A program made the position numbers and the translations under genes. This document shows positions 1 through 64,000 of a DNA stretch of 64,000 nt, one piece after another. Position 1 is the first letter of the stretch. Each line of letters opens with the position of its first letter. Below the pieces are notes generated by a model, which saw only the letters and a program-made list of their open reading frames with translations, did not search any database and was not told where the DNA came from. Origin of the DNA: Mycolicibacterium aromaticivorans JS19b1 = JCM 16368 (GTDB taxonomy: Bacteria > Actinomycetota > Actinomycetes > Mycobacteriales > Mycobacteriaceae); assembly GCF_000559085.1 (NCBI RefSeq), contig NZ_JALN02000001.1, positions 372,001 to 436,000 on the forward strand, read 5' to 3'.

Positions 1-490
1 CTTCAGCCCCGGCATCCAGGACCGCCAGCAGCACATCGTCCTCGGACAGGTCGTTCTTCTCCAGCGTGACCACACCCTTGCGGGAGAACAGGTAGGCCAC
101 CGAGCCTGGGTCGGCCATGTTGCCGCCGTTGCGGGTCATCGCGACCCGGACCTCGCCGGCGGCCCGGTTGCGGTTGTCGGTCAGGCACTCGATCAGCACG
201 GCGACGCCATTGGGCCCGTAGCCCTCGTAGGTGATGTTCTGCCAGTCGGCGCCGCCGGCTTCCTCACCACCGCCGCGCTTGCGGGCGCGCTCGATGTTGT
301 CGTTGGGAACCGACGACTTCTTGGCCTTCTGGATCGCGTCGTACAGGGTGGGATTGCCAGCCGGGTCGCCGCCGCCGACGCGCGCCGCGACCTCGATGTT
401 CTTGATGAGCTTGGCGAACATCTTGCCGCGCTTGGCGTCGATGACGGCCTTCTTGTGCTTGGTGGTTGCCCACTTGGAATGGCCGCTCAT
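1..490 (-). CDS. yebC: YebC/PmpR family protein, 3' end cut by window edge
   Basis: The first 163 residues of a YebC/PmpR family protein, roughly 250 residues when whole; the gene continues beyond base 1. The start is an ATG at 490-488 and the protein opens [20 protein letters not shown], the highly conserved YebC N terminus, followed by the basic helix [18 protein letters not shown]. Members of this family were named as transcriptional regulators; more recent work links them to ribosome rescue at difficult sequences. In M. tuberculosis the homologue Rv2603c lies directly downstream of pdxT; here about 5.5 kb of accessory genes separates the two. Identification is firm, the molecular role is from family knowledge. 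Confidence 0.95.
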
Positions 491-618
491 CGGGTTCTTC
501 TCCGTACTGTCCGTTCTGCCGTAACCCGACGAGTCTACTGAACAGCCACCGGGAGCTTTGCAATCGCGGTGCGCCGAACGCTGTTGGTCGACCAGGCCAC
601 TGAATAGATTCCGAACGC

Positions 619-1965
619 GTGTCCACCATCGCCGAACCCCGCGCCGATGCCACCGAGGCGTCCTCGAACACCATTCGCACCGCACTGCTCTCCAGCCTGA
701 TCGGTACGACGATCGAGTGGTACGACTTCTTCCTGTACGCCACCGCGGCAAGCCTGGTCTTCAACCAGGCCTTCTTTCCCCACCAAAGCTCGCTGGTCGG
801 AACGATGTTGGCGTTCGCCACCTTCGCTGTCGGCTTCATGGTGCGCCCGATCGGCGGCTTCGTGTTCGGCCACATCGGTGATCGCATCGGACGCAAGAAG
901 ACCCTGGCGCTGACCATGTTCTTGATGGGTGGGGCCACTGCGCTGATGGGCCTGCTGCCCACCGCCGAGCAGATCGGACTGCTGGCCCCGATCCTGTTGC
1001 TGATCCTGCGCATCGGCCAGGGCTTCGCACTCGGCGGCGAGTGGGCCGGCGCGGTCCTGCTCGCGGTCGAACACAGCCCCGTCAAGCGCCGAGGCCTGTT
1101 CGGCAGCGTCCCGCAGGTCGGGCTGGCGTTGGGTCTCGCGCTGGGCACCGGGGTGTTCGCGCTGCTGCAGATCGTCCTGCCGGCCGGGGCCTTTCTGAGC
1201 TACGGGTGGCGAATCGCCTTTCTGTTCAGCCTGGTGCTGGTGGGGTTCGGGGTGGTGGTTCGCCTGAAAGCCGCCGAGACCCCGGCCTTCGAGAAGCTCA
1301 AGGAGCGCGACGGGCGCTCCTCGGTTCCGCTGCGAGAGATCTTCCGCCGCCCGGCAGTGCGCTCCACCGTGCTGGGGATGTTGTCCCGGTGGGGCGAGGG
1401 CGCAGCCTTCAACACCTGGGGCGTGTTCGCCATCTCCTATGCGACGGCCACACTGCACCTGGGCAAGGTCCCGGTCCTGATCGTCGTGACGGCGGCGGCC
1501 CTGGTGATGGCCGCTCTGCTGCCGGTCTCGGGCCTGCTGGTCGACCGGTTCGGCGCGAAAGTCGTTTACGGCAGCGGCATCGCGGCCTACGGGGTGGCCG
1601 TGTTCCCGGCGTTCGCACTGTTCAACATCCGCAGCGTCACCGCCTACGCGATCGCGATGGTCGTCGTGTTCGGTGTGATTCACGCCTGGTTCTACGGCGC
1701 GCAGGGCACCCTGTATGCCTCGCTGTTTCCTACCCGGGTCCGCTACACCGGCCTGTCGACGGTGTACCAGCTGTCCGGCGTATACGCCTCGGGCCTGACG
1801 CCGTTGATCCTGACGGCGCTGATCGCGGCCGGTCACGGAAAGCCTTGGCTCGCTTGCGGTTACCTGGTCTTCACGGCGGTGGTCAGTGTCATCGCGACGC
1901 GCCTGCTCAAGCCCGGCGACTTCCACGACGAGCCGGCGCCGAAACCCGCCGTCGCGTTCGCCTAA
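619..1965 (+). CDS. MFS transporter, metabolite:H+ symporter (MHS) type
   Basis: A 448-residue polytopic inner-membrane transporter of the major facilitator superfamily. The loop between the second and third membrane segments carries [11 protein letters not shown] (residues 84-94), the MFS signature. The N terminus ([19 protein letters not shown]) and overall order match the MHS subfamily (ShiA, KgtP and ProP relatives), which import organic acids, shikimate or betaines with protons. The start is a GTG with no Shine-Dalgarno sequence; TAGATT at 605-610 could be a -10 box of an almost leaderless transcript. The stop overlaps the stop of the convergent TetR gene by four bases. The substrate is unknown; position next to a hydrolase and dehydrogenase suggests an organic acid or ester. 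Confidence 0.85.
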
Positions 1966-2561
1966 CCCAGGTCGCCGTCGACGTAGCGCTGCAGATTCGG
2001 TGCAACGGCGGCGACGATCTCGTCGTCGCTCATCGAGGCCAGCGGTTCGATCTGCCACACGTAGCGCATCATCGCCAAGCCCATGATCTGCGACGAGATC
2101 AAACCGCTGCGTTTGCGCCGGTCCGCCGCGTCGGCACCGAGTTGAGACACCCCCATCAGCTGACCTTCGACCACCCTGCGCAGCTTCTCGCGCGTGCTCG
2201 GCTCGTGCGCGGCGGTCTGCAGCACCGCCCGCAACACCGGGCCGATCTCGTCGTCGGCCCACGCGCCCAGCATCAGCCGCAGCAGCGCGGTCCCGAGCTG
2301 TGGCACCGGCGTTGTCCAGGTCCGCGCCACGCTCTCCAGCCAGCGCTGCGGCGGATTCGTGGCCGCATCCAGCAGACCTTCCTTGGACCCGAAGTAGTGG
2401 TACACCAGCGCCGGGTCGACGTCGGCCGCCCGGGCGACCGCCCGGATCGTCGTGCCCGCCGATCCGTGCTGCGCGAACTCGGCGCGCGCGGCGTCGACAA
2501 TCCGGCCGGCCAGCACCCCCTTCTCGTCGCGGGGTCCCGGTGCCGTCGCTTTCTTCGCCAT
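1962..2561 (-). CDS. TetR family transcriptional regulator
   Basis: A 199-residue TetR repressor. The N-terminal HTH spans about residues 20-62 (TIRAVARAADVDPALVYHYF is the recognition part); the rest is a helical ligand-binding domain. ATG 2561 is preferred because GAGG precedes it by eight bases, although the frame stays open to 2606, inside the operator. The gene is divergent from the hydrolase at 2650, and the gap holds a perfect 15-base inverted repeat (2591-2628) that is the obvious binding site, so autoregulation and control of the hydrolase operon are inferred. The ligand is unknown. Confidence 0.88.
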   Translation of the reverse strand: MAKKATAPGPRDEKGVLAGRIVDAARAEFAQHGSAGTTIRAVARAADVDPALVYHYFGSKEGLLDAATNPPQRWLESVARTWTTPVPQLGTALLRLMLGAWADDEIGPVLRAVLQTAAHEPSTREKLRRVVEGQLMGVSQLGADAADRRKRSGLISSQIMGLAMMRYVWQIEPLASMSDDEIVAAVAPNLQRYVDGDLG

Positions 2562-2590
2562 CCGCATCACCTCGAATGTTTCATATTGCG

Positions 2591-2628
2591 TTGAGACTAG
2601 TTTCATCGTAGCGTGAAACTAGTCTCAA
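2591..2628. promoter_or_regulatory. Tandem palindromic operator between TetR and hydrolase genes
   Basis: TTGAGACTAGTTTCA at 2591-2605 and its exact reverse complement at 2614-2628, with eight bases between. Each arm is itself a near-palindrome of the form TGARACTAGTYTCA, so the site reads as two operators with centres 22 bases apart, about two helical turns. That suits two TetR dimers on one DNA face. It lies 21 bases ahead of the likely hydrolase ATG and 29 bases ahead of the TetR ATG, so binding would block both genes. Confidence 0.8.
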
Positions 2629-2649
2629 CAGGACGTGAAAAGGATTCGG

Positions 2650-4404
2650 ATGACTTCCACCAGTGTTTCCGGCTTCGAACCGGGCCAGCGCACGCTCAAC
2701 GGGCCGCAGACCACCGGCCGGGACTACCGCAACCTGAGCAGGCCGGACCACCGCATCACCACCGACACCAACATCGCGGTCCCGATGCGCGACGGTGTCA
2801 CCCTGCTCGCCGACGTGCACCGCCCCGACGGCCCATCCGCTCAGGGGGCGCGCTTCCCCGCGCTGATCGCCGTGTCGCCCTATCCGCGCCAGATCCAGGA
2901 CCTGGGTGCCCCAGCCGGTTTCATCGAAGCCGGCGCCACCGACTTCTGGGTGCCGCGCGGCTACACCCACGTCATCGCCAACCTGCGCGGCACCGGCGGA
3001 TCCGGCGGAACCTTCGGATTCTTCGACGGCCAGGAGCGCCGCGACCTGTACGACCTCGTGGAATGGGTGGCGGCACAACCCTGGTGCGACGGGAACGTCG
3101 GGATGATCGGTATCAGCTATTTCGCGATGACCCAGCTGGAGGCCGCGGTCGAGCGCCCGCCGCACCTCAAGGCGATCTTCCCGGTGGCCGTCACCGCGGA
3201 CCTCTACGAAGGCGCGGTGCATCACGGGCTGCTGAGCGCCTCGTTCATCACGCCGTTCCTGTCGATGCTCGGACTCACCGCGGCCCGCAGCGACACGTTC
3301 TGGCGCAGCCGACCGATGGGAGCGGCACGCTGGGTGCTCAACACCCCGCGGCTGCACCACAAGTTCGCGACGATGAACGGCGAGGCGGCCGTGACGATGA
3401 TGCGCGGGCTGCTCAAACTGCCGCACGACCCGCACCCGTGGGACGAGCTGTGGCTCGACGCTGCGGTCAAGCATCCCACCCGCGACGCCTGGTGGGACGA
3501 ACGCAACCTGTTGCCAATGCTCGAAAAGGTAGATATCCCAGTTTATTTGGGCTGCGACTGGCAGAACGTCCCGCTACACCTGCCGTCGACGTTCACCAGT
3601 TACGCCGGGCTGACCAACAGCCCGTGCGTGCGCATCGGGATGCTCGGCGAGTACGGACTGACCTGGCCGTGGGAAAGCCTGCACATCGAAGCGCTGGCCT
3701 GGTACGACCATTGGCTCAAGGGCCGCGACACCGGCATCCTCGACGGTCCGGCCGTTCGCTATGTCCTGCCGGGCGCCGACGAGTGGCGCATGTGCGAATC
3801 CTGGCCGCCGGCAAGCACCGTCCGCGAACTGGCACTGCGCGCCGACGGCATTCTCGACGATGACGAAGGCAGCCCCGGCGCGTGTGAGTTCATGGCGCTC
3901 GGCGGGGGACTCGGCCGGGCCAAGCCCAGTCCGATCGATCCCCCGTCGGCGCTGACCTGGATCAGCCGGCCACTGACCGCGCCCGTCGAGGTCGTCGGCG
4001 ACATCGAATTGCGGTTGACCGCCAGCGCCACCGCCGCCGACACCGCGTGGATCGTCACGCTCTCCGACGTCTCCCCCGACGGCGAGACGGAACCGGTGAC
4101 CGCAGGCTGGCTGCGGGCGAGCCTGCGCGAGGTGGACGAGACCGGCAGCCGGCCAGGCGCACCGATGCTGCCGTGCCGCCGTCCGCAGGCAGTACCCGTC
4201 GGCGACGACGTCGACTACCGGATCCCGCTGGTGCCCAACGCCCGCCGCTTCGACACGGGTCATCGCATCCAGATCACGATCACCAGTGACGACCAGGATC
4301 CGGACACCCCGGCGATCATGAACTTCCGGCATGCCAGCGTCGGCACCAGCAGCCTCAACATCGTGCGGTCGTCATCGCGGTTGGTGCTGCCCATCCTCAC
4401 CTGA
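2650..4404 (+). CDS. CocE/NonD-type (S15 family) alpha/beta hydrolase
   Basis: A 584-residue cytoplasmic hydrolase of the X-Pro dipeptidyl-peptidase/CocE superfamily, whose members cleave esters or amides. The N-terminal alpha/beta domain holds PMRDGVTLLADVHRP (about 45-59), the oxyanion region NLRGTGGSGG (111-120) and the nucleophile elbow GISYF with Ser156. The C-terminal beta-sandwich typical of S15 proteins begins near LTWISRPLTAPVEVVG. The Asp and His of the triad are not obvious: where CocE relatives read GWYD and GPWxH, this protein has GCDWQ and LGEYG. ATG 2650 is chosen because AAAGGA lies six bases upstream; an in-frame GTG at 2635 sits against the operator. It heads an operon with the next two genes. 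Confidence 0.82.
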   Translation: MTSTSVSGFEPGQRTLNGPQTTGRDYRNLSRPDHRITTDTNIAVPMRDGVTLLADVHRPDGPSAQGARFPALIAVSPYPRQIQDLGAPAGFIEAGATDFWVPRGYTHVIANLRGTGGSGGTFGFFDGQERRDLYDLVEWVAAQPWCDGNVGMIGISYFAMTQLEAAVERPPHLKAIFPVAVTADLYEGAVHHGLLSASFITPFLSMLGLTAARSDTFWRSRPMGAARWVLNTPRLHHKFATMNGEAAVTMMRGLLKLPHDPHPWDELWLDAAVKHPTRDAWWDERNLLPMLEKVDIPVYLGCDWQNVPLHLPSTFTSYAGLTNSPCVRIGMLGEYGLTWPWESLHIEALAWYDHWLKGRDTGILDGPAVRYVLPGADEWRMCESWPPASTVRELALRADGILDDDEGSPGACEFMALGGGLGRAKPSPIDPPSALTWISRPLTAPVEVVGDIELRLTASATAADTAWIVTLSDVSPDGETEPVTAGWLRASLREVDETGSRPGAPMLPCRRPQAVPVGDDVDYRIPLVPNARRFDTGHRIQITITSDDQDPDTPAIMNFRHASVGTSSLNIVRSSSRLVLPILT

Positions 4405-4416
4405 CCCGGTGCGATC

Positions 4417-4806
4417 ATGGACGCCATGGACCAGGCAACATACGACAAGGGACGACAGATCCGCGCCGCGGTGCTCGGCGAGGAGTACGTCGCCAACGCC
4501 GAGCGGCAGGCCGACGACTTCAGCAAACCGCTGCAGGATCTGCTCACCGAGTACTGCTGGGGTGCGGTGTGGGGCCGCGAGGAACTCCCGCTCAAGACCC
4601 GCAGCATGCTCAACCTGGCGATGATCTCGGTGCTGAACCGCCCCCACGAGCTGAAAACCCATGTGCGCGGGGCACTCACCAACGGGGTCACCCGCGAGGA
4701 GATTCGCGAGATCCTGCTTCAGGTGGCGATCTATGCGGGCGCGCCCGCAGCCGTCGACGGCTTCCGGGTCGCCCGAGAGGCCTTCGCCGAACTCGACGCT
4801 CAGTGA
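4417..4806 (+). CDS. Carboxymuconolactone decarboxylase (CMD) family protein
   Basis: A 129-residue all-helical protein of the CMD family. The central block LPLKTRSMLNLAMISVLNRP followed by ELKTHVRGALTNGVTREEI and ILLQVAIYAGAPAAVDGF matches the PcaC-like branch. It lacks the CxxC pair of AhpD peroxidase relatives. PcaC decarboxylates gamma-carboxymuconolactone in protocatechuate breakdown, but many CMD proteins have other or unknown roles, and no other protocatechuate genes are present. It follows the hydrolase by 12 bases and its TGA overlaps the GTG of the next gene. ATG 4426 is an alternative start. Confidence 0.85.
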   Translation: MDAMDQATYDKGRQIRAAVLGEEYVANAERQADDFSKPLQDLLTEYCWGAVWGREELPLKTRSMLNLAMISVLNRPHELKTHVRGALTNGVTREEIREILLQVAIYAGAPAAVDGFRVAREAFAELDAQ

Positions 4807-5711
4807 GCCATCTCATGGACCTCGGCTTCATCGGCTTGGGCAACATGGGCCTGCCGATCGCGACCCGCCTGATCGAGGCCGGCCACCCGCTGGTGGTCTT
4901 CGACACCCGCCCGGACATCGTCGCCCAGGCGGTCGATCTGGGCGCCCAGGCCGCCTCCTCCCCCCGTGACGTCGCCGACCGCGCCGAGACCGTACTGGCG
5001 AGCCTGCCGTCGGTGCTTGCCTCCCGTGAGGTCGCGCTCGGCACGGACGGCGTGATCGAAGGACGCCGCGTCGAACGGTTCATCGACCTGTCGACCGTGG
5101 GCAGCACCGCCGCTCAACAGATCCAGACGCAGCTGGCCCAACGCGGTATCGCGATGCTCGACAGTCCGGTCAGTGGCGGTGTCGGCGGCGCCGCCAAAGG
5201 GACACTGACGCTGATGGTTTCGGGCCCGCGCGACCAGTTTGAGATCGTCGAGCCGATACTGGCCCGGCTCGGCACGCCGTTTTTCGTCGACACCAAACCC
5301 GGTGCGGGCCAGACGATGAAGCTGGTGAACAACCTGCTGGCCGCCACCGCGCTGGCCGCAACCTCGGAGGTGGTGGTGATGGGCGTCAAGGCCGGGCTGG
5401 ACCCGTCGGTGATGATCGAGGTGATCAACGCCGGATCGGGAGCCACCAACGCCAGCCGTGACAAATTCCCGAAGTCGATTCTGCCGCGCAGCTTCGACTA
5501 CGGGTTCGCCACCGGACTGATGGTCAAGGACGTCCGGCTCTATCTGGAGGAGGCCGAGGCGTTGGGCCTACCTACCGAGGTGGCCGCGGCCGTCGGCCGA
5601 TTGTGGGAACTTGTCCTGCGCGAAGAGGGGCCTGAGTCCGACTTCACCACAGCGATCAAGCCCATCGAGGCGGCTGCGGGCGTGATTGTGGACGGACGAC
5701 CCAGCGGCTAG
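4803..5711 (+). CDS. NAD(P)-dependent beta-hydroxyacid dehydrogenase (HIBADH-like)
   Basis: A roughly 300-residue dehydrogenase of the 3-hydroxyisobutyrate / tartronate semialdehyde reductase family. From ATG 4815 the Rossmann motif GFIGLGNMG is at residues 4-12, the substrate loop DSPVSGGVGGAAKGTL at 116-131 and the catalytic lysine in GAGQTMKLVNN at about 169; family members oxidise beta-hydroxyacids with NAD or NADP. The start may be GTG 4803, which overlaps the upstream stop (GTGA) and suggests translational coupling, or ATG 4815. Downstream of an S15 hydrolase and a CMD protein, it likely oxidises a hydroxyacid released by the hydrolase; that is inference. Confidence 0.88.
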   Translation: MSHLMDLGFIGLGNMGLPIATRLIEAGHPLVVFDTRPDIVAQAVDLGAQAASSPRDVADRAETVLASLPSVLASREVALGTDGVIEGRRVERFIDLSTVGSTAAQQIQTQLAQRGIAMLDSPVSGGVGGAAKGTLTLMVSGPRDQFEIVEPILARLGTPFFVDTKPGAGQTMKLVNNLLAATALAATSEVVVMGVKAGLDPSVMIEVINAGSGATNASRDKFPKSILPRSFDYGFATGLMVKDVRLYLEEAEALGLPTEVAAAVGRLWELVLREEGPESDFTTAIKPIEAAAGVIVDGRPSG

Positions 5712-5855
5712 CTACAGCGCACACCACCAGCTGATCGGCCGCTCCGCGCCCGGGTTGCTCTGCCAAGCCGGGCGCCACAAACCCGCCGTCGATTTCGCGC
5801 CATGCTGTTCGACCATGCGATGAATCCGCCGAATCACCCAGGTGCGTGACATCAT
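5712..5855 (-). CDS. Small protein of unknown function (47 aa)
   Basis: A short reading frame, ATG 5855 (or the adjacent ATG 5852) to TAG 5712, encoding 47 residues that open MMSRTWVIRRIHRMVEQHGA and end ERPISWWCAL. The support is a near-ideal Shine-Dalgarno stretch, AGGAGGTGG, just ahead of the double ATG. The protein is basic and tryptophan-rich, with a single cysteine three residues from the C terminus and no hydrophobic segment. It lies 128 bases downstream of pdxT on the same strand and converges with the dehydrogenase gene; the two stops do not overlap. I do not recognise the family. It could be a conserved small protein or a peptide precursor. Confidence 0.6.
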   Translation of the reverse strand: MMSRTWVIRRIHRMVEQHGAKSTAGLWRPAWQSNPGAERPISWWCAL

Positions 5856-5983
5856 CACCACCTCCTACCGCCGCGCGCCGAGACACTGAGTATGGGCATC
5901 TCGCCCGGCACAGCGGGACTTCCCAGGTTGACGTCGTCTCAACGTCGCGCGACAAATTGGCTGTAGACAGAGTGGTCATGCCG

Positions 5984-6577
5984 TCAAGCGCGGTGGGCGA
6001 CCACGTCCACAAACAGCTTGTGCACCCGCCTGTCACCGGTCATTTCAGGGTGGAAAGCGGTGGCGAGCACCCGGCGCTGCCGGACCGCCACTATGTGGTC
6101 GCCGGCACGCGCCAGGACCTGGACGTCGGGCCCCACCCGTTCCACCCACGGCGCCCGGATGAACACCGCGTGGGCGGGGCCGTCGAGACCGTGGAAGTCG
6201 ATGTCACCCTCGAAAGAATCGACCTGGCGGCCAAAAGCGTTGCGCCGCACCGTCATATCGATGCCGCCGAGAGGAACCGCCTCGCGGCCCTCGGCGCCGG
6301 CGTCGAGGATCTCGGTGGCCAGCAGGATCATCCCCGCACACGAACCGTACGCCGGCATCCCGTCGGCCAGCCGCGTGCGCAGCGGCTCCAGCAGTTCGAA
6401 TTCGCGCAGCAGGTGACTCATCGTGGTCGACTCGCCGCCCGGGATGACCAGGGCGTCGACGGCGTCGAGCTCGCTGGCGCGGCGCACGGTGGAGGCTTCG
6501 GCGCCGGCCTCGCGCAGGGCAGCCAGGTGTTCGCGGGTGTCGCCTTGCAGGGCCAGCACGCCGACGCGCAGACTCAT
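5984..6577 (-). CDS. pdxT: Pyridoxal 5'-phosphate synthase glutaminase subunit
   Basis: A 197-residue class I glutamine amidotransferase that hydrolyses glutamine and passes ammonia to PdxS for direct synthesis of pyridoxal phosphate in the cytoplasm. The PdxT motif GGESTTM is at 47-53, the nucleophile is Cys80 in GSCAGMI, and His176/Glu178 in FHPEMT complete the triad. Length matches the family. ATG 6577 overlaps the TGA of tesB (ATGA), and pdxS lies just upstream, so the three genes should form one operon. Confidence 0.96.
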
Positions 6578-7416
6578 GGCCCGGCGTACCCGCGCTTGTA
6601 GCGGGTCAGGCCCTCCTGCATGACCGCAGCCACCATCTCGCCGTACTGATTGAAGATCTTGCCCTGGGTCAGCGACCGGCCGCCGCACGACGACGGCGAC
6701 GACTGGTCGTAGAGCAGCCACTCGTCGGCCCGGAACGGCCGCATGAACCACATCGCGTGGTCCAGCGACGCGACCATCAGGTGCTTGCGTTCCTCGACGT
6801 GGTTGACCTGCGCCGAGCCGAGCAGCGTGAGGTCACTCATGTAAGCCAGCGCGCAGATGTGCAAGACCGAATCGTCGGGCAGCGGATCCTTGTGCTTGAA
6901 CCACACCTGCTGCTGAGATGCCTTGCCTGGCAGCCGAGTGACCTGATCGCGCGGGACCATGCGGACGTCCCACTCCTCGAACTGCGCGAATCCCGCCTCG
7001 TCGAACACACCGCCCTTGGAGATGAAGCCGGGCAGGTCGTCAGGCGGCGGCGCGGCGGGCATCTCGTCCTGATGCTCGATGCCGCTCTGATCGGTCTGGA
7101 ACGACGCCGACATCGAGAAGATGGTCTCGCCGTGCTGCACGGCGTTGACCCGCCGGGTGACGAACGAGCCGCCGTCGCGCAGCGCCTCGACCAGATACAC
7201 CGCGGGTGCGGTGGCGTCGCCCGGCCGCAGGAAGTACCCGTGCAGCGAGTGCACCTGGAACTTGGGGTCGACGGTGCGCACCGCCGACACCAGCGACTGA
7301 CCGGCCACGTGACCGCCGAATGTGCGCTGGAGGAAACCGGATTCGGGACTGAACACCCGGCCGCGATAGATGTTGACCTCGAGCTGCTCCAGATCGAGGA
7401 TCTCTTCGATTGCCAC
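6574..7416 (-). CDS. tesB: Acyl-CoA thioesterase II
   Basis: A 280-residue double-hotdog thioesterase that hydrolyses acyl-CoA to free fatty acid and CoA. Recognisable blocks are [19 protein letters not shown] in the first hotdog, FHSL-type [10 protein letters not shown], and the second-hotdog stretch [20 protein letters not shown] with [11 protein letters not shown]. The same gene order (pdxS, tesB2, pdxT) occurs in M. tuberculosis as Rv2606c-Rv2604c. It starts five bases after pdxS and overlaps pdxT by four bases. The reason for pairing a thioesterase with vitamin B6 synthesis is not evident. Confidence 0.95.
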
Positions 7417-7421
7417 GTGGT

Positions 7422-8348
7422 TTACCAGCCGCGTTCGGCGAGCCGGTGCGGCTGTGCGATGTCCTCCACGTTGATGCCGACCATCGCCTCACCCAGCCCG
7501 CGCGACACCTTGGCCAACACGTCGGGATCGTCGTAGAAGGTGGTGGCCTTGACGATGGCCGCCGCCCGCGCGGCGGGGTCGCCGGACTTGAAGATGCCCG
7601 AGCCCACGAACACGCCCTCGGCGCCGAGCTGCATCATCATCGCCGCGTCCGCGGGGGTGGCGATGCCGCCTGCGGTGAACAGGGTGACCGGCAACTTGCC
7701 CGCTCGCGCCACCTCGGCCACCAGCTCGTAGGGCGCCTGCAATTCCTTTGCCGCGACGAACAGTTCGTCCTCCGACAGCGAAGTCAGCCGACGGATCTCG
7801 CCGCCGATCTTGCGCATGTGCGTCGTGGCGTTGGAGACGTCACCGGTGCCGGCCTCACCCTTGGAGCGAATCATCGCCGCACCCTCGGTGAGCCGGCGCA
7901 GCGCCTCGCCCAGATTGGTGGCACCGCACACGAACGGCACGGTGAACTTCCACTTGTCGATGTGGTTCGTATAGTCGGCCGGGGTCAGCACCTCGGACTC
8001 GTCGACGTAGTCCACGCCGAGGCTCTGCAGGATCTGCGCCTCCACGAAGTGTCCGATGCGCGCCTTGGCCATCACCGGAATCGTGACCGCGGAGATGATG
8101 CCCTCGATCATGTCGGGGTCGCTCATCCGCGACACCCCGCCCTGAGCGCGGATGTCGGCGGGCACGCGCTCCAGCGCCATGACCGCCACGGCGCCTGCGC
8201 CCTCGGCGATGCGGGCCTGCTCGGGTGTGACGACGTCCATGATGACGCCGCCCTTGAGCATCTCCGCCATGCCGCGCTTGACCCGAGCGGTACCCGTCTG
8301 CGCGCTGGCCGAGCCGTTGGATCCAGCCGCGTTGGCTCCGGTTTCCAC
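7422..8348 (-). CDS. pdxS: Pyridoxal 5'-phosphate synthase lyase subunit
   Basis: A 308-residue TIM-barrel enzyme that builds pyridoxal phosphate from ribose 5-phosphate, glyceraldehyde 3-phosphate and ammonia supplied by PdxT. Lys95 (in [10 protein letters not shown]) and Lys163 (in RSKGEAGTG) correspond to the two lysines that hold covalent intermediates. The first 20 residues are a Gly/Ala/Ser-rich extension, variable among mycobacteria. GTG 8348 is preferred because AAGGGA precedes it; the frame stays open to a TTG at 8396. M. tuberculosis has pdxH and PPE42 next on this side; neither is present here. Confidence 0.96.
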
Positions 8349-8480
8349 TGTCAGTCCCTTCGTTTGATACGGATCCAGTCTAAAGGGCGATTCCAAACTG
8401 GATTTTTCACCGCCGGGTTGGGGGTCCCCCCAGCCCGAAGGGCGAGGGGGCGAGCGAAGCGACCCGGGGATCGATCCTGT

Positions 8481-9518
8481 TCAGTGGATCGGGTGCAGCT
8501 CTCTGTGCGGACCACCACGGCCGTCTGCCAGCGAGTTTGCCTCCTCGAGCAGTTCCCCGAGCTGCAGCGGATACACCCGCTGCCCACTCGCGGCCAGCTG
8601 ATCGATCGTGCTGGAGTCACACCATCTGTGGCCGTGAATGTACCGCAGCTCCAGCGGCGTCCGCCCCGCCGCGGTCGGTTCGAAGCGGACGGTGCGGTGC
8701 ACGAAGTAGAACTCCTGGCTGGCGATGACGGTGCCGTTGAAATCGATGAGCGACTCCCGCCGCCACACCGGCCCCACCATCGCGTCCGGGTCGACGCGCA
8801 GCCCGGTCTCCTCCAGGATCTCCCGGACCGCGGCATCGACCAGCCGTTCCCCGGGCAGTGCCTGCCCGCCGACGGTGAACCACCACCGAGGCGCCTCCCC
8901 GCCGGTGAAGGCCGGGTCGGATCCGCAGAACAACAGCACCGCACCCTGATCGTCGAGCAGGACCACGCGTGCCGAGGTGCGGCGATCCACCTGACCGGCA
9001 CCATCCGGGGTGGCTTCGGGAACGCGCTCGGCGATCTCGAAGTACGTCGGCAGCGGTGCGGTACCGGCCAGCCGCAACCACCGGACCGGACGCCGTTCGC
9101 GCAATGCCAGGGTGTCGCGCACGGCGTCGTTGTGGAATCGGCGGGCCAGCAGAACCCGGGCCTCGGCGTCGGCGAGTTCGGCGACCAGCGACGCCGGCAT
9201 CGACGTCGGATCGACCATCGCCAGCGCGGCCGACAGCTCGTTCTCGGCGGCTTCGCGACCACTTCGGGGGGCCCGCTCGGCGGCATCGGCCAGCGCCGCG
9301 AGCCGCTTGCCTTCGGGGCGTCCGCGATAGGTGTCGGCGGCCACCGCGCGGGCCACCACCGCGCGCCGGGCCAACGCCCCGTCGAGCGCCTGCCAGGACA
9401 GGTCATAGCGGATGTGCAGACGGTCCAGCCGGCTGGCGGTCTGCAGGGCCAGCATGGCGCTGACGACCAGCACCACGATGAGGACCGCGGTCAGCACCCA
9501 GTACAGCGGCGCAGGCAT
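8481..9518 (-). CDS. Membrane-anchored Nudix hydrolase
   Basis: A 345-residue protein with one N-terminal membrane segment (residues 6-25), a helical stretch rich in Ala and Arg to about 140, then a Nudix domain. The Nudix box is complete: Gly218, Glu224, Arg232-Glu233, Glu236-Glu237, Gly239. Nudix enzymes cleave nucleoside diphosphates linked to another moiety. It matches Rv2609c in position next to pimA. Its ATG follows directly on the TAA of pimA, so it is the last gene of the phosphatidylinositol-mannoside operon. The substrate is unknown; a nucleotide sugar or dinucleotide would fit, the latter being the substrate class of the HIT protein in the same operon. Confidence 0.88.
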   Translation of the reverse strand: MPAPLYWVLTAVLIVVLVVSAMLALQTASRLDRLHIRYDLSWQALDGALARRAVVARAVAADTYRGRPEGKRLAALADAAERAPRSGREAAENELSAALAMVDPTSMPASLVAELADAEARVLLARRFHNDAVRDTLALRERRPVRWLRLAGTAPLPTYFEIAERVPEATPDGAGQVDRRTSARVVLLDDQGAVLLFCGSDPAFTGGEAPRWWFTVGGQALPGERLVDAAVREILEETGLRVDPDAMVGPVWRRESLIDFNGTVIASQEFYFVHRTVRFEPTAAGRTPLELRYIHGHRWCDSSTIDQLAASGQRVYPLQLGELLEEANSLADGRGGPHRELHPIH

Positions 9519-10679
9519 TTAGCCCAACCCCCGAGTCGCTTCGTTCCGGCCCGCCGAACCCGCCACCTGGACTTTGATCCCGGCCCCCGCGACCGTCTCG
9601 TAGACCCGCATGATCTGGTCGGCCACCACCGGCCAGTCATAGCGGCGCACCGCGACGTCGGCGGCTTTCACGTACCTCGCGCGCAGACTTTCGTCGTCGA
9701 GCAGCTCGATCAGCGCGTCGGCCATGGCAGCGGAGTCGTCGACGGGAACCAGCAGGCCGGCCTTGCCGTCGAGCAGCACCCGCCGGAACGCATCGAGGTT
9801 GCTGGCCACCACCGGGGTGCCGGCGGCCATCGCCTCGACCAGCACGATGCCGAAGCTCTCGCCGCCGGTATGCGGCGCGCAATAGACGTCGGCGCTGCGC
9901 AGCGCGGCCGCCTTCTCGGCGTCGTCGACCTGACCGAGGAACCTCAGGTGGCCGGCCAGCTCACCGCACTCCTCCCGCAGCTTGTCCTCGTCGCCTCGCC
10001 CGACGATCAAGATCTCGACGTCGGCGAACCGCTCGACCAACCGGGGCAACGCCCCGATCAGGACTGCCATCCCCTTGCGCGGTTCGTCGAACCGGCCGAG
10101 GAACAGCACCGTCTTCCCGGGGCGCGGGTAGCCGTCGAGTCGCGGCGCCGAAGCGAGGGCGGCCACGTCGACGCCGTTGGGAATCTCGACGGCGTCGGAA
10201 CCCAGCGCTTCCATCTGCCAGCGCCGCGCCAGGTCGGACACCGCGATCCGGCCGACTATCTTTTCGTGATACGGCCGTAGGATTCCCTGAAACACGCTGA
10301 GCGTCAACGACTTTGTGGTCGAGGTGTGAAAGGTGGCGACGATCGGACCTTCAGCCGCCTGCAGGGCCAGCATCGACAAGCTGGGCGCGTTGGGCTCGTG
10401 CAGGTGCAGCACGTCGAAATCACCCTGCGCGAGCCACTTCTTGACCTGGCGGTGGGTGGCCGGGCCGAATCGCAGCCGCGCCACCGACCCGTTGTAGGGA
10501 ATCGGGACCGCCTTGCCGCCGGAGACGACGTACTCGGGCAACTGGACATGCGGCGACGACGGAGCGAGCACGCTGACCTCGTGGCCGCGTTCGCGCATCA
10601 CCTCAGCCAGCTGCAGGATGTGCGACTGCACCCCACCGGGAACGTCGAACGAGTACGGGCAGACCATCCCGATCCTCAT
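9519..10679 (-). CDS. pimA: Phosphatidyl-myo-inositol mannosyltransferase PimA
   Basis: A 386-residue GT4 glycosyltransferase that moves mannose from GDP-mannose to the 2-position of phosphatidylinositol on the inner face of the membrane, the first step of PIM, lipomannan and lipoarabinomannan synthesis. The N terminus MRIGMVCPYSFDVPGGVQSH carries the glycine loop, FHTST holds the catalytic His region, and the C-terminal donor site reads HTGGESFGIVLVEAMAAGTP with the paired glutamates of the family. The start overlaps the patA stop by one base (TGATG). The cluster order with pgsA and patA confirms the assignment. Confidence 0.97.
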   Translation of the reverse strand: MRIGMVCPYSFDVPGGVQSHILQLAEVMRERGHEVSVLAPSSPHVQLPEYVVSGGKAVPIPYNGSVARLRFGPATHRQVKKWLAQGDFDVLHLHEPNAPSLSMLALQAAEGPIVATFHTSTTKSLTLSVFQGILRPYHEKIVGRIAVSDLARRWQMEALGSDAVEIPNGVDVAALASAPRLDGYPRPGKTVLFLGRFDEPRKGMAVLIGALPRLVERFADVEILIVGRGDEDKLREECGELAGHLRFLGQVDDAEKAAALRSADVYCAPHTGGESFGIVLVEAMAAGTPVVASNLDAFRRVLLDGKAGLLVPVDDSAAMADALIELLDDESLRARYVKAADVAVRRYDWPVVADQIMRVYETVAGAGIKVQVAGSAGRNEATRGLG

Positions 10680-11629
10680 CAGGACTCCCTCAACCTGGCC
10701 TGTCGCTCGTCGGACAGGTCGGCCAGCCACTGCGGCTGCATCATGTGCCAATCCTCGGGGTGCGCGGCGATGTTGGTGCCGAACCGGTCGGCCAGGGCTT
10801 GAGTGATCACGCCGACGTCGCCGCTGGAGCAGTCCAGCTCGGGGTAGAAGTCGACCACCCAGCCGTCGTCGGTGAACCAGGAGTGCACCGGCAGCAGGGC
10901 CGCGCCGGTTTCCACAGCCAGTTTGGCCGAGCCGGCCGGCATCCGGGTGGCCTCTCCGAAAAAATCGACCGGGACGCCCGAGCGGCTCAGGTCGCGTTCG
11001 GCCATCAGGCAGACCACGCGGTTGTCTTTGAGCCGTTCGACGAGGACTTCGTAGGCGGGTCGTTCGCCGCCGGTCAGGGGCAACACCTCGAAACCGAGAC
11101 TCTCGCGGTAGTCGAGGAAGCGCTTGTACAGCGACTCCGGCTTGAGACGCTCGGCGACCGTGGTGAAGGTGCCGTTGGCCTGGACCAGCCAGACCCCGGC
11201 CATGTCCCAGTTGCCGCTGTGCGGCAGCGCGAGGACGGCGCCCCGCCCGGCGGCCAGGGCCGCCTCCAGGTGCTGCTTGCCCGTCACCGCCTTGTCGATC
11301 TGGGCGCCCAGCGCTTTGTGGTCCATCGTCGGCAACCGGAATGCCTCCCGCCAGTATCGGGCGTAAGAGGCCAGCGAAGCACGAACCAGCGAGTCCGGCA
11401 CCTCGGCTGGGGTGGCGCCGATGACCCTGGCCAGATTCTTGCGCAGCTGCTCGGGGCCACCGCCTTGGGCCGCATACCAAGCCCCGGCGTCGAAAGCGTT
11501 GCGTGCCATGAATTCCGGCATCGCACGAACCACCCGCCACCCCGCGGCGTAGCCGAGGTCGCTGAAGATGTCGGTGCGCGGCAGCCGATTGCGTCCAGCC
11601 GTCCAGAGTTGCCCCGGGGTGCTGATCAC
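10679..11629 (-). CDS. patA: Phosphatidylinositol mannoside acyltransferase PatA
   Basis: A 316-residue membrane-associated acyltransferase of the LpxL/HtrB superfamily that adds palmitate to the 6-position of the mannose attached by PimA. The HX4D motif is His137 to Asp142 in LPHSGNWD; Glu211-Arg212 in LMAERDLSRSG match the second conserved block. The start is GTG 11629, overlapping the pgsA stop by four bases (GTGA). It corresponds to Rv2611c by sequence blocks and position. Confidence 0.95.
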   Translation of the reverse strand: MISTPGQLWTAGRNRLPRTDIFSDLGYAAGWRVVRAMPEFMARNAFDAGAWYAAQGGGPEQLRKNLARVIGATPAEVPDSLVRASLASYARYWREAFRLPTMDHKALGAQIDKAVTGKQHLEAALAAGRGAVLALPHSGNWDMAGVWLVQANGTFTTVAERLKPESLYKRFLDYRESLGFEVLPLTGGERPAYEVLVERLKDNRVVCLMAERDLSRSGVPVDFFGEATRMPAGSAKLAVETGAALLPVHSWFTDDGWVVDFYPELDCSSGDVGVITQALADRFGTNIAAHPEDWHMMQPQWLADLSDERQARLRES

Positions 11630-12306
11630 GGCTCGGTGCCTTCGGTGTCGTCGCCGACCGGCTGCGGCGCGGCCGGCGCGATCTTGTCCATGGCGCCCGG
11701 GCTGGACCGCACCGAGTGCACCCGCTGGCCGACCGTCACCAGGCTGGTCACCGCCAGCAACCACATCGCGATGGGCAACACCACCGGCATCGGGAAGAAC
11801 GGCAGGTCGGAGAAGCCCGCGCCGACCAGCACGATGACCAGCCGTTCGGGCCGCTCGATCAGGCCGCCGCCGCCCTCGAGACCGCTGGCCTCCGCCCGGG
11901 CCTTGACGTAGGAGATCACCTGCGAGGTGACCAGGCAGATCATCGTGGCCACCGCCAACGACGAGCTGTGCATGCTGAAAGCCACCCACCACAGCAGCCC
12001 GCAGAAGATCGCGCCGTCGCTGATCCGGTCGCAGGTGGCATCGAGAACCGCGCCGAACCGGGTGCCGCCGCCGCGCTGGCGCGCCATCGCGCCATCGAGC
12101 ATGTCGGCCAGGACGAAGACGAATACGGCCACCGAGCCCCACCAGAGCTGCCCGATCGGGAACATGATGAGCGCGGCCAGCACCGAACCCGCGGTGCCGA
12201 TGATCGTCACCATGTCGGGGGTCAGCCCGATCTTGAGCGCCGCCTTCGCCACCGGCGTGCTGAGCTTGGCGTACGCCGCCCGGGTCATCAGGTAGAAGTC
12301 GCTCAC
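11626..12306 (-). CDS. pgsA: Phosphatidylinositol phosphate synthase (CDP-alcohol phosphotransferase)
   Basis: A 226-residue polytopic membrane enzyme that joins CDP-diacylglycerol and inositol 3-phosphate to make phosphatidylinositol phosphate, the lipid precursor used by PimA. The CDP-alcohol phosphotransferase signature is intact: Asp68, Asp71-Gly72, Ala75-Arg76, Gly85, Asp89 and Asp93, the aspartates binding metal and CDP. About six membrane helices are visible. The last 25 residues form a polar Pro/Asp-rich tail. GTG 12306 overlaps the HIT gene stop (GTGA). Confidence 0.95.
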   Translation of the reverse strand: MSDFYLMTRAAYAKLSTPVAKAALKIGLTPDMVTIIGTAGSVLAALIMFPIGQLWWGSVAVFVFVLADMLDGAMARQRGGGTRFGAVLDATCDRISDGAIFCGLLWWVAFSMHSSSLAVATMICLVTSQVISYVKARAEASGLEGGGGLIERPERLVIVLVGAGFSDLPFFPMPVVLPIAMWLLAVTSLVTVGQRVHSVRSSPGAMDKIAPAAPQPVGDDTEGTEP

Positions 12307-12884
12307 GGCTGCGCCACCCATTCGTCGGCCAGCAGCTTGCGGGTGTCGCGCAGCAGCTGCGGGATCACCTTTGTCTCACCGACGACGGTGATGAAGTTGG
12401 CGTCGCCGGCCCAGCGGGGCACCACATGCATGTGCAGGTGTTCGGCCAGCGAACCCCCGGCGGACTTGCCGAGGTTGAGCCCGACGTTGAAGCCGTCCGG
12501 GCTCGACACCGACTTGATGACGCGAATCGCCTTCTGGGTGAACGCCATCAGCTCAGCGCTCTCGCCGGTGGACAGATCCTCCAGCTCCGACACCCGCCGG
12601 TACGGCACCACCATCAGATGGCCCGGGTTGTACGGGTAGAGATTGAGTACGACGTAGACCTGCTCGCCGCGGGCCACCACCAGACCGTCCTCGTCGGGCA
12701 GGGTGGGGATGTAGGTGAACGGCTCCGACGATGCAGCAGATCCTTCCTTGTCCGATCCCCCCTTTTCGCTCTTGTTCGCGGGCACATCGAGGATGTAGTT
12801 CATGCGGTGCGGTGTCCACAGCCGCTGCAGGCGATCGGGCTCACCCGCGCCTCGATCGATGAACGCCTCTGCGTTGTCAGCCAC
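12303..12884 (-). CDS. HIT family Ap4A phosphorylase-like protein
   Basis: A 193-residue histidine-triad protein. The catalytic triad is His149-x-His151-x-His153 in [10 protein letters not shown], preceded by [13 protein letters not shown]. The M. tuberculosis homologue at this position, Rv2613c, is known as a diadenosine tetraphosphate phosphorylase. Residues 35-55 form a low-complexity Lys/Ser/Glu stretch that probably loops out. GTG 12884 overlaps the end of thrS by eight bases. Placement behind thrS makes sense, since aminoacyl-tRNA synthetases generate Ap4A; that link is inference. Confidence 0.92.
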
Positions 12885-14940
12885 CGTCGACCTTCACCAG
12901 TTCGGCTGTGGGGGCGGCATTCTCGCGATCGGCGATCCACTTCACAATCGTCTCGACCGCCTGCCCGCGCGGCACTCCGTTGATCTGGGTGCGGTCTGCG
13001 AACCGGAAGCTCACCGCGCCGGCCTCGGCGTCGCGGTCGCCCGCGAGCAGCATGAACGGCACCTTCTGGTTGGTGTGGTTGACGATCTTCTTGGCCATCC
13101 GATCGTCGCTGGAGTCGACACCTACCCGTACCCCACGCGATTTGAGCTCAGCGGCAACATCTTCCAGATACTGCAGGTGTGCGTCGGCAACGGGTATGCC
13201 GACCACCTGCACCGGCGCCAGCCACACCGGGAAGGCACCGGCGTAGTGCTCGGTGAGCACCCCGAAGAACCGCTCGATCGAACCGAACAGTGCGCGGTGG
13301 ATCAGCACCGGTCGCTGCCGGGAGCCGTCGGCAGCGGTGTACTCCAGCTCGAAACGGTCCGGCATGTTGAAGTCGAGCTGAATGGTCGACATCTGCCAGC
13401 TGCGGCCCAGCGCATCCTTGACCTGGACGGAGATCTTCGGCCCGTAGAACGCCGCACCCCCCGGATCCGGCACCAGCTGCAGACCGGATTCCTCGGCGAC
13501 CTGACGCAGGGTCTCGGTGGCCTCTTCCCACATCTCGTCGGAGCCGACGGACTTGTCCGGGTTCCGGGTGGACAGCTCCAGATAGAAGTCGTCGAGGCCG
13601 TAGTCGGCGAGCAGGTCGAGCACGAACCGCAGCAGCGAGGCCAGCTCGTCGCGCATCTGCTCGCGGGTGGTGTAGATGTGGGCGTCGTCCTGGGTCATCC
13701 CGCGCACCCGGGTCAACCCGTGCACCACACCGGACTTCTCGTAGCGATACACCGAGCCGAATTCGAACAGCCGCAAGGGCAGTTCCCGATACGACCGCCC
13801 CCGCGACCGATAGATCAGGTGGTGCATCGGGCAGTTCATCGGCTTGAGGTAGTAATCCTGCCCCGGCTTGCGCAGCGTGCCGTCCTCGTCGAACTCGGCG
13901 TCGATGTGCATCGGTGGGAACATGCCGTCGGCGTACCACTCCAGGTGGCCGGAGGTGATGTAGAGCTGCTCTTTGGTGATATGCGGCGTGTTGACGAACT
14001 CATAGCCGGCCTGCTCGTGCTTGCGGCGCGAATAGTCCTCGAGCTCACGTCGGATGATGCCGCCCTTCGGGTGGAAAACCGGTAGGCCGGAACCCAATTC
14101 GTCCGGGAAGCTGAACAGGTCCAGTTCCACGCCGAGCTTGCGATGGTCGCGGCGCTGCGCCTCCTCGAGCAGTTCGAGGTGACGGTCCAGCGCCTCCTGC
14201 GATTCCCAGGCCGTGCCGTAGATGCGCTGCAGGCTGGCGTTGTTCTGGTCGCCGCGCCAGTACGCCGCCGAGCTGCGGGTCAGCTTGAACGCGGGAATGT
14301 ACTTGGTGGTCGGAATGTGCGGACCGCGGCACAGATCACCCCAAACCCGTTCGCGGGTGCGGGGATTGAGGTTGTCGTATGCGGTCAGATCTTCGTTAGA
14401 ACCAGGTGGCGCGACCTCCATGATGTCGGCATCACCGGATTTGTCGTCGACGAGTTCGAGCTTGTAGGGCTCGTTTGCCAGTTCGGCGCGGGCTTGGTCC
14501 TTGGACTCGTACACCCGCCGCGAGAACAGCTGACCGTCCTTGACGATCTTCTGCATCCGCTTCTCGAGCTTCTCCAAGTCCTCGGGAGTGAACGCCTCGG
14601 GCACGTCGAAGTCGTAGTAGAAACCGTCGGTGATCGGCGGCCCGATGCCGAGTTTGGCCTGCGGGAAGAGTTCCTGCACAGCCTGGGCCAGAACGTGGGC
14701 GGCCGAGTGCCGGATCACACTACGGCCGTCCTCGGTGTCCGCGGCCACTGGGATGACGTCGACGTCGGCGTCCGGCGTCCAGCTCAGGTCACGCAGCTTG
14801 CCCTCGCCGTCGCGCACCACGACGATCGCGCCGGGCTCGCCGCGGCTCGGCAATCCCGCCTCGCGCACCGCAGCGCCCGCGGTGGTCCCGGCAGGCACCC
14901 GGATCGGTGCTGCTGGGGCGGGGTGTGCGGGGGCGGTCAT
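12877..14940 (-). CDS. thrS: Threonyl-tRNA synthetase
   Basis: A 687-residue class II synthetase that charges tRNA-Thr. The order is an N-terminal TGS-like domain, the editing domain ([16 protein letters not shown]; second Zn/editing motif later), the class II catalytic core with the zinc-site block [20 protein letters not shown], motif 2 [20 protein letters not shown] and motif 3 [14 protein letters not shown], and the anticodon-binding domain near the end. The start is ATG 14940. No T-box or other leader RNA was recognised in the 85 bases before it. The gene begins the synthetase/PIM operon. Confidence 0.97.
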
Positions 14941-15025
14941 TGCGGGCCTCTTTCGGCGTAGTGGGGCTCGATCCGATTCTCGCCGGGGGCGGCAGGAATC
15001 GCCGACCATGCTATCGGGGTGCTGG

Positions 15026-15439
15026 TCAGGCCCCGAGGCCGATGGGGCTGTCCAAGGCCGGATGGTCGAACCCGAGCAATCCCGCCGACCAGCCGACCGC
15101 GCCGAACAGCCACAGCGTGGCGACCACCACCGCGGCGGTGAACACCGCACCCAGCGCCTGGGCCCACCTGCCCTGCCTGCGGAACCATGCCATGACACTG
15201 TCGTAGCGGTCCCGGGTGAACGACAGGGTGCGATGCGCCCAATAGAACTCGCTGGCCAAGATCGCGAGCCCGACGAAGACGATCGCCCAGCCGGGGCCCG
15301 GGTAGGGAATGGCGACCATCCCGACGGCGAGAACAGCGAGCCCGACGACGCCGACCACCGCACGATAGACGAAGTCGGCGACCGGCCGGTGCCTCAACCG
15401 CTCCCGCCGCTGCTTCCAGCGGTGCACAAATCGCGTCAC
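15026..15439 (-). CDS. PGPGW-type (TIGR02611) membrane protein
   Basis: A 137-residue membrane protein with the diagnostic [19 protein letters not shown] segment that defines the PGPGW/TIGR02611 family of actinobacteria, a nearby helix above it and a third hydrophobic span ([20 protein letters not shown]). The amino terminus is strongly basic ([10 protein letters not shown]), suggesting a cytoplasmic N terminus. The function is unknown. GTG 15439 overlaps the stop of the thioesterase gene (GTGA), so these two are cotranscribed; thrS begins 85 bases further on. Confidence 0.85.
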
Positions 15440-16101
15440 GGTTGACCCGGTTTCAGCAGCACGAACAGTCCTTCGCCGTCGGCCAGCAGATCGTCGCCGT
15501 CGCGCAGCCGGATGTCGACGTAGATCTTGCGGCCCTCGGTGCGCACGACGCCGGCCTCCACCTGGAGTTCCGTTTCGATGGGCACGATCTTGCGGTAGTT
15601 GACGTGAAGGTAGGCGGTGCGCTGATACGGACCGCCGGTCAGCACGAACGACGTCTTGCCGAGCACCGAGTCGAAGAGGTGGGCGATCAGGCCGCCATGG
15701 ACGGCCCCGTTGCGGCCCAGGTGGTAGCGACGGAACCGGGCCCAGCCGCGCAGTCGCCCGTCGTCGCCGATCTGCGTCTCGTTTGGAATGGACAGGATAT
15801 TGCCCCGCATCGGTAGGTCGGTGCGCCGGCCCGATGGTGTGGTCCACTCGTCGGCGTCGTAAGGCTCCAGCAGCGCCGACGCCCGCTCGAGAAGGTCGGC
15901 GGCTTCGGTGATCACGTCGTCGGGCGCGTCGACGGCGCGGGCGTGGTCCTGCAGATCGCGCACCGCGTCGATGAACCGGCCGTAATCGGGACCGCCCCTG
16001 CCCGTCGGCACCGGCGGGTTGAATCCGCCACCGGGATGGAGCGCCGCCGTCATGTCCTCTACCACCTGGTTACCGTATGCCGCCGGATGCGGGCTGCTCA
16101 C
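15436..16101 (-). CDS. PaaI-like hotdog-fold thioesterase
   Basis: A 221-residue protein whose C-terminal half is a single hotdog domain with the active-site helix start NGAVHGGLIAHLFDSVLG, the HGG pattern of PaaI/THEM4-type acyl-CoA thioesterases. Residues 1-90 are a helical extension without a known domain. The GTG start at 16101 has GAGG close upstream. It is divergent from the DUF1990 gene with only 34 bases between. The acyl-CoA substrate is unknown. Confidence 0.85.
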   Translation of the reverse strand: MSSPHPAAYGNQVVEDMTAALHPGGGFNPPVPTGRGGPDYGRFIDAVRDLQDHARAVDAPDDVITEAADLLERASALLEPYDADEWTTPSGRRTDLPMRGNILSIPNETQIGDDGRLRGWARFRRYHLGRNGAVHGGLIAHLFDSVLGKTSFVLTGGPYQRTAYLHVNYRKIVPIETELQVEAGVVRTEGRKIYVDIRLRDGDDLLADGEGLFVLLKPGQP

Positions 16102-16135
16102 CTCGAGAGTACGTAAGCGATGGCAGGCTGGAGCG

Positions 16136-16633
16136 GTGAAGCTCAGCGACCTGGCCGACCGCCCGTTGACCTACGCCGAGGTGGGCGCGACCGCGGCGGG
16201 TCTGCCGGCGGGGTACCACCATGTGCGGTTGTCGTCGCGCATCGGTAGCGGGCGGGCGCGCTTCGAGCGCGCAGCGGACTCGGTGATGCGGTACGGGATG
16301 CTGCGCGGCGCCGGTCTGCGGGTCGCGGCCACCACGGAGGTGGCCGAGGTTGGCACCGATGTGCTCGGCCGGCTCGGGCCATTCCTCGCACCCTGTCGGG
16401 TGGTGTACGTGGTCGACGAGTCCAATCGCCGTGGCTTCGCCTACGGCAGTCTGCCCGGCCACGCGGTGTCGGGCGAGGAGATGTTCGGTGTGCGCTTCGA
16501 TCCCGGCGATGAATCGGTCCACGCCGAGGTGGTGGCCTTCTCGACGCCGGCCACCTGGTGGAGTCAGGTCGGAGCCCCGGTCGCCTCGCTGGTTCAGCGG
16601 GTGATCACTCGGCGCTACCTGTCGGTGGTCTAG
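16136..16633 (+). CDS. DUF1990 domain protein
   Basis: A 165-residue protein of the DUF1990 family, recognised from the opening LSDLADRPLTYAEVGAT, the central RFERAADSVMRYGMLRGAG and the tail block EEMFGVRF.....VHAEVVAFSTPATWW. The family is common in actinobacteria; its function is undefined. Its GTG start has no clear Shine-Dalgarno site. Its 3' end overlaps the convergent membrane-protein gene by 29 bases. Confidence 0.85.
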   Translation: MKLSDLADRPLTYAEVGATAAGLPAGYHHVRLSSRIGSGRARFERAADSVMRYGMLRGAGLRVAATTEVAEVGTDVLGRLGPFLAPCRVVYVVDESNRRGFAYGSLPGHAVSGEEMFGVRFDPGDESVHAEVVAFSTPATWWSQVGAPVASLVQRVITRRYLSVV

Positions 16634-17681
16634 GCGCGGCCCGCTGCGCCGCGACGTCGACTTGGTAGGACAGGATCGCCAGGCCGAACAGGCCGATGGA
16701 CAGGGTGATCAGGGCGGCGAATCCTTCGGTCGCGAAATGCACCAGCGCGCTCAGGAGAGTGAACACCAGAGCGCCGGTGCGGAGCAGCCGCAGCGGCCAC
16801 AACGTCGTCGTACGCCGTAGTGCGATCATCGCAGGCAGCGCCATCGCCAGGGTCAGCGCGGCGCCGACCATCAGGATGATGGTGGCCGGGGTCTTGCCGG
16901 CCAGATGTATCGAGACATGACTGTCCTGATAGAAGTAGCCGCCCAACGCGATGCCCAGCGCGTGGAAGAGCAGGCCGAGCACCGCGCCGGCCACCAACAG
17001 CCAGCCCACCCAGGGCACCCACTTCGGGCTTCGAAACACGTTGGGGATCAATCGTTGTGCCCATCGCCGCGCCCGATAGCCGCGGTCGGTGGCTCGTGCT
17101 GCCGAGAGCAACAGCGCGCGGACGTGCTCGACGTCGTCGGTCGACGCTCCCCTGTCTCGGGCGTATTCGACGAGTCGCAGACCGATCTCGCGGCGGTGGT
17201 CGGGCAGTCCGCGGGCTACACCGTCGGTGGCGATCGCCGCCGAGGACGCCAGGCATTCTCGCGCACTGAGTGGCCGAATGGCCCGCACCAGGCGGGCTCC
17301 GGCGAGGATCAGGCAAACCAGGATGTACATGATCTCGGCGGCCGGACCGTAGAAGTAGTCGTTGTCCTTGGTGACGAATTTGCCCACCTCGTCGAGGAAC
17401 AAGCCGAAGCCGATCCCGCCCAGCACTACGGCCAGCGACCGCGGGCGCGAGCCGATAACCATCCAGCCGACCAGCAGGGCGAGCATCATCAGTGCACCGC
17501 TCCACAGCGCGTGCGCGATGTGCAGGTCTCCACCCCCGACTTGCGGGTAGCCGGTGAGTTGCAGGTAGAGCCGGGTCAGCAGGATCGTCGCGATCGCGAT
17601 GATGACAAAAGCCTCGGCCGACGTCAGACCGGTGGCGTTACGCGTGATGGGTCCGCGTCGCACGCGGGTCTGCTCGGTCAT
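16605..17681 (-). CDS. Polytopic membrane protein of unknown function
   Basis: A 358-residue membrane protein with about seven hydrophobic spans: one near residue 24-40, a pair at 55-95, one at 113-130, then after a long cytoplasmic-looking stretch (130-225, rich in Arg and Asp) three more to residue 345. No catalytic motif was recognised. ATG 17681 has AGGAG six bases upstream. It is divergent from the GAF-ANTAR gene, with 35 bases between, and its 3' end overlaps the DUF1990 gene. Confidence 0.75.
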   Translation of the reverse strand: MTEQTRVRRGPITRNATGLTSAEAFVIIAIATILLTRLYLQLTGYPQVGGGDLHIAHALWSGALMMLALLVGWMVIGSRPRSLAVVLGGIGFGLFLDEVGKFVTKDNDYFYGPAAEIMYILVCLILAGARLVRAIRPLSARECLASSAAIATDGVARGLPDHRREIGLRLVEYARDRGASTDDVEHVRALLLSAARATDRGYRARRWAQRLIPNVFRSPKWVPWVGWLLVAGAVLGLLFHALGIALGGYFYQDSHVSIHLAGKTPATIILMVGAALTLAMALPAMIALRRTTTLWPLRLLRTGALVFTLLSALVHFATEGFAALITLSIGLFGLAILSYQVDVAAQRAAPRPPTGSAE

Positions 17682-17716
17682 CGAATCTCCTCTGCGCCGA
17701 TGTTGCACTACCCATC

Positions 17717-18448
17717 GTGGCGGGTATGGCATCTGTCATGTCGGTCGACCGAGGATTCCCCGCTGCGGACGCCGCCGCCCGCATTGCCGACATCACCCGG
17801 CGGCTCTACGAACGGCGAAGTCTCGACGTCGGTGTGGCCGCCGAACTCGTGGAGCACGCCGCCGCGGAATTGCCCGGTGCGGAGTACGCGAACATCACTG
17901 TGACGGCAGATCAATTCGAGATCGACACCCCGGCGGCGACGACTCAGGCCGCGATCCGCATCGACGACATCCAACGCCGCACCGGAGAGGGCCCGTGCCT
18001 GTCAACCGCGTGGGAGCACCGAGTGGTTTACGTCGAGGATCTTTCCCGGGAGACGCGCTGGCCGGCCTTTTGTGCCGAGGCGCTGGAGACCACAGCGGTG
18101 CGCAGCATCATGGGTTTTCAGCTGTTCATGACGGGCAAGTCGATAGGCGCGCTGAATGTCTTCGCCGATCGCCCGCATGCGTTCGACGACCGCACCCGCC
18201 AGCTCGGCTCGCTGTTCGCAGCGCACTCGGCGCTGGTCTGGGACGCGGGCCGCCGCGAGTCACAGTTTCAGGCGGCGTTGGCCAGCCGCGACATCATCGG
18301 GCAGGCCAAGGGCATGATCATGGAGCGCTACGGCAAGGACGCCAACCAGGCGTTCGAAATGTTGCGGCAGCTGTCGCACGATACGAACGTGCCGTTGGCC
18401 GAAGTCGCGGCCAAGGTCGTCGATGCGGCACAGGCACATCCGCGCTGA
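17717..18448 (+). CDS. GAF and ANTAR domain antiterminator/regulator
   Basis: A roughly 240-residue regulator. A GAF sensory domain fills about residues 45-180 (TGEGPCLSTAWEHRVVYVEDL is typical), followed by the RNA-binding ANTAR domain (SRDIIGQAKGMIMERYGKDA to LAEVAAKVV). ANTAR proteins bind paired hairpins in nascent RNA and prevent termination. Candidate starts are GTG 17717, ATG 17726 and ATG 17738; the first is given as the longest. The input signal and RNA target are unknown; the first place to look is the leader of a neighbouring gene. Confidence 0.88.
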   Translation: MAGMASVMSVDRGFPAADAAARIADITRRLYERRSLDVGVAAELVEHAAAELPGAEYANITVTADQFEIDTPAATTQAAIRIDDIQRRTGEGPCLSTAWEHRVVYVEDLSRETRWPAFCAEALETTAVRSIMGFQLFMTGKSIGALNVFADRPHAFDDRTRQLGSLFAAHSALVWDAGRRESQFQAALASRDIIGQAKGMIMERYGKDANQAFEMLRQLSHDTNVPLAEVAAKVVDAAQAHPR

Positions 18449-18454
18449 CCGGTA

Positions 18455-19450
18455 TCAATCACGCAGCGTTCGCGGCAACCCGAATCGCGGCATCACGTCG
18501 TTGTCGAATCGGGTCAGCCCGCAGATCCGCTCACCGGCCAGATCGAGGACCAGTAGGCCGGCGGCGTGACGAGTGGGGTCAACACCCGTTCTGAGGTAGG
18601 CCCCGAAGGCAGGCTGACCGTTGGCGCGGGTAGCCACCAGGGTGTAGCTGCGTTCGCGGAGGATTTTGGCGTAGAAGCCCGCAACGGCGTCGAGGCCGTG
18701 ATACTCCAACGGAATCGGCGGCATGGACACCCGCACGTCGGCGGTCAACAGGCGAACCAATGCGTCGATGTCACCGGTTTGGTAGGCGCGCACGAAATCT
18801 GCGACCACCGCCTGCTCCGCTGAGGAATTCGGTTCCGGCGGTTCGACATCCCGGTCGCTCCTGCCGACCGTCTCGCGCGCCCGCTTCAGCGCGCTGTTCA
18901 CCGAAGCGATTGTGGCGCCGAGCATCTCGGACACCTCGCCGGTCCGGTAACCGAGCACATCGCGCAGGATCAGAACGGCGCGCTGGCGCGCCGGAAGCAA
19001 CTGCAACGCGGTCACGAACGCCAGCGAAATGGCTTCTTGCTGCTCGTATGCGGCCTCCGGTCCGAGAGCAGACGCATCCGCGACGTCCAGTAGATGAGCC
19101 GGGATGGGCTCCAGCCAGACGATCTCGCCGTAGTGCGTCGGCTCGGGCAGGCCATTCTCAGCGATGGCGACCTCCGCGGCCTGTCGCTTTCGCCGTCCCG
19201 AACGCAGCACGCCCAGGCACTGATTGGTGGCGATGCGGTACAGCCACGTGCGTACCGATGCCCGCTCCTCGAATCCGTCCAGCGCCCGCCAGGCCGCCAG
19301 CATCGTGTTCTGGACCATGTCTTCGGCGTCGTGCAGCGAGCCGAGCATCCGATAACAGTGCACCTCGAGTTCGCGACGGTGTGGTTCGGTCAGCGCGCGG
19401 AACGCGTCGCTGTCGCCTGCCCGCGCCTTCTCGATCAGATTGGCTGTCAT
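18455..19450 (-). CDS. ECF sigma factor with SnoaL-like C-terminal domain
   Basis: A 331-residue extracytoplasmic-function sigma factor of the SigG/TIGR02960 type. Region 2 covers about residues 10-75 (RELEVHCYRMLGSLHDAEDMVQ ending in the ASVRTWLYRIATN block), region 4 about 135-195 (LPARQRAVLILRDVLGYRTG), and residues 210-325 form a SnoaL-like domain, which in such sigma factors modulates activity instead of a separate anti-sigma factor. The gene is convergent with the GAF-ANTAR gene (6 bases) and divergent from two SDR genes, likely targets. ATG 19450 is the chosen start. Confidence 0.9.
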   Translation of the reverse strand: MTANLIEKARAGDSDAFRALTEPHRRELEVHCYRMLGSLHDAEDMVQNTMLAAWRALDGFEERASVRTWLYRIATNQCLGVLRSGRRKRQAAEVAIAENGLPEPTHYGEIVWLEPIPAHLLDVADASALGPEAAYEQQEAISLAFVTALQLLPARQRAVLILRDVLGYRTGEVSEMLGATIASVNSALKRARETVGRSDRDVEPPEPNSSAEQAVVADFVRAYQTGDIDALVRLLTADVRVSMPPIPLEYHGLDAVAGFYAKILRERSYTLVATRANGQPAFGAYLRTGVDPTRHAAGLLVLDLAGERICGLTRFDNDVMPRFGLPRTLRD

Positions 19451-19612
19451 GCCATGTCACCGCTCACCTCGCACGTATCGGCCGCGCTGCGCGACGCCCA
19501 CCTGTACTGACGTTCGGCGGGCGCAAAAGTGATCGCGAACTCACCGCTCATCTGGACAGCAACGGTGCATCTAACTCTTCGACAGGTTCCTGCCCATTGC
19601 CGAGGAGAAGCT

Positions 19613-20344
19613 ATGCCCATTCAAGACAAGATTGATGACAAAACAGTGCTCGTGACCGGTGCGAATCGCGGTATCGGCCGGGCACTCGTGCACGAGGCGC
19701 TACGCAGAGGCGCCAGCTGCGCCTACGCCGCCACACGCCGGCCGTTCGTCGACCCGGACGACCGGATCCGGTCGGTGACGATGGATGTCACCGACCGGGA
19801 GCAGATTCAACGCGCCGCCGAGCAGGTGGGCTCGTTGGACATCCTGATCAACAATGCCGGCGTCGCCGACTACGACGACCTGTCCGATCGAATCGCGATC
19901 GAACGTCACCTCGCTGTCAACTTCTTCGGAACCTACGACGTCGTCGCGGCGTTTCTGCCGAAGCTGCTCGAGTCACGCGGCACCATCGTGAACAACTCCT
20001 CGCTGAACGCCCTTGCGCCGCTACCTCTGATCCCGGCGTACTCCATCTCCAAAGCCGCCACCTTCAATCTCACCCAGTCGCTGCGCGCGCTGCTCGCTCC
20101 TCGGGGGGTTCGCGTACACGCCGTTCTCACCGGTCCGGTCGACACTGATATGAGCCGCGGCGTGGATATACCCAAGGCCACACCGGAATTTGTTGCGACG
20201 GCGGTGTTCGACGCAATCGAGAGCGGGCACGACGATATCTTTCCCGACCCCATGGCGCAGTCACTCGAGCAACGGTGGCGGGATGGCGCCGCCAAAGCAC
20301 TCGAGCACCGTTACGCCGCGCTCATCGGCATGCAGGCCTCGTAG
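19613..20344 (+). CDS. SDR family oxidoreductase
   Basis: A 243-residue short-chain dehydrogenase. The cofactor site TGANRGIG is at 15-22, NNAG at 80-83 and the catalytic YxxxK is Tyr143/Lys147 after the serine block NNSSLN. The basic TRR after the second strand suggests NADPH use. ATG 19613 follows GAGGAGAAG. The gene is divergent from the ECF sigma factor across 162 bases and is followed after 28 bases by a second SDR. The substrate is unknown. Confidence 0.9.
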   Translation: MPIQDKIDDKTVLVTGANRGIGRALVHEALRRGASCAYAATRRPFVDPDDRIRSVTMDVTDREQIQRAAEQVGSLDILINNAGVADYDDLSDRIAIERHLAVNFFGTYDVVAAFLPKLLESRGTIVNNSSLNALAPLPLIPAYSISKAATFNLTQSLRALLAPRGVRVHAVLTGPVDTDMSRGVDIPKATPEFVATAVFDAIESGHDDIFPDPMAQSLEQRWRDGAAKALEHRYAALIGMQAS

Positions 20345-20372
20345 CAGACGAACGACGACCGGAGGGATCGAC

Positions 20373-21119
20373 ATGACCGAACTGCACGATTTGACGGTGC
20401 TCGTGGTGGGAGCCGGGCGTGGATTGGGGCGCGGTATTGCCACCGCCTTTGCCCGGTCGGGTGCCGATGTCATTGCGCTCGCCCGCGACGGCGCGTCGCT
20501 GGCCGCGCTGGCGGACACCCATCCCGCCGTCCGCACGCACGTGGCCGATGCGTCGGACGCCGCCACGGCGCGGCGCGTGCTCGGTGAGTATCGGCCCGAC
20601 GCGGTGATCGTGGTCGCCGGCGCCACCCCCGTGATGCGTGGCCTGACGCAGCACTCCTGGGAGACGTTCTCCGTCAACTGGGACGCCGACGTGAAGATCG
20701 CCTTCACCTGGGCGCGGGAGGCGCTTCTGCAGCCGCTGGCGCCCGGCAGCAGGGTCATCATCATCAGCAGCGGCGCGGCGCTGAACGGATCACCGCTCAG
20801 CGGCGGCTACGCCGGATCCAAGGCAACTCAACGGTTCATCGCTCAGTACGCCCACATGGAATCGGAGCGCGCCGGTATGAGTGTCACCTTCACCACCGTC
20901 ATGCCGAGGATGACGCCGGCCGGCGACGTCGGACTGGCAGGTATCCGGGCCTACGCACACCAGGCCGGTCTGACCGAGGACGCGTTCATCGAGCAGCTCG
21001 AACCGGTGATCACGCCGGAGCTCGCGGGCCAGGCAATGATCGATCTGATGACCCTCGATACCGCCGACTCCGCCGCCGGCTACCTGCTGACCGGAGCAGG
21101 TCTGGCCCCGCTGACCTGA
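20373..21119 (+). CDS. SDR family oxidoreductase, atypical NNAG motif
   Basis: A 248-residue short-chain dehydrogenase-fold protein. The glycine motif GAGRGLGRG is at 13-21 and YxxxK is Tyr146/Lys150 after IISSGAALNG. The usual NNAG is replaced by VVAGATP around 80-86. ATG 20373 has GGAGGG six bases upstream. It probably shares a transcript with the preceding SDR and lies near the ECF sigma gene. The substrate is unknown. Confidence 0.85.
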   Translation: MTELHDLTVLVVGAGRGLGRGIATAFARSGADVIALARDGASLAALADTHPAVRTHVADASDAATARRVLGEYRPDAVIVVAGATPVMRGLTQHSWETFSVNWDADVKIAFTWAREALLQPLAPGSRVIIISSGAALNGSPLSGGYAGSKATQRFIAQYAHMESERAGMSVTFTTVMPRMTPAGDVGLAGIRAYAHQAGLTEDAFIEQLEPVITPELAGQAMIDLMTLDTADSAAGYLLTGAGLAPLT

Positions 21120-21172
21120 CCGGCGCCGGCCGACGAAGTGTGAAAACACCGCGGATCGGCTACTGAATTGAC

Positions 21173-21889
21173 GTGGCTGCTGCTGATTTCGACCGCGCGG
21201 TGATCGTCGTCCCCGCCCACAACGAAGCGTCGGCATTGCCGGACTGCCTCGAGGCGATTTCGGCTGCGGCCGCGCGGGCGGATCTTCCGGTCACCGTGGT
21301 GATCGTCCTGGACGGCTGCGACGACGGCAGCAGTGCGCTGGCGGAGCGGTTCGGTACCGATGTGCATTTCCTCGAGATCGACGCACACAACGTGGGCGAG
21401 GCGCGGGCCGCTGGCTTCTCGTTCGCCTGCGACCAGGGTCTGAGTGGTCCGACCACCTGGTATGCGACCACCGACGCAGACAGCCGGGTGGACTCCAACT
21501 GGCTGGTGCGCCAACTCGGCGCAGACGCCGACATGGTTCTCGGCGTGGTGCGAATCGCCAACTGGCGCCAGATCCCGGTCACCGCTGTCCGCAGGTACCT
21601 TCGCGCGTATCACGCCAAGATCCAGCCAGGCCAGGTGGCGCATGACCACGTCCACGGCGCGAATATGGGTTTCGCAGCCGACGCCTACTGGCATGTCGGT
21701 GGATTCGGGGCACTGGCAAGCGGCGAGGATGTGGACCTGGTCCATCGGTTCGAAGTGGCCGGATTCCGAATCCGGCGCGACACCCGGCTCTCGGTGGCCA
21801 CGTCCGCACGCCAGATCGGCCGCGCCCCAGCCGGATTCGCCGCCCACCTTCGCGGGATGCTGGCCGATCCGCAGCGCGACTCGGCATGA
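21173..21889 (+). CDS. Family 2 glycosyltransferase
   Basis: A 238-residue GT2 (GT-A fold) glycosyltransferase without membrane spans, so it probably works on the cytoplasmic side. Features are VVPAHNEASALPDCLEAI near the start, LDGCDDGS for nucleotide binding, the metal-binding TTDADSRVDSNWL and the acceptor-side GGFGALASGEDVDLVHR with the ED pair. It starts with GTG 21173, no clear Shine-Dalgarno site. It heads a four-gene operon in which every junction is a 4-base ATGA or GTGA overlap, with an acyl-CoA dehydrogenase-like protein, a PIG-L deacetylase and a NodS methyltransferase. Sugar donor and acceptor are unknown. Confidence 0.85.
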   Translation: MAAADFDRAVIVVPAHNEASALPDCLEAISAAAARADLPVTVVIVLDGCDDGSSALAERFGTDVHFLEIDAHNVGEARAAGFSFACDQGLSGPTTWYATTDADSRVDSNWLVRQLGADADMVLGVVRIANWRQIPVTAVRRYLRAYHAKIQPGQVAHDHVHGANMGFAADAYWHVGGFGALASGEDVDLVHRFEVAGFRIRRDTRLSVATSARQIGRAPAGFAAHLRGMLADPQRDSA

Positions 21890-22815
21890 CCGTCACGACT
21901 GTGCAGCGCTGGCTCGACGCCGGCGAGCTGAGCCTGCCACTACCCGGCTCGGGTGGCACCCTGGCGCGCTGGCAGGCACTGGCCGCGCTGTGCGAACGCG
22001 ATGTGGTGGCCGGCCGGCTGGCGGAGGCGCACACCGACGCGATCGCGATCCTTGCCGAGCTGCACGGGCCGCGGGCGCGGCCTGGCCGGTTGTGGGGCGT
22101 GTGGGCGGCCGAGGCGCCCGGCGCGACCGTCACCGCGCATCATGACGGTGATGGCGTGAGGTTGACCGGAGTCAAGGCGTGGTGCTCTGGCGCCGGGCTG
22201 TGCGCCGACGCGCTGGTGACGGCCCACACGCAGACAGGTGCCCGCGGTCTCTACGCGGTCGACCTGCACGGCCCGGGCGTTCAGCCGCTGCCGAGCACGT
22301 GGCGTAACGCGGGCATGGCCGACTCGGACACCCGCTCCGTGCGATTCAGCGCCGCACCGGCCACCCCGGTCGGCGGTCCCGACGAGTATCTGACCCGGCC
22401 GGGCTTCTGGCACGGCGCGGCCGGCGTCGCGGCCTGCTGGCTGGGCGCTGCCCGCGCGGTGGCAACACCGTTGTATCGCGCGGTCGCCGAGAATCAGAGC
22501 GAGAACCCTTATGCCGCAGCACATCTCGGTTCCGTCGACGCCGCTCTGGCCGCGGCGGGCGCCCTGATGGCCGACACCGCTGACCAGGTGGACGCGGCGC
22601 CGCACAGCACAGGACAGGTCGCGGCCCGGCGACTACGGGCTGCCGTCGAAACCGCGGTCGACGAGGTAGTCGGCCGAACCGCACGGGCACTGGGTCCCAC
22701 ACCGCTTGTCATGGATGAGGCCCATGCCCGCCGTGTCGCGGATCTGACCGTGTACGTCAGGCAGAGTCACGCCGAGAAGGATCTCGCGGCACTGGGCGTG
22801 CTGGTAGCCCGATGA
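21886..22815 (+). CDS. Short acyl-CoA dehydrogenase-like protein
   Basis: A 309-residue relative of acyl-CoA dehydrogenases, shorter than the usual 380-400. The middle beta-domain is visible (VTAHHDGDGVRLTGVKAWCSGAG within 85-110), and the C-terminal helices end in VYVRQSHAEKDLAALG, which resembles the final helix of the family. I could not place the catalytic glutamate of typical members. It may desaturate an acyl chain, or act on an acyl group carried by something other than CoA. It overlaps both neighbours by four bases, which ties it to the GT2, PIG-L and NodS genes. Confidence 0.78.
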   Translation: MTVTTVQRWLDAGELSLPLPGSGGTLARWQALAALCERDVVAGRLAEAHTDAIAILAELHGPRARPGRLWGVWAAEAPGATVTAHHDGDGVRLTGVKAWCSGAGLCADALVTAHTQTGARGLYAVDLHGPGVQPLPSTWRNAGMADSDTRSVRFSAAPATPVGGPDEYLTRPGFWHGAAGVAACWLGAARAVATPLYRAVAENQSENPYAAAHLGSVDAALAAAGALMADTADQVDAAPHSTGQVAARRLRAAVETAVDEVVGRTARALGPTPLVMDEAHARRVADLTVYVRQSHAEKDLAALGVLVAR

Positions 22816-23573
22816 GACCACCGACCGGCAACGCGACCCGGTTCGCGGCCGTACCGATCTCCGGCGGTGGGACACCCGCCGAGGAATGGCTTCGGGGGCA
22901 GGCGTTTCCGTCGTTGTCGCTGGATCAGTGCCCGAGCCTGGTCGTGCTGGCACCCCATCCTGACGACGAAACGCTCGGCTTCGGGGCGGCCGCCTGCGGG
23001 GTCGCGGCCCGTGGCATCGACGTACATACGGTGATCGCCAGCGACGGCGGTGCGGCGTGGCCGGGGCTCTCGGTCTCCGAGCGGGCCCGGCTCGAAGAGT
23101 CCAGGCGCAGTGAATCACGCACCGCGGCAGCGGTTCTCGGTCTTCCGATGCCGGATTTCCTCGGCCTTCCGGACGGTAAGCTCGCCGAGAACGAATCCCG
23201 GCTCGCCGACGTCCTGACCGACATTCTGGCGGCTCGTCCTGCGGGCACCTGGTGCGCGGCGACGTGGCGCGGTGATGGTCATCCCGATCACGAAGCGGTC
23301 GGTCGGGCCGCGGCTGTCGCCGCGTCCCGTACCGGGGCCGTGCTGCTGGAGTATCCGATCTGGATGTGGCACTGGGCTCATCCCGGTGACGAGGCTGTGC
23401 CGTGGCAGCGCGCAGTACGGATAGTCACGAATCCGTCTGCTGCGCAACGTAAACGCGAGGCGGTCGCGTCGTTTCGAAGCCAACTCGAGAGCGACGCCAC
23501 CGGCCGCGAGCCGATCCTTCCGCCGTACGTGCTGGAGCGGTTGGATCGTGTGGGAGAGGTGGTGTTCCAGTGA
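22812..23573 (+). CDS. PIG-L/LmbE family N-deacetylase
   Basis: A 253-residue zinc-dependent deacetylase of the PIG-L/LmbE family, which removes N-acetyl groups from GlcNAc-containing substrates (MshB, PIG-L, BshB). The zinc and catalytic motif PHPDDE is at 48-53, and the second motif GHPDH at 156-160 supplies the third ligand and the His. No signal peptide is present, so the reaction is cytoplasmic. Within this operon it would free an amino group on a sugar that the NodS-like enzyme could then methylate; that is inference. Confidence 0.9.
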   Translation: MRPPTGNATRFAAVPISGGGTPAEEWLRGQAFPSLSLDQCPSLVVLAPHPDDETLGFGAAACGVAARGIDVHTVIASDGGAAWPGLSVSERARLEESRRSESRTAAAVLGLPMPDFLGLPDGKLAENESRLADVLTDILAARPAGTWCAATWRGDGHPDHEAVGRAAAVAASRTGAVLLEYPIWMWHWAHPGDEAVPWQRAVRIVTNPSAAQRKREAVASFRSQLESDATGREPILPPYVLERLDRVGEVVFQ

Positions 23574-24202
23574 CGTCCGGTCTGCCTCACAGCTACTTCG
23601 ACGCCCTCTACGCCGAGTCGGCCGATCCGTGGGAGCTCGCCTCACGGTGGTACGAACGGCGCAAGTATGCGATCACGATGGCGCTACTCCCCCGCGAGCG
23701 GTACCGGCATGCCTTCGAGCCGGGATGCTCGATCGGGGTGCTCACCGAACAGCTGAGCGCCCGATGCGATCACGTGACAGCTGTCGACGTCGCCGACGCC
23801 GCGCTGGCGCACGCCGATGCCCGGTTGCGTGCCAGTGGATCGTGCGACGACATCACATTGCTGAATCGCTCATTCGATACCGAATGGCCGGCAACCGATT
23901 TCGACCTGGTGGTGATCTCCGAGGTCGGCTACTACTTCGATGCTGCGACGCTGCAGGAAACCTTGGCCCGGGAGATCCCGCGGCTTCAGCCGTGCGCCAC
24001 GATCCTCAGCGCGCACTGGCGCCACCCGGTCTCCGACTATCCGCTGTCCGGTGATGCCGTGACCGCGATCGTCGCAGGCACACCCGGACTGCACCGGATC
24101 GGCGGATACCGGGACGACGACGTCACCATCGAGGTGTTCGATACCGGTTCGGCGCAGTCGGTCGCCGCGCGCACGAGTGTTCCCGGGGCCAAGCCCCGCT
24201 GA
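23570..24202 (+). CDS. NodS-type SAM-dependent methyltransferase
   Basis: A 210-residue class I methyltransferase matching the NodS family. The opening PHSYFDALYAESADPWELASRWYERRKY is characteristic when read in two parts (SYFDALYAES and DPWELASRWYERRKY), the SAM motif I is FEPGCSIGVLTEQL (about 48-61), and motif II is VDVADAAL. In rhizobia NodS N-methylates the deacetylated end of a chitooligosaccharide. The GTG start overlaps the PIG-L stop (GTGA). It ends six bases from the convergent threonine-tail gene. Confidence 0.87.
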   Translation: MTSGLPHSYFDALYAESADPWELASRWYERRKYAITMALLPRERYRHAFEPGCSIGVLTEQLSARCDHVTAVDVADAALAHADARLRASGSCDDITLLNRSFDTEWPATDFDLVVISEVGYYFDAATLQETLAREIPRLQPCATILSAHWRHPVSDYPLSGDAVTAIVAGTPGLHRIGGYRDDDVTIEVFDTGSAQSVAARTSVPGAKPR

Positions 24203-24208
24203 GCAAAC

Positions 24209-25696
24209 TCAGGGCGCCACATTGAGGTTCGGCGCCGGCGGCAGGCCGGGAATCCGTGGCGGCGGCGGCAATCCGGGAATCAACGGCCGACGCGTCGAGG
24301 TGGTCGTGGTGTCCCACTGGGTGGTGGTCGTCGTGGTGGTCGGCGTCGTGGTCGTGGTGGTCGGCGTCGTGGTCGTCGTTGTCGTGGTGGTAGTGGTCGT
24401 CGTGGTGGTCGGCGTCGTGGTGGTCGTGGTGGTCGGCGGGGTCGTGGTGGTGGTCTCCACGGTCACGACGGTGGTCGGGGCCTGTGGGGCGGGCGCCTGC
24501 TCTGTGACGGTCTGGACCGGCGGGTTGGTCAGCGTGCCGGTCTCAGCAGGCGGCGGTGCTTGCGGTGCGCTCACGATCGACGACACCGCGGTGGCCGGAA
24601 GGGGTTTGACCGAAGGGGTGCTCGGCGTGCTGGTGCCGGTGAGTGTGTAGGCGAAGCCGCCGACGGCGACCGCTGCGACGGCGGCCGCCCCGCCGAGCAG
24701 CAGCGGCACACTGCGCGTCAGGCTGGACCCGCGCTCCTTGGGCGGTTCCGCGTCGAGGATCGACAGGTCGTCGTCCTCGGCGTCGCTGTAACCGCGGTAG
24801 TCGGCGTCGCTGTAGCCGTAGGACTGGTCGTACCCGGCGGTATCGTCCGGCGCGTCGTCGTTGGACCAGGCCAGCGGCGCGGCCATCGTTGCCGACTGCG
24901 GACCGGGGTCGGCGATCATCGGCGCGGGCGCCATGCCGGTCGGCGCGTCGGCAGCCAGCTGCCGTGCTGCGGCCAGGCCGGCTCCCAGTGCCGCATCCAG
25001 ATGGGGGTGCGCCGAGACCGTGACCGGCATCTTCAGGTGCTCGGAAAGGTGCTGCGTGGCCACCGGTGTCACCGATTCGCCGATGACGGCGACGGCGCTG
25101 ACATCGGCCCGGCCGATCCTGGCGCGCTCCAGTGTTCCGTCCAGGGCGCGCAGGAATTCGGTGTCGTCGCCGGACAGTTCTGCGAAGCGGGTCGTCTCCC
25201 CGATCTGGCGGTAGTCGGCGGCCGCGTCGGCCAGGGTGACGGATGTGCCGCCGCCACCGAAGTCGCACACCACGATCACACCCCGGCGAGGCAGCCCGGG
25301 GTCGCTCTGCAGAGAGCGCAGCGCCGCAGTCGCGTCGGACACCAGCAGCGGCGGTGCGGCCGCCGACGCCAGCGCCGGCAGATTCCAGAGCGCATCACGT
25401 AGCGCATCGCGGCGGCCGGGTCCCCAGTGCGCCGGAACCGCGACGCCCGACACCGCGTTAAGGCCCGAGCCCTCGGTGTCTGCCAGCCCGGACAGTGCCG
25501 CGGCCAGCAGCTGCTCGGCGCGATAGGCGAAGCCGTCATCGCCGGTCAACGGGATCGGGTCACCGACGCGGTCGACGAAATCGGTCCAGAGCTGGTCGCC
25601 GAGCGTGACCGCGGCGGGACAGATCACCGGCGCCGCCCCGGCCCGCGCGGCGACCAGGCTGGCTGTGCCCACGGAGATACCCAGCGGTTCGGTCAT
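24209..25696 (-). CDS. Actin-fold single-span protein with Thr-rich tail
   Basis: A 495-residue protein in four parts. Residues 1-250 resemble an Hsp70/actin-type ATPase module, with DFGGGGTSVTL (145-155) as the phosphate-2-like loop and AVIGESVTPV as the adenosine-side loop. Residues 280-318 are acidic and Tyr-rich. One membrane span lies at about 332-352. The exterior tail has a nearly pure threonine tract (407-467) broken by prolines, then a Pro-rich end. It resembles the proline/threonine-rich family that includes Rv0312. The N-terminal domain should be cytoplasmic and the tail in the cell wall. ATG 25696 is chosen; GTG 25732 is an alternative. The function is unknown. Confidence 0.75.
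   Translation of the reverse strand: MTEPLGISVGTASLVAARAGAAPVICPAAVTLGDQLWTDFVDRVGDPIPLTGDDGFAYRAEQLLAAALSGLADTEGSGLNAVSGVAVPAHWGPGRRDALRDALWNLPALASAAAPPLLVSDATAALRSLQSDPGLPRRGVIVVCDFGGGGTSVTLADAAADYRQIGETTRFAELSGDDTEFLRALDGTLERARIGRADVSAVAVIGESVTPVATQHLSEHLKMPVTVSAHPHLDAALGAGLAAARQLAADAPTGMAPAPMIADPGPQSATMAAPLAWSNDDAPDDTAGYDQSYGYSDADYRGYSDAEDDDLSILDAEPPKERGSSLTRSVPLLLGGAAAVAAVAVGGFAYTLTGTSTPSTPSVKPLPATAVSSIVSAPQAPPPAETGTLTNPPVQTVTEQAPAPQAPTTVVTVETTTTTPPTTTTTTTPTTTTTTTTTTTTTTTPTTTTTTPTTTTTTTQWDTTTTSTRRPLIPGLPPPPRIPGLPPAPNLNVAP
24295..24460. repeat. Low-complexity GTG/GTC tract encoding polythreonine
   Basis: About 165 bases that on the plus strand are almost only G and T with scattered C, built from GTG, GTC and GTT units, which read ACC/GAC-type Thr codons on the minus strand. 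It encodes the threonine run of the actin-fold protein. Such tracts can change length by slippage; no exact long period is visible, since Thr codons alternate irregularly and prolines interrupt. Confidence 0.8.
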
Positions 25697-25787
25697 CCGG
25701 CCATGATCACCAAGGCTTGGTGCGAAAGTCACTCAGGCGCGCCGATTCGGCACGCCCCTATGACCTAACTGTGACTTTGCTTGGTGC

Positions 25788-26417
25788 TCATTGCCTTTGC
25801 CCATGGCAATCGAGGTAACAGCAGATCACGTCGACCAGCGCGGTCAGCTCCCGATTGCTGCGCGCAGCGCCGGCCATGACCAACTGGGTGATCACCAGCC
25901 CGCGCATGGTGGCCCAGATCAGGTCGCCGATGGCCGCCGCGTGTGGATTGTCCAGCCCCTCGGCGATGTCACGGCTCAAATCTGAGATGGCCTTCTGCAA
26001 TTCGACGAGGTGACGGGTCCCCCGTTTGTCGCGCATGGCCCGGGTGCCGATGAGGATCTCCAGCGAGGCGCGTGAGGTAGGGCTGGAGAACGCTGCCCAC
26101 GCGGCGTGGACCACCAGTTCAACCCGCTTGCGGCGGCTCTGCGTGGGCGACGGCGGCGGCAGGCTGCGCAGCAATTCCAGCAGTTCGGTGAAACCCCGGT
26201 CGACAACAGCCATCAGCAGGCCGTCGCGGTCGCCGAAGTGGTACTGCACAACGCCCCACGTGACGCCGGCGCGTTCGGCGATGTGCTTGGCGCTGGCGGT
26301 GGCGAACCCCTCCTCGACGACGCAGCGCACCGTCTCGTCGAGGACCGCCTCACGGGTGCGTTCGGCACGTTCCTGGCTCCCGCCGGGTGGGCGCCGTGGC
26401 GCGATTTTGGGTGTCAT
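25788..26417 (-). CDS. TetR family transcriptional regulator
   Basis: A 209-residue TetR regulator. The HTH covers about residues 20-65 (AKHIAERAGVTWGVVQYHFG), the remainder is the ligand-binding domain. Its ATG lies two bases after the stop of the DapB-like gene, so it is the last gene of the three-gene leftward operon and probably controls the divergent promoter region at 28351-28442, where a TetR-type palindrome sits. The ligand may be an acyl-CoA or pathway intermediate; this is not shown. Confidence 0.87.
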   Translation of the reverse strand: MTPKIAPRRPPGGSQERAERTREAVLDETVRCVVEEGFATASAKHIAERAGVTWGVVQYHFGDRDGLLMAVVDRGFTELLELLRSLPPPSPTQSRRKRVELVVHAAWAAFSSPTSRASLEILIGTRAMRDKRGTRHLVELQKAISDLSRDIAEGLDNPHAAAIGDLIWATMRGLVITQLVMAGAARSNRELTALVDVICCYLDCHGQRQ

Positions 26418-26419
26418 CG

Positions 26420-27487
26420 TCACCACATCACGCGGTCGGCATGCGCGGCAGGTAGGTCCTTGACCGACAAGAGGCCCGAAGGTGCGGCGCATACCGCGTC
26501 GATCGCGTTGACGGCGCGCGCGGCGGTCGAGATGACCCCGCCGTCATTGTGGTCGACGCCGTCCAGGCCCAGGCGGGTGTTGATCTCCACCCCGGGGTTG
26601 CCGTGCACGACCACGCGGTGCACGCCGAGGCGGCCGTCCGGCGGATAGGGCCAGTCCGGCGCGGTGATCGGGGTGAGCCGGTTGACGTGTTCCATGGTGA
26701 TCACCGGCTGCCCGTCACGGATCCCCTCCACCGCGAACCGGACGGCGGCGACATGACCGGGTGCGACGCTCATCATCGTGCAGTCGATCGGTTCGGGTGT
26801 CACCCAGCTTTCGTGCGACTCCCGCACCTCGTCGAGCGTGACCCCCAAGACATCAGCCAGTGAGCGGACCTGGCCGCCCCACAGCGAGGACAGCACGCCC
26901 GGGGCGAACATGATCGGCGTGTGGTCCGGCGTGGTGCCGAAACCGAAACTGACACCGGTGAATTCGGCGTCGTCGTAGCTGCCGTAGTCACAGATCTCCG
27001 AGACCGTGATGCCGGTCGCGCGCCCGGCCAGCGTCAGCGCGGTGTAGACCAGGCTGTCCCCGGAGTAGCCGGGGTCGACGCCGTTGATGTACAGCGAGGT
27101 GCCGCCCTCGGCACACGCCGCGGCCAGTGGTTCGCGGATCCACGCGTCGGCGTGCTGCGGGGCGACCAGCCACACCATCGATGTGCCGACCACGTTGGTG
27201 CCGGCCCGCAGGAACCGGCAGATCTCCTCGATGGCCTGCTGCGGGCGCATTTCGGCCTGGGAGGTGTAGACGACGCAGTCGGCGCCGAGGGCCACCAGCG
27301 CATCGATGTCCTTGGTGGCGATGACCCCGGTGGGTTCGGACCGGCCGCAGATGTCGGCGGCGTCGCGGCCGACCTTGTCGGGGCCGTGGGCGTGCAGCCC
27401 GACCAACTCGAGGCCGGGCCGCTCGATGATCAGCGGGAGCGCATGCTTGCCGACGTTGCCGGTGGCGAACTGGATGACGCGCTTCAC
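26420..27487 (-). CDS. DapB-like NAD(P)-dependent dehydrogenase
   Basis: A 355-residue dihydrodipicolinate-reductase-like protein. The N terminus KRVIQFATGNVGKHALPLI is a Rossmann dinucleotide site, and the middle contains the family block YINGVDPGYSGDSLVYTAL. Related enzymes include 2,4-diaminopentanoate dehydrogenase, so amine or amino acid oxidation is possible, yet most mycobacterial copies are uncharacterised. GTG 27487 overlaps the SDR stop (GTGA). It belongs to the operon SDR, DapB-like, TetR. Confidence 0.85.
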   Translation of the reverse strand: MKRVIQFATGNVGKHALPLIIERPGLELVGLHAHGPDKVGRDAADICGRSEPTGVIATKDIDALVALGADCVVYTSQAEMRPQQAIEEICRFLRAGTNVVGTSMVWLVAPQHADAWIREPLAAACAEGGTSLYINGVDPGYSGDSLVYTALTLAGRATGITVSEICDYGSYDDAEFTGVSFGFGTTPDHTPIMFAPGVLSSLWGGQVRSLADVLGVTLDEVRESHESWVTPEPIDCTMMSVAPGHVAAVRFAVEGIRDGQPVITMEHVNRLTPITAPDWPYPPDGRLGVHRVVVHGNPGVEINTRLGLDGVDHNDGGVISTAARAVNAIDAVCAAPSGLLSVKDLPAAHADRVMW

Positions 27488-28350
27488 AGCAGGTCCGTGA
27501 TGGTCTTGAGGCCGGCTTCGTAGAGCACACCGGGCATCATGCCGCCGTCGATCTCGATGGTGGTGCCGTTGATGAAATCGGCTGTGCCACCGCACAGGAA
27601 CACCACGGCGCGGCCCACCTCCTGCGGCTCTCCGGCGCGATGCATGGGCACGGCGTGGAAGTACTTCTCGCCGTTCGGGTCGTCCTTGGGCAATACGAAC
27701 GACTTGAAGTTGTCGGTCATCGTCGGCCCCAGCGCCAGACAGTTCACCCGCACTTTCGGTCCCCATTCCTCGGCCAGCGATCGGGTCAGATGGTTGAGGC
27801 CGGATTTCGCCGCACCGTAGGACACCAGCGTCGGCGAGCCGGCGGGATGTCCTGCGCCGCTGGAGATGTTGACGATCGAGCCGACGCCGTCCTGTTCGCG
27901 CATCTGCCGGAACACCCGGACGGCGAACCACATCGGGCTGATCAGGTTCATCTGAATGGCGAAGGCGTGGAACAAGACTGTGCGCTCGTACTCGTCGTCC
28001 GAGGCCGGCGCGCCCTGGATCTGGGAGACCAGGCCCGGGATGCTTTCGACGTTCGGCGCGGGCACCGTGCCCCCGGCGTTGTTGACCAAGATGTCGATGC
28101 GGCCGTAGTCGGCCACCACCTGCTCGACGAAGTGGTCGATGGCCCGGTAGTCGCCCTGGTCGCATACCCGCTGCGAGGACCGGGCCAGCCACTCCGGATT
28201 GTCGGCCACCCCGGGCATCGCATCGAGTGGTCGGCGCGAGCAGCCGATGACAGTGGCTCCGGCGCGCAGTAATTCGTGTGCGATGCCCAGGCCCACGCCG
28301 CGGCTGGTGCCGGTGACGACGGCGACTTTGCCGTCCAGGGGTGATGCCAC
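27484..28350 (-). CDS. SDR family oxidoreductase
   Basis: A 288-residue short-chain dehydrogenase. TGTSRGVGLG gives the cofactor site, NNAGG the structural motif, SYGAAK the catalytic YxxxK after NISSGAG. The C terminus INGTTIEIDGGMMPG resembles FabG-type enzymes. It starts at GTG 28350 and is divergent from the thiolase-like gene. It likely oxidises or reduces a 3-hydroxy/keto intermediate of the compound handled by that locus; this is inferred from context. Confidence 0.9.
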   Translation of the reverse strand: MASPLDGKVAVVTGTSRGVGLGIAHELLRAGATVIGCSRRPLDAMPGVADNPEWLARSSQRVCDQGDYRAIDHFVEQVVADYGRIDILVNNAGGTVPAPNVESIPGLVSQIQGAPASDDEYERTVLFHAFAIQMNLISPMWFAVRVFRQMREQDGVGSIVNISSGAGHPAGSPTLVSYGAAKSGLNHLTRSLAEEWGPKVRVNCLALGPTMTDNFKSFVLPKDDPNGEKYFHAVPMHRAGEPQEVGRAVVFLCGGTADFINGTTIEIDGGMMPGVLYEAGLKTITDLL

Positions 28351-28381
28351 TGTGAGCTACCTCTCGCCGGATCCAATTCTC

Positions 28382-28395
28382 ATTAAGCGCTCAAT
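28382..28395. promoter_or_regulatory. Palindromic TetR-type operator
   Basis: ATTAAGCGCTCAAT, a 14-base palindrome with one mismatched pair (form ATTRAGCGCTYAAT), in the 92-base gap between the divergent SDR and thiolase-like genes. Its core TRAGCGCTYA is a common TetR recognition type. A related half, GCTCAAT, recurs about 20 bases to the right (near 28406). The TetR at 25788-26417 is the likely binder. Confidence 0.6.
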
Positions 28396-28442
28396 ATGAT
28401 TACATGCTCAATGTTATTGGGCAATGACTGGAGGACAGCGGC

Positions 28443-29648
28443 ATGGGTCTGCGCGGAGATGCCGCGATCGTCGGCTACACCGAACTCCCCTCCACGAAGC
28501 GACCGACCGGCCCGCTCGAGTTCACCCTCGAGCAGTGGGCACGGCTGGCGAAGGCCGCCCTCGACGACGCCGGCTTGTCGGCCTCCGATGTGGACGGCAT
28601 CTGCACCACGCATCTGCAGGAGTCCCAGATCTTCGTGCCGTCCACGGTCATCGAATATCTGGGCATCAAAGCCAATTTCGCCGAGATGGTCGACCTCGGC
28701 GGGGCCAGCGCGGCGGCGATGGTCTGGCGGGCGGCGGCGGCCATCGAGCTGGGCTTGTGCAACGCGGTGCTGTGCGTGATCCCCGCCACACCGATGACAC
28801 CGGTCTGCGCGCAGAAGCCGCTCGACGTCAGTGAGTTGATGTACTTCGGGGCGTCGAGCAACAGGTACGGCTCGCCGCAAGCCGAATTCGAGATCCCCTA
28901 CGGCAATCTCGGCCAGAACGGTCCCTATGGTCAGGTCGCGACGCTCTACGGCGCCACTTACGGCTATGACGAACGGGTGATGGCCAAGATCAGCGTCGAC
29001 CAGCGGGTCAACGCCAACCACACGCCGGGCGCGATCTTCCGCGACGTGCCGATCACCGTCGACGACGTGCTCACCAGTCCGGTCATCGCCGCGCCGTTGC
29101 ACATGCTGGAGATCGTCATGCCGGTGATGGGCGGCGCCGCGGTGCTGGTGACCGGAGCCGAGTTGGCCCGTCGCAGCGTCAACCGCCCGGTGTGGATCAA
29201 AGGATTTGGCGAGCGGGTGCCGTACAAGACGCCGACCTACGCCCAGGAGTTGTTGCAGACTCCGATGATCAAGGCGGCCGCGTCGGCGTTCTCGATGGCC
29301 GGGCTGACGCCGGCCGACATGGACATGGTGTCGATCTATGACTGCTACACGATCACCGTTCTGCTCAGTCTGGAGGACGCCGGCTTCTGCCAGAAGGGCA
29401 AGGGCCTGCAGTTCGTCGCCGAGCACGACCTCACGTTCCGCGGCGATTTCCCGATGAACACCGCAGGCGGGCAGCTCGGCTATGGGCAGGCCGGCACTGC
29501 CGGCGGGATGCACCACATCTGCGACGCCGCCCGCCAGATCATGGGCCGCTCAGGTGCCACCCAGGTCACAGACTGCAACCGTGCCTTCGTCTCCGGCAAT
29601 GGCGGCATCTTGAGCGAACAAACCACCCTGGTATTGGAAGGCGACTAG
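28443..29648 (+). CDS. Thiolase-fold lipid-transfer-type protein (Ltp2-like)
   Basis: A 401-residue thiolase-fold protein. The nucleophilic cysteine of true thiolases is missing: the expected GCAS region reads VDLGGASAAA (83-92). The motif YDCYT (299-303) and the end block VSGNGGIL match the SCP-x/Ltp2 group. Some Ltp2 proteins are aldolases that cleave a CoA-thioester side chain together with a DUF35 partner, which here is the next gene. ATG 28443 has GGAGG upstream. A retro-aldol role in side-chain breakdown is therefore plausible. Confidence 0.85.
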   Translation: MGLRGDAAIVGYTELPSTKRPTGPLEFTLEQWARLAKAALDDAGLSASDVDGICTTHLQESQIFVPSTVIEYLGIKANFAEMVDLGGASAAAMVWRAAAAIELGLCNAVLCVIPATPMTPVCAQKPLDVSELMYFGASSNRYGSPQAEFEIPYGNLGQNGPYGQVATLYGATYGYDERVMAKISVDQRVNANHTPGAIFRDVPITVDDVLTSPVIAAPLHMLEIVMPVMGGAAVLVTGAELARRSVNRPVWIKGFGERVPYKTPTYAQELLQTPMIKAAASAFSMAGLTPADMDMVSIYDCYTITVLLSLEDAGFCQKGKGLQFVAEHDLTFRGDFPMNTAGGQLGYGQAGTAGGMHHICDAARQIMGRSGATQVTDCNRAFVSGNGGILSEQTTLVLEGD

Positions 29649-29650
29649 TC

Positions 29651-30061
29651 ATGGGCGACTTCGACAAGCCGATGCCGATCCCGACGCCGACCGCCCAACC
29701 GTTCTGGGATGCCCTGGCCGAGCACCGGATCCGGATCCAGTATTCGCCGTCGGCTCAGCAGTACGTGTTCTATCCGCGGGTGCTGGCGCCGGGCACGTTG
29801 GCCGACGACCTGGAGTGGCGGGAGATTTCCGGAGCCGCCTCGCTGTATACGTACACGGTGGCGTACCGGCCGGTGGCACCACACTTTGCCGACGAGCTGC
29901 CTCAGCTACTCGCGGTCGTGCAATGGGATGAGGGGCCACGGTTCTCGACGGAGATCGTCAATGCCGACCCGGCGGAGCTGGAAATCGGAATGCGACTCAA
30001 GCCGGTGTTCTACGACTATGCCGACTCGGGCGTCACGATGCTGCGCTACGAGCCTGCTTGA
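29651..30061 (+). CDS. DUF35 OB-fold protein lacking zinc cysteines
   Basis: A 136-residue member of the DUF35 (rubredoxin-like zinc ribbon plus OB-fold) family, the usual partner of Ltp/thiolase-type proteins. The N-terminal helix PTAQPFWDALAEHRIRIQY and the OB-fold strands (SLYTYTVAYRPVAPHF, PQLLAVVQWDEGPRFSTEIV) are present, but the four cysteines of the zinc ribbon are absent: the segment reads YSPSAQQYVFYPRVLAPG. It follows the thiolase-like gene by two bases. The pair probably forms a complex. Confidence 0.85.
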   Translation: MGDFDKPMPIPTPTAQPFWDALAEHRIRIQYSPSAQQYVFYPRVLAPGTLADDLEWREISGAASLYTYTVAYRPVAPHFADELPQLLAVVQWDEGPRFSTEIVNADPAELEIGMRLKPVFYDYADSGVTMLRYEPA

Positions 30062-30064
30062 GGG

Positions 30065-30535
30065 CTATCCGACTCGGGCGTCGTCGTCGGATTGCTGGAC
30101 CGCGTGAACCTGGTCGAAGCGCAGGAAAACGGTGGTGCCCAGCGCGGAGGAGTCAATGGTGACGTCATCGGCGAGCGCGCGCATCAACGGGATGCCCCGA
30201 CCGCGCGTACGGCTCTGGGTGGCTGGAGTGGACTCCCGCCACTGACCTTGGTCCGCGATCGTGATTGTCAGGGTGTTGCCGTTGCGCACGGCCTCCACGT
30301 CGATGGTTCCGATCTCACCTTTGAGGAGATAGGCAAACTCGGCCGTATTGGCCAGCGCTTCGTTGACCGCTAGCACGATGTCGCTGAAACGAACTCGATC
30401 GATATCTCCGCAGGCCCGCAGCCAGGTCGCGAACTCGTCGCGAACCTTGGCTGCGTTGTGCGCATCAGCGACGACATCGTTGCGCGTGAAGCGGTCACCA
30501 TCGGCTGTGTGACTTGAGTAACTCGGTGTCGTCAT
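30065..30535 (-). CDS. RsbW-like anti-sigma kinase (HATPase)
   Basis: A 156-residue single-domain GHKL ATPase of the RsbW/SpoIIAB type. The N box is VNEALANTAEFAY, the G1 box DQGQW and the G2 box RGRGIPLMRAL. Such kinases phosphorylate a STAS antagonist and in its absence bind a sigma factor or another partner. The upstream genes are a STAS protein and a PP2C phosphatase, which completes a partner-switching set. No sigma factor gene is adjacent. It converges with the DUF35 gene, three bases apart. Confidence 0.88.
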   Translation of the reverse strand: MTTPSYSSHTADGDRFTRNDVVADAHNAAKVRDEFATWLRACGDIDRVRFSDIVLAVNEALANTAEFAYLLKGEIGTIDVEAVRNGNTLTITIADQGQWRESTPATQSRTRGRGIPLMRALADDVTIDSSALGTTVFLRFDQVHAVQQSDDDARVG

Positions 30536-30565
30536 GGCAAATCTCTTATACCCAACTTCCGAGAA

Positions 30566-30955
30566 TTACTCACCAAGTGCGGCGCGCGCCTCATCCAATG
30601 TTGCGTACAAGCCGATGATGTCGGCGAGGCCGACCAGTTTGAGCGGCCGGCTAGTGGCGGGCCCGCTGGCCACCACACCGAAGCCGATTTCCGCGGACGC
30701 CTTGTCGCGGGCGGCGACGAGAACACCCATACCGGCCGAAGCCAGGAAGTCGACGTCGGACAGGTCGACGATGATGGCAGTCGGGTTCTTGGTCAGCGAG
30801 GCGGTGATGCTGGCCTCGAGCTGAGGCGACGTCAGCATGTCGACTACGCCGGCTGCAGATATGACGACCGTCCGCCCGAACCACTCCTCGTTGATCACGC
30901 AGCCAGTGTTGGCCGCAGTGGTCGTGCCGGTGGTGGCAGTGGCTTGTTCGTCCAA
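30566..30955 (-). CDS. STAS-domain anti-anti-sigma factor
   Basis: A 129-residue STAS protein. The phosphoacceptor loop is DLSDVDFLASAGMGVLVAA, with the serine before AGMG as the expected target of the RsbW-like kinase. Residues 1-20 form a Thr/Ala-rich extension. The start appears to be TTG 30955, since GAGGTG lies a few bases upstream; TTG starts are weak and would limit the level of this protein. The kinase gene lies 30 bases downstream. Confidence 0.88.
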   Translation of the reverse strand: MDEQATATTGTTTAANTGCVINEEWFGRTVVISAAGVVDMLTSPQLEASITASLTKNPTAIIVDLSDVDFLASAGMGVLVAARDKASAEIGFGVVASGPATSRPLKLVGLADIIGLYATLDEARAALGE

Positions 30956-31112
30956 GATTCACCTCACTACGCGCGCCGGACGGCGCGCTCGCAATCATAA
31001 AATGCCTGCGAGGCTTCCGTCTGAACCTGGCAAGAACTTACTAGCTCTGTGCGCCGATCTGCTTGCGGCGCGTTGTCTATGCCCGAAATTCTACCGGGCC
31101 GACCGTCCAAGG

Positions 31113-32405
31113 CTAACGCACCGCGCCAACGGATGCGTCAATCACAGTCAACGCCAAGAACGCCACATCGTCGTCGGGACGCAGTACAGCTACCAGTTCG
31201 GCCAACTCGGCCACCAGCTCGGTGGCCGGCAGTCCGACCCGCTCAGCCAGGAAAAGCCGCAAGGCCGATTCGCCGAAGGTGGTGTGCCCGTCGGGCCGGG
31301 CCTCCACGATCCCGTCGGTGTACAGGAGCAGGGTTTGCCCCGGGCTCAGCAACGTCTCGCACGCCTCGAACGTCGCGTCTGCGACGGCACCGATCAACAT
31401 GCCGCCCGATGAGCGAACCGGGCGAATGGATCCGCTGTCGCGATCCAGCAGCAGAGCGGGCAGGTGGCCCCCGGTCGCCAGGGTGATCCGGAAACCGTCG
31501 GCTTCGGGTCGAAGCTTTCCCGACAAGACGGTGCAGAATCGTCGCTCTTCTGCGTCGGCGATCAGCGCCGCGTTGAGCTCGTCGAGGCCGTCGGTCGGGT
31601 CGTCGTAGTGCAGAGCCGCCGCGCGCAGGGTGTGGCGCACCAGGGCGGTGACGGCCGCGGCCGCGGCCCCGTGGCCCTCGACATCACCGAGGAAAACGGC
31701 CCACTCGTCGCGAGCCACGCCGAACACGTCATAGAAGTCGCCGCCGACCTGACCGGAAGCGGCCGGGTGATAGTGCGCCGCCATCGACAGACCGGGGATC
31801 ACCGGCAGCGCCGACGGCAGCAGGGCGCGCTGCAGCACTGAGGCGTACTGCTGGGCGGTGTCACGCAGTTCGCGCTCGGCACGAACCGTCGTCAGCGCCG
31901 AAAGTCGCAGTTCGAGAGCCTTCATCACGATTGCGGCGAGATCCTCCAGGGTGGCCAGCTGGTCGTCGGTGACGTCACCCGGCTCGGAGTCGAGAACACT
32001 GACAGTTCCCAGCTGATGCCCATCGTCTGTCGTGACGGGCGCGGCGGCATAGAAGCGGATTCCGAATTCACCCGCGACGCTGGGGTTTCGGGAGACGTAC
32101 GGATCGGTGGCGGTATCGCGAACCACATAGGTCCGGCTGTCGCCGATCGCCAGGCTGGACAGCCCCGCTTCGCGCGGAATCTCGGTAAGGCCCTCGACGC
32201 CGTACGTCGCCTTGAACCAGATCCGGTGCTCATCGACGAATGTGATCGTCGCCATGGGCTTGTCCAACGATCGGGCGGCCACCCGGGCGATGCGATCGAA
32301 TGCCGCGTCGGGTGCGGTGTCAAGAATTGCGTAACGGTGCAGGGCCCGCAGTCGTTCGCTTTCCACGTCTGCGCTGCTGGGTGCAGTGAAATCAGTGGTC
32401 ACCAT
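31113..32405 (-). CDS. GAF-PP2C (SpoIIE/RsbU-type) phosphatase
   Basis: A 430-residue protein with a GAF domain (about 20-170: AAFDRIARVAARSLDKPMAT, GIRFYAAAPV) joined by a helical linker (LRDTAQQYASVLQRALLPSALP) to a PPM phosphatase domain (about 200-425: GQVGGDFYDVF, FLGDVEGHGAAAAA, LLLYTDGIVEARPDG, PDDDVAFLAL). The aspartates in GGDFYD and GDVEGHG are the metal ligands. It should dephosphorylate the STAS protein downstream when the GAF signal is present. A 157-base gap precedes the STAS gene, leaving room for a second promoter. Confidence 0.9.
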   Translation of the reverse strand: MVTTDFTAPSSADVESERLRALHRYAILDTAPDAAFDRIARVAARSLDKPMATITFVDEHRIWFKATYGVEGLTEIPREAGLSSLAIGDSRTYVVRDTATDPYVSRNPSVAGEFGIRFYAAAPVTTDDGHQLGTVSVLDSEPGDVTDDQLATLEDLAAIVMKALELRLSALTTVRAERELRDTAQQYASVLQRALLPSALPVIPGLSMAAHYHPAASGQVGGDFYDVFGVARDEWAVFLGDVEGHGAAAAAVTALVRHTLRAAALHYDDPTDGLDELNAALIADAEERRFCTVLSGKLRPEADGFRITLATGGHLPALLLDRDSGSIRPVRSSGGMLIGAVADATFEACETLLSPGQTLLLYTDGIVEARPDGHTTFGESALRLFLAERVGLPATELVAELAELVAVLRPDDDVAFLALTVIDASVGAVR

Positions 32406-32514
32406 GGGCTTTCGGCCGTCCGGTTTGTTGACATTTCAACCCTACGCGCGTTGATCACTTCGCGCCGTCCGCAGGATTTTCGTTCGATCTCGAGGACCCG
32501 GGGCATCTTCTTCC

Positions 32515-32520
32515 TATACT
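32515..32520 (+). promoter_or_regulatory. -10 box of leaderless P450 promoter
   Basis: TATACT ends six bases before the ATG at 32527, the spacing seen when the start codon is the first base of the transcript. There is no Shine-Dalgarno sequence, which agrees with a leaderless message. Confidence 0.55.
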
Positions 32521-32526
32521 GGACTC

Positions 32527-33879
32527 ATGTCTAATAAGACGTCGCCGCTGCCACCGGGTCCTGCGCTGCCGCCTGTCGTGCAAGCCATGCTGATGTTGCG
32601 CTACTGGCCGCGATTCGTCTTGGCGTGCCGGCGCCGTTACGGCCGCACCTTTACGCTGCGGATCGCCGGCCTGGGCACTCTGGTGTATCTCGACGATCCG
32701 GCCGACATCAAGCAGGTGTTCGCGGGCGATCCCGCGATTTACCATGCGGGCGAGGCGAACTCGATGCTGTCCGGCCTGCTGGGTCCGGCGTCGGTGCTGG
32801 TGGTCGACGGCGAGGTGCACCGCGACCGCCGGCGACTGATGCTGGAGCCCTTCCACCGCGACGCGGTGGCGCGCCAGACCGAGGTGATGGCCGAGATCGC
32901 GGCGGCCAACATCGCCGGCTGGCCGGTGGGCACGGCGTTCCCGGTGGCACCGAAGATGTCGCAGATCACCCTCGAGGTGATCATGCGTCTGGTGATCGGC
33001 GCCAGTGATCCAACCCGACTGGCAGCGCTGCGCGAGGTACTGCCACGGTTGCTGAACCTGTCGGCCTTCCAACTGTTGGCGATCGGGACGCCCAGCCTGC
33101 AGCAACGGCTGCCGTGGCGCGGGGTGCGCCGCCGCATCGAGGAAGCCGACCGGCTGCTGTATGCCGAGATCGCGGAGCGCCGCGCCGCCCCCGACCTGGC
33201 CGTCCGCACCGACGCGCTGGCCATGCTGGTGCGCGCGGCCGATCAGGCCGGCCGGACGATGACCGACGCGGAGTTGCGCGACCAATTGATGACCTTGCTC
33301 GTCGCCGGGCACGACACCACGGCGACCGGGTTGTCCTGGGCGCTGGAGCGGCTCAGCCGCAATCCCGCGGCGCTGGCCAAAGCGGTGCGCGCGGCCAAGG
33401 TGGGCGACGACGAGTACCTGGATGCGGTGGCCAAGGAAACCCTGCGTAGTCGACCGGTGGTGTTCGACGTCGGACGGATCCTCAAACAGCCCGTCGAGAT
33501 CGCCGGACATCTGTTGCCGCCCGGTGTGATGGTGGCGCCCGGCGTGGGGCTGGTGCACTCCGACGACCGGATCTACCCCGACGCGGACCGCTTCGATCCG
33601 GATCGCATGATCGGCGCGACTTTGAGCCCGACGACGTGGCTGCCGTTCGGTGGCGGCGCGCGCCGGTGCCTCGGCGCGACGTTCGCCATGGCCGAAATGC
33701 GGGTGGTACTGCGGGAGGTGCTTCGGCGTGTCGACATCGCGACCACCACGGAACGCGGTGAACGCCAGCGGGTCAAGCACGTCATCCTCATACCTGAGTA
33801 CGGCGGCCGGATCACGGTGACAGGACGGCGGACGCCACGCCCGATCGTGGGTCGCGAAAACACAGCGGCAACAACGTAA
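32527..33879 (+). CDS. Cytochrome P450
   Basis: A 450-residue soluble P450 monooxygenase. The oxygen-binding I-helix motif AGHDTT is at 260-265, the K-helix ExxR is Glu304 to Arg307 (ETLR), and the heme loop FGGGARRCLG places the cysteine ligand at 381. The proline-rich start PLPPGPALPP and the overall layout resemble mycobacterial CYP135/CYP138 proteins. No ferredoxin or reductase gene is adjacent, so electrons must come from elsewhere. The gene appears leaderless. The substrate is unknown. Confidence 0.92.
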   Translation: MSNKTSPLPPGPALPPVVQAMLMLRYWPRFVLACRRRYGRTFTLRIAGLGTLVYLDDPADIKQVFAGDPAIYHAGEANSMLSGLLGPASVLVVDGEVHRDRRRLMLEPFHRDAVARQTEVMAEIAAANIAGWPVGTAFPVAPKMSQITLEVIMRLVIGASDPTRLAALREVLPRLLNLSAFQLLAIGTPSLQQRLPWRGVRRRIEEADRLLYAEIAERRAAPDLAVRTDALAMLVRAADQAGRTMTDAELRDQLMTLLVAGHDTTATGLSWALERLSRNPAALAKAVRAAKVGDDEYLDAVAKETLRSRPVVFDVGRILKQPVEIAGHLLPPGVMVAPGVGLVHSDDRIYPDADRFDPDRMIGATLSPTTWLPFGGGARRCLGATFAMAEMRVVLREVLRRVDIATTTERGERQRVKHVILIPEYGGRITVTGRRTPRPIVGRENTAATT

Positions 33880-34004
33880 TTCGTCGGCCAGTCGGCCCTT
33901 CTCCGCCACGACATGCCCCGCGGATCTCTTTGCCATCTGTCGAACGTATGTTCTACTGGATGCACTTGCAAGCCGCTGCGAATGCTGTTCAGGAGGAACT
34001 CGAC

Positions 34005-34442
34005 GTGACCACGACTCTAGACACCCAGGCAACCGAAGCACCGTCTACCGACGCTGCCATGCCCGACGCGTTGCTTCGCCCGATCGACATGACGATGGCT
34101 GACAGTGCGGTTCCGCCCGCGCCTGCCGAGCCGACCGAGCCCGTGAAGGCGCCGGCCAGGAAAGCAGGCAAGAAGACCAAGACGCTTGAACTCACCCTCA
34201 CGGTCACCGGTACGGCCGACGGCGAATGGCGCGCCGAACTCAAGCGGGGCACCACATACGTGGCCCGCAACCTTGCGATCGCGGCGGCCGCCGTGTCGCG
34301 GGCGGCCAGGGAACTGCATCAGGATCTGGCGGCTCCGATCGACGAAGTCATCGAGGAGGCGCGCTCGGAGCAGGCCGCCCGGGTTGCCGCACTCGAGGCC
34401 GAGTTGCAGGCCGCTCGCGCGGCCCTTGCCGATCTCGACTGA
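34005..34442 (+). CDS. Conserved hypothetical protein with C-terminal coiled coil
   Basis: A 145-residue protein. An acidic, Pro/Thr-rich first half ends in a lysine stretch (ARKAGKKTKTLE); a beta-like block (LELTLTVTGTADGEWRAELK) and a helical region follow, and residues 105-145 look like a coiled coil (IEEARSEQAARVAALEAELQ). I think it belongs to the actinobacterial DUF6319 group but cannot confirm it. GTG 34005 is selected because AGGAGGA stands eight bases upstream; the frame is open to 33930. The function is unknown. Confidence 0.7.
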   Translation: MTTTLDTQATEAPSTDAAMPDALLRPIDMTMADSAVPPAPAEPTEPVKAPARKAGKKTKTLELTLTVTGTADGEWRAELKRGTTYVARNLAIAAAAVSRAARELHQDLAAPIDEVIEEARSEQAARVAALEAELQAARAALADLD

Positions 34443-34567
34443 CGCCGCAACCGGCCGTCATGCGGCCGGGATCAGCGCGACATGCAGGTTAAGCCGCACT
34501 TCCGGGTTTCAAATCGGCCAAATCTGTGAATTATCTGCGTGCTGTTCCCAACCGAGAGAGGTTCCCA

Positions 34568-34852
34568 GTGAAGCGAATCGTGTACCCCGTCCTGGCGGCA
34601 TCGGCGGCGGCAGCCGTCCTGAGCGGCTGCTCGGCCTCGGAGGTCGTGAACACCGGCGGCGACACCAAATGCAAGGACTTCCTCACTCAAGACGAGAAGA
34701 AGCAGAACGACGAAGTCAGCAAGATGCTCAAAGACAAGAGCGGGCAGGATCCGGCGAACCTGGAGATCACAGCCACCAAGACTTCGGTCACGGTGTACTG
34801 CCAGACGCTTGGCAAGGAAGACACCAAGATCTCTGAGGCGCCCCACGGCTGA
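34568..34852 (+). CDS. Small lipoprotein of unknown function
   Basis: A 94-residue predicted lipoprotein. After the basic start KRIVYPVLAASAAAAVLSGC the lipobox LSGC places the lipidated cysteine at 21. The mature part is short, charged (TKCKDFLTQDEKKQNDEVSK) and has two more cysteines that could pair. The size and spacing recall small mycobacterial lipoproteins of the HdeA-like kind, but this is not certain. GTG 34568 follows GAGAGG. Confidence 0.72.
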   Translation: MKRIVYPVLAASAAAAVLSGCSASEVVNTGGDTKCKDFLTQDEKKQNDEVSKMLKDKSGQDPANLEITATKTSVTVYCQTLGKEDTKISEAPHG

Positions 34853-35077
34853 TCGGCCGTCGTCGGCATAGGACCCACACCCGCGGGTGGGGTGCGGCCG
34901 GGACAGCGAACCTTTCGCTGACCTCGCCGCAATCCCATCCGCGGTTTGTTTGCTTCTGCTCGAATGTTCGTCCAATGCCTGCTCAACTCGAGCGCCCGCC
35001 CGTTCCGACATCTGCTTTCAGAACGTATGACGTAAAGCTTTGGTTGAGTCGACTAACTGGATATATTTTGACCTCCA

Positions 35078-35106
35078 TTGACGACCACGCGCTGTGGTCA
35101 TACGCT
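35078..35106 (+). promoter_or_regulatory. Promoter of P450-TetR operon
   Basis: TTGACG at 35078-35083 and TACGCT at 35101-35106, separated by exactly 17 bases, are good -35 and -10 elements. The predicted transcript start, about 35113, lies close to an in-frame ATG at 35117. Confidence 0.6.
35083..35099. promoter_or_regulatory. Inverted repeat operator inside promoter spacer
   Basis: GACCAC and GTGGTC, perfect six-base arms with a five-base spacer, fill the space between the -35 and -10 boxes. A protein bound here would exclude RNA polymerase. The TetR regulator encoded downstream in the same operon is the likely binder. Confidence 0.6.
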
Positions 35107-35167
35107 TTGGACACAAATGTCCGAACGTGTCGACCCATCCGGGCATCACGGGAAAGTTGAGACACCG

Positions 35168-36409
35168 ATGAATGTGAACGGCGCAGTCCCCAGCGTGTTC
35201 GACGCCGGCCTGCCCACGTTCAGTTACGACCTCGACGCCACACCACACGACATTTTCGCCGACCTTCGCAATGCGCAGTCGCAGGCACCCATCGCGATCG
35301 GGCCTCTCGGCCCTGAGATCCTGTCCTACGATCTGGCTCGAGAAATACTGCGCGACAATCGATTCCGCCTACCGCCCGGCATCACCCTGGCGGCGCAGGG
35401 CATCACGTCGGGCCCGCTGTTCGACAAGTTGGCGAGCAGTCTCCTGGGCTTGGACGGCGCACCCCACATTCGGTTGCGCAAGCTGGTTTCCAAGGCGTTC
35501 ACCCCCCGCGCGACATCGCGACTCACCGAGACGATCCACCAGGTGGTCAACGGGCTGATCGACCGGGTGATGGACGCCGGGAGTTGCGACGTCGTGACCG
35601 ACATCGCGCGGCCCTACCCCACTCCGATCATGTGCGCACTGATCGGTGCGCCTTCGGAGGACTGGCAGCTCTTCTCGGATTGGACCGAACAGATCTTCAA
35701 GGCCTTCAACTTTCAGCCGGACGCCAACTTCGACGAGTCCGAGATCATGCGCGCATGGGGTGAACTCGACGCCTACGTCGACGACATGGTCGCTGCCCGC
35801 CGAGACAATCTGACCGACGACCTGCTCTCGGAGCTCATCCGCGCGGAAAGCGACGGCGACCGGTTGAATCTCGACGAACTCCGCGGGCTGGTGGCCGGCT
35901 TCTTGATGGCAGGAACGGACACCACGCGAAACCAGCTGGCGGCATCGGTACAGGTGCTCTGCGAGCATCCCGACCAGTGGGCAAGGCTGCGTGAGCACCC
36001 CGAGCTTGCGATGCAGGCGGTCGAGGAGAGCATGCGCCACTCACCCGCGGCCTGCATCGTGCCGCGTGCGGCCCTCGAGGATGCCGAATTCGGCGGTTAC
36101 CTGTTCCCCGCCGGGACCTTCGTTTTCGCGAACACCTTTGCCGCCAACCGAGACCCCGCGATCTATGACGATGCCGACCGCTTCGACATCGCCCGCAAGG
36201 ACGTACCCGCAATCCTGACGTTCGGCGGCGGTGCGCACTACTGCCTCGGCGCCAACCTTGCGCGCCGGGAACTCGCAGAAGCACTCGTCGTCCTCACCCG
36301 CCGCCTGTCTGCCCCTCACCGCACCGGTCCGGCCCCATGGAAATCCATACTCGGAATGACAGGGCCGACAACACTTCCCATCGCGTTCGATGTGACAACC
36401 GGTGCGTAG
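35168..36409 (+). CDS. Cytochrome P450 in operon with TetR
   Basis: A 413-residue P450. The I-helix motif is AGTDTT (248-253), ExxR is Glu287 to Arg290 (ESMR), and the heme ligand is Cys359 in FGGGAHYCLG. The MAGTDTTRNQLAA block is shared with steroid- or fatty-acid-active bacterial P450s, but the substrate is unknown. ATG 35168 has only a weak ribosome site; an in-frame ATG 35117 close to the predicted transcript start is an alternative. The TetR gene overlaps its stop by eight bases. Confidence 0.9.
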   Translation: MNVNGAVPSVFDAGLPTFSYDLDATPHDIFADLRNAQSQAPIAIGPLGPEILSYDLAREILRDNRFRLPPGITLAAQGITSGPLFDKLASSLLGLDGAPHIRLRKLVSKAFTPRATSRLTETIHQVVNGLIDRVMDAGSCDVVTDIARPYPTPIMCALIGAPSEDWQLFSDWTEQIFKAFNFQPDANFDESEIMRAWGELDAYVDDMVAARRDNLTDDLLSELIRAESDGDRLNLDELRGLVAGFLMAGTDTTRNQLAASVQVLCEHPDQWARLREHPELAMQAVEESMRHSPAACIVPRAALEDAEFGGYLFPAGTFVFANTFAANRDPAIYDDADRFDIARKDVPAILTFGGGAHYCLGANLARRELAEALVVLTRRLSAPHRTGPAPWKSILGMTGPTTLPIAFDVTTGA

Positions 36410-37073
36410 CCGCGGCTGGGCGGGATCCACACCCGCCTCTGACGAGGAAGCGATCGGCCGAATACTCGACGCGGTGGACCAGGTGGTCGCCGAGCACGGG
36501 TCCGCTATACGCCTCGCTGACGTCGCCCGTACCCTCGGTGTCACGCGTCAGACGGTGTACCGCTACTTCCCCAACGCCGATGCGCTACTGATGGCCAGTG
36601 CGATGCGGGCGGTCGACGGGTTCATCGATCAGGTTGTCCGCCACGTGAGCGGACTCAATGACCCGGTGACTGCCGTCGTCGAAAGCCTGTCGTTCGGAAT
36701 CGAAAAACTCGCGGGCGATCCCCAGCTGGAGAATCTGCTGACGCAGCGCAACGAGGGGCAGGCAATCACCTCGCTGACGTCGCAGACCGCGGTCACGTTC
36801 TGCCTATCCGTCTTCCGCCGCCTCGACGTGGATTGGGCTCTGCACGGTTACGACAGCGCCGCGTTGGGTGAACTCGCCGAAATGATGCTGCGCACCGTGC
36901 AATCCATCCTCATCGATCCCGGGCAGCAGCCGCGCGAGGGAATCGAACTGCGCCGCTTCATCACTCGATGGCTCGGTCCGGCGATCCTCTATCCGCGCAT
37001 CACGTCGCTCGCGCTCCCAGCAGAGATGAATCCGCCATCTCGGACACGCGAACCGTCGTCATCGGGTAGCTGA
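36402..37073 (+). CDS. TetR family regulator, P450 operon
   Basis: A 223-residue TetR regulator with the HTH at about 28-70 (RLADVARTLGVTRQTVYRYF). The GTG start overlaps the P450 stop by eight bases, so it is made from the same message and most likely represses its own operon through the inverted repeat at 35083-35099. Its end overlaps the convergent UvrA-like gene by 15 bases. The ligand is probably the P450 substrate or a relative; inference only. Confidence 0.88.
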   Translation: MRSRGWAGSTPASDEEAIGRILDAVDQVVAEHGSAIRLADVARTLGVTRQTVYRYFPNADALLMASAMRAVDGFIDQVVRHVSGLNDPVTAVVESLSFGIEKLAGDPQLENLLTQRNEGQAITSLTSQTAVTFCLSVFRRLDVDWALHGYDSAALGELAEMMLRTVQSILIDPGQQPREGIELRRFITRWLGPAILYPRITSLALPAEMNPPSRTREPSSSGS

Positions 37074-39605
37074 TAGCGCCAATCTCTTCGCCAGAAACGG
37101 CGCTGTGCGGCTGCCTGTCGCACGCGCCACGTCCTGGGGCGGCCCAGCCGCAACAACCCGACCGCCGTCGCTGCCGGCTCCGGGACCCAGGTCGATCACC
37201 CAGTCCGCACCCGCGACCATTCGCATGTCGTGTTCTGCCACCACCACCGTATTGCCCACGTCGACCAGGCGATGTAATTGGCCGTCAAGCAGATCCACGT
37301 CGGCGGGGTGGAGCCCGGTGGTCGGCTCGTCGAGAACATACAGCGTGTGCCCGCGCCGGGGGCGTTGCAGTTCGGAGGCGAGTTTGATCCGCTGGGCCTC
37401 ACCGCCGGACAACTCGGTCGCGGGCTGTCCGAGGCGGAGGTATCCCAGGCCGACCTCGCGAAGCGTGGTCAGGCTCCGCGCGGCGCCGGCGACGTCGACC
37501 AGGAACTCCGACGCCTCGTCGACGGTCATCGCGAGCACGTCGGCGATCGTACGGTCGCGATAGCGTACGTCGAGCGTCTCATCGGAATAGCGCGCGCCTT
37601 TGCACGCCGGGCAGGTGGCGTAAGTTCCTGGCAGGAACAGCAGTTCGACCGATACGAACCCCTCCCCCTGACAGGTCGAGCAGCGACCTTCGGCCACGTT
37701 GAACGAGAACCTGCCTGCCGTCCAGCCGCGGCGACGGGCTTTCGGTGTCGCGGCGAACTCGCGGCGGACGGCGTCGAACAGGCCGGTATAGGTCGCCAAC
37801 GTCGAGCGCGGCGTCCGCCCGATCGGGCGCTGGTCGACCGATACCAGCCGGCTGATCTCGTCGACGCCCTGTGCGGTCACGCCGAGGCTGGCGTCGTGAT
37901 CGAGATCGATTATCCCGCTGTCAGTTTCGTCGTCAGCCGGTTCGGCCGGCTCGGCGGCGTGTGCCGTGCCGAGATGGCTGCTCACGACATCGCCGAGAAC
38001 TTTGACGACGAGCGTCGATTTTCCTGACCCGGACACTCCGGTGACGGCGGTGTACACCCCGAGTGGCACATCGACGTCGAGGTCTTTCAGATTGTGGAAT
38101 CGGATCCCGCGCAGCCGAAGCCGCGCGGACGGCGTGCGCAGCGGGTGAGACGGCGGGGTACCCCCTCCGAAGAGGTACTGCCGAGTGACCGACTCCTCGA
38201 CGTGGGCGAGACCCGGGACCGGGCCGCTGTAGAGCACGTCCCCGCCACACTCCCCGGCTCCGGGCCCCACGTCGACGATCCAGTCGGCACGGCTCACCAC
38301 GTCCATGTCGTGCTCGACGACGAAGAGCGAATTACCCGCGCGCCGCAGCCGATCCAGCACGTCGAGGAGCGGTTCGACATCGGCGGGGTGCAGTCCGGCT
38401 GACGGTTCGTCAAGCACATACAGCACACCGAACAAGCCGGCACGCAATTGGGTGGCCAGCCGCAGCCGCTGCAGTTCACCCGGTGACACCGTCGGCGTGC
38501 GGCGACCGAGCGTCAGATAACCGAGGCCGAGATCTATCAGCACCTGCAGGCGTGCGACGAGGTCGGCGGCGATCATGGTCGCCACTTCGGTCAGTTCACC
38601 GGAGTCTGTCGACTCATATGCAGCGGCCGCGTCGGTCCGAGATGCTGCCGGGCGCAACGTATCCGCGAGGTCGGTCAGCGGCATGGCCACGTAATCGGCG
38701 ATGGTGCGTCCGGCGAACGTCACCTGCAGCGCCTCCGGCCGAAGACCGGAACCACCGCACAACGGGCATTCGACGCTGTCGACGAACTGTAAAACCCGGC
38801 GGCGCATCATCGCGCTCTGCGAGTTGGCCAGCGTGTGGCGTACGTGACGTTCGGCGCTGGAGAAGGTGCCGTTGTAGTAGTAGTCAGCCTGCACCGGGTG
38901 CTGAGTCGGATCGATTTCCACCGTTGGCTGCTCATCGGTGAACAGGATCCAATTACGTTGTCGCTTAGGCAGTTTTTTCCATGGCCTGTCTATGTCATAC
39001 CCCAGCGTGACGAGGATGTCGCGCAAGTTCTGTCCCTGCCATGCGCCTGGCCATGCCGCGACGGCACCGTCGCGGATCGTCAGTGACGGGTCGGGTACCA
39101 GCGTCTCTTCGGTGACCCGGTGGATTCGTCCCAACCCGTGGCACTGCGGGCATGCGCCGACCGCGGTGTTCGGGGAGAATGCATCGGAGTCCAATCGTTC
39201 CGTCGCTCCGGGCGGATAGGTTCCGGCACGGGAGAACAACATTCGAAGCAGATTCGACAAAGTGGTGACGGTGCCGACCGTCGACCGCGACGTCGCCGAA
39301 CCCCGGCGCTGCTGCAATGCGACCGCAGGAGGTAGCCCGGTGATGTCGTCGACTTTGGGTGCGCCGGTGGGCAACAGCAGCCGGCGCGCGTAGGGCGCGA
39401 CCGACTCGAAGTAGCGGCGCTGAGCTTCGGCATAGATGGTGCCGAAGGCCAGCGACGACTTGCCGGACCCGGAGATGCCGGTGAACGCCACCAGCGCGTC
39501 ACGCGGTGCCGCGACGTCGACACCCCGCAGGTTGTGCACCCGAGTCCCGTAGACCCGCACACACGGGTCGATGCCGTCCGCACTTGTGAAGGACGATTCA
39601 GCCAT
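37059..39605 (-). CDS. UvrA-like tandem ABC ATPase (UvrA2 type)
   Basis: An 848-residue UvrA paralogue, shorter than the roughly 950-970 residues of UvrA. It has two ABC modules: Walker A GISGSGKS (43-50) and GVSGSGKS (about 515), and zinc modules CPQCHG, CPLCGG and, in the second half, CSTCQG paired with CPACKG. The second signature is canonical (LSGGEAQRIKLA), but the first is degenerate (VSPGELQRLRLA). UvrA2 proteins bind DNA or drug-DNA adducts and often occur in drug-producing or drug-resistant actinobacteria. It may protect against a DNA-intercalating compound. ATG 39605. Confidence 0.88.
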   Translation of the reverse strand: MAESSFTSADGIDPCVRVYGTRVHNLRGVDVAAPRDALVAFTGISGSGKSSLAFGTIYAEAQRRYFESVAPYARRLLLPTGAPKVDDITGLPPAVALQQRRGSATSRSTVGTVTTLSNLLRMLFSRAGTYPPGATERLDSDAFSPNTAVGACPQCHGLGRIHRVTEETLVPDPSLTIRDGAVAAWPGAWQGQNLRDILVTLGYDIDRPWKKLPKRQRNWILFTDEQPTVEIDPTQHPVQADYYYNGTFSSAERHVRHTLANSQSAMMRRRVLQFVDSVECPLCGGSGLRPEALQVTFAGRTIADYVAMPLTDLADTLRPAASRTDAAAAYESTDSGELTEVATMIAADLVARLQVLIDLGLGYLTLGRRTPTVSPGELQRLRLATQLRAGLFGVLYVLDEPSAGLHPADVEPLLDVLDRLRRAGNSLFVVEHDMDVVSRADWIVDVGPGAGECGGDVLYSGPVPGLAHVEESVTRQYLFGGGTPPSHPLRTPSARLRLRGIRFHNLKDLDVDVPLGVYTAVTGVSGSGKSTLVVKVLGDVVSSHLGTAHAAEPAEPADDETDSGIIDLDHDASLGVTAQGVDEISRLVSVDQRPIGRTPRSTLATYTGLFDAVRREFAATPKARRRGWTAGRFSFNVAEGRCSTCQGEGFVSVELLFLPGTYATCPACKGARYSDETLDVRYRDRTIADVLAMTVDEASEFLVDVAGAARSLTTLREVGLGYLRLGQPATELSGGEAQRIKLASELQRPRRGHTLYVLDEPTTGLHPADVDLLDGQLHRLVDVGNTVVVAEHDMRMVAGADWVIDLGPGAGSDGGRVVAAGPPQDVARATGSRTAPFLAKRLALSATR

Positions 39606-39774
39606 GATGGCCTCACGAGTACCCGTGTTGCGGTGCTGCGACGCACCTTCGCGTCACCCACATCCAGGCCTCGACTAGGATATCTAGCGCCGATGCCGTC
39701 GGGGGCGCTTTTCCGGCGTGGTGACGATGATCGTTGATCGCGGCGCGCGCCGCGTTTGCCCGGAGGTTAAAGCC

Positions 39775-40575
39775 ATGCGCTCTGTCAGCGCGGCAGTGAT
39801 TGTCACAGTTGCCGCCATGTCCTTTTCGTCCGGCCTGGCGGCAGCCGCCCCGAAGGATTACTGCGCCGACCTCAAAGGCGCCAACACCGGCAGTACGTGT
39901 GAGATCCAGCTCTCCGACCCGGCGTACAGCGTCGACATCAGCATCCCACTGGACTACCCGGACCAGAAATCGGTCGCCGATTACATCTCCCAGACGCGTG
40001 ATGCGTTCCTCGCCACAGCCAAGTCCGGCGCGCCCAGCAGTCCTTCCGCCACGTTGAGCATCAAGGCGACCGAGTACAACTCAGCGATTCCCCCGCGCGG
40101 CACGCAGGCCGTGGTGTTCACGATCACCCAGAATGTCGGCGGCGGGCCCTCCAAGACGACGTACAAGGCGTTCAACTGGGACCAGAGCTACCGCAAGGCG
40201 ATCACCTACACCGCCGCACCCGACGACAAGCTGAACACCCCGCTGTGGCGGGTGGACGATCCGCTGAAGACCGTCGCGCCCATCGTCGCGTCCGAACTGC
40301 AGCAGCAGCTGGCACCGCCGCCGCCGCCGGCCGCGCCGCCCACGCAACCCGGGCAGCCGGCGACGACGACACCATCCAGTACCGCTCCCACCACCCCGCC
40401 GCCGCCGTTGGCGTTCGCGCCGGGGGCGCTCTACAACCCGGCCAACTATCAGAATTTCGCAGTGGTCAACGACGGGGTGATCTTCTTCTTTGACCAGGGC
40501 GCGTTGTTGCCCGCCTCAGCCGGCGCCCTGCACGTTCTGGTGCCTCGGTCTGCGATCGATCCGATGATCGCCTAA
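39775..40575 (+). CDS. MPT64-like secreted protein with Pro-rich insertion
   Basis: A 266-residue exported protein closely resembling MPT64 of M. tuberculosis: shared stretches include SDPAYSVDISIPLDYPDQKS, SAIPPRGTQAVVF, TTYKAFNWDQSYRKAITY and NYQNFAVVNDGVIFFF. The signal peptide ends near residue 25 (LAAAAP); Cys30 and Cys42 match the disulfide pair. Unlike MPT64 it carries a low-complexity Pro/Thr segment at about 181-213 between the two halves. ATG 39775 has GGAGG nine bases upstream. In M. tuberculosis MPT64 is secreted and antigenic; its role in environmental species is unknown. Confidence 0.88.
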   Translation: MRSVSAAVIVTVAAMSFSSGLAAAAPKDYCADLKGANTGSTCEIQLSDPAYSVDISIPLDYPDQKSVADYISQTRDAFLATAKSGAPSSPSATLSIKATEYNSAIPPRGTQAVVFTITQNVGGGPSKTTYKAFNWDQSYRKAITYTAAPDDKLNTPLWRVDDPLKTVAPIVASELQQQLAPPPPPAAPPTQPGQPATTTPSSTAPTTPPPPLAFAPGALYNPANYQNFAVVNDGVIFFFDQGALLPASAGALHVLVPRSAIDPMIA

Positions 40576-40615
40576 CACCCAGAGCTGTGGCCACGCACGA
40601 CGCGCAGGTGTGACG

Positions 40616-40633
40616 ACGATGACCAGTCATCGT
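40616..40633. promoter_or_regulatory. Inverted repeat ahead of DUF385 gene
   Basis: ACGATGA, four bases (CCAG), TCATCGT: perfect seven-base arms, 17 bases before the ATG of the DUF385 gene. It could be an operator, or an RNA hairpin near the ribosome site; the gap downstream of the MPT64-like gene also allows a weak terminator. Confidence 0.4.
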
Positions 40634-40650
40634 GCGAGAGAGGGGCTTTC

Positions 40651-41049
40651 ATGCGACTACCGCGCGATATCGCATACTTCAACCGCCGCGTCACCAATCG
40701 GGCAGCTCAATCGATCACCCCGTGGCTTCCAGGGCTGGGAACGCTCCAGCACATCGGACGCGAGTCCGGTAGGCGATACCGAACACCTCTGTTGGTTTTC
40801 CCGACCCGAGACGGCTTCGTCATCCTCATCGGCTACGGGCTCGAATCCGACTGGCTGAAGAACGTATTGGCCGGCGGAGCGACGGCGCTGGAGAAGCGGA
40901 ACAAAGCGGTCCCGTTGGTCGATCCGCGGATCTGCAGCAAGGCTGACGCGGCGAACCTCGTCACACCCGCATTCCGAACGTTCTATCGGCTATTCCCCTA
41001 TAACGAAGCGGCGTTGGTGCTGACGAGGAGTGCAAACACTTCGTCCTAG
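40651..41049 (+). CDS. DUF385 F420-type nitroreductase-fold protein
   Basis: A 132-residue protein of the deazaflavin (F420)-dependent nitroreductase fold, DUF385, to which Ddn belongs. The block LQHIGRESGRRYRTPLLVFP contains the conserved GRxSGxxRxTPL signature of the family, and GFVILIGYGLESDWLKNVLAG follows. It is slightly short and starts directly with the core. AGAGGGG precedes ATG 40651. Cofactor assignment is by family; the substrate is unknown. Confidence 0.87.
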   Translation: MRLPRDIAYFNRRVTNRAAQSITPWLPGLGTLQHIGRESGRRYRTPLLVFPTRDGFVILIGYGLESDWLKNVLAGGATALEKRNKAVPLVDPRICSKADAANLVTPAFRTFYRLFPYNEAALVLTRSANTSS

Positions 41050-41138
41050 AGCCTTCGCAGCCGTCAGCGGCATACTGTGGCCGTTCGCTCGGCGAGCGCG
41101 ACGCGGCTTTACCCAGGTGTGTGCACTTCGCCGCTCCG

Positions 41139-41477
41139 TCACGGGGAGGATCGAACCTGGGTGTCGGGCTCCGTCGGCTGTGCGGCCGTCCCACCCGGAA
41201 GCTCGCTCAGACCGATACACGTCCCACTGTCCGAACCGTCACACGGGATCCCGCGGATCTCTGGCAACTGATTGGGGCCGCGCTGGTTCACCTCAGCCTG
41301 TGGCGGATCAATCGAGGGTAAGCAGCCGTCAAAGTAGATCTGGCTGGTTTCGTTGGTCGGGCAAGGATCGGCGACCGGGGTGGCCGGCGAGGCCAAGATC
41401 ACTCCCATCGCCAGCGGAAACCCCGCCGCGGCCGACACACCACCGATCATCGTGGCTAGTAGTCGTGTGCTCTTCAC
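41139..41477 (-). CDS. Small secreted four-cysteine protein
   Basis: A 112-residue predicted exported protein. The signal peptide is KSTRLLATMIGGVSAAAGFP through ASPATPVAD. The mature part has four cysteines in DPCP, DGCLP, IPCDG and GTCIGL contexts, which could form two disulfides; the tail LPEIRGIPCDGSDSGTCIGL recalls a family of small secreted mycobacterial proteins (Ibp1-like, from memory). GTG 41477 is chosen because GAGGAAG lies upstream and the signal peptide then begins correctly. It converges with the DUF385 gene. Confidence 0.65.
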   Translation of the reverse strand: MKSTRLLATMIGGVSAAAGFPLAMGVILASPATPVADPCPTNETSQIYFDGCLPSIDPPQAEVNQRGPNQLPEIRGIPCDGSDSGTCIGLSELPGGTAAQPTEPDTQVRSSP

Positions 41478-41899
41478 CGAAAACTTCCTCTCCAGTATGG
41501 TTCGGGATCCCGTGTGGCCGGGCCGCAGTAGCTCGATGTCGCACAACGAAACCAACCGGGTTGCACGCAATCCTGTGGCCTGCTTTGAGATCCCGGCGTC
41601 CTGAAGCTGCGTTCCGCAGCCGTGACGCTAGGGCAGCGTCCTTAACCCATCGGGCTACGTAACCTGTACCCACAGTTGCGCCGCGTAATAGCTGTCACGA
41701 GATAGATTTCTGGGGCAGATGGCGATGACGTGAAGTGCGATTGCACCGTCATGACGTTGCAGCGCAACCGATCCGCACCGACGATGTTGACGAGCCCAGG
41801 CTGTCGGCCGACTTTCGCTCTGGTGCCGGCGATCGCCAGTGGCACGAGGAGTGACCCGTCGGTCGGGGCGCACTGCCGCCTCAATTCAGCTGGTGGCCT
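41478..41899. other. Intergenic region, no convincing gene
   Basis: A 422-base stretch between the small secreted protein and the PAS-ANTAR gene. Open frames here have atypical codon use and no ribosome site. It presumably holds the promoter of the leftward secreted-protein gene. No palindrome long enough to name was seen. Confidence 0.5.
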
Positions 41900-42601
41900 T
41901 CAGTCATCGAAGGTCATCGTCATCAGGTAGTGGTGCACCTTCGTGCTGGTGGGCACGGGAAGGCCGATGAGGCCTGGCAATTCGGCGACGAGCCGTTCGG
42001 CGACAGTGAACAACTTCACGTTCAGTTCTTGAGATCGCCACTTCAACACGTCGAAAGCAGCGTCGGGCGTGATGCGGTAGATCGCCATGATCATTCCCTT
42101 GGCGAGGTCGATGACCTCGCGGTGCGCGACGATTTCATCGAGCTTCTCGTTGAGAGAAAGCTGCAGATCCGCGGCGAAGCCCTCGGTGACGTCGATGTAG
42201 AAGCCACGAGTCGCCGTGATTCTGCCGTCGTGGCCGGTTACGGCGTCGCCGACCACGACGACCCTGCGGATCTCCCCGGCGGCGGTTCGGATGCGGTGGC
42301 GGCTGCTGAACGGCGCCGATGTCGGTGCGAGTAGCGCACCCACCCGCCCGAGATCGTCGGGATGTTTGTGGCTGAGCACCAACTCGGTGGTGGGAGTGAC
42401 CTCGCCGGGCCGATAGCCGTGCATTCGAGCCACTGCGTCTGACCATATCCAGGTGTCGGTTCCGTAGTGGTATTCGAATCGGCCCACGCGTTGCGGCGGA
42501 CCATCGACCAGCGCCTCGTCCGTTGGGTTTGGCGACTGTCCGTCGACGGCCGGCTGCGCAGCGGTGAAGCTGCCGTACTCGCGTCGCTTGTCGGGGGACA
42601 C
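41900..42601 (-). CDS. PAS and ANTAR domain RNA-binding regulator
   Basis: A 233-residue regulator. A PAS domain of the PAS_3 type fills about 35-140 (GRFEYHYGTDTWIWSDAVAR, HPDDLGRVGALL), followed by an ANTAR domain (HREVIDLAKGMIMAIYRITP to VAERLVAEL). GTG 42601 follows GAGAGGG and lies one base after the GT4 stop, so it is cotranscribed with that gene. ANTAR proteins act on nascent RNA, so it may antiterminate within this long leftward transcription unit; this is not shown. Confidence 0.87.
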   Translation of the reverse strand: MSPDKRREYGSFTAAQPAVDGQSPNPTDEALVDGPPQRVGRFEYHYGTDTWIWSDAVARMHGYRPGEVTPTTELVLSHKHPDDLGRVGALLAPTSAPFSSRHRIRTAAGEIRRVVVVGDAVTGHDGRITATRGFYIDVTEGFAADLQLSLNEKLDEIVAHREVIDLAKGMIMAIYRITPDAAFDVLKWRSQELNVKLFTVAERLVAELPGLIGLPVPTSTKVHHYLMTMTFDD

Positions 42602-42602
42602 G

Positions 42603-43850
42603 TCACGACCCTCTCCGTGAGATCGCCGAATCCACCCCGGGCGTGCGGTTACTGTCGTGCTCACCGCGCGTTTCGGTCGCCTTGCGGTATGTACGCAGCA
42701 TCTCCTCGGCGATCCGGTCCCAGGTGTATCGCGCGCAGACACGATCCCGTCCGGCGAGTCCTAGGCTGCGCCGTAGGAACGCATCGTCCAGGATCGGTAA
42801 GGCGGCCGCAGCGATGGCGCGGGGGTTGCGTGGCGGCACCAGCCGGCCGGTCACGTCGTCGACGACCGTGTCCAGCGTGCCACCCACCGCCGATGCGATC
42901 ACGGGAATCCCGCACGCCATTGCCTCCAGGGGAACTGTTCCGAAGCCCTCGTACCACGGTGCGGAGATCACGACGTCGGCAGAGCGGAGCATTTGCGGCA
43001 TGCTGCTGTGCGGGATCGCCCCGGTGAATACCACCCGGTCGGCGACACCCAGCTCGGAAGCGAGCTCTGCGAGCCGTCGTACTTCGGCACTGCCGCTCAG
43101 ATGCCCGGGGTCCGGGCCACCAACAATGATCAGCTCCGCCTGCGGGATGTGCCGGAGAGCCAGGATTATTGTGTCAAATCCCCTGTCGGCCAATGACGTA
43201 GCCGCCGCGACAATACGTGGGCGCCCGCCCTGCTCGACGCACGTACCGTGAGCGCAGAACTCGTCTGCATCGACGCCACACGGCACCACCGACAGGCGCG
43301 AGCGGGAAACGCCGAACCGGACCAGCTCCTGTACCTCTTCGGTGCACGTCGCGACAACCCACGATGCATGCCGGGCGACCAGTCTCTCGAGCTTCGCGCG
43401 TGCGTCACGGCCGGCTTCCCGTCGACCAAGCTGTCTCTCTTTGACAGCACCCAGCTCGTGGAAGGTCTGCACCGTCGGAATCCCGCTGCTGAGGGTCGCC
43501 AATTCCGTTGCAACACCGGATGTCCAGAAGTGCGCGTGCGCCACGTCTGGTGCGAATTCGGCCCACTGGACTGCCAGAGAATGGCCGAATTCGCCGAGGA
43601 ATTCTGTGATTTGGGCTTCGGGTACCGGCTCGGGGGGGCCGACATCCACGTGCACTACGGTATACCCGTGCGCAGTCGCGACGCGATCCGGGCTGTCCGG
43701 GTCGCTTCGCCGCGTGTAGACCGTGACCTCGTGGCCTCGCCGTGCCACCGCGGCGGACATCTGTGCGACATAGCGACTTCGAGCGTCCGTGCATGGGGCG
43801 GTGGTATCCGCCAGCGGGCTGGCATGTGCGGACACTACTGCTGCTTTCAT
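42603..43850 (-). CDS. Family 4 glycosyltransferase
   Basis: A 415-residue GT-B fold glycosyltransferase. The N-terminal part has SRYVAQMSAAVARRGHEVTV and HAHFWTSGVATELA; the C-terminal donor domain has VVFTGAIPHSSMPQMLRSAD, APWYEGFGTVPLEAMACGIP (E-x7-E pattern) and SAVGGTLDTVVD. This is the MshA/sucrose-phosphate-synthase-like branch. No membrane span is present. It overlaps the DUF385 gene by four bases (ATGA). Donor and acceptor are unknown. Confidence 0.88.
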   Translation of the reverse strand: MKAAVVSAHASPLADTTAPCTDARSRYVAQMSAAVARRGHEVTVYTRRSDPDSPDRVATAHGYTVVHVDVGPPEPVPEAQITEFLGEFGHSLAVQWAEFAPDVAHAHFWTSGVATELATLSSGIPTVQTFHELGAVKERQLGRREAGRDARAKLERLVARHASWVVATCTEEVQELVRFGVSRSRLSVVPCGVDADEFCAHGTCVEQGGRPRIVAAATSLADRGFDTIILALRHIPQAELIIVGGPDPGHLSGSAEVRRLAELASELGVADRVVFTGAIPHSSMPQMLRSADVVISAPWYEGFGTVPLEAMACGIPVIASAVGGTLDTVVDDVTGRLVPPRNPRAIAAAALPILDDAFLRRSLGLAGRDRVCARYTWDRIAEEMLRTYRKATETRGEHDSNRTPGVDSAISRRGS

Positions 43851-44407
43851 CCCGTGCTCTTTTCGTCGACTGCCGAACTACTGTCATGCGGGTCGTCCCT
43901 GTCCCCTTGCCCGTTGGGCCGCGAACCGCGCGGTACGAATTGGATGAAGGGCAAGCGGCGCCCGAGTGCGCGGAAGTCGGTGTCGGATCCGTCGACCGGC
44001 AGTCCCAACAGATGCGGAAGCACATAGCGTGCCAACGTGCGGTGTCGAGCCGCGTAGCGGGCGAAGACTTCGGCACCGTCAGACTCCGACAACGCTGCTG
44101 CGATCACCGGGAATGTTCGTCTGCCGACTTGGATACTGACCTCAGGAGCAGCAATGACGTTGCGGTACCAGGCCGCGCCGGTTCCCCACCCGGAAGCAAC
44201 GACGTAGCTTCCCGTTGTGCGATCGTGGTCGACTACTTCGAGCACCGTCCGGCGCGGCCTACCGGTGATACGGCCGACGTGATGGAGAAGCAGTAGCCGA
44301 TCGGCGAAAAGCCACCCGCAGCCAATCCGGTAGAGATAAACCGGTATTCGCAGCAGCAGCCGGCTCACCCCGGCGGAGGGATCGAGGTGTTTCACCATCC
44401 TCATCAC
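43847..44407 (-). CDS. DUF385 F420-type nitroreductase-fold protein
   Basis: A 186-residue DUF385 protein. The signature is GRITGRPRRTVLEVVDHD, followed by SYVVASGWGTGAAWYRNVIAAP, matching the F420-dependent reductase fold. The hydrophobic N-terminal helix (LLLRIPVYLYRIGCGWLF) suggests membrane contact, as in Ddn. The acidic tail is variable. The start is GTG 44407 or ATG 44404; the ribosome site sits in the loop of a small hairpin (44405-44420). It is the ninth gene of the leftward run and overlaps the GT4 gene. Confidence 0.84.
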   Translation of the reverse strand: MMRMVKHLDPSAGVSRLLLRIPVYLYRIGCGWLFADRLLLLHHVGRITGRPRRTVLEVVDHDRTTGSYVVASGWGTGAAWYRNVIAAPEVSIQVGRRTFPVIAAALSESDGAEVFARYAARHRTLARYVLPHLLGLPVDGSDTDFRALGRRLPFIQFVPRGSRPNGQGDRDDPHDSSSAVDEKSTG

Positions 44408-44420
44408 TGTCCTCTCAGTG
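44405..44420 (-). promoter_or_regulatory. Small hairpin with Shine-Dalgarno in loop
   Basis: On the minus strand CACTG-AGAGGA-CAGTG: five-base arms flank the ribosome binding sequence, and the downstream arm includes the GTG start of the DUF385 gene. Pairing could reduce initiation. The stem is short, so confidence is low. Confidence 0.35.
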
Positions 44421-44460
44421 CACCCGGGGGCGGTCGGTCATTGAAATATCCTCCTGGCCA

Positions 44461-45555
44461 TCAGGTGTGTCGGTATCGTTCGGCGTCCTCGGCGATGGAC
44501 ACGCCGTGGCCCGGGCGGTCGTGCGGCAGGTGGAGGTGACCGTCTCGGGGGGTGGGTGCGTCGTTGAACACTTCCGCCTCGAGGCGGGCGTGATCGACGA
44601 AGTATTCGAGGTGGCGGAAATTGGGGACCGCGGCGGCCACCGGGACGTGCAAGGCAGGTGCGCAGTGCGCGGAGACCTGCCGGTTGCGAGCGGCGGCCAG
44701 CGATGCTGCCGCACGCCAGCCGGTGTAACCACCGCAACGAGTGACATCGAGTTGCAAACAGTCGACCACCGGAAGCAGGCGCCGCGCGTCATAGAGATCG
44801 GCGACGTACTCCCCTGCCGCCACATCACAGCGCAGTGCGCGTCGCACCTCGCTGAGACCTTCGGTGTCATCGCTGCTCACGGGTTCTTCGAACCAGACCA
44901 CGCCGAGGTCGTCGAGCGCCGCGCCGATCCGCCGGGCCTGGCCCGGGGTGTACGCGCCGTTCGCATCGACCATCAGCTCGACATCGTCACCTGCCAGCAG
45001 CCGCAACCGGCGAACGCGGGCCAGGTCGCGGTTGAGGTCGCCACCCCAATCCTGTCCTATCTTGATCTTCATCGCCGTGCACCCCGCGGCCTGCCACGAT
45101 TCGATCTGTCGAGCGAGCCGGGCATCGTCGAGGTTAGTGAAACCCCCGGAGCCGTAAATCTTCACAGCGCAGCGGCTTTGACCAAGAATCTCTGACAACG
45201 GCTGGTGAAGCAGTTTTGCTTTGAGGTCCCATAATGCGATGTCGACCGCCGAGATTGCCTGCATCACGAGCCCGCGGGTGCCGTAGTTGCGGCAGCTGCG
45301 GCGCATCGCTTCCCAGGCGCCGGTGATATCGAACGGGTCTCGGCCGGTGAGCACCTCGGCGAGGTGTTCGATGACAACGGTGCCCGCGGCAGGCGAGCTG
45401 TAGGTCCACCCCATGCCCGAGGTTCCGTCGGCCTGCACGTGGACCACCACTGCGGTGGTGGTATCCCAGGTCAGGGTGCCGTCAGCTTCGGGTCCGTCGG
45501 TGGGCACGGTGTAGGTGGCCACCCGTAGGTCCTCAACTCGTGCGGTTGAGGTCAT
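44461..45555 (-). CDS. Enolase superfamily (mandelate racemase subgroup) dehydratase
   Basis: A 364-residue enzyme with an N-terminal capping domain and a TIM barrel. The catalytic KxK motif is Lys163/Lys165 (AMKIKIG), the metal ligands are Asp197 (VDANG), Glu223 (WFEEP) and Glu249 (AGEYV), and His297 with Asp270 forms the dyad of the mandelate racemase subgroup. All residues are intact. Such proteins usually dehydrate sugar acids or epimerise hydroxyacids. ATG 45555 overlaps the GMC oxidoreductase stop (ATGA), which suggests it acts on the product of that oxidase. Confidence 0.9.
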   Translation of the reverse strand: MTSTARVEDLRVATYTVPTDGPEADGTLTWDTTTAVVVHVQADGTSGMGWTYSSPAAGTVVIEHLAEVLTGRDPFDITGAWEAMRRSCRNYGTRGLVMQAISAVDIALWDLKAKLLHQPLSEILGQSRCAVKIYGSGGFTNLDDARLARQIESWQAAGCTAMKIKIGQDWGGDLNRDLARVRRLRLLAGDDVELMVDANGAYTPGQARRIGAALDDLGVVWFEEPVSSDDTEGLSEVRRALRCDVAAGEYVADLYDARRLLPVVDCLQLDVTRCGGYTGWRAAASLAAARNRQVSAHCAPALHVPVAAAVPNFRHLEYFVDHARLEAEVFNDAPTPRDGHLHLPHDRPGHGVSIAEDAERYRHT

Positions 45556-47195
45556 GACGATTTGGCATGAACGGCAAGCAGATCGGCAGCGCGCGCCGCC
45601 AGTGCCATGATCGTCAGCGCCGGGTTGGCCGCCCCCTGGGTCGGCATGACACTGCCGTCGACGACGTAGACGCGGTCCACACCGAAGACACGGTGCTCGG
45701 CGTCGATCACCCCGTCCTGCGGGCGCTGTGCCATCCGGGCACCGCCGACGAGATGGGCATAGCGCTCAATGGTGATGACTTCCTGTGCGCCGGCTGCGCG
45801 CAGCAGGTCGGACATGACGTCAGTGGCGGCGCGAATGAGCTGTCGGTCGTTGTCGCACTGGCTGTAGGCGAAGTGTGCGACCGGCAGACCGTGCCGGTCG
45901 GTCTCGTCGGCCAAGGTGACGCGGTTGCCGGACTGTGGCAGTAGCTCGCACAGCGCACCGAGAGTGGCCCAGTGGACGTAGTCGCGCATATATTCGCGCA
46001 ACGTCTGCCCCCAATGGCCCTGTGCGGCAACATGTTCTGCCCAGGTGATCGGCAGTGGGCTGACTGTTTGGATGGAGAAGCCGCGTCGGTACGGCTTGGT
46101 CGGATCGGTTTCGTAGAACTGCTCGGTGCTGACTTCCGGCGGTGGCCCCTTGTACATCCGGATGTCGTCGTCGAAGCGGCCGGCCACCTGGGGCGCTCCT
46201 TGCACCATGAGGTAACGGCCTACCTGGCCGTAGTCGTTGCCCAATCCATCGGGGTGCGCCTCGGTTGCCGAAAGCAGCAGCAGACGGGGGGTTTCGATGG
46301 AGTAGCCGGCTACGGCCACCGCGTGTGCGCGTTGGCGGTGCAACCTGCCGGCGTGGAAATACGTGACACCGGTTGCGGCGCCGGTGCGTTCGTCGACCAG
46401 GATGCAGCTGACATGACTGTCGGGCCGGACCTCGGCGCCATGAGCCAGCGCGTCGGGTATGTGGGTGATCAACGGGCTGGCCTTGGCGTTCACCTTGCAG
46501 CCCTGGATGCAGAAACCTCGGTAGATGCAATGCGGCCGGTTGCCGAAGCGGCCGTTGGGTATCGCGACCGGCCCGACGCGCATGTCGATGCCCATGGCCT
46601 CGGCCCCCCGCAAAGCGGTGAGGCCGTTGCCGCTGACCGGGTGGGGACTGTGCGGGTATGAATGCGGATCGCCCCAGGGCCAGTTCTGGCCGGCTACCGG
46701 AAGCTCAGCTTCGATCTGCTCGTAATAGTGCCGCAGGTCCTGGTAGGCGATCGGCCAGTCGGCACCGACTCCGTCGACGGTGTGCGTGTGGAAGTCCGAA
46801 GGGTGAAACCGCGGCGTGTAGCCAGCGTAATGGACCATCGATCCACCGACACCACGCCCGGAGTTGTTGGAGCCCAGGGGAACCGGATCCGAACCGCCGA
46901 TCTGCCGTGGGTCGGTCCAGTACAGGCCGTGCGAGCCCCGCTCGTCGCTCACCCAGTCGGTGTCGGGGTCCCAGAACGGTCCGGCGTCGAGAACCACTAT
47001 CGACCATCCGGCACGGGCTAACCGCTGCGCCAACGTGGCACCGCCGGCGCCCGCGCCGATGATGACGAGGTCGACCACGTCGTCGTGCCCGTAGCGGCGC
47101 ATGTCGGCACGTAACCGGTGATTGGTGCGGGTCCCGTCGTTGGGCACCAGCCACGCCGATTCGTTGCGCGCACGTACCTCCCGCGTGCTAGCCAT
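45552..47195 (-). CDS. GMC oxidoreductase, gluconate 2-dehydrogenase alpha-like
   Basis: A 547-residue FAD enzyme. The FAD-binding GAGAGG is at 47-52, the second GMC stretch NNSGRGVGGSMVHYAGYTPR follows, HCIYRGFCIQGCKVNAKAS has four cysteines or histidines typical of the gluconate-dehydrogenase large-subunit group, and the C-terminal active-site region is VGGARM...NPALTIMALAARAA. No Tat or other signal is present, so it should be cytoplasmic. It overlaps the subunit 3 gene by eight bases and the dehydratase gene by four. A polyol, sugar or sugar acid is the expected substrate. Confidence 0.88.
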   Translation of the reverse strand: MASTREVRARNESAWLVPNDGTRTNHRLRADMRRYGHDDVVDLVIIGAGAGGATLAQRLARAGWSIVVLDAGPFWDPDTDWVSDERGSHGLYWTDPRQIGGSDPVPLGSNNSGRGVGGSMVHYAGYTPRFHPSDFHTHTVDGVGADWPIAYQDLRHYYEQIEAELPVAGQNWPWGDPHSYPHSPHPVSGNGLTALRGAEAMGIDMRVGPVAIPNGRFGNRPHCIYRGFCIQGCKVNAKASPLITHIPDALAHGAEVRPDSHVSCILVDERTGAATGVTYFHAGRLHRQRAHAVAVAGYSIETPRLLLLSATEAHPDGLGNDYGQVGRYLMVQGAPQVAGRFDDDIRMYKGPPPEVSTEQFYETDPTKPYRRGFSIQTVSPLPITWAEHVAAQGHWGQTLREYMRDYVHWATLGALCELLPQSGNRVTLADETDRHGLPVAHFAYSQCDNDRQLIRAATDVMSDLLRAAGAQEVITIERYAHLVGGARMAQRPQDGVIDAEHRVFGVDRVYVVDGSVMPTQGAANPALTIMALAARAADLLAVHAKSS

Positions 47196-47898
47196 CGGCA
47201 GTCCTGGCGGGCAGGTCGTCGTCCGCGCGCCGGGCGCGTTCCACGCGTTGCGCGAAGGGGACGGGGTCGACGTCGTCGTGGTCTGTGACCTCAAAGCCTT
47301 CGCGAGCATTGATACCGGGATTGAGGTAGCCGCGCGGGTAGGCGGGGCCGGGGAAGCCCATCTCATTCCACGCCCACGGATGGGAGTAGAACGCGGTGCA
47401 CGCGTAGCGCGTCCACAGGCTCCACACGTGGGTGGCCGACCAGTCGTGCCAAGTCTGGCCGCGATCGGCGAGGTCTTGGACATCCTGGAGTAGACGCGCC
47501 TGTGCGGAGCGTTGCAGATCGGCGTAGCCGCGGTCGTAGCGACAGTGGGCGTCGGCATCCAAGGCCGCGAGCGACCCGCGCCAGGCCTGACCGTCCTCCG
47601 GAAGGTCGTCGTAGTGCCAGCCGTCAGTCTCGCCGGCCGCCAGTCGTTGGTCGATCAGCGCCAGGACCGGCACTCGCGGATCGTGGTCTTGCGCAAGTAG
47701 CAGATCGAGCATGGGCTCAGCCACGCTGATTTCCTGGGCGGTGAAGAATGCCAGTGCCGTAGGCACCGCCAGCCGGGCCAGGACCACCCGTGCGGTCACC
47801 TCGTCCCACTGATCGGCCAGGGCCAACACATCGAAGCCAGGGAATCGACCCCTGTTCTGCGGTGTGATGGCCCGCTGGTGGGAACGACGGATCGGCAT
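47188..47898 (-). CDS. Gluconate 2-dehydrogenase subunit 3-like protein
   Basis: A 236-residue protein resembling the small (subunit 3, gamma) component of membrane gluconate dehydrogenases: VLARLAVPTALAFFTAQEI, LLAQDHDPRVPVLALIDQRL and the late AFYSHPWAWNEMGFPGPAYP, which is typical of the group. In other bacteria this subunit carries a Tat signal and exports the complex. Here the start MPIRRSHQR lacks the hydrophobic stretch of such a signal. The start overlaps the membrane-protein stop by one base (TGATG). Confidence 0.8.
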   Translation of the reverse strand: MPIRRSHQRAITPQNRGRFPGFDVLALADQWDEVTARVVLARLAVPTALAFFTAQEISVAEPMLDLLLAQDHDPRVPVLALIDQRLAAGETDGWHYDDLPEDGQAWRGSLAALDADAHCRYDRGYADLQRSAQARLLQDVQDLADRGQTWHDWSATHVWSLWTRYACTAFYSHPWAWNEMGFPGPAYPRGYLNPGINAREGFEVTDHDDVDPVPFAQRVERARRADDDLPARTADG

Positions 47899-48350
47899 CA
47901 GCGTGACGCTCCCGCACCGGGACCGGGAAGGTCTTCTCGGCGCAGCAAGGCAGCCAGCAGGCCCATCCCGCCGACCAGGGATGCCAACAACGGCGCGAAG
48001 GCCGGCGGCCCGGACTCCAAGTTGTACTTGGTGATTCCGCCCGGCCGCTGTCGGATTCCCCGCATATGCAGGTAGGCGCCTTGAACGCCGTTGACCACGA
48101 TCAGCGCACTTGCCGCCGGCAAGACCGTGCGCGCGGCGCGCGCGGAGAAGAACCCAGCCACCCCGGCCGGTATCGCGGTGGGCACGATGACGACGGGCCA
48201 ATACATCATCTTGTTGCCGAAGCTGGCGCCGTCGTGGGACAGATAGATTTCGGCGGTGGTGACTGCCGCACCACCGGCAGTCAGCACCGCCAGGGTGCGT
48301 TCGAAGCGGCCGGTTCGGATGGCGTGCAGCGCGGCGGCGATCGGTTTCAC
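47898..48350 (-). CDS. Small polytopic membrane protein
   Basis: A 150-residue membrane protein with about four hydrophobic spans (residues 22-40, 48-68, 75-95 and 118-138). It stands where a cytochrome c subunit would be in gluconate dehydrogenase operons, but shows no CxxCH heme site. I do not recognise the family. It may anchor the GMC/subunit 3 pair to the membrane. GTG 48350 overlaps the stop of the ThDP enzyme gene. Confidence 0.7.
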   Translation of the reverse strand: MKPIAAALHAIRTGRFERTLAVLTAGGAAVTTAEIYLSHDGASFGNKMMYWPVVIVPTAIPAGVAGFFSARAARTVLPAASALIVVNGVQGAYLHMRGIRQRPGGITKYNLESGPPAFAPLLASLVGGMGLLAALLRREDLPGPGAGASR

Positions 48351-50143
48351 TTGTCGGCCTTTTCTTTTGGGAAGTACTGTTGAACTTTTTGTTTGACGCC
48401 CTGCTTGATGAAGCCGGCGGAGTCGTCGTCACCGCCGAGCACGGCTTTGGCCAACGACGTCGCCTGCTCGAAGGTGGCGTGCGGCGGGATGGGCGGCACA
48501 TCAGGGTCGCAGCGCACATCGAGCACGGTGGGGCGGTCTGCGCCCAGCGCTCGCGCCCACGCACCACTCAGGGCGTTCGGGTCGTCGAGGTTTTCCCCGT
48601 TGAGACCCAGGCTGCGAGCGAAACCGGCATAGTCGACATCGGGAAGCGACTGCGACGCTTCGAATTTGGGCGATTCCTCCATGGCCCGCATTTCCCAGGT
48701 GACCTGATTGAGATCGTTGTTGTGCAGTACGGCGATGATCAGACGGGGGTCGGCCCACTGCTGCCAGTACCGGGCGATGGTGATCAACTCGGCCAGCCCG
48801 TTCATCTGCATCGCTCCGTCTCCGACAAAGGCGATGGCCGGACGGTCCGGGTGCGCCCACTTGGCGCCGATCACATAGGGAACCCCGGGCCCCATCGTGG
48901 CCAGCGTTCCGGAAAGTGAGCCGCGGACTCCGGCGGGGAACTTCAGGTGCCGGGCATACCAGTTGGCCGACGAGCCGGAATCCGCGGCAATGATGGCATC
49001 AGCAGGCATGCGCTGGGACAGCTCCCAAAACAATCGCATCGGGTTGATCGGATCGGCGTCGGTCATCGCGGTGCGTTGCACCGTCGTCCACCAGCTGTGG
49101 ACCCACTTTTCGATCTTGTCCCGCCAGGAACGGTCAGTCTTTCGGTGCAGCAGTGGAATCAACGCTTGCAAGGTGGCTTTGGCGTCCCCGACCAGATTGA
49201 TCTCGTACGGATATCGCATGCCGATCCACTTGCCGGAGCGGTCGATCTGCACCGCGCGGGCCTGGTCGAGTTTGGGCAAGAATTGGGTGTAGGGAAAGTT
49301 GGAGCCGACAGTGAGCAGCGTGTCGCAGCCCATCATCAGATGCCAGCTCGCGGTTGTGCCCAGCAAGCCGATCGAACCGGTCACCCAGGGTAGGTCGTCA
49401 GGTAGAACGTCCTTGCCCAGCAGAGCTTTTGCCGCACCGGCACCGAGTAGGTCGGCCACCTGAGCCAACTCGTCCTCGCAGCCGCGCGCTCCCTGACCTA
49501 CCAGTAGCGCGACTTTCTGCCCGGCATTGAGCAGCTCAGCCGTCTTGCGAACGGCGGTGTCGTCAGGCGTCACGCGCGCCCGACTCAGTCCGAGGCTGGA
49601 CGGTACCTGCTTGAACGCGTGCCCAGGAGGCTCGTATGTCAACTCGAAGACATCTGACGGCACGATGATAGCCGTCGGCGCGGATTCGCTGACTGCAACC
49701 CGGATCGCTCGGTCGATCAGGTTGGGCAATTGCTGAGGGACGGTGCACATTTGCACGTAGTCGCTGCAGACGTCCTTGAACAAGCTGAGCAGATCGATCT
49801 CCTGCTGATACGAGCCACCCATTGCCGAGCGCTCCGTTTGCCCCACGATCGCCACCACTGGAACGTGGTCGAGTTTGGCGTCATACAAACCATTGAGCAG
49901 GTGCACCGCACCGGGGCCGCTGGTGGCCACGCACACTGCGCACCGTCCGGAGAACTTCGCGAATCCGACGGCCTCGAAAGCTGCCATCTCTTCATGGCGG
50001 GCTTGAACGAACTGCGGATCGTCGCCGGCCCGCTGCCAGGCCGCCAGCAACCCGTTGATGCCATCGCCGGGAAATCCGAAGACCTGTCGCACTCCCCACT
50101 CCCGCAACCGGGCCAACAGTACGTCCGCAACGGTGTCTTTCAT
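48347..50143 (-). CDS. ThDP-dependent pyruvate oxidase/dehydrogenase-like enzyme
   Basis: A 598-residue thiamine diphosphate enzyme of the acetolactate synthase/PoxB superfamily. The activating glutamate is in ARHEEMAAFEA (Glu51/52), the ThDP and metal motif is VGDGAMQMNGLAELITIARY continuing to LHNNDLNQV, and GVRQVFGFPGDGINGLL opens the N-terminal domain. PoxB converts pyruvate to acetate and CO2, passing electrons to quinone. The extended, lysine-rich C terminus (KQKVQQYFPKEK) resembles membrane-binding tails of PoxB. It starts 56 bases after the SDR gene. Confidence 0.87.
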   Translation of the reverse strand: MKDTVADVLLARLREWGVRQVFGFPGDGINGLLAAWQRAGDDPQFVQARHEEMAAFEAVGFAKFSGRCAVCVATSGPGAVHLLNGLYDAKLDHVPVVAIVGQTERSAMGGSYQQEIDLLSLFKDVCSDYVQMCTVPQQLPNLIDRAIRVAVSESAPTAIIVPSDVFELTYEPPGHAFKQVPSSLGLSRARVTPDDTAVRKTAELLNAGQKVALLVGQGARGCEDELAQVADLLGAGAAKALLGKDVLPDDLPWVTGSIGLLGTTASWHLMMGCDTLLTVGSNFPYTQFLPKLDQARAVQIDRSGKWIGMRYPYEINLVGDAKATLQALIPLLHRKTDRSWRDKIEKWVHSWWTTVQRTAMTDADPINPMRLFWELSQRMPADAIIAADSGSSANWYARHLKFPAGVRGSLSGTLATMGPGVPYVIGAKWAHPDRPAIAFVGDGAMQMNGLAELITIARYWQQWADPRLIIAVLHNNDLNQVTWEMRAMEESPKFEASQSLPDVDYAGFARSLGLNGENLDDPNALSGAWARALGADRPTVLDVRCDPDVPPIPPHATFEQATSLAKAVLGGDDDSAGFIKQGVKQKVQQYFPKEKADK

Positions 50144-50199
50144 GTCTACGCTCCCGAAATCTCTTGTCTATAGGTCTTTACGTCGAATGTCGCTTCGGA

Positions 50200-51216
50200 T
50201 CAGCGGTAGCGCGCGGCAGCGGCCCCGCAGGCGATCAATGCCGCGCCGGCGGCGGCCAGCGACCACCCGCGGGCGTTCTCGGCCAGCCAGCGCTGTGGTG
50301 ACCGCGCCCACGCACGGTCGTCGAAGATCCCATGGGCGCCATAGTCTTTGCCGTCCACGCCGTCGAGGGGCTCCCAGAGGTTGTTGGGCCGGTCCGGGCC
50401 GACGGCTTCCCCGGTCTGTTGTGAGGAGAAGCCGGTCTTGGCGAGATAGCGATCCAGCAACGCCGGAACCGCATGTTGACCCACGATGGTGGCCGCGGTG
50501 CTCGCGCCGACCCAGTAGGTCTTGCGACGCGGGTGGTCGGCGGCGTAGACAATCGCCCGGGCTGCCACCTCCGGTTGATAGATCGGCGGCACCGGCTGCG
50601 GGTGTCGCGGCAGCCGGGACAGCACCCAGGAGAATTGAGGAGTGTTCAGCGCGGGCATCTGAACGACGGTGACGTGGATGTCGCTGTGATCATGCAGCAG
50701 CTCGGTGCGCAGTGATTCGGTGAACCCGTTGATCGCGTGTTTGGCGCCGCAGTACGCCGACTGTAAGGGAATCGCCCGCACGCCAAGGGCGGAGCCGACC
50801 TGCACGATGGTGCCCCGGCCACGCGTGCGCATCCGGGCCAGCGCAGCCATCGTGCCGTAGACGAACCCTAGATAGCTGACTTCGGTGACACGGCGGAACT
50901 CCTCGGGACTGATGTCGGCGAACGGAGCAAAGACCGAGGTGAAGGCATCGTTGACCCAGACATCGATCGGCCCGAAGGTCTCCTCGGCTCTCGTGGCCGC
51001 CGCGTCGACCGCGGCGGCGTCGGCGACGTCGGTGGGAATCGGCAAGGCGCTGCCTCCTGCGGCCTCGACCTCGGCGGCCGCCGCCGCCAAGCCGGCTTCT
51101 CCGCGGGCCAGGAGTACGACGCGGTCACCGCGGCGGCCGAAAGCCTGCGCGGCGGCGCGTCCGATGCCGGCACTGGCTCCGGTGATGACGATCGTGCGGG
51201 GCGAAGATGTGGTCAT
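50200..51216 (-). CDS. SDR oxidoreductase with C-terminal membrane tail
   Basis: A 338-residue short-chain dehydrogenase. TGASAGIGRA is the cofactor site, the NNAG position reads VNDAF, and SAYCGAKHAI holds the catalytic YxxxK. Unlike classical SDRs of about 250 residues, it has a C-terminal extension ending in a hydrophobic segment (WSLAAAGAALIACGAAAARY), a likely membrane anchor. ATG 51216 follows AAGGAG and overlaps the GH15 stop (ATGA). The substrate is unknown. Confidence 0.87.
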   Translation of the reverse strand: MTTSSPRTIVITGASAGIGRAAAQAFGRRGDRVVLLARGEAGLAAAAAEVEAAGGSALPIPTDVADAAAVDAAATRAEETFGPIDVWVNDAFTSVFAPFADISPEEFRRVTEVSYLGFVYGTMAALARMRTRGRGTIVQVGSALGVRAIPLQSAYCGAKHAINGFTESLRTELLHDHSDIHVTVVQMPALNTPQFSWVLSRLPRHPQPVPPIYQPEVAARAIVYAADHPRRKTYWVGASTAATIVGQHAVPALLDRYLAKTGFSSQQTGEAVGPDRPNNLWEPLDGVDGKDYGAHGIFDDRAWARSPQRWLAENARGWSLAAAGAALIACGAAAARYR

Positions 51217-53021
51217 AGTGACTCCTTGAGGGCTTGGATGGGGTGACCGGAATCCTCGCCCGACACTTGCCCACCGGACGGATGGCCCAGCGTCAGAGAG
51301 GTTTCCAGCAACAGGGCGTGGACGAAGGCTTGTGGGAGATTCCCGCGCAACTGGCGCTGTTCGACGTCGTACTCCTCGCACAGCAGTCCTGGTGGTCCGC
51401 AGGCTGCCCGGTTGCGTTCGAAGTAACGCATCGCAGTTACTTCATCGCCGAGCTGGTGGTGCGCCAGCGCCGCCCAGAACCCACACAGCAGGAAGGCGCC
51501 CTCAGCAGCGGCCAGCGGACGGTCGTCGTGGCGGAATCGGTAGACGAATTGGTCATCGACGAGATCGGCACTCAACGCAGCCACGGTGGCGAGGCTGCGC
51601 GGGTCGCGGGCCGGCAGCGCCCCGCGCAATGCGGGTGTGAGCAGTGCGGCATCCATGCGGGAGTCGTCCGGTGCGCGTTGCCAGCGCCCGCTCGGATGCA
51701 CGCAGTCATCGGTGCTGGCCAGGATGGCGTCGGCCAGACCACTCCATCGGCCTCCATCGCGACCGCCGACCTGGCCGGCGATGGCGCGCAAACCAGCGAC
51801 GCAGATCAGTCGAGAATGCGTCCAATGTCGGTTGTCGAGTTCCCAGATCCCGGCATCAGGTTGCTGCCAGCGTTGGGCGATCGCGCCGACCGCCGCGACA
51901 GTGGCGTTGTAAGCATCGGTGTGCAGGTGATCGTGACGGGCGGCGGCGGCGAACAGCAGCAGGGCCTCCCCCAACGCATCGAGTTGGAACTGACAGTTGG
52001 CGTGGTTGCCGAGAATGTCACTGCCGCCGGGATAACCGGGCAGGTGCAGAGAGCGCTGGTTCGGGACAACACCACCATCGATGGTGTAGGCCGGGCGCAG
52101 CTGGGGGCCGTCGGCCAGCAGCCGGTCGGTGACGAAAGCGACGGCGTCGTCCATGAGCGGGTGAGGGCCGTCGACTGCGACTGCTTGCCCGGCATAACAC
52201 TGGTCGCGGATCCAGACGTAGCGGTAGTCATAGTTGCGGCCCTGCTCAGCACGTTCGGGCAGGCTCGTCGTGGCCGCCGCAACCATCCCTCCAGCGGGGG
52301 TGGTCAGCCCGCGCAGAACAGCGTAGGCATGGCGGGCGTCGCGTCGCGCGTTGCTGGCGTGCATCGCGGGAACTGCACGCCGCCAACTGTTTTCCGTGGA
52401 CTCCCACAACATGTCGGGATTCGGGAGGCGACCTTCGGCGGGCTGGTCGGAGATCTCCACGACGAGGTCGTGGGTGCCACCCTCGGGCACCACGAGGCGA
52501 GCGTGCAAGGCTGATCCGCCGTCACCGTGGGCGGGCGTCGCGCCGGGTGCTCCGGACACTCGAATACGCAGGTCGCCGGCGATGGCGTGCCAGCAGCCCT
52601 GCTCGTCTCGGGTCAGATGCGTCATTTGGTCGTGACCGAATCCGGCTGCCGGGCGGAAGTTCATGTCGAGTCGAGCCTCGCCACGGATCGCCATCACCCG
52701 ACGCATCAGCACCGCCCGGTGCGCATCGCCGGGATAGGCCAACGCTTCCCGGCATTCGACGATGCCCTCTGTGCTCACCCAGCGGGATCGCCAGATCAGG
52801 GTGCCGTCCTCGTAGTGGCCACCCCAGACGAACCTCGCCACCGGCGTGAGGGCCCACACGCTGTTACCGCCGATCAAGCTACTGAAGACGGCGTCGTCAG
52901 CCCAACGCGGCGCACACATCCAGGCGATGTCCCCACGCGGCCCGATCAGCGCACCGCGCTGCCCATCGGCCAACAGCGCATACTCGCGTAACACATGAGG
53001 TTCAGGAATCGTCGCGGTCAC
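51213..53021 (-). CDS. GH15 glucoamylase/trehalase
   Basis: A 602-residue glycoside hydrolase family 15 protein. The N-terminal beta-sandwich includes LREYALLADGQRGALIGPRG, and the (alpha/alpha)6 barrel carries the motifs GRNYDYRYVWIRDQCYAGQA, the general acid in DAGIWELDNRHWTHSRL and the general base in LLCEEYDVEQ. Mycobacterial GH15 enzymes include a trehalase, others are glucoamylases; here the specificity is open. There is no signal peptide, so the enzyme is cytoplasmic and would act on trehalose or stored glucan. GTG 53021 overlaps the upstream membrane-protein gene (GTGA). Confidence 0.9.
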   Translation of the reverse strand: MTATIPEPHVLREYALLADGQRGALIGPRGDIAWMCAPRWADDAVFSSLIGGNSVWALTPVARFVWGGHYEDGTLIWRSRWVSTEGIVECREALAYPGDAHRAVLMRRVMAIRGEARLDMNFRPAAGFGHDQMTHLTRDEQGCWHAIAGDLRIRVSGAPGATPAHGDGGSALHARLVVPEGGTHDLVVEISDQPAEGRLPNPDMLWESTENSWRRAVPAMHASNARRDARHAYAVLRGLTTPAGGMVAAATTSLPERAEQGRNYDYRYVWIRDQCYAGQAVAVDGPHPLMDDAVAFVTDRLLADGPQLRPAYTIDGGVVPNQRSLHLPGYPGGSDILGNHANCQFQLDALGEALLLFAAAARHDHLHTDAYNATVAAVGAIAQRWQQPDAGIWELDNRHWTHSRLICVAGLRAIAGQVGGRDGGRWSGLADAILASTDDCVHPSGRWQRAPDDSRMDAALLTPALRGALPARDPRSLATVAALSADLVDDQFVYRFRHDDRPLAAAEGAFLLCGFWAALAHHQLGDEVTAMRYFERNRAACGPPGLLCEEYDVEQRQLRGNLPQAFVHALLLETSLTLGHPSGGQVSGEDSGHPIQALKESL

Positions 53022-53512
53022 GGCCGGCGACTCCGCCGGGCGATCCAGTCCGGACCTTCAATGTGGTTGGGCACGAGCCAGATTGCGACTGCGAAGTTGT
53101 AACAGAACACCAACGCCCACACGAGCAGCACCGGGGTGGTGGAACCGAAGGGGTGTGCATGGTGCACGGCCGCGACCGCGCAGATCACGACGAGCATCGC
53201 CCCGCCGATACTCAACGTCGCTGTGATCACCTGCGCGACGCGACGCCACACCACGGCCACCCCGACGGCGAGGGCCGCGCCGAGCAACGTCCAACCCAAG
53301 GCTGCACTGACTCCGATATCCAGAATGTGAGGACCGGGAGTTCGCGACCCTGCGGTCATGGCCATCACCAAAGTGACTACAGCCAGAACCGCCAGGAGGG
53401 CGGCTTCGGCGGCGAGCATTCTGCGCGCCTCCCGCCAGTGAGGCGGGTTCAAGCTGACTCGTTTCAGATTGTCCGTTTCTCCGGGCACCGGACCCCGGGT
53501 ATCACGCGCCAC
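53018..53512 (-). CDS. Small four-span membrane protein, first gene of operon
   Basis: A 164-residue membrane protein with four predicted spans (about 33-52, 66-88, 93-113 and 125-145) and a basic end (RRSRRP). No known motif was seen. The GTG start at 53512 follows AAGGAG with a good spacing. It opens the leftward operon and is divergent from the MarR gene, with 114 bases between. Confidence 0.72.
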   Translation of the reverse strand: MARDTRGPVPGETDNLKRVSLNPPHWREARRMLAAEAALLAVLAVVTLVMAMTAGSRTPGPHILDIGVSAALGWTLLGAALAVGVAVVWRRVAQVITATLSIGGAMLVVICAVAAVHHAHPFGSTTPVLLVWALVFCYNFAVAIWLVPNHIEGPDWIARRSRRP

Positions 53513-53614
53513 CGCCGCTCCTTCGTCTGCTCGCTCACCCCTTGGACACCGTTTGACCGGAATGGATGATTCCCAAACATGATGATGTGCAGTTTGGTCT
53601 TAGTGCGAACGGGC

Positions 53615-53620
53615 TAGTGT
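53615..53620 (+). promoter_or_regulatory. -10 box of leaderless marR promoter
   Basis: TAGTGT ends six bases before the ATG at 53627, the same geometry as for the P450 genes at 32527 and 59530, with no Shine-Dalgarno sequence. Confidence 0.45.
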
Positions 53621-53626
53621 GCACGC

Positions 53627-54163
53627 ATGGAACCTTCCGGCCACACCCGGACGAGCCGCGATTACGTGGGTGGCACCGGCAGGTATGCCGATCAGCTCGA
53701 ACACGCCACCCGCGGACTGTTCGCGCTCAACCTGGTCGTTCTCGAGGAGTCGGTCAAACGCATCGGTATGGCTCCATTGCGCGCTCTCCAATCGCTTCAG
53801 CGACTGGGCCCCAGCCTGGTCACCGAAATGGGCGTTGACCTCGGGCTCGCGCCATCGAGTGCAAGCCGCCTCAGTGACCGACTGGCCGACGCAGGGCTGA
53901 TCAGTCGCGGTGTGGCGCCACACAATCGGCGGGCCACGCTGCTGGAACTCACCCCCGCGGGCCAAGCCATCCTCGACGACCTGAGCCACCACCGCATGAC
54001 GCTGTTCGAGAACGTCACCGAAGCAATGGATCCCGATGACCGCGCTGCGCTGCTGCGCGGCACCGCGGCCTTCACCGCCGCCTACCGGCAACTCGCCGCA
54101 CAACATCGTGACGACCACCCCGCCGACCAGGAGCACCACGGTGACGACGGGTCGACAACCTGA
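53627..54163 (+). CDS. MarR family transcriptional regulator
   Basis: A 178-residue winged-helix regulator of the MarR family. The DNA-binding part is LAPSSASRLSDRLADAGLIS followed by the wing RGVAPHNRRATLLELTPAG. An N-terminal extension of about 30 residues precedes the first helix. It is divergent from the long leftward operon beginning at 53512 and is its most likely regulator. The message seems leaderless. Confidence 0.88.
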   Translation: MEPSGHTRTSRDYVGGTGRYADQLEHATRGLFALNLVVLEESVKRIGMAPLRALQSLQRLGPSLVTEMGVDLGLAPSSASRLSDRLADAGLISRGVAPHNRRATLLELTPAGQAILDDLSHHRMTLFENVTEAMDPDDRAALLRGTAAFTAAYRQLAAQHRDDHPADQEHHGDDGSTT

Positions 54164-54195
54164 ACGCCTCCCCAGAGCCAACAACCGCCAGTACT

Positions 54196-54209
54196 GGGGC
54201 CGTTGCCCC
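54196..54209. terminator. Short GC hairpin between convergent genes
   Basis: GGGGC-CGTT-GCCCC, a perfect five-base-pair stem with a four-base loop in the 51-base gap between the MarR gene and the convergent FAD monooxygenase. There is no T tract, as is common for mycobacterial terminators, so this is a weak call. Confidence 0.35.
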
Positions 54210-54214
54210 GAGGT

Positions 54215-55393
54215 TCACATCGCGTAGGCCGGTAGGTCGAACTCGTCCCGCAGATCGCGGCGCAGAAACAGATCCGCGCGCGGAAGCACATCGAGGGTGT
54301 TCATGACGAGATCGCGGAACCAAATGCCCAGTCGGGTTCGGGTGGCGAAGACGGGAAGGAATCGCTCGGCGCTTTTCTGTTTGCCTTCGACGAAGGTGCG
54401 CAGGCGTGCTTCGTAGCGGTCGAAAGCGCTCCGATAATCACTGCCGGCCCGATGTAGTTCGCCGGCAAGCACATAGGCCTCCGTCATCGCCAGACCGGTG
54501 CCTTCGCCTGCGAACAGCGATACGCAGGCGGCCGCATCACCGACGAGCACTGCACGTCCTCGAGACCAGCGATCGAGGCGGATCTGGCTGACGACGTCGA
54601 AGTACAGGTCGCCGACGCCGTCGAGGGCGGCGAGGATGCGCGCGCACTCACCGCCCATATCGGCGAAGTGGCGGCGAAGTAGCGCGGTGCGGGCCGCCGT
54701 GTCGCCGGGGTCGCGCGGACGCGAGCACCGAAGTATGAACAGAAACATGGTTCGGTTGTCCCGCAGTGAGAACCGACCGATGGATCGGCCAGGCTCGGAG
54801 TAGGTGACGTAGACAAGCTCATCCCGCGGGCGATAACCGTCGACGACGCAGGCGGCAACCTCATACCCCAGATAGTGTTCGACGGTCGAATCAGCGCCGA
54901 GCGCCAGCCTGCGCACGTTGGAGTGCAGACCGTCCGCACCGACCACAAGGTCGAACTCGCGAAAGTTGGCCCGCTCGAAGCTGATACCGACACCGCCGGC
55001 GTGTGTGTCGACCGCCGTGATGCTGTCATCGAAGATCACTTCGACATCGTTTTCGATTGTCGCATAGACGGCCGCAGCAAGATCGCCACGCGGAATGCTG
55101 GTGAATTGATCTCCCACCGCCCGCCGGAATCCGTCCACACTCAACGATCCGCGCGTTCGCCCATCGGGACGGGCCGAGCGGATCGACCGGACCTGGTAGC
55201 CACGTTCGCGCACAGTCGCCTCGATGCCCATGCGTTGCGCGACCCGGAAACCCACCCCCCAGAAGTCGATCACGTAGCCGCCGGTGCGAAATCGTGGTGC
55301 GCGCTCGATCAGCGTTGGCTGGTGTCCGCTGCGGTGCAACCAATATGCCAGCGTAGGGCCGGCTACACCGGCGCCGCTGATCGCTACCTTCAT
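54215..55393 (-). CDS. FAD-dependent monooxygenase
   Basis: A 392-residue group A flavoprotein monooxygenase of the PHBH/TetX fold. The FAD motif GAGVAGPTL is at 7-15, the DG motif VVGADGLHSNVRRLA follows at mid-protein, and the GD motif VLVGDAAACVSLFAGEGTGL closes the FAD site. Such enzymes use NAD(P)H to hydroxylate or oxidise aromatic or polyketide substrates. ATG 55393 follows GAGGTAGGC. The substrate is unknown. Confidence 0.9.
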   Translation of the reverse strand: MKVAISGAGVAGPTLAYWLHRSGHQPTLIERAPRFRTGGYVIDFWGVGFRVAQRMGIEATVRERGYQVRSIRSARPDGRTRGSLSVDGFRRAVGDQFTSIPRGDLAAAVYATIENDVEVIFDDSITAVDTHAGGVGISFERANFREFDLVVGADGLHSNVRRLALGADSTVEHYLGYEVAACVVDGYRPRDELVYVTYSEPGRSIGRFSLRDNRTMFLFILRCSRPRDPGDTAARTALLRRHFADMGGECARILAALDGVGDLYFDVVSQIRLDRWSRGRAVLVGDAAACVSLFAGEGTGLAMTEAYVLAGELHRAGSDYRSAFDRYEARLRTFVEGKQKSAERFLPVFATRTRLGIWFRDLVMNTLDVLPRADLFLRRDLRDEFDLPAYAM

Positions 55394-55621
55394 GCCTACC
55401 TCGCGACTATTGGAGAGTCGGTGAATTGCGACCTGACAGCGGACCTGGTCAGCACGGGTGAGTGGGGGCGGTATCAGCTGCGATGATCCCACGACAAGGT
55501 AGCACTATGCAATAGTTGTCATGTGCGGCTAGGCGTGGAAGTCGGTTCCGGTTGCGCTCGTGCCCTGCGGGGGGCTAACTGGTCCCGGCTCCGGTTATCC
55601 GGCATGCGAGAGGATTTCGGC

Positions 55622-56644
55622 ATGTCGCGGGCCCGCTCTCTGGCCGCCGCGCTGACGGCGGCAGCTGTGGTGTCGGGCGCCTGTGACGCCACGGTCCCCG
55701 ATCGCGGCGCGGCCGTCGACCGTTTGGTGCAGCAGATTTCTGCCATGCCAGGCGTCCGAACGATCGGCCATACGTTCAACAACAGGCCCGCGCAAGACAT
55801 GGTCAACTTCACCATCGACGTCGAGGTGCACGATGGCGTCGCTGGTGAGAAGATCGCAGCCATCACGTCGCACTACCTGACTGCTCTAGGTAGTGGCAGA
55901 TTCCGCGGTTACAGCGCCGAGCTCGATCTGCGACACGGCCGGAGCATCTTCGCCGTCGACAGCGGGAAACAAACGATTGCCAACGCCCACCAAATTGTCC
56001 AGCAGGCCCTGGACTGGGTGCGGCTGCGCAACGAGTTTCGTTTGGCGACAGTCGAATTACGCGCCACCATCGTTCATCCCTCCGCGCCTCTCGCGGAGCA
56101 GGACGGCGGCCATTCGAACGTGGCGAGCGTCGCGTTGGCCGATCCATCCGATTTCACCAGTGTCGGCGATGTCGCGACAGTGTTGTCCACGAAATTCGCC
56201 GGACTCGCCGAGATGGCGTGGACGATCTCAGCCGGCCGACTTCACCCGGCGGAGATGTCCTTCTCGCGGCGGTATCCCACCGCCGCCGAACTCGACGCGT
56301 GGACCCGCGTCAACACCGATCAGTCGATCCCCCATATCGATGCGCTCCGGATCAACTGGTCGACGACTCCGCCAGTGTGGTTCTCGGAGAAGACAACCCA
56401 ATCGCACGACGTGTCCGCAGCTCTTGAGCTGGCTGACCGGCATTTGCCGATCGTCGCCACGCTGCCCGCGCCGGTTCTTTACACTGCCAGTGACCAACTG
56501 TCCGGCCATATCGGCGCCAGCGGCTACGCTCGTGGCCCAGTCGTCATCACCGTCGGTGGATGTACGCCACGAGATCCTTTGGTGTACAGCCCAATCCCTG
56601 CGGAACGCGCACTCATTGACAAGTATGCGCGGTGCCGAGGCTAA
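55622..56644 (+). CDS. Probable exported or lipid-anchored protein, unknown
   Basis: A 340-residue protein beginning with a basic, alanine-rich signal (SRARSLAAALTAAAVVSGAC) whose cysteine sits in an imperfect lipobox (SGAC). The rest is soluble in character, with no domain I recognise; one block (FSRRYPTAAELDAWTRVNTD) is unusually polar. ATG 55622 is favoured by AGAGGA upstream; ATG 55604 and open frame to 55523 are alternatives. It is divergent from the monooxygenase. Confidence 0.65.
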   Translation: MSRARSLAAALTAAAVVSGACDATVPDRGAAVDRLVQQISAMPGVRTIGHTFNNRPAQDMVNFTIDVEVHDGVAGEKIAAITSHYLTALGSGRFRGYSAELDLRHGRSIFAVDSGKQTIANAHQIVQQALDWVRLRNEFRLATVELRATIVHPSAPLAEQDGGHSNVASVALADPSDFTSVGDVATVLSTKFAGLAEMAWTISAGRLHPAEMSFSRRYPTAAELDAWTRVNTDQSIPHIDALRINWSTTPPVWFSEKTTQSHDVSAALELADRHLPIVATLPAPVLYTASDQLSGHIGASGYARGPVVITVGGCTPRDPLVYSPIPAERALIDKYARCRG

Positions 56645-56770
56645 CGATCGCTGCGGGTGATCCGATCGTGTTGACGGCTTTCGACGCTCGCCTATGCACA
56701 TCTGCCATAGTTTCAGTGAGCGGGAGTTCCCCTTACTGGCAAAATAGCTCCGAAAGACTGGAGGGATGTC

Positions 56771-57247
56771 ATGCCGGACGCAGCGGACTCGACCGACGCC
56801 GTCACCGACGCGTTGCTGACAGCGTCTCGACTACTCGTAGCGATGTCGGCGCGCTCGATAGCCGAAGTCGACGAAACCATCACGATCCCCCAATTCCGCA
56901 CGCTCGTCATCCTCTCGACTCGGCCTCCGGTGAACCTCGCCACGTTGGCCGGCCTGCTCGACGTCGCACCGTCCACCACAGGGCGGATGGTCGACAGATT
57001 GGTCACGGCGGGCCTGATTGATCGCCAACCGCATCCGGAGTCCCGCCGTGAACTTGTCGTGGAGCTGACCGCTCGCGGCCGAGAGGTCGTCAAAGCCGTG
57101 ACTGCCCACCGCCGTGACGAGATAGCCCAAGTGGTGAGAAAGATGCCCCCGCGCGAACGGCACGGCCTGGTCCGCGCTCTGGCCGCATTCACCGACGCCG
57201 GTGGCGAAACGGCCGCGGTCGCCAACCTGGATGCCCAGACGTTCTGA
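56771..57247 (+). CDS. MarR family transcriptional regulator
   Basis: A 158-residue MarR regulator. The recognition helix region is LLDVAPSTTGRMVDRLVTAG, followed by the wing DRQPHPESRRELVVELTARG. GGAGGG precedes the ATG. It stands alone between the unknown exported protein and the tRNA genes, so its target is not evident. Confidence 0.9.
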   Translation: MPDAADSTDAVTDALLTASRLLVAMSARSIAEVDETITIPQFRTLVILSTRPPVNLATLAGLLDVAPSTTGRMVDRLVTAGLIDRQPHPESRRELVVELTARGREVVKAVTAHRRDEIAQVVRKMPPRERHGLVRALAAFTDAGGETAAVANLDAQTF

Positions 57248-57276
57248 ATCTGATCGTGTGCGACGAGGCCTTTGTG

Positions 57277-57351
57277 TGGTGGTCCCGGCTGGTATCGAAC
57301 CAGCGACCTTCCGCGTGTGAGGCGGACGCTCTCCCACTGAGCTACGAGACC
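57277..57351 (-). tRNA. tRNA-Val (anticodon CAC)
   Basis: Reads on the minus strand with acceptor GGTCTCG paired to CGGGACC (one G-T pair), D arm GCTCAGTGGGAGAGC, anticodon stem-loop with CAC in a seven-base loop, and T arm GCTGG/CCAGC around TTCGATA. The 3' CCA is encoded. Confidence 0.93.
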
Positions 57352-57526
57352 CGGTGCGCGCGCACCATGAGAATGGTGCCCGATTCGCCGAGGACGAACA
57401 TTATCACGGCACACCCGTCCGGCCAGAATGCGCTCGTCGCGGCGCCGCGGCGAGGGGATTTGTGCGGCTTCGCCTACGTCGACTATTGTCGTCCTTCGCA
57501 GCGGGCGACGATTTCGTCCGAAGCGC

Positions 57527-57599
57527 GCGGATGTAGCGCAGTTGGTAGCGCATCACCTTGCCAAGGTGAGGGTCGCGGGTTCGAATCCCGTCATCCGCT
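57527..57599 (+). tRNA. tRNA-Gly (anticodon GCC)
   Basis: Acceptor GCGGATG pairs with CATCCGC, the anticodon loop shows GCC between the stem arms TCACC and GGTGA, and the T loop is TTCGAAT. The CCA end is not encoded. Confidence 0.93.
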
Positions 57600-57629
57600 C
57601 GAAGGTGCAAGTGCGGCATCAGACCCAAC

Positions 57630-57703
57630 GGTGGAGTGGCCGAGTGGTGAGGCAACGGCCTGCAAAGCCGTGCACACGGGTTCGATTCCCGTCTCCACCT
57701 CCA
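57630..57703 (+). tRNA. tRNA-Cys (anticodon GCA)
   Basis: Acceptor GGTGGAG pairs with CTCCACC, the anticodon GCA lies in the loop of CGGCC...GGCCG-like arms (ACGGC/GCCGT), and the T loop is TTCGATT. The CCA end is encoded at 57701-57703. Confidence 0.93.
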
Positions 57704-57716
57704 AGAGATTGGTCCC

Positions 57717-57791
57717 GCGCGATTAGCTCAGCGGGAGAGCGCTTCCCTGACACGGAAGAGGTCACTGGTTCAATCCCAGTATCGCGCACCA
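57717..57791 (+). tRNA. tRNA-Val (anticodon GAC)
   Basis: Acceptor GCGCGAT pairs with ATCGCGC, the D arm is GCTCAGCGGGAGAGC, the anticodon GAC lies between TTCC and GGAA stem halves, and the T loop is TTCAATC. CCA is encoded at 57789-57791. It completes a Gly-Cys-Val array that is probably one transcript. Confidence 0.93.
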
Positions 57792-57888
57792 CGATTGACG
57801 CAATGTGTTCCTGTTCCTTGCCCGGAACTCTGAAGTCCGGCGACCGTTCCGGACCGAGACGGTCACCACCGCATCCGGGCCCGCAGCG

Positions 57889-58650
57889 TCAGGGAAATTG
57901 CTTCCGGTATTGCGCGGCCGAATCATCGCGGACAGCCACCGAGAAGTCCATGCGCTCGTCTCGCAGGTAGCCTGTGACGCCAAGCGCCGCGGCAAGTCCA
58001 CCCGCCACCCATGCCGTCCACGCGGTGCTCTCCCCCGTGAATCCAGCTGCCCACGGCGACAAGAGCAGCGCGAATCCCACGATGGCGAGTGTCAGGAAAT
58101 CGTGGGTAGGTTCCGACGCGAGCAGCGACCAAACCGCGATCACAGCGATCATGCCGCCAAGACCAACGGTCACTGCGGTCCCAGCTGCGCTCGAGCGGAA
58201 GGCAAGACCTAAGAGCACAGTCGCGACGCTCACACCCAACGCCAGCCGCCCGATCAGATAGCTCCAGCGGTGCCGAAGCCGTTGGCTGTCGCCCAACTCA
58301 TTGACCCCGTACTCGGTCGGCGTTTTGTCATGAAGCCAGCCAACGCCGCCGAGGATTGTGGCCACACCACCAGCCACCCAGCACGTCCATGACGCCCCCC
58401 GGTCATAGCTGAAGCCGTTGCCGATGAACGGAGCGACGAACATGGCCAGACCAACCACGAGCAAGCCCCAATGGTCGGGAGCTCGATTGTGGGCGAGCAC
58501 CGACAGCGCCCCGAAGAAGGCGATGAACGATCCGAAACCGAACGCGAATCCCTGCCCGACCTGAGTCGAACTGACCACAAACGCCGACACCGCCGCGCAG
58601 ACGCCGATACCTACTGCCACCCAGCCGATCCACCGCCCAGAACTAGTCAT
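57889..58650 (-). CDS. SPW-repeat membrane protein
   Basis: A 253-residue membrane protein with about eight hydrophobic spans arranged as two repeats. The second repeat has LLLSPWAAGFTGESTAWTAW, the SPW motif that names this family, and the first repeat has the related FVAPFIGNGFSYDRGASW. The linker between them is charged (LHDKTPTEYGVNELGDSQRL). The function is unknown. ATG 58650 is chosen; a short upstream extension is possible. Confidence 0.78.
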   Translation of the reverse strand: MTSSGRWIGWVAVGIGVCAAVSAFVVSSTQVGQGFAFGFGSFIAFFGALSVLAHNRAPDHWGLLVVGLAMFVAPFIGNGFSYDRGASWTCWVAGGVATILGGVGWLHDKTPTEYGVNELGDSQRLRHRWSYLIGRLALGVSVATVLLGLAFRSSAAGTAVTVGLGGMIAVIAVWSLLASEPTHDFLTLAIVGFALLLSPWAAGFTGESTAWTAWVAGGLAAALGVTGYLRDERMDFSVAVRDDSAAQYRKQFP

Positions 58651-58936
58651 AACCACAACCAACACCCGTTGCCTGCGGAGCTGCTAGGGCATTTCGGCCA
58701 TAGTTCCGGGTGCGCCCGGAACCCTGCGCAGCATCTGGCAGTCAGCCGCCCGGCCGCGGCGCACCAAGCGGGTCAGGAACGCACGGACCTGGCTCGGCCC
58801 GCGTCCTGTCCGCACGCAGGCGTCGGAAATTGTTGACCCGCGCCCGTCGTGAATTCTCTTCGCGGGCGTGCCGATACCGCTCCACCGCCGGGCCGGTCTC
58901 GATCCGACCGACAGCCTTCGCCGATAGCCGCGCCGG

Positions 58937-59446
58937 CTAAGCGCGCTCAGCCGTCATGTTCATATCGACAGTGCCCTGGCACGCGCCGCTGATGATCTCG
59001 GTGTGCATGGTGCCGGACAGGGATCCGTCGGCTTGAGGGGTGTACCGCACCTCAGCGTGGGCCGGATTCCACTGGACCGTCTCGTCGGGCATCAGGCACT
59101 GCCATTGAAAGTCGCTGGCTTGCGTCCACGATGACCCATCCCAGGTGAACTGGACAGGCTGCGGAACCGTCGGGTTGCTCGGCGGAGGACCGCTCGTGAT
59201 GGTGGCGGTGCACTTGCCGTTCGCGCAGTTCGATTGGAAGCCATAGGTTTCGGTGTGCTGTTGTTCTGGCTGACCGGCGGCCATACTCGTTCCGGCTTTG
59301 GGTCCGACGATGAAGGTGATCGCGTACTCGCCGTTCCAGGACGCTGAGTCGGCTGAGGCAATCGGGGCGAGCCAAAGCGCGATCGCAGCCGGCGCGGCGA
59401 ACAACCCGACGACGGTGCTCAAGCTGCCACGATTGGTGTGAGCCAT
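58937..59446 (-). CDS. Secreted protein of unknown function
   Basis: A 169-residue protein with a clear signal peptide (VVGLFAAPAAIALWLAPIAS, cleavage near ASA-DS) and a beta-rich mature part with four cysteines (SNCANGKC, WQCLMPDE, SGACQG). It resembles a family of short exported mycobacterial proteins, but I cannot name it. It is divergent from the P450 at 59530 across 83 bases. Confidence 0.72.
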   Translation of the reverse strand: MAHTNRGSLSTVVGLFAAPAAIALWLAPIASADSASWNGEYAITFIVGPKAGTSMAAGQPEQQHTETYGFQSNCANGKCTATITSGPPPSNPTVPQPVQFTWDGSSWTQASDFQWQCLMPDETVQWNPAHAEVRYTPQADGSLSGTMHTEIISGACQGTVDMNMTAERA

Positions 59447-59517
59447 CGCTGAATACTAGAGCCGAGGCAAACAAGACCAGTAGTCTTAAAAATGGTCCGC
59501 GCTGTCGCGTCCAGTCG

Positions 59518-59523
59518 TAGGCT
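59518..59523 (+). promoter_or_regulatory. -10 box of leaderless P450 promoter
   Basis: TAGGCT ends six bases before the ATG at 59530, and no Shine-Dalgarno sequence is present. This is the spacing expected for a leaderless transcript. Confidence 0.5.
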
Positions 59524-59529
59524 CCCAGC

Positions 59530-60708
59530 ATGACCGTCACCGCCCAGCTGCCGTTCCGCCAGAGCCACCCACTGCGCTCCCCCGACGACCTTCTCGCGCT
59601 GCAGGGCACCGGGCCGATCCACAGAGTCCTGACCTCCGTCGGCGACGAGGCGTGGCTGGTCACCGGTTACTCACTGGTGCGCAGCCTCATGGACAACGAA
59701 CTCCTCGGCCGCACCCACCGCGACCCCGCGAACGCCCCGCGCAGCCGCACCTCGGCGTTGTTCGGCGGCCCGATCGGCGATTTCGATTCCGAGCCGGCCG
59801 ACCACGCCCGCATGCGCCGACTACTGCAGCCACACTTCGGTCCCCGGCACATGCGCACCCTGCAGCCGAAGGTCGAAGGTCTGTGCGCGGCCCTACTCGA
59901 CGACATGCACCGCCACGGGCCGCCGGCTGACCTGTTGACCAGCCTGACCCAGCCACTGCCCATCTTGGTGATCTGCGACCTGCTCGGCGTCCCGTACGCC
60001 GACCGGGACCGTTTCCGCCTCTGGGTCGACGACGCCGCGTTCTCCCCCGACGACGACGTCTCCCTCAAAGGGCTCGAGTCGCTGCTCGGCTACGGCATGG
60101 AGCTCGTCGGGGCCAAGCGAGCGAACCCGGACGACGACGTCATCTCCCGCCTGTGCGACGAACCCGATCTGGCCGACTTCGAGATCGCCACGCTGGCGAT
60201 GCAGCTACTCTTCGCCGGTCACGAGACGACCGTGACCCAAATCTGGGTCGGGTGCCTGCTGTTGCTGAGCAATCCCGACCAGTGGCAGACCCTGCTGCAC
60301 AACCCGAACCTCATCCCGAAGGCCGTCGAGGAAGTCCTGCGCGCCGGCATGACCGGCGGCGTCGGCGTCCCGCGCTATGCCCGCGGCGACATCGACGCCG
60401 ACGGCGTGACGATCCGGGAGGGAGATCTGGTTCTGCTCGACCCGGGCGCGGCCAACCACGACCCCGAATTCTTCGCCGATCCCGACCGGGTGGACCTCAA
60501 CCGCAGCGGCGCGGCCCACGTCGGCTTCGGGTACGGCCTGCACTACTGCCTCGGCGCCGCGCTCGCCCGACTGGAACTCAAGATCGTCTACTCCCAGCTC
60601 ATCCCCAACTTTCCCACCTTGCAGCTGTGCACTGATCCGGCGACGATGACCGCAGGCTTTCATTCCCTGTCCCACGGACTTGTCGAACTGCCGGTGACAT
60701 GGGGATAA
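59530..60708 (+). CDS. Cytochrome P450
   Basis: A 392-residue P450. The I-helix motif AGHETT is at 229-234, ExxR is Glu268 to Arg271 (EVLR), and the heme cysteine is Cys340 in FGYGLHYCLG. The layout (PHFGPRHMRTLQPKVEGL, DLLGVPYADRDRF) fits the CYP105/107-like soluble actinobacterial P450s that act on macrolides, terpenes or xenobiotics. No redox partner gene is adjacent. The message appears leaderless. Confidence 0.92.
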   Translation: MTVTAQLPFRQSHPLRSPDDLLALQGTGPIHRVLTSVGDEAWLVTGYSLVRSLMDNELLGRTHRDPANAPRSRTSALFGGPIGDFDSEPADHARMRRLLQPHFGPRHMRTLQPKVEGLCAALLDDMHRHGPPADLLTSLTQPLPILVICDLLGVPYADRDRFRLWVDDAAFSPDDDVSLKGLESLLGYGMELVGAKRANPDDDVISRLCDEPDLADFEIATLAMQLLFAGHETTVTQIWVGCLLLLSNPDQWQTLLHNPNLIPKAVEEVLRAGMTGGVGVPRYARGDIDADGVTIREGDLVLLDPGAANHDPEFFADPDRVDLNRSGAAHVGFGYGLHYCLGAALARLELKIVYSQLIPNFPTLQLCTDPATMTAGFHSLSHGLVELPVTWG

Positions 60709-61143
60709 AACCCTGAGATCGATCCTGCCGGAACGCTTCCTCGTGCCGGTGACAGCGCTGTCCGGGTCGCACACACTCTTACCAAATCGTCAATATTTCT
60801 GTCGAAGTCAGCCGCCGACCACCGCAGGTGTCGTACATTTCTGACGACGCTGAGAACACAGCCGACCGGTCGGGGCCCGGTAGCGCGAACACACCGAATT
60901 CCGACCGTCACAAGCGGGTCTCCAGGGGTGGGCTACGCGAAGTGGCCACCCCCTTGGGCCACCGGCCCCCCGCCCCTGGGGACCACTTGGCCTACAAGCG
61001 AACGTCGATGCCGCTCGATGCCCGTCCGGCCGACCCCGTCGTGAGCACATCACCCGGTGACACGTCACTGCGACCGAGGGCGGAGAACCAGTCCACGGCC
61101 CTTGCTGGCGAAGGCGTCCTGCACCCTCAGCCGAAGCAGTGGT
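60709..61143. other. Intergenic region with palindrome and hairpin, no gene found
   Basis: A 435-base gap between the P450 and the convergent secreted-protein gene. It contains the 12-base palindrome GACAGCGCTGTC (60751-60762) and a longer hairpin-like element (60940-60988) with AAGTGG/CCACTT and CCCC/GGGG pairing around a C-rich loop. Open frames here are short and lack ribosome sites. A terminator region or a small RNA is possible. Confidence 0.45.
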
Positions 61144-61635
61144 TCACCCCAGTCCCGGCGGCTGATCCTCGGACCACAGACAGTCACCGTTCATCGTGAT
61201 GGTGAACAACTTCGGTAGCACTACGAGGTGCAGGGGTTGACCTGACTCGCCGGGCGAATGCACCACCGGCGCAAGCTCTCCCGGACCGATCACGGTCACC
61301 TGATCGGCACTGCAGACTGCGGAAGGATCCAGCGGAGCCGCCGTCCACTGCCCCGAGCGAAGGTTAGGATTGCGAAATCCCTGACCGTGCAACGTGATTC
61401 CAGCGCCATAGCTCAACCAGCGACTTTGCGGGTCGAACGGGGCGAGCACCGGGGCCCACATGCCCGACGCCTGGCAAACGAGAAAGTCGCCGACATCCGG
61501 TAATCGGGTCATCACGTCGGTAAACTCAGCCGGACAGGACGCACCGGCCTGCGGCACCGGAACGTCAGCCCGCGCTGGGGCCACGCCGAACGAGAACGCG
61601 GCCGTGGCGGCCAGCAGCACGCCGCAACGCCACAC
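61144..61635 (-). CDS. Secreted protein of unknown function
   Basis: A 163-residue exported protein. The signal peptide is CGVLLAATAAFSFGVAPARA with cleavage after ARA. The mature part has four cysteines (ASCPAEF, FLVCQAS, AVCSAD, GDCLWS), likely two disulfides, and a proline-rich end. I do not recognise a family. Its GTG start lies two bases after the acyl-CoA synthetase stop, so it is expressed from that message. Confidence 0.72.
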   Translation of the reverse strand: MWRCGVLLAATAAFSFGVAPARADVPVPQAGASCPAEFTDVMTRLPDVGDFLVCQASGMWAPVLAPFDPQSRWLSYGAGITLHGQGFRNPNLRSGQWTAAPLDPSAVCSADQVTVIGPGELAPVVHSPGESGQPLHLVVLPKLFTITMNGDCLWSEDQPPGLG

Positions 61636-61637
61636 GG

Positions 61638-63476
61638 TCAGCCGTATAGCTCGTCGATGTTGTCGTGGAAGTTCTCCACGACCGCTTTACGCTTGAGCTT
61701 CAGGCTGGGAGTCAAATCGCCTGCCTCAACAGTCAATTCGCGATCGATGATGGCGAAGCGCTTGACCTGTTCCCACCTGTTCAGGTGCTTGTTGAGGGTT
61801 TCCACGTACCCCTCGACCATTTCCCTGGTCTTCGCGTCGCGGGCAACTTCCTCGAAGGACTTGCCCTCCATGCCGTTGCGATCTGCCCACTCCCTGATGG
61901 CCTCGGCATCGAGACTGACCAGCGCGACACAGTACGGCTTACCCTCGCCATAGATGATGATCTCGCTGGCGAACGGACAGATGCCCTTGAACGCCGCTGA
62001 GATCGCCGAGGGCGCAACATATTTGCCCTGCGACGTCTTGAACATGTCCTTCTTGCGGTCGGTGATCCGCAGATAGCCCTCGGCGTCGAGCTCCCCGATA
62101 TCGCCGGTGTGGAACCATCCATCGGCTTCGATGGCCTCCGCGGTCGCCTCGGGCAGGTCGTGGTAGCCGCTCATCACGCCCGGCCCCTTGAGTAACACCT
62201 CACCGTCGGCGGCGATCTTGACGTCGGTGTACGGCAACGTCCAGCCCACCGTCCCAAACCGATAGGCATTCAGACGATTGAGCGAGGACGCCGCGGACGT
62301 CTCGGTGAGCCCGTAGCCCTCCAGCACAATGGCGCCGACGGCGTCGAACCACTGCGCGATATCGCGGTCCAGCGCGGCCGAGCCGGAGATGAAGAACCGC
62401 AGGCGGCCACCGAACCGCTGCCGGATCGTGTTGAACACCAGTTTGTCGGCGAGTTTGTGTTGCAACGCAAGCAGCGGCCCGACCCGGTGGCCGGCTTGCC
62501 GGGCGCGCGAAACCTGGAGGCCCACGTCGCTGGCCCAGTCGAAGAGCCGCTTCTTGACGCCGCCCTCTTCGGCCATCGTCTCGGTGATCCGGCCGTGCAC
62601 CTTCTCGAAAATCCGCGGTACCGCACCCATGAATGTCGGCTTGATGATCGCCAGGTTCTCGACGATCTTGTCCACCCGGCCATCGATGACGGTGGGGAAA
62701 CCCATCACCAGCGGCATGGCCAGCATCACCTTGCCGAACGAGTGCGCCAGCGGCAGCCACAGATAGTTGAGGTCTTTGTCGGACAACACCTGCAGCGAAT
62801 CCAGCGCAGCGGCGGTATAGGTCCATGCCTCGTGGTGCAGGCGCACACCCTTCGGCTTGCCGGTGGTGCCGGAGGTATAGATCAGGGTGGCCAGCTGCTC
62901 GGGCGTGATCTCGTCGATCCGCTCGGTCACCGCGGTGGGCTTGTCGGCCAGGAGTTGCTTGCCCAGTTGCTGGAGATCCTCGAGGGTGATCACCCAGTCG
63001 TCATCGCTCGTGCCGTCGATGATCACCACCTTCTCGACGGCCGGTAGGTCGGCGCGGTTGGCCGTCAGCTTGTCGACCTGAGACTGGTTCTCGGCCACGA
63101 CAACCCGACTGCCGGAGTTGGCGACGATGAACGCGGTGTCTTCGGCGTTGGTGCTCGGATAGACCGTCGTCGTCGCCGCACCCGCGGACAGGATGCCGAA
63201 ATCGACGACCACCCACTCGTAGCGGGTTCCCGCCGCCAGTGCCACCCGGTCCTCGGGGTTGATGCCGAGGGCAATCAGCCCCGCGGCAATCAGCTCGACC
63301 CGTTCACCGACCTGCGCCCAGGTGACACTGGTCCACCCGTCATTGTCGGGATACCGGAACGCCTCGGCGTTGGGGGTGGCCGCGACGCGATCGAGAAACA
63401 TCCGCGGCACCGACGGCGCCCGGTTGTCGATTTTGCTCACGTCGGGCCGCTCGTCGGACTTGCGCGGGCCTGCCAT
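61638..63476 (-). CDS. Long-chain fatty-acid-CoA ligase (FadD15-like)
   Basis: A 612-residue AMP-forming acyl-CoA synthetase of the FadD15/long-chain group. The P-loop is TLIYTSGTTGKPKG, the second motif is EGYGLTETSAAS, the third is WFHTGDIGELDAEGYLRITD with the hinge RKKDMFKTSQGK, and the C-terminal lysine region is GDLTPSLKLKRKAV. It activates long-chain fatty acids to acyl-AMP and then acyl-CoA for lipid synthesis or breakdown. ATG 63476 has no strong ribosome site. A SRPBCC gene precedes it by 88 bases. Confidence 0.92.
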   Translation of the reverse strand: MAGPRKSDERPDVSKIDNRAPSVPRMFLDRVAATPNAEAFRYPDNDGWTSVTWAQVGERVELIAAGLIALGINPEDRVALAAGTRYEWVVVDFGILSAGAATTTVYPSTNAEDTAFIVANSGSRVVVAENQSQVDKLTANRADLPAVEKVVIIDGTSDDDWVITLEDLQQLGKQLLADKPTAVTERIDEITPEQLATLIYTSGTTGKPKGVRLHHEAWTYTAAALDSLQVLSDKDLNYLWLPLAHSFGKVMLAMPLVMGFPTVIDGRVDKIVENLAIIKPTFMGAVPRIFEKVHGRITETMAEEGGVKKRLFDWASDVGLQVSRARQAGHRVGPLLALQHKLADKLVFNTIRQRFGGRLRFFISGSAALDRDIAQWFDAVGAIVLEGYGLTETSAASSLNRLNAYRFGTVGWTLPYTDVKIAADGEVLLKGPGVMSGYHDLPEATAEAIEADGWFHTGDIGELDAEGYLRITDRKKDMFKTSQGKYVAPSAISAAFKGICPFASEIIIYGEGKPYCVALVSLDAEAIREWADRNGMEGKSFEEVARDAKTREMVEGYVETLNKHLNRWEQVKRFAIIDRELTVEAGDLTPSLKLKRKAVVENFHDNIDELYG

Positions 63477-63564
63477 GGCGCGAGTTTATGTCGCCTCGCG
63501 CCGCTCGTGGCGGAATCGGGAAGCCCGGCCCGAGCGAATCCCGGCCGCCGGCCGAACAGCCGGG

Positions 63565-64000
63565 CTAGTTCGGATCGAATTCGGCCGGTTCGCGATCCGC
63601 AGCGAGGTTCGCCAGCCGCCAGATGGATTCGCGGTTTCGCGGCCAGAATCCGGCCAGTTGCACCCGGTCCGGCAAGAACCTCATCGGCCCCTCCACTGCC
63701 ACCTCCGCCATCTCCACTCGGCAGCCACCCTCGATGTCGCTGAGCCGCAAAGTGATTCGCGCTGCGCCAGCTGGGCCAAGCCGTGCCAGCAGTACCAGTT
63801 CCTCCTGCGGCGTGCAGCGCAGCACCACGGTCTCGTCGTTGATCACCGCCGGCCAGACGCCGATCGAGTGCAGGATTCGCGCGCCCGGCGCCGGCCAGTC
63901 GGCGTCGACCGCGCGCATCCGACTGTTACCGACCACCCATTGCGAGTAGGTCCACCCGTTGGCCAGCACTTCCCAGACTCGTTCCCGTGGCGCGTCGATG
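63565..64000 (-). CDS. SRPBCC (polyketide cyclase-like) protein, 5' end beyond window
   Basis: The last 145 residues of a START/SRPBCC-fold protein. The visible start IDAPRERVWEVLANGWTYSQ is the usual first strand and helix of the fold, and GNSRMRAVDADWPAPGARIL follows; the gene continues beyond base 64000. The fold binds hydrophobic ligands; the ligand here is unknown. It lies upstream of the acyl-CoA synthetase on the same strand. Confidence 0.85.
   Translation of the reverse strand, partial: IDAPRERVWEVLANGWTYSQWVVGNSRMRAVDADWPAPGARILHSIGVWPAVINDETVVLRCTPQEELVLLARLGPAGAARITLRLSDIEGGCRVEMAEVAVEGPMRFLPDRVQLAGFWPRNRESIWRLANLAADREPAEFDPN

Follow-up and report, generated by a model that had tools for sequence, protein, structure and literature searches.

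Four genes at positions 21173 to 24202 form a cassette that is common to very different bacteria. On balance, we read this conserved cassette as a pathway to a small, cytoplasmic, oxidized, N-methylated amino-sugar glycoside, a product that probably helps cells survive desiccation, osmotic, or oxidative stress. In the proposed pathway, a GT2 glycosyltransferase (GT) would join a small acceptor to an N-acetylated amino sugar, which is probably GlcNAc or GalNAc supplied by a UDP donor. A PIG-L enzyme would strip the N-acetyl group, and a NodS-like methyltransferase (MT) would methylate the freed amine. A flavoprotein of the acyl-CoA dehydrogenase (ACAD) fold would act as an oxygenase of the DszC/nitrososynthase type, not as a fatty-acyl desaturase, and would oxidize the sugar or its nitrogen. 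We infer the donor, the acceptor, and the order of the steps.

The cassette and its distribution

The cassette lies on the forward strand of the window (the whole 64,000-nucleotide stretch of DNA that was analyzed). The GT2 gene (21173 to 21889) has a GTG start and encodes 238 amino acids. It matches Pfam PF00535 (Glycos_transf_2) with 45 bits (cutoff, 23.3). The gene for the ACAD-like flavoprotein (21886 to 22815) has an ATG start and encodes 309 amino acids. Its Acyl-CoA_dh_M match, at 28.1 bits, is under the cutoff of 33.3. The PIG-L N-deacetylase gene (22812 to 23573; ATG start) encodes 253 amino acids and matches PF02585 with 87.8 bits (cutoff, 28.2). The class I SAM-dependent MT gene (23570 to 24202; GTG start) encodes 210 amino acids and matches Pfam NodS with 55.5 bits (cutoff, 24). 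Each of the three junctions is a 4-nucleotide overlap (ATGA, ATGA, and GTGA). The open reading frames, junctions, and Pfam matches bear out the four gene types and 4-base overlaps given in the first-pass annotation. Two upstream SDR genes (19529 to 20344 and 20373 to 21119) were dropped from the cassette because they recurred in only 2 of 108 loci at an E value of 1e-20.

A scan with the ACAD (E 1e-10) kept 80 loci. All four genes were within 5 kb in 55 of these, in the order GT-ACAD-PIGL-MT in 50, ACAD-PIGL-MT-GT in 4, and PIGL-GT-ACAD-MT in 1. Partial cassettes were common (25/80), with ACAD alone in 8 loci and ACAD plus PIG-L in 7. We also searched 217 same-phylum genomes, scoring the best 9 to 14 first-look candidates per genome. 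The MT was found in 24, the ACAD in 23, and the PIG-L in 12 (E 1e-30), and the GT was found in 26 (E 1e-25). All four families were present in 10 genomes. The GT was present in 24 of the 24 MT-bearing genomes and the ACAD in 21. This joint occurrence of ACAD and MT in 21/217 genomes has a hypergeometric p of 6e-24, a value that ignores kinship among the genomes. The first-pass annotation had made its pathway depend on the families not being rarely found together elsewhere, and they are not. They are clustered in at least five gene orders among the 217 genomes (GAPM, APMG, AMPG, GPAM, and GMPA).

The cassette was also found on plasmids of Alpha-, Beta-, and Gammaproteobacteria and Deinococcus. 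Some genomes contain only part of it. Genome G017 had ACAD and PIG-L matches with no MT or GT match, and Paraburkholderia D15 had the MT and GT only. No recognized deacetylase was found in genome G196, and no GT was seen near the Deinococcus radiodurans locus. A 788-amino-acid GT-ACAD fusion from Methylobacterium (L002:4855-7221) has a long, odd linker. It could reflect a frameshift or two separate genes and was not counted as evidence.

Deacetylase, methyltransferase, and glycosyltransferase

The PIG-L metal-site residues H49, D51, D52, H157, D159, and H160 were invariant in 12/12 and 10/10 members of two sets that share some members. The HPDD ... HxDH motif is present, with P50 replaced by A in one member. 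The nearest PDB sequences are TT1542 and diacetylchitobiose deacetylase. The best-named NCBIfam relatives are BshB1, BshB2, and MshB, which favors a low-molecular-weight thiol pathway like that of mycothiol or (N-methyl-)bacillithiol, in which GT and PIG-L would give a GlcN glycoside. We consider such a pathway quite improbable. The scores are far below the equivalog cutoffs (BshB1, 49.8 versus 182.5 bits; MshB, 26.7 versus 224.35 bits), the cassette GT is a GT2 enzyme whereas MshA and BshA are GT4 enzymes, and no cysteine-ligase gene is annotated in the 12 plasmid loci described below.

No such PIG-L was found in Rubrobacteraceae-type genomes. A NodB-type (CE4) deacetylase occupies the cassette instead. 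Seven of these loci were fetched, from 11 genomes with a 1.2-kb spacing. All 7 had the order CE4-ACAD-MT-FAD reductase-GT, as scored with CE4 and reductase profiles built from two of the same 7 loci (L113 and L115). The best NCBIfam match of the L113 CE4 is NodB, with 113 bits (cutoff, 240). The reductase resembles ferredoxin-NAD reductases. Its profile also matches near L006, L036, and L048. A NodB-type CE4 stands where PIG-L is missing, and therefore deacetylation followed by N-methylation is the best reading. The replacement is the strongest new evidence for these steps, and the exchange points to a single reaction with no need to know the product in advance.

Among characterized PDB entries, NodS is the nearest relative of the MT. 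In PDB profile matches, 4isc (titled just "Methyltransferase") came first, followed by NodS (3ofj/3ofk; E 2.7e-24). The NCBIfam NodS score of 60.1 bits does not pass the equivalog cutoff of 300. The Pfam NodS family alone is unspecific: it matched 8 of 14 control genomes, E. coli included, and passed the cutoff in 6. In Rhizobium, N-methylation requires earlier deacetylation (PMC5080398). The kinship with NodS, the NodB-type CE4 loci, and this rhizobial order support the first-pass proposal of a dedicated pathway in which an amino sugar is deacetylated and then methylated. The MT would probably methylate nitrogen; it could also methylate oxygen.

In the GT2, D101-A102-D103 and E185-D186 were invariant in a 42-row alignment. 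The AF2 model (pLDDT, 90.6) is a single GT-A domain with no transmembrane part, and NodC is absent among the protein's 11 NCBIfam matches. The likeness to NodC drawn in the first-pass annotation thus holds at the level of the GT2 superfamily only.

The ACAD-fold flavoprotein

The EGT glutamate is the catalytic residue of acyl-CoA dehydrogenases and lies in a C-terminal segment. Its column contains S, H, P, or A in 12/12 cassette ACADs. In a 46-row alignment, it contains S in 43 rows and H in 3. Fourteen ACAD loci from the genome itself were fetched as controls, and 7 were chosen by the EGT signature and aligned. The column is E in these 7, which anchors it but is no proof of it, as that signature was the basis of the choice. 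H49 and S101 are present in 12/12 cassette members and in 46/46 and 45/46 rows of the larger alignment, respectively. This His and the CSG motif align with DszC/TdsC. We take their DszC counterparts to be H92 and S163, near the flavin.

The best PDB sequence match of the window ACAD is TdsC, and its best-scoring relatives are DszC-type oxygenases. The Rubrobacter ACAD best matches DszC (8.3e-11), with a dehydrogenase nearly equal (2.2e-10). Its best NCBIfam matches are SfnB, with 62.8 bits (cutoff, 430.9), and DszC, with 48.1 bits (cutoff, 850). The window ACAD scores 27.7 bits for SfnB and does not pass the same cutoff of 430.9. From these sequence comparisons, we read the protein as a putative flavin oxygenase and not a dehydrogenase, and the annotated "acyl-CoA dehydrogenase" becomes a candidate oxygenase. 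In the Deinococcus proteins, an N-terminal domain is fused to the ACAD. It had no Pfam match at 0.001, and the L132 part had no PDB match at 0.01.

An unlikely alternative is a glycolipid pathway, as in the first-pass annotation, in which the ACAD would desaturate an acyl-CoA or acyl chain later joined to a deacetylated (N-methylated) amino sugar. The ACAD model is a complete three-domain acyl-CoA dehydrogenase fold, and dehydrogenases fill the top Foldseek rows. The fold comparison gave ties in Z near 30 and did not separate oxygenases from dehydrogenases. Such enzymes abound in the genome, which has 47 matches to PF00441 at E 1e-20. All 12 members carry E or D at position 47, and this acid might be an alternative base. 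The His and Ser are also found outside the oxygenases, at the same columns in 3/7 and 2/7, respectively, of the genome's own dehydrogenases. Because of this, the oxygenase-based explanation is slightly weaker and the glycolipid one slightly stronger. The glycolipid pathway is opposed by the residues at the EGT column and by the TdsC and DszC matches. The helix-G stretch, where isovaleryl-CoA dehydrogenases have their alternative glutamate, showed no conserved Glu in the 12 members either, in an alignment with no recognized control of the isovaleryl type. Finally, no acyltransferase is annotated in the 12 plasmid loci except one GNAT about 4.5 kb away. The acyl-chain desaturation and possible N-acylation proposed at first pass are therefore not retained.

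The candidate oxygenase shares its fold with the nitrososynthases KijD3 and DnmZ, which act on nucleotide amino sugars (a ligand of this kind appears in the title of a KijD3 entry). This is consistent with a specialized natural product or cell-envelope decoration (an amino-sugar antibiotic, nucleoside, or wall glycan) in place of a stress protectant. Among the GT fold matches, at low identity, are nucleoside and wall glycosyltransferases, and further GT genes lie upstream of the cassette in Sphingobium. However, the loci examined showed no additional gene for tailoring, transport, or resistance that recurred, and a distribution across Actinobacteria, Deinococcus, and Proteobacteria with stress neighbors on many plasmids is atypical of such a product. 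We doubt this alternative as well.

Gene neighborhoods and known systems

Fifteen plasmid loci had a full or partial cassette. Three with no annotated gene (L002, L005, and L006) were left out, leaving 12. Stress genes adjoin 9 of the 12. In 12 control stretches, the count was 1, 2, or 4, from the strictest to the most generous scoring (Fisher, 0.003, 0.012, and 0.10, respectively). The loci were hand-picked from match lists for diversity and are partly related, and the stress-gene list was drawn up after they had been inspected. Stress neighbors were absent at both Deinococcus loci and at Sphingobium. The 20 neighbor proteins from 7 actinobacterial loci are mostly unrelated, and no family recurs among these loci. 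A multicopper oxidase in L119 was seen again only next to the L130 ACAD, which stands alone. The surroundings suggest a role in stress survival and not in signaling.

A true Nod-factor-like lipo-chitooligosaccharide signal appears very improbable. It would fit a deacetylase, a GT2, and a NodS-like MT side by side, and the NodB-type CE4 of Rubrobacteraceae-type loci. Against it, the GT lacks NodC architecture, the MT is far from the NodS cutoff, and Pfam found no NodA-type acyltransferase among ten window proteins at 16605 to 25732. The Bradyrhizobium copy adjoins Ku, LigD, and RpoH, with no annotated nod gene within 8 kb besides the MT's own GO term. Of the Nod-factor-like logic seen at first pass, deacetylation followed by methylation is supported. 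The short soluble GT, the ACAD without the EGT Glu, and the lack of any acyltransferase gene seen do not fit it.

Searches of the open-licence PMC literature by title, abstract, or terms found no paper describing the cassette as a pathway and nothing relevant on trimethylglucosamine/chitotriomycin. Tentatively, the product may be an amino-sugar glycoside that is N-methylated, and perhaps quaternary, betaine-like, or N-oxidized, and that acts as a widespread, unrecognized stress metabolite. A self-contained four-enzyme cassette would then apply the decoration logic of Nod factors to a small molecule in lineages including Rubrobacter, Deinococcus, mycobacteria, and Acinetobacter. If so, a small molecule not previously described is common to several phyla and may aid survival of drying and related stress.

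An operon with similar annotations is known in Acinetobacter baumannii. A table in PMC5660220 marks ACICU_02432-02435 (GT, MT, LmbE, and ACAD related) as one operon that was down 31- to 62-fold with trehalose-6-phosphate synthase and phosphatase. The four functions match the cassette at the level of annotation, and the table gives an expression change without naming a function. In A. baumannii records, PIG-L and ACAD homologues are adjacent. If our reading is correct, the co-regulation with trehalose synthesis gains a chemical hypothesis.

MshB, BshB, and diacetylchitobiose deacetylase share the PIG-L family and metal-site residues with the cassette enzyme, which is below the MshB and BshB cutoffs and has other partner genes. 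By sequence, the cassette ACAD is closest or nearly closest to DszC/TdsC, SfnB, MsuC, and the nitrososynthases. The window ACAD is shorter, at 309 amino acids, and far under the DszC and SfnB equivalog cutoffs. Rhizobial nodBCS likewise clusters an N-deacetylase, a GT2, and a NodS-like SAM methyltransferase, and the likeness extends to a NodB-type deacetylase in Rubrobacteraceae-type genomes. The cassette differs in its short, soluble GT2 versus the membrane protein NodC, in usually having PIG-L in place of CE4, and in an added ACAD-fold oxidoreductase with NodA not seen. Its surroundings are those of stress, not symbiosis.

The four-gene cassette and its neighbors

The cassette is located on the forward strand of the window (G000:C1:372001-436000 in the 6.3-Mb genome). 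It encodes a GT2 protein (GT; 21173-21889), an acyl-CoA dehydrogenase-like flavoprotein (ACAD; 21886-22815), a PIG-L deacetylase (22812-23573), and a NodS-like methyltransferase (MT; 23570-24202). Pfam supported the GT, PIG-L, and MT assignments, and the match to the ACAD middle domain was sub-threshold. Each gene overlaps the next by 4 nt, as the first-pass annotation had claimed. The GT is predicted to be a single, soluble GT-A domain, and its DAD and ED motifs are invariant. The PIG-L metal-site residues are conserved, and the closest named relatives of this protein were from Mycolicibacterium and Mycobacterium. By itself, the Pfam NodS label carries little weight because it matches in 8 of 14 control genomes. 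The nearest PDB entry to the MT family profile was 4isc (named just "Methyltransferase"), followed by NodS.

The adjoining gene (24209-25732, reverse strand) encodes a 507-aa protein with a long, low-complexity Thr/Pro-rich tail. It had no Pfam match at 0.01, and homologues were present at 7 of 108 loci. Upstream (17717-19450) are a GAF-ANTAR regulator and a TIGR02960-type ECF sigma factor with a SnoaL-like domain, with homologues at 13 and 2 of the 108 loci, respectively. Four clustered tRNA genes (Val, Gly, Cys, and Val) were found at 57277-57791.

Named genomes were scanned with an ACAD profile; at least 561 stretches were confirmed, and the best 80 were retained. All four families were at most 5 kb apart at 55 of these 80 loci (E 1e-10). 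The remaining 25 were partial and contained ACAD alone (8), ACAD-PIGL (7), ACAD-PIGL-MT (4), GT-ACAD (3), GT-ACAD-PIGL (2), or ACAD-MT (1). Some stop at a contig edge (e.g., L026 and L051), and others are without the genes beside ACAD. Neither MT nor GT was matched in a search of one genome with a partial cassette (G017). An even sample of 217 Actinomycetota genomes contained 23 with ACAD, 24 with MT, and 12 with PIG-L (E 1e-30) and 26 with GT (E 1e-25). All 24 MT genomes also contained GT. ACAD and MT occurred together in 21 genomes (p 6e-24, kinship ignored). All four families were present in 10, in the orders GAPM, APMG, AMPG, GPAM, or GMPA (initials of GT, ACAD, PIG-L, and MT). Two genomes (G219 and G240) have the GT on a separate contig. 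The four-gene cassette is a real unit. In the ten genomes with all four families, its genes are kept together despite their shuffled order, which argues for the common pathway that had been proposed.

The cassette ACAD of M. simiae, M. asiaticum, M. simulans, M. angelicum, and M. palustre has no PIG-L, MT, or GT beside it. Such ACADs in several mycobacteria are at L033:9001-9936 and in L043, L052, L053, L055, and L071. The pathway may be decaying there, or the ACAD may have a separate use.

A second deacetylase family in the same slot

The spacing ACAD-MT-1.2 kb-GT or MT-1.2 kb-GT was found in 11 of the 217 genomes, and no PIG-L of the cassette type was matched in any of the 11 at E 1e-30. The loci of seven (L112 to L116, L128, and L129) were retrieved. 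All seven encode a CE4 (NodB-type) deacetylase, ACAD, MT, an FAD/NAD reductase, and GT in that order; five are independent tests because the profiles for CE4 and the reductase came from the other two, L113 and L115. ACAD or reductase matches are doubled in L112 and L129, and the CE4 cassette of L113 contains 4-nt overlaps. The deacetylase of L113 and L115 is PF01522. The best NCBIfam match of the L113 protein was NodB, with 113 bits vs a cut-off of 240. All seven CE4 relatives with an organism in the listed name were from Rubrobacter or Rubrobacteraceae, including R. xylanophilus, and L128 represents another family (f22). No CE4 of this profile was found near the PIG-L cassettes searched. One Rubrobacteraceae-type genome encodes a second MT-family copy (G187:C22:36224-36778) on a contig other than that of the cassette.

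PIG-L and CE4 are unrelated N-deacetylase families that share one slot. This two-family swap is the strongest evidence for the predicted role of the slot, which would be N-acetyl removal from a sugar.

Plasmid-borne cassettes and stress genes

Plasmid-borne cassettes were found in Acinetobacter (order ACAD-PIGL-MT-GT) and in Pandoraea, Kitasatospora, Sulfitobacter, Komagataeibacter, Bradyrhizobium, Sphingobium, and Deinococcus gobiensis. A tblastn search with one MT query matched 62 plasmid records, and the cassette was checked in the genera named here. Three of these cassettes (D. gobiensis, Bradyrhizobium, and Komagataeibacter) encode their GT on the opposite strand, and a GT matching the profile sits upstream in Sphingobium. 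D. radiodurans has a helicase gene between PIG-L and MT, and no GT was found within its 14.6-kb stretch.

Deinococcus ACAD (L132:1196-3535 and L133:3905-6253) is fused to approximately 400 N-terminal residues. This part matched no Pfam family at 0.001, and that of L132 matched no PDB chain at 0.01. By eye, it resembles a glycosidase-like barrel. A 788-aa open reading frame in Methylobacterium (L002:4855-7221) covers both GT and ACAD, joined by an unusual linker, and is a fusion or a frameshift.

Stress genes were present within the 7- to 8-kb flanks at 9 of 12 annotated plasmid loci, which is indicative only because the word list was post hoc and the loci were partly related and hand-picked. 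They include genes for trehalose synthesis, catalase, CsbD/DUF883, a ferritin-like protein with spore photoproduct lyase, Ku/LigD/RpoH, and a general stress protein. The flanks of the other three loci (two Deinococcus loci and Sphingobium) contained none. As controls, equal-size stretches were taken from other parts of the 12 plasmids, with positions fixed before viewing. Counted strictly, 1 of 12 contained stress genes (PRC-barrel and SOS peptidase; Fisher 0.003). The count was 2 of 12 with cytochrome-c peroxidase added (Fisher 0.012) and 4 of 12 with hemerythrin and nitrogen-starvation genes also added (Fisher 0.10). The nine include one partial cassette, Paraburkholderia L138, which has just MT and GT; its exclusion gave 8 of 11 (Fisher 0.012 vs 2 of 12 controls). 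Neighbors at seven actinobacterial loci were mostly unrelated and included a glycine-betaine transporter (L123) and GlgE (L117). At a further locus, a DNA photolyase gene (L126:9036-11282, reverse strand) directly adjoins an MT-ACAD-GT cassette, which gave no match to either deacetylase profile.

In A. baumannii, ACICU_02432-02435 were equated with the cassette by annotation and gene order, not sequence. A published table marks them as one operon, down 31- to 62-fold in colistin-dependent mutants (PMC5660220). Trehalose-6-phosphate synthase and phosphatase were down 12- to 50-fold in the same mutants (PMC5660220).

Predicted product and comparison with the nod module

The product is most likely a small amino-sugar glycoside that is deacetylated, N-methylated, and oxidized and has a role in stress. 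The first-pass annotation proposed a deacetylated, N-methylated, possibly N-acylated amino sugar or small glycan. Its deacetylated, N-methylated part is retained as the most likely reading, with the deacetylation slot filled by two unrelated N-deacetylase families. In Rhizobium, mono-deacetylation comes first and N-methylation follows (PMC5080398). By analogy, this suggests that the cassette may also deacetylate before it N-methylates. The Nod-factor-like logic first proposed holds in part: the cassette shares part of its mode of operation with the nod decoration module, yet it is not a member of that module.
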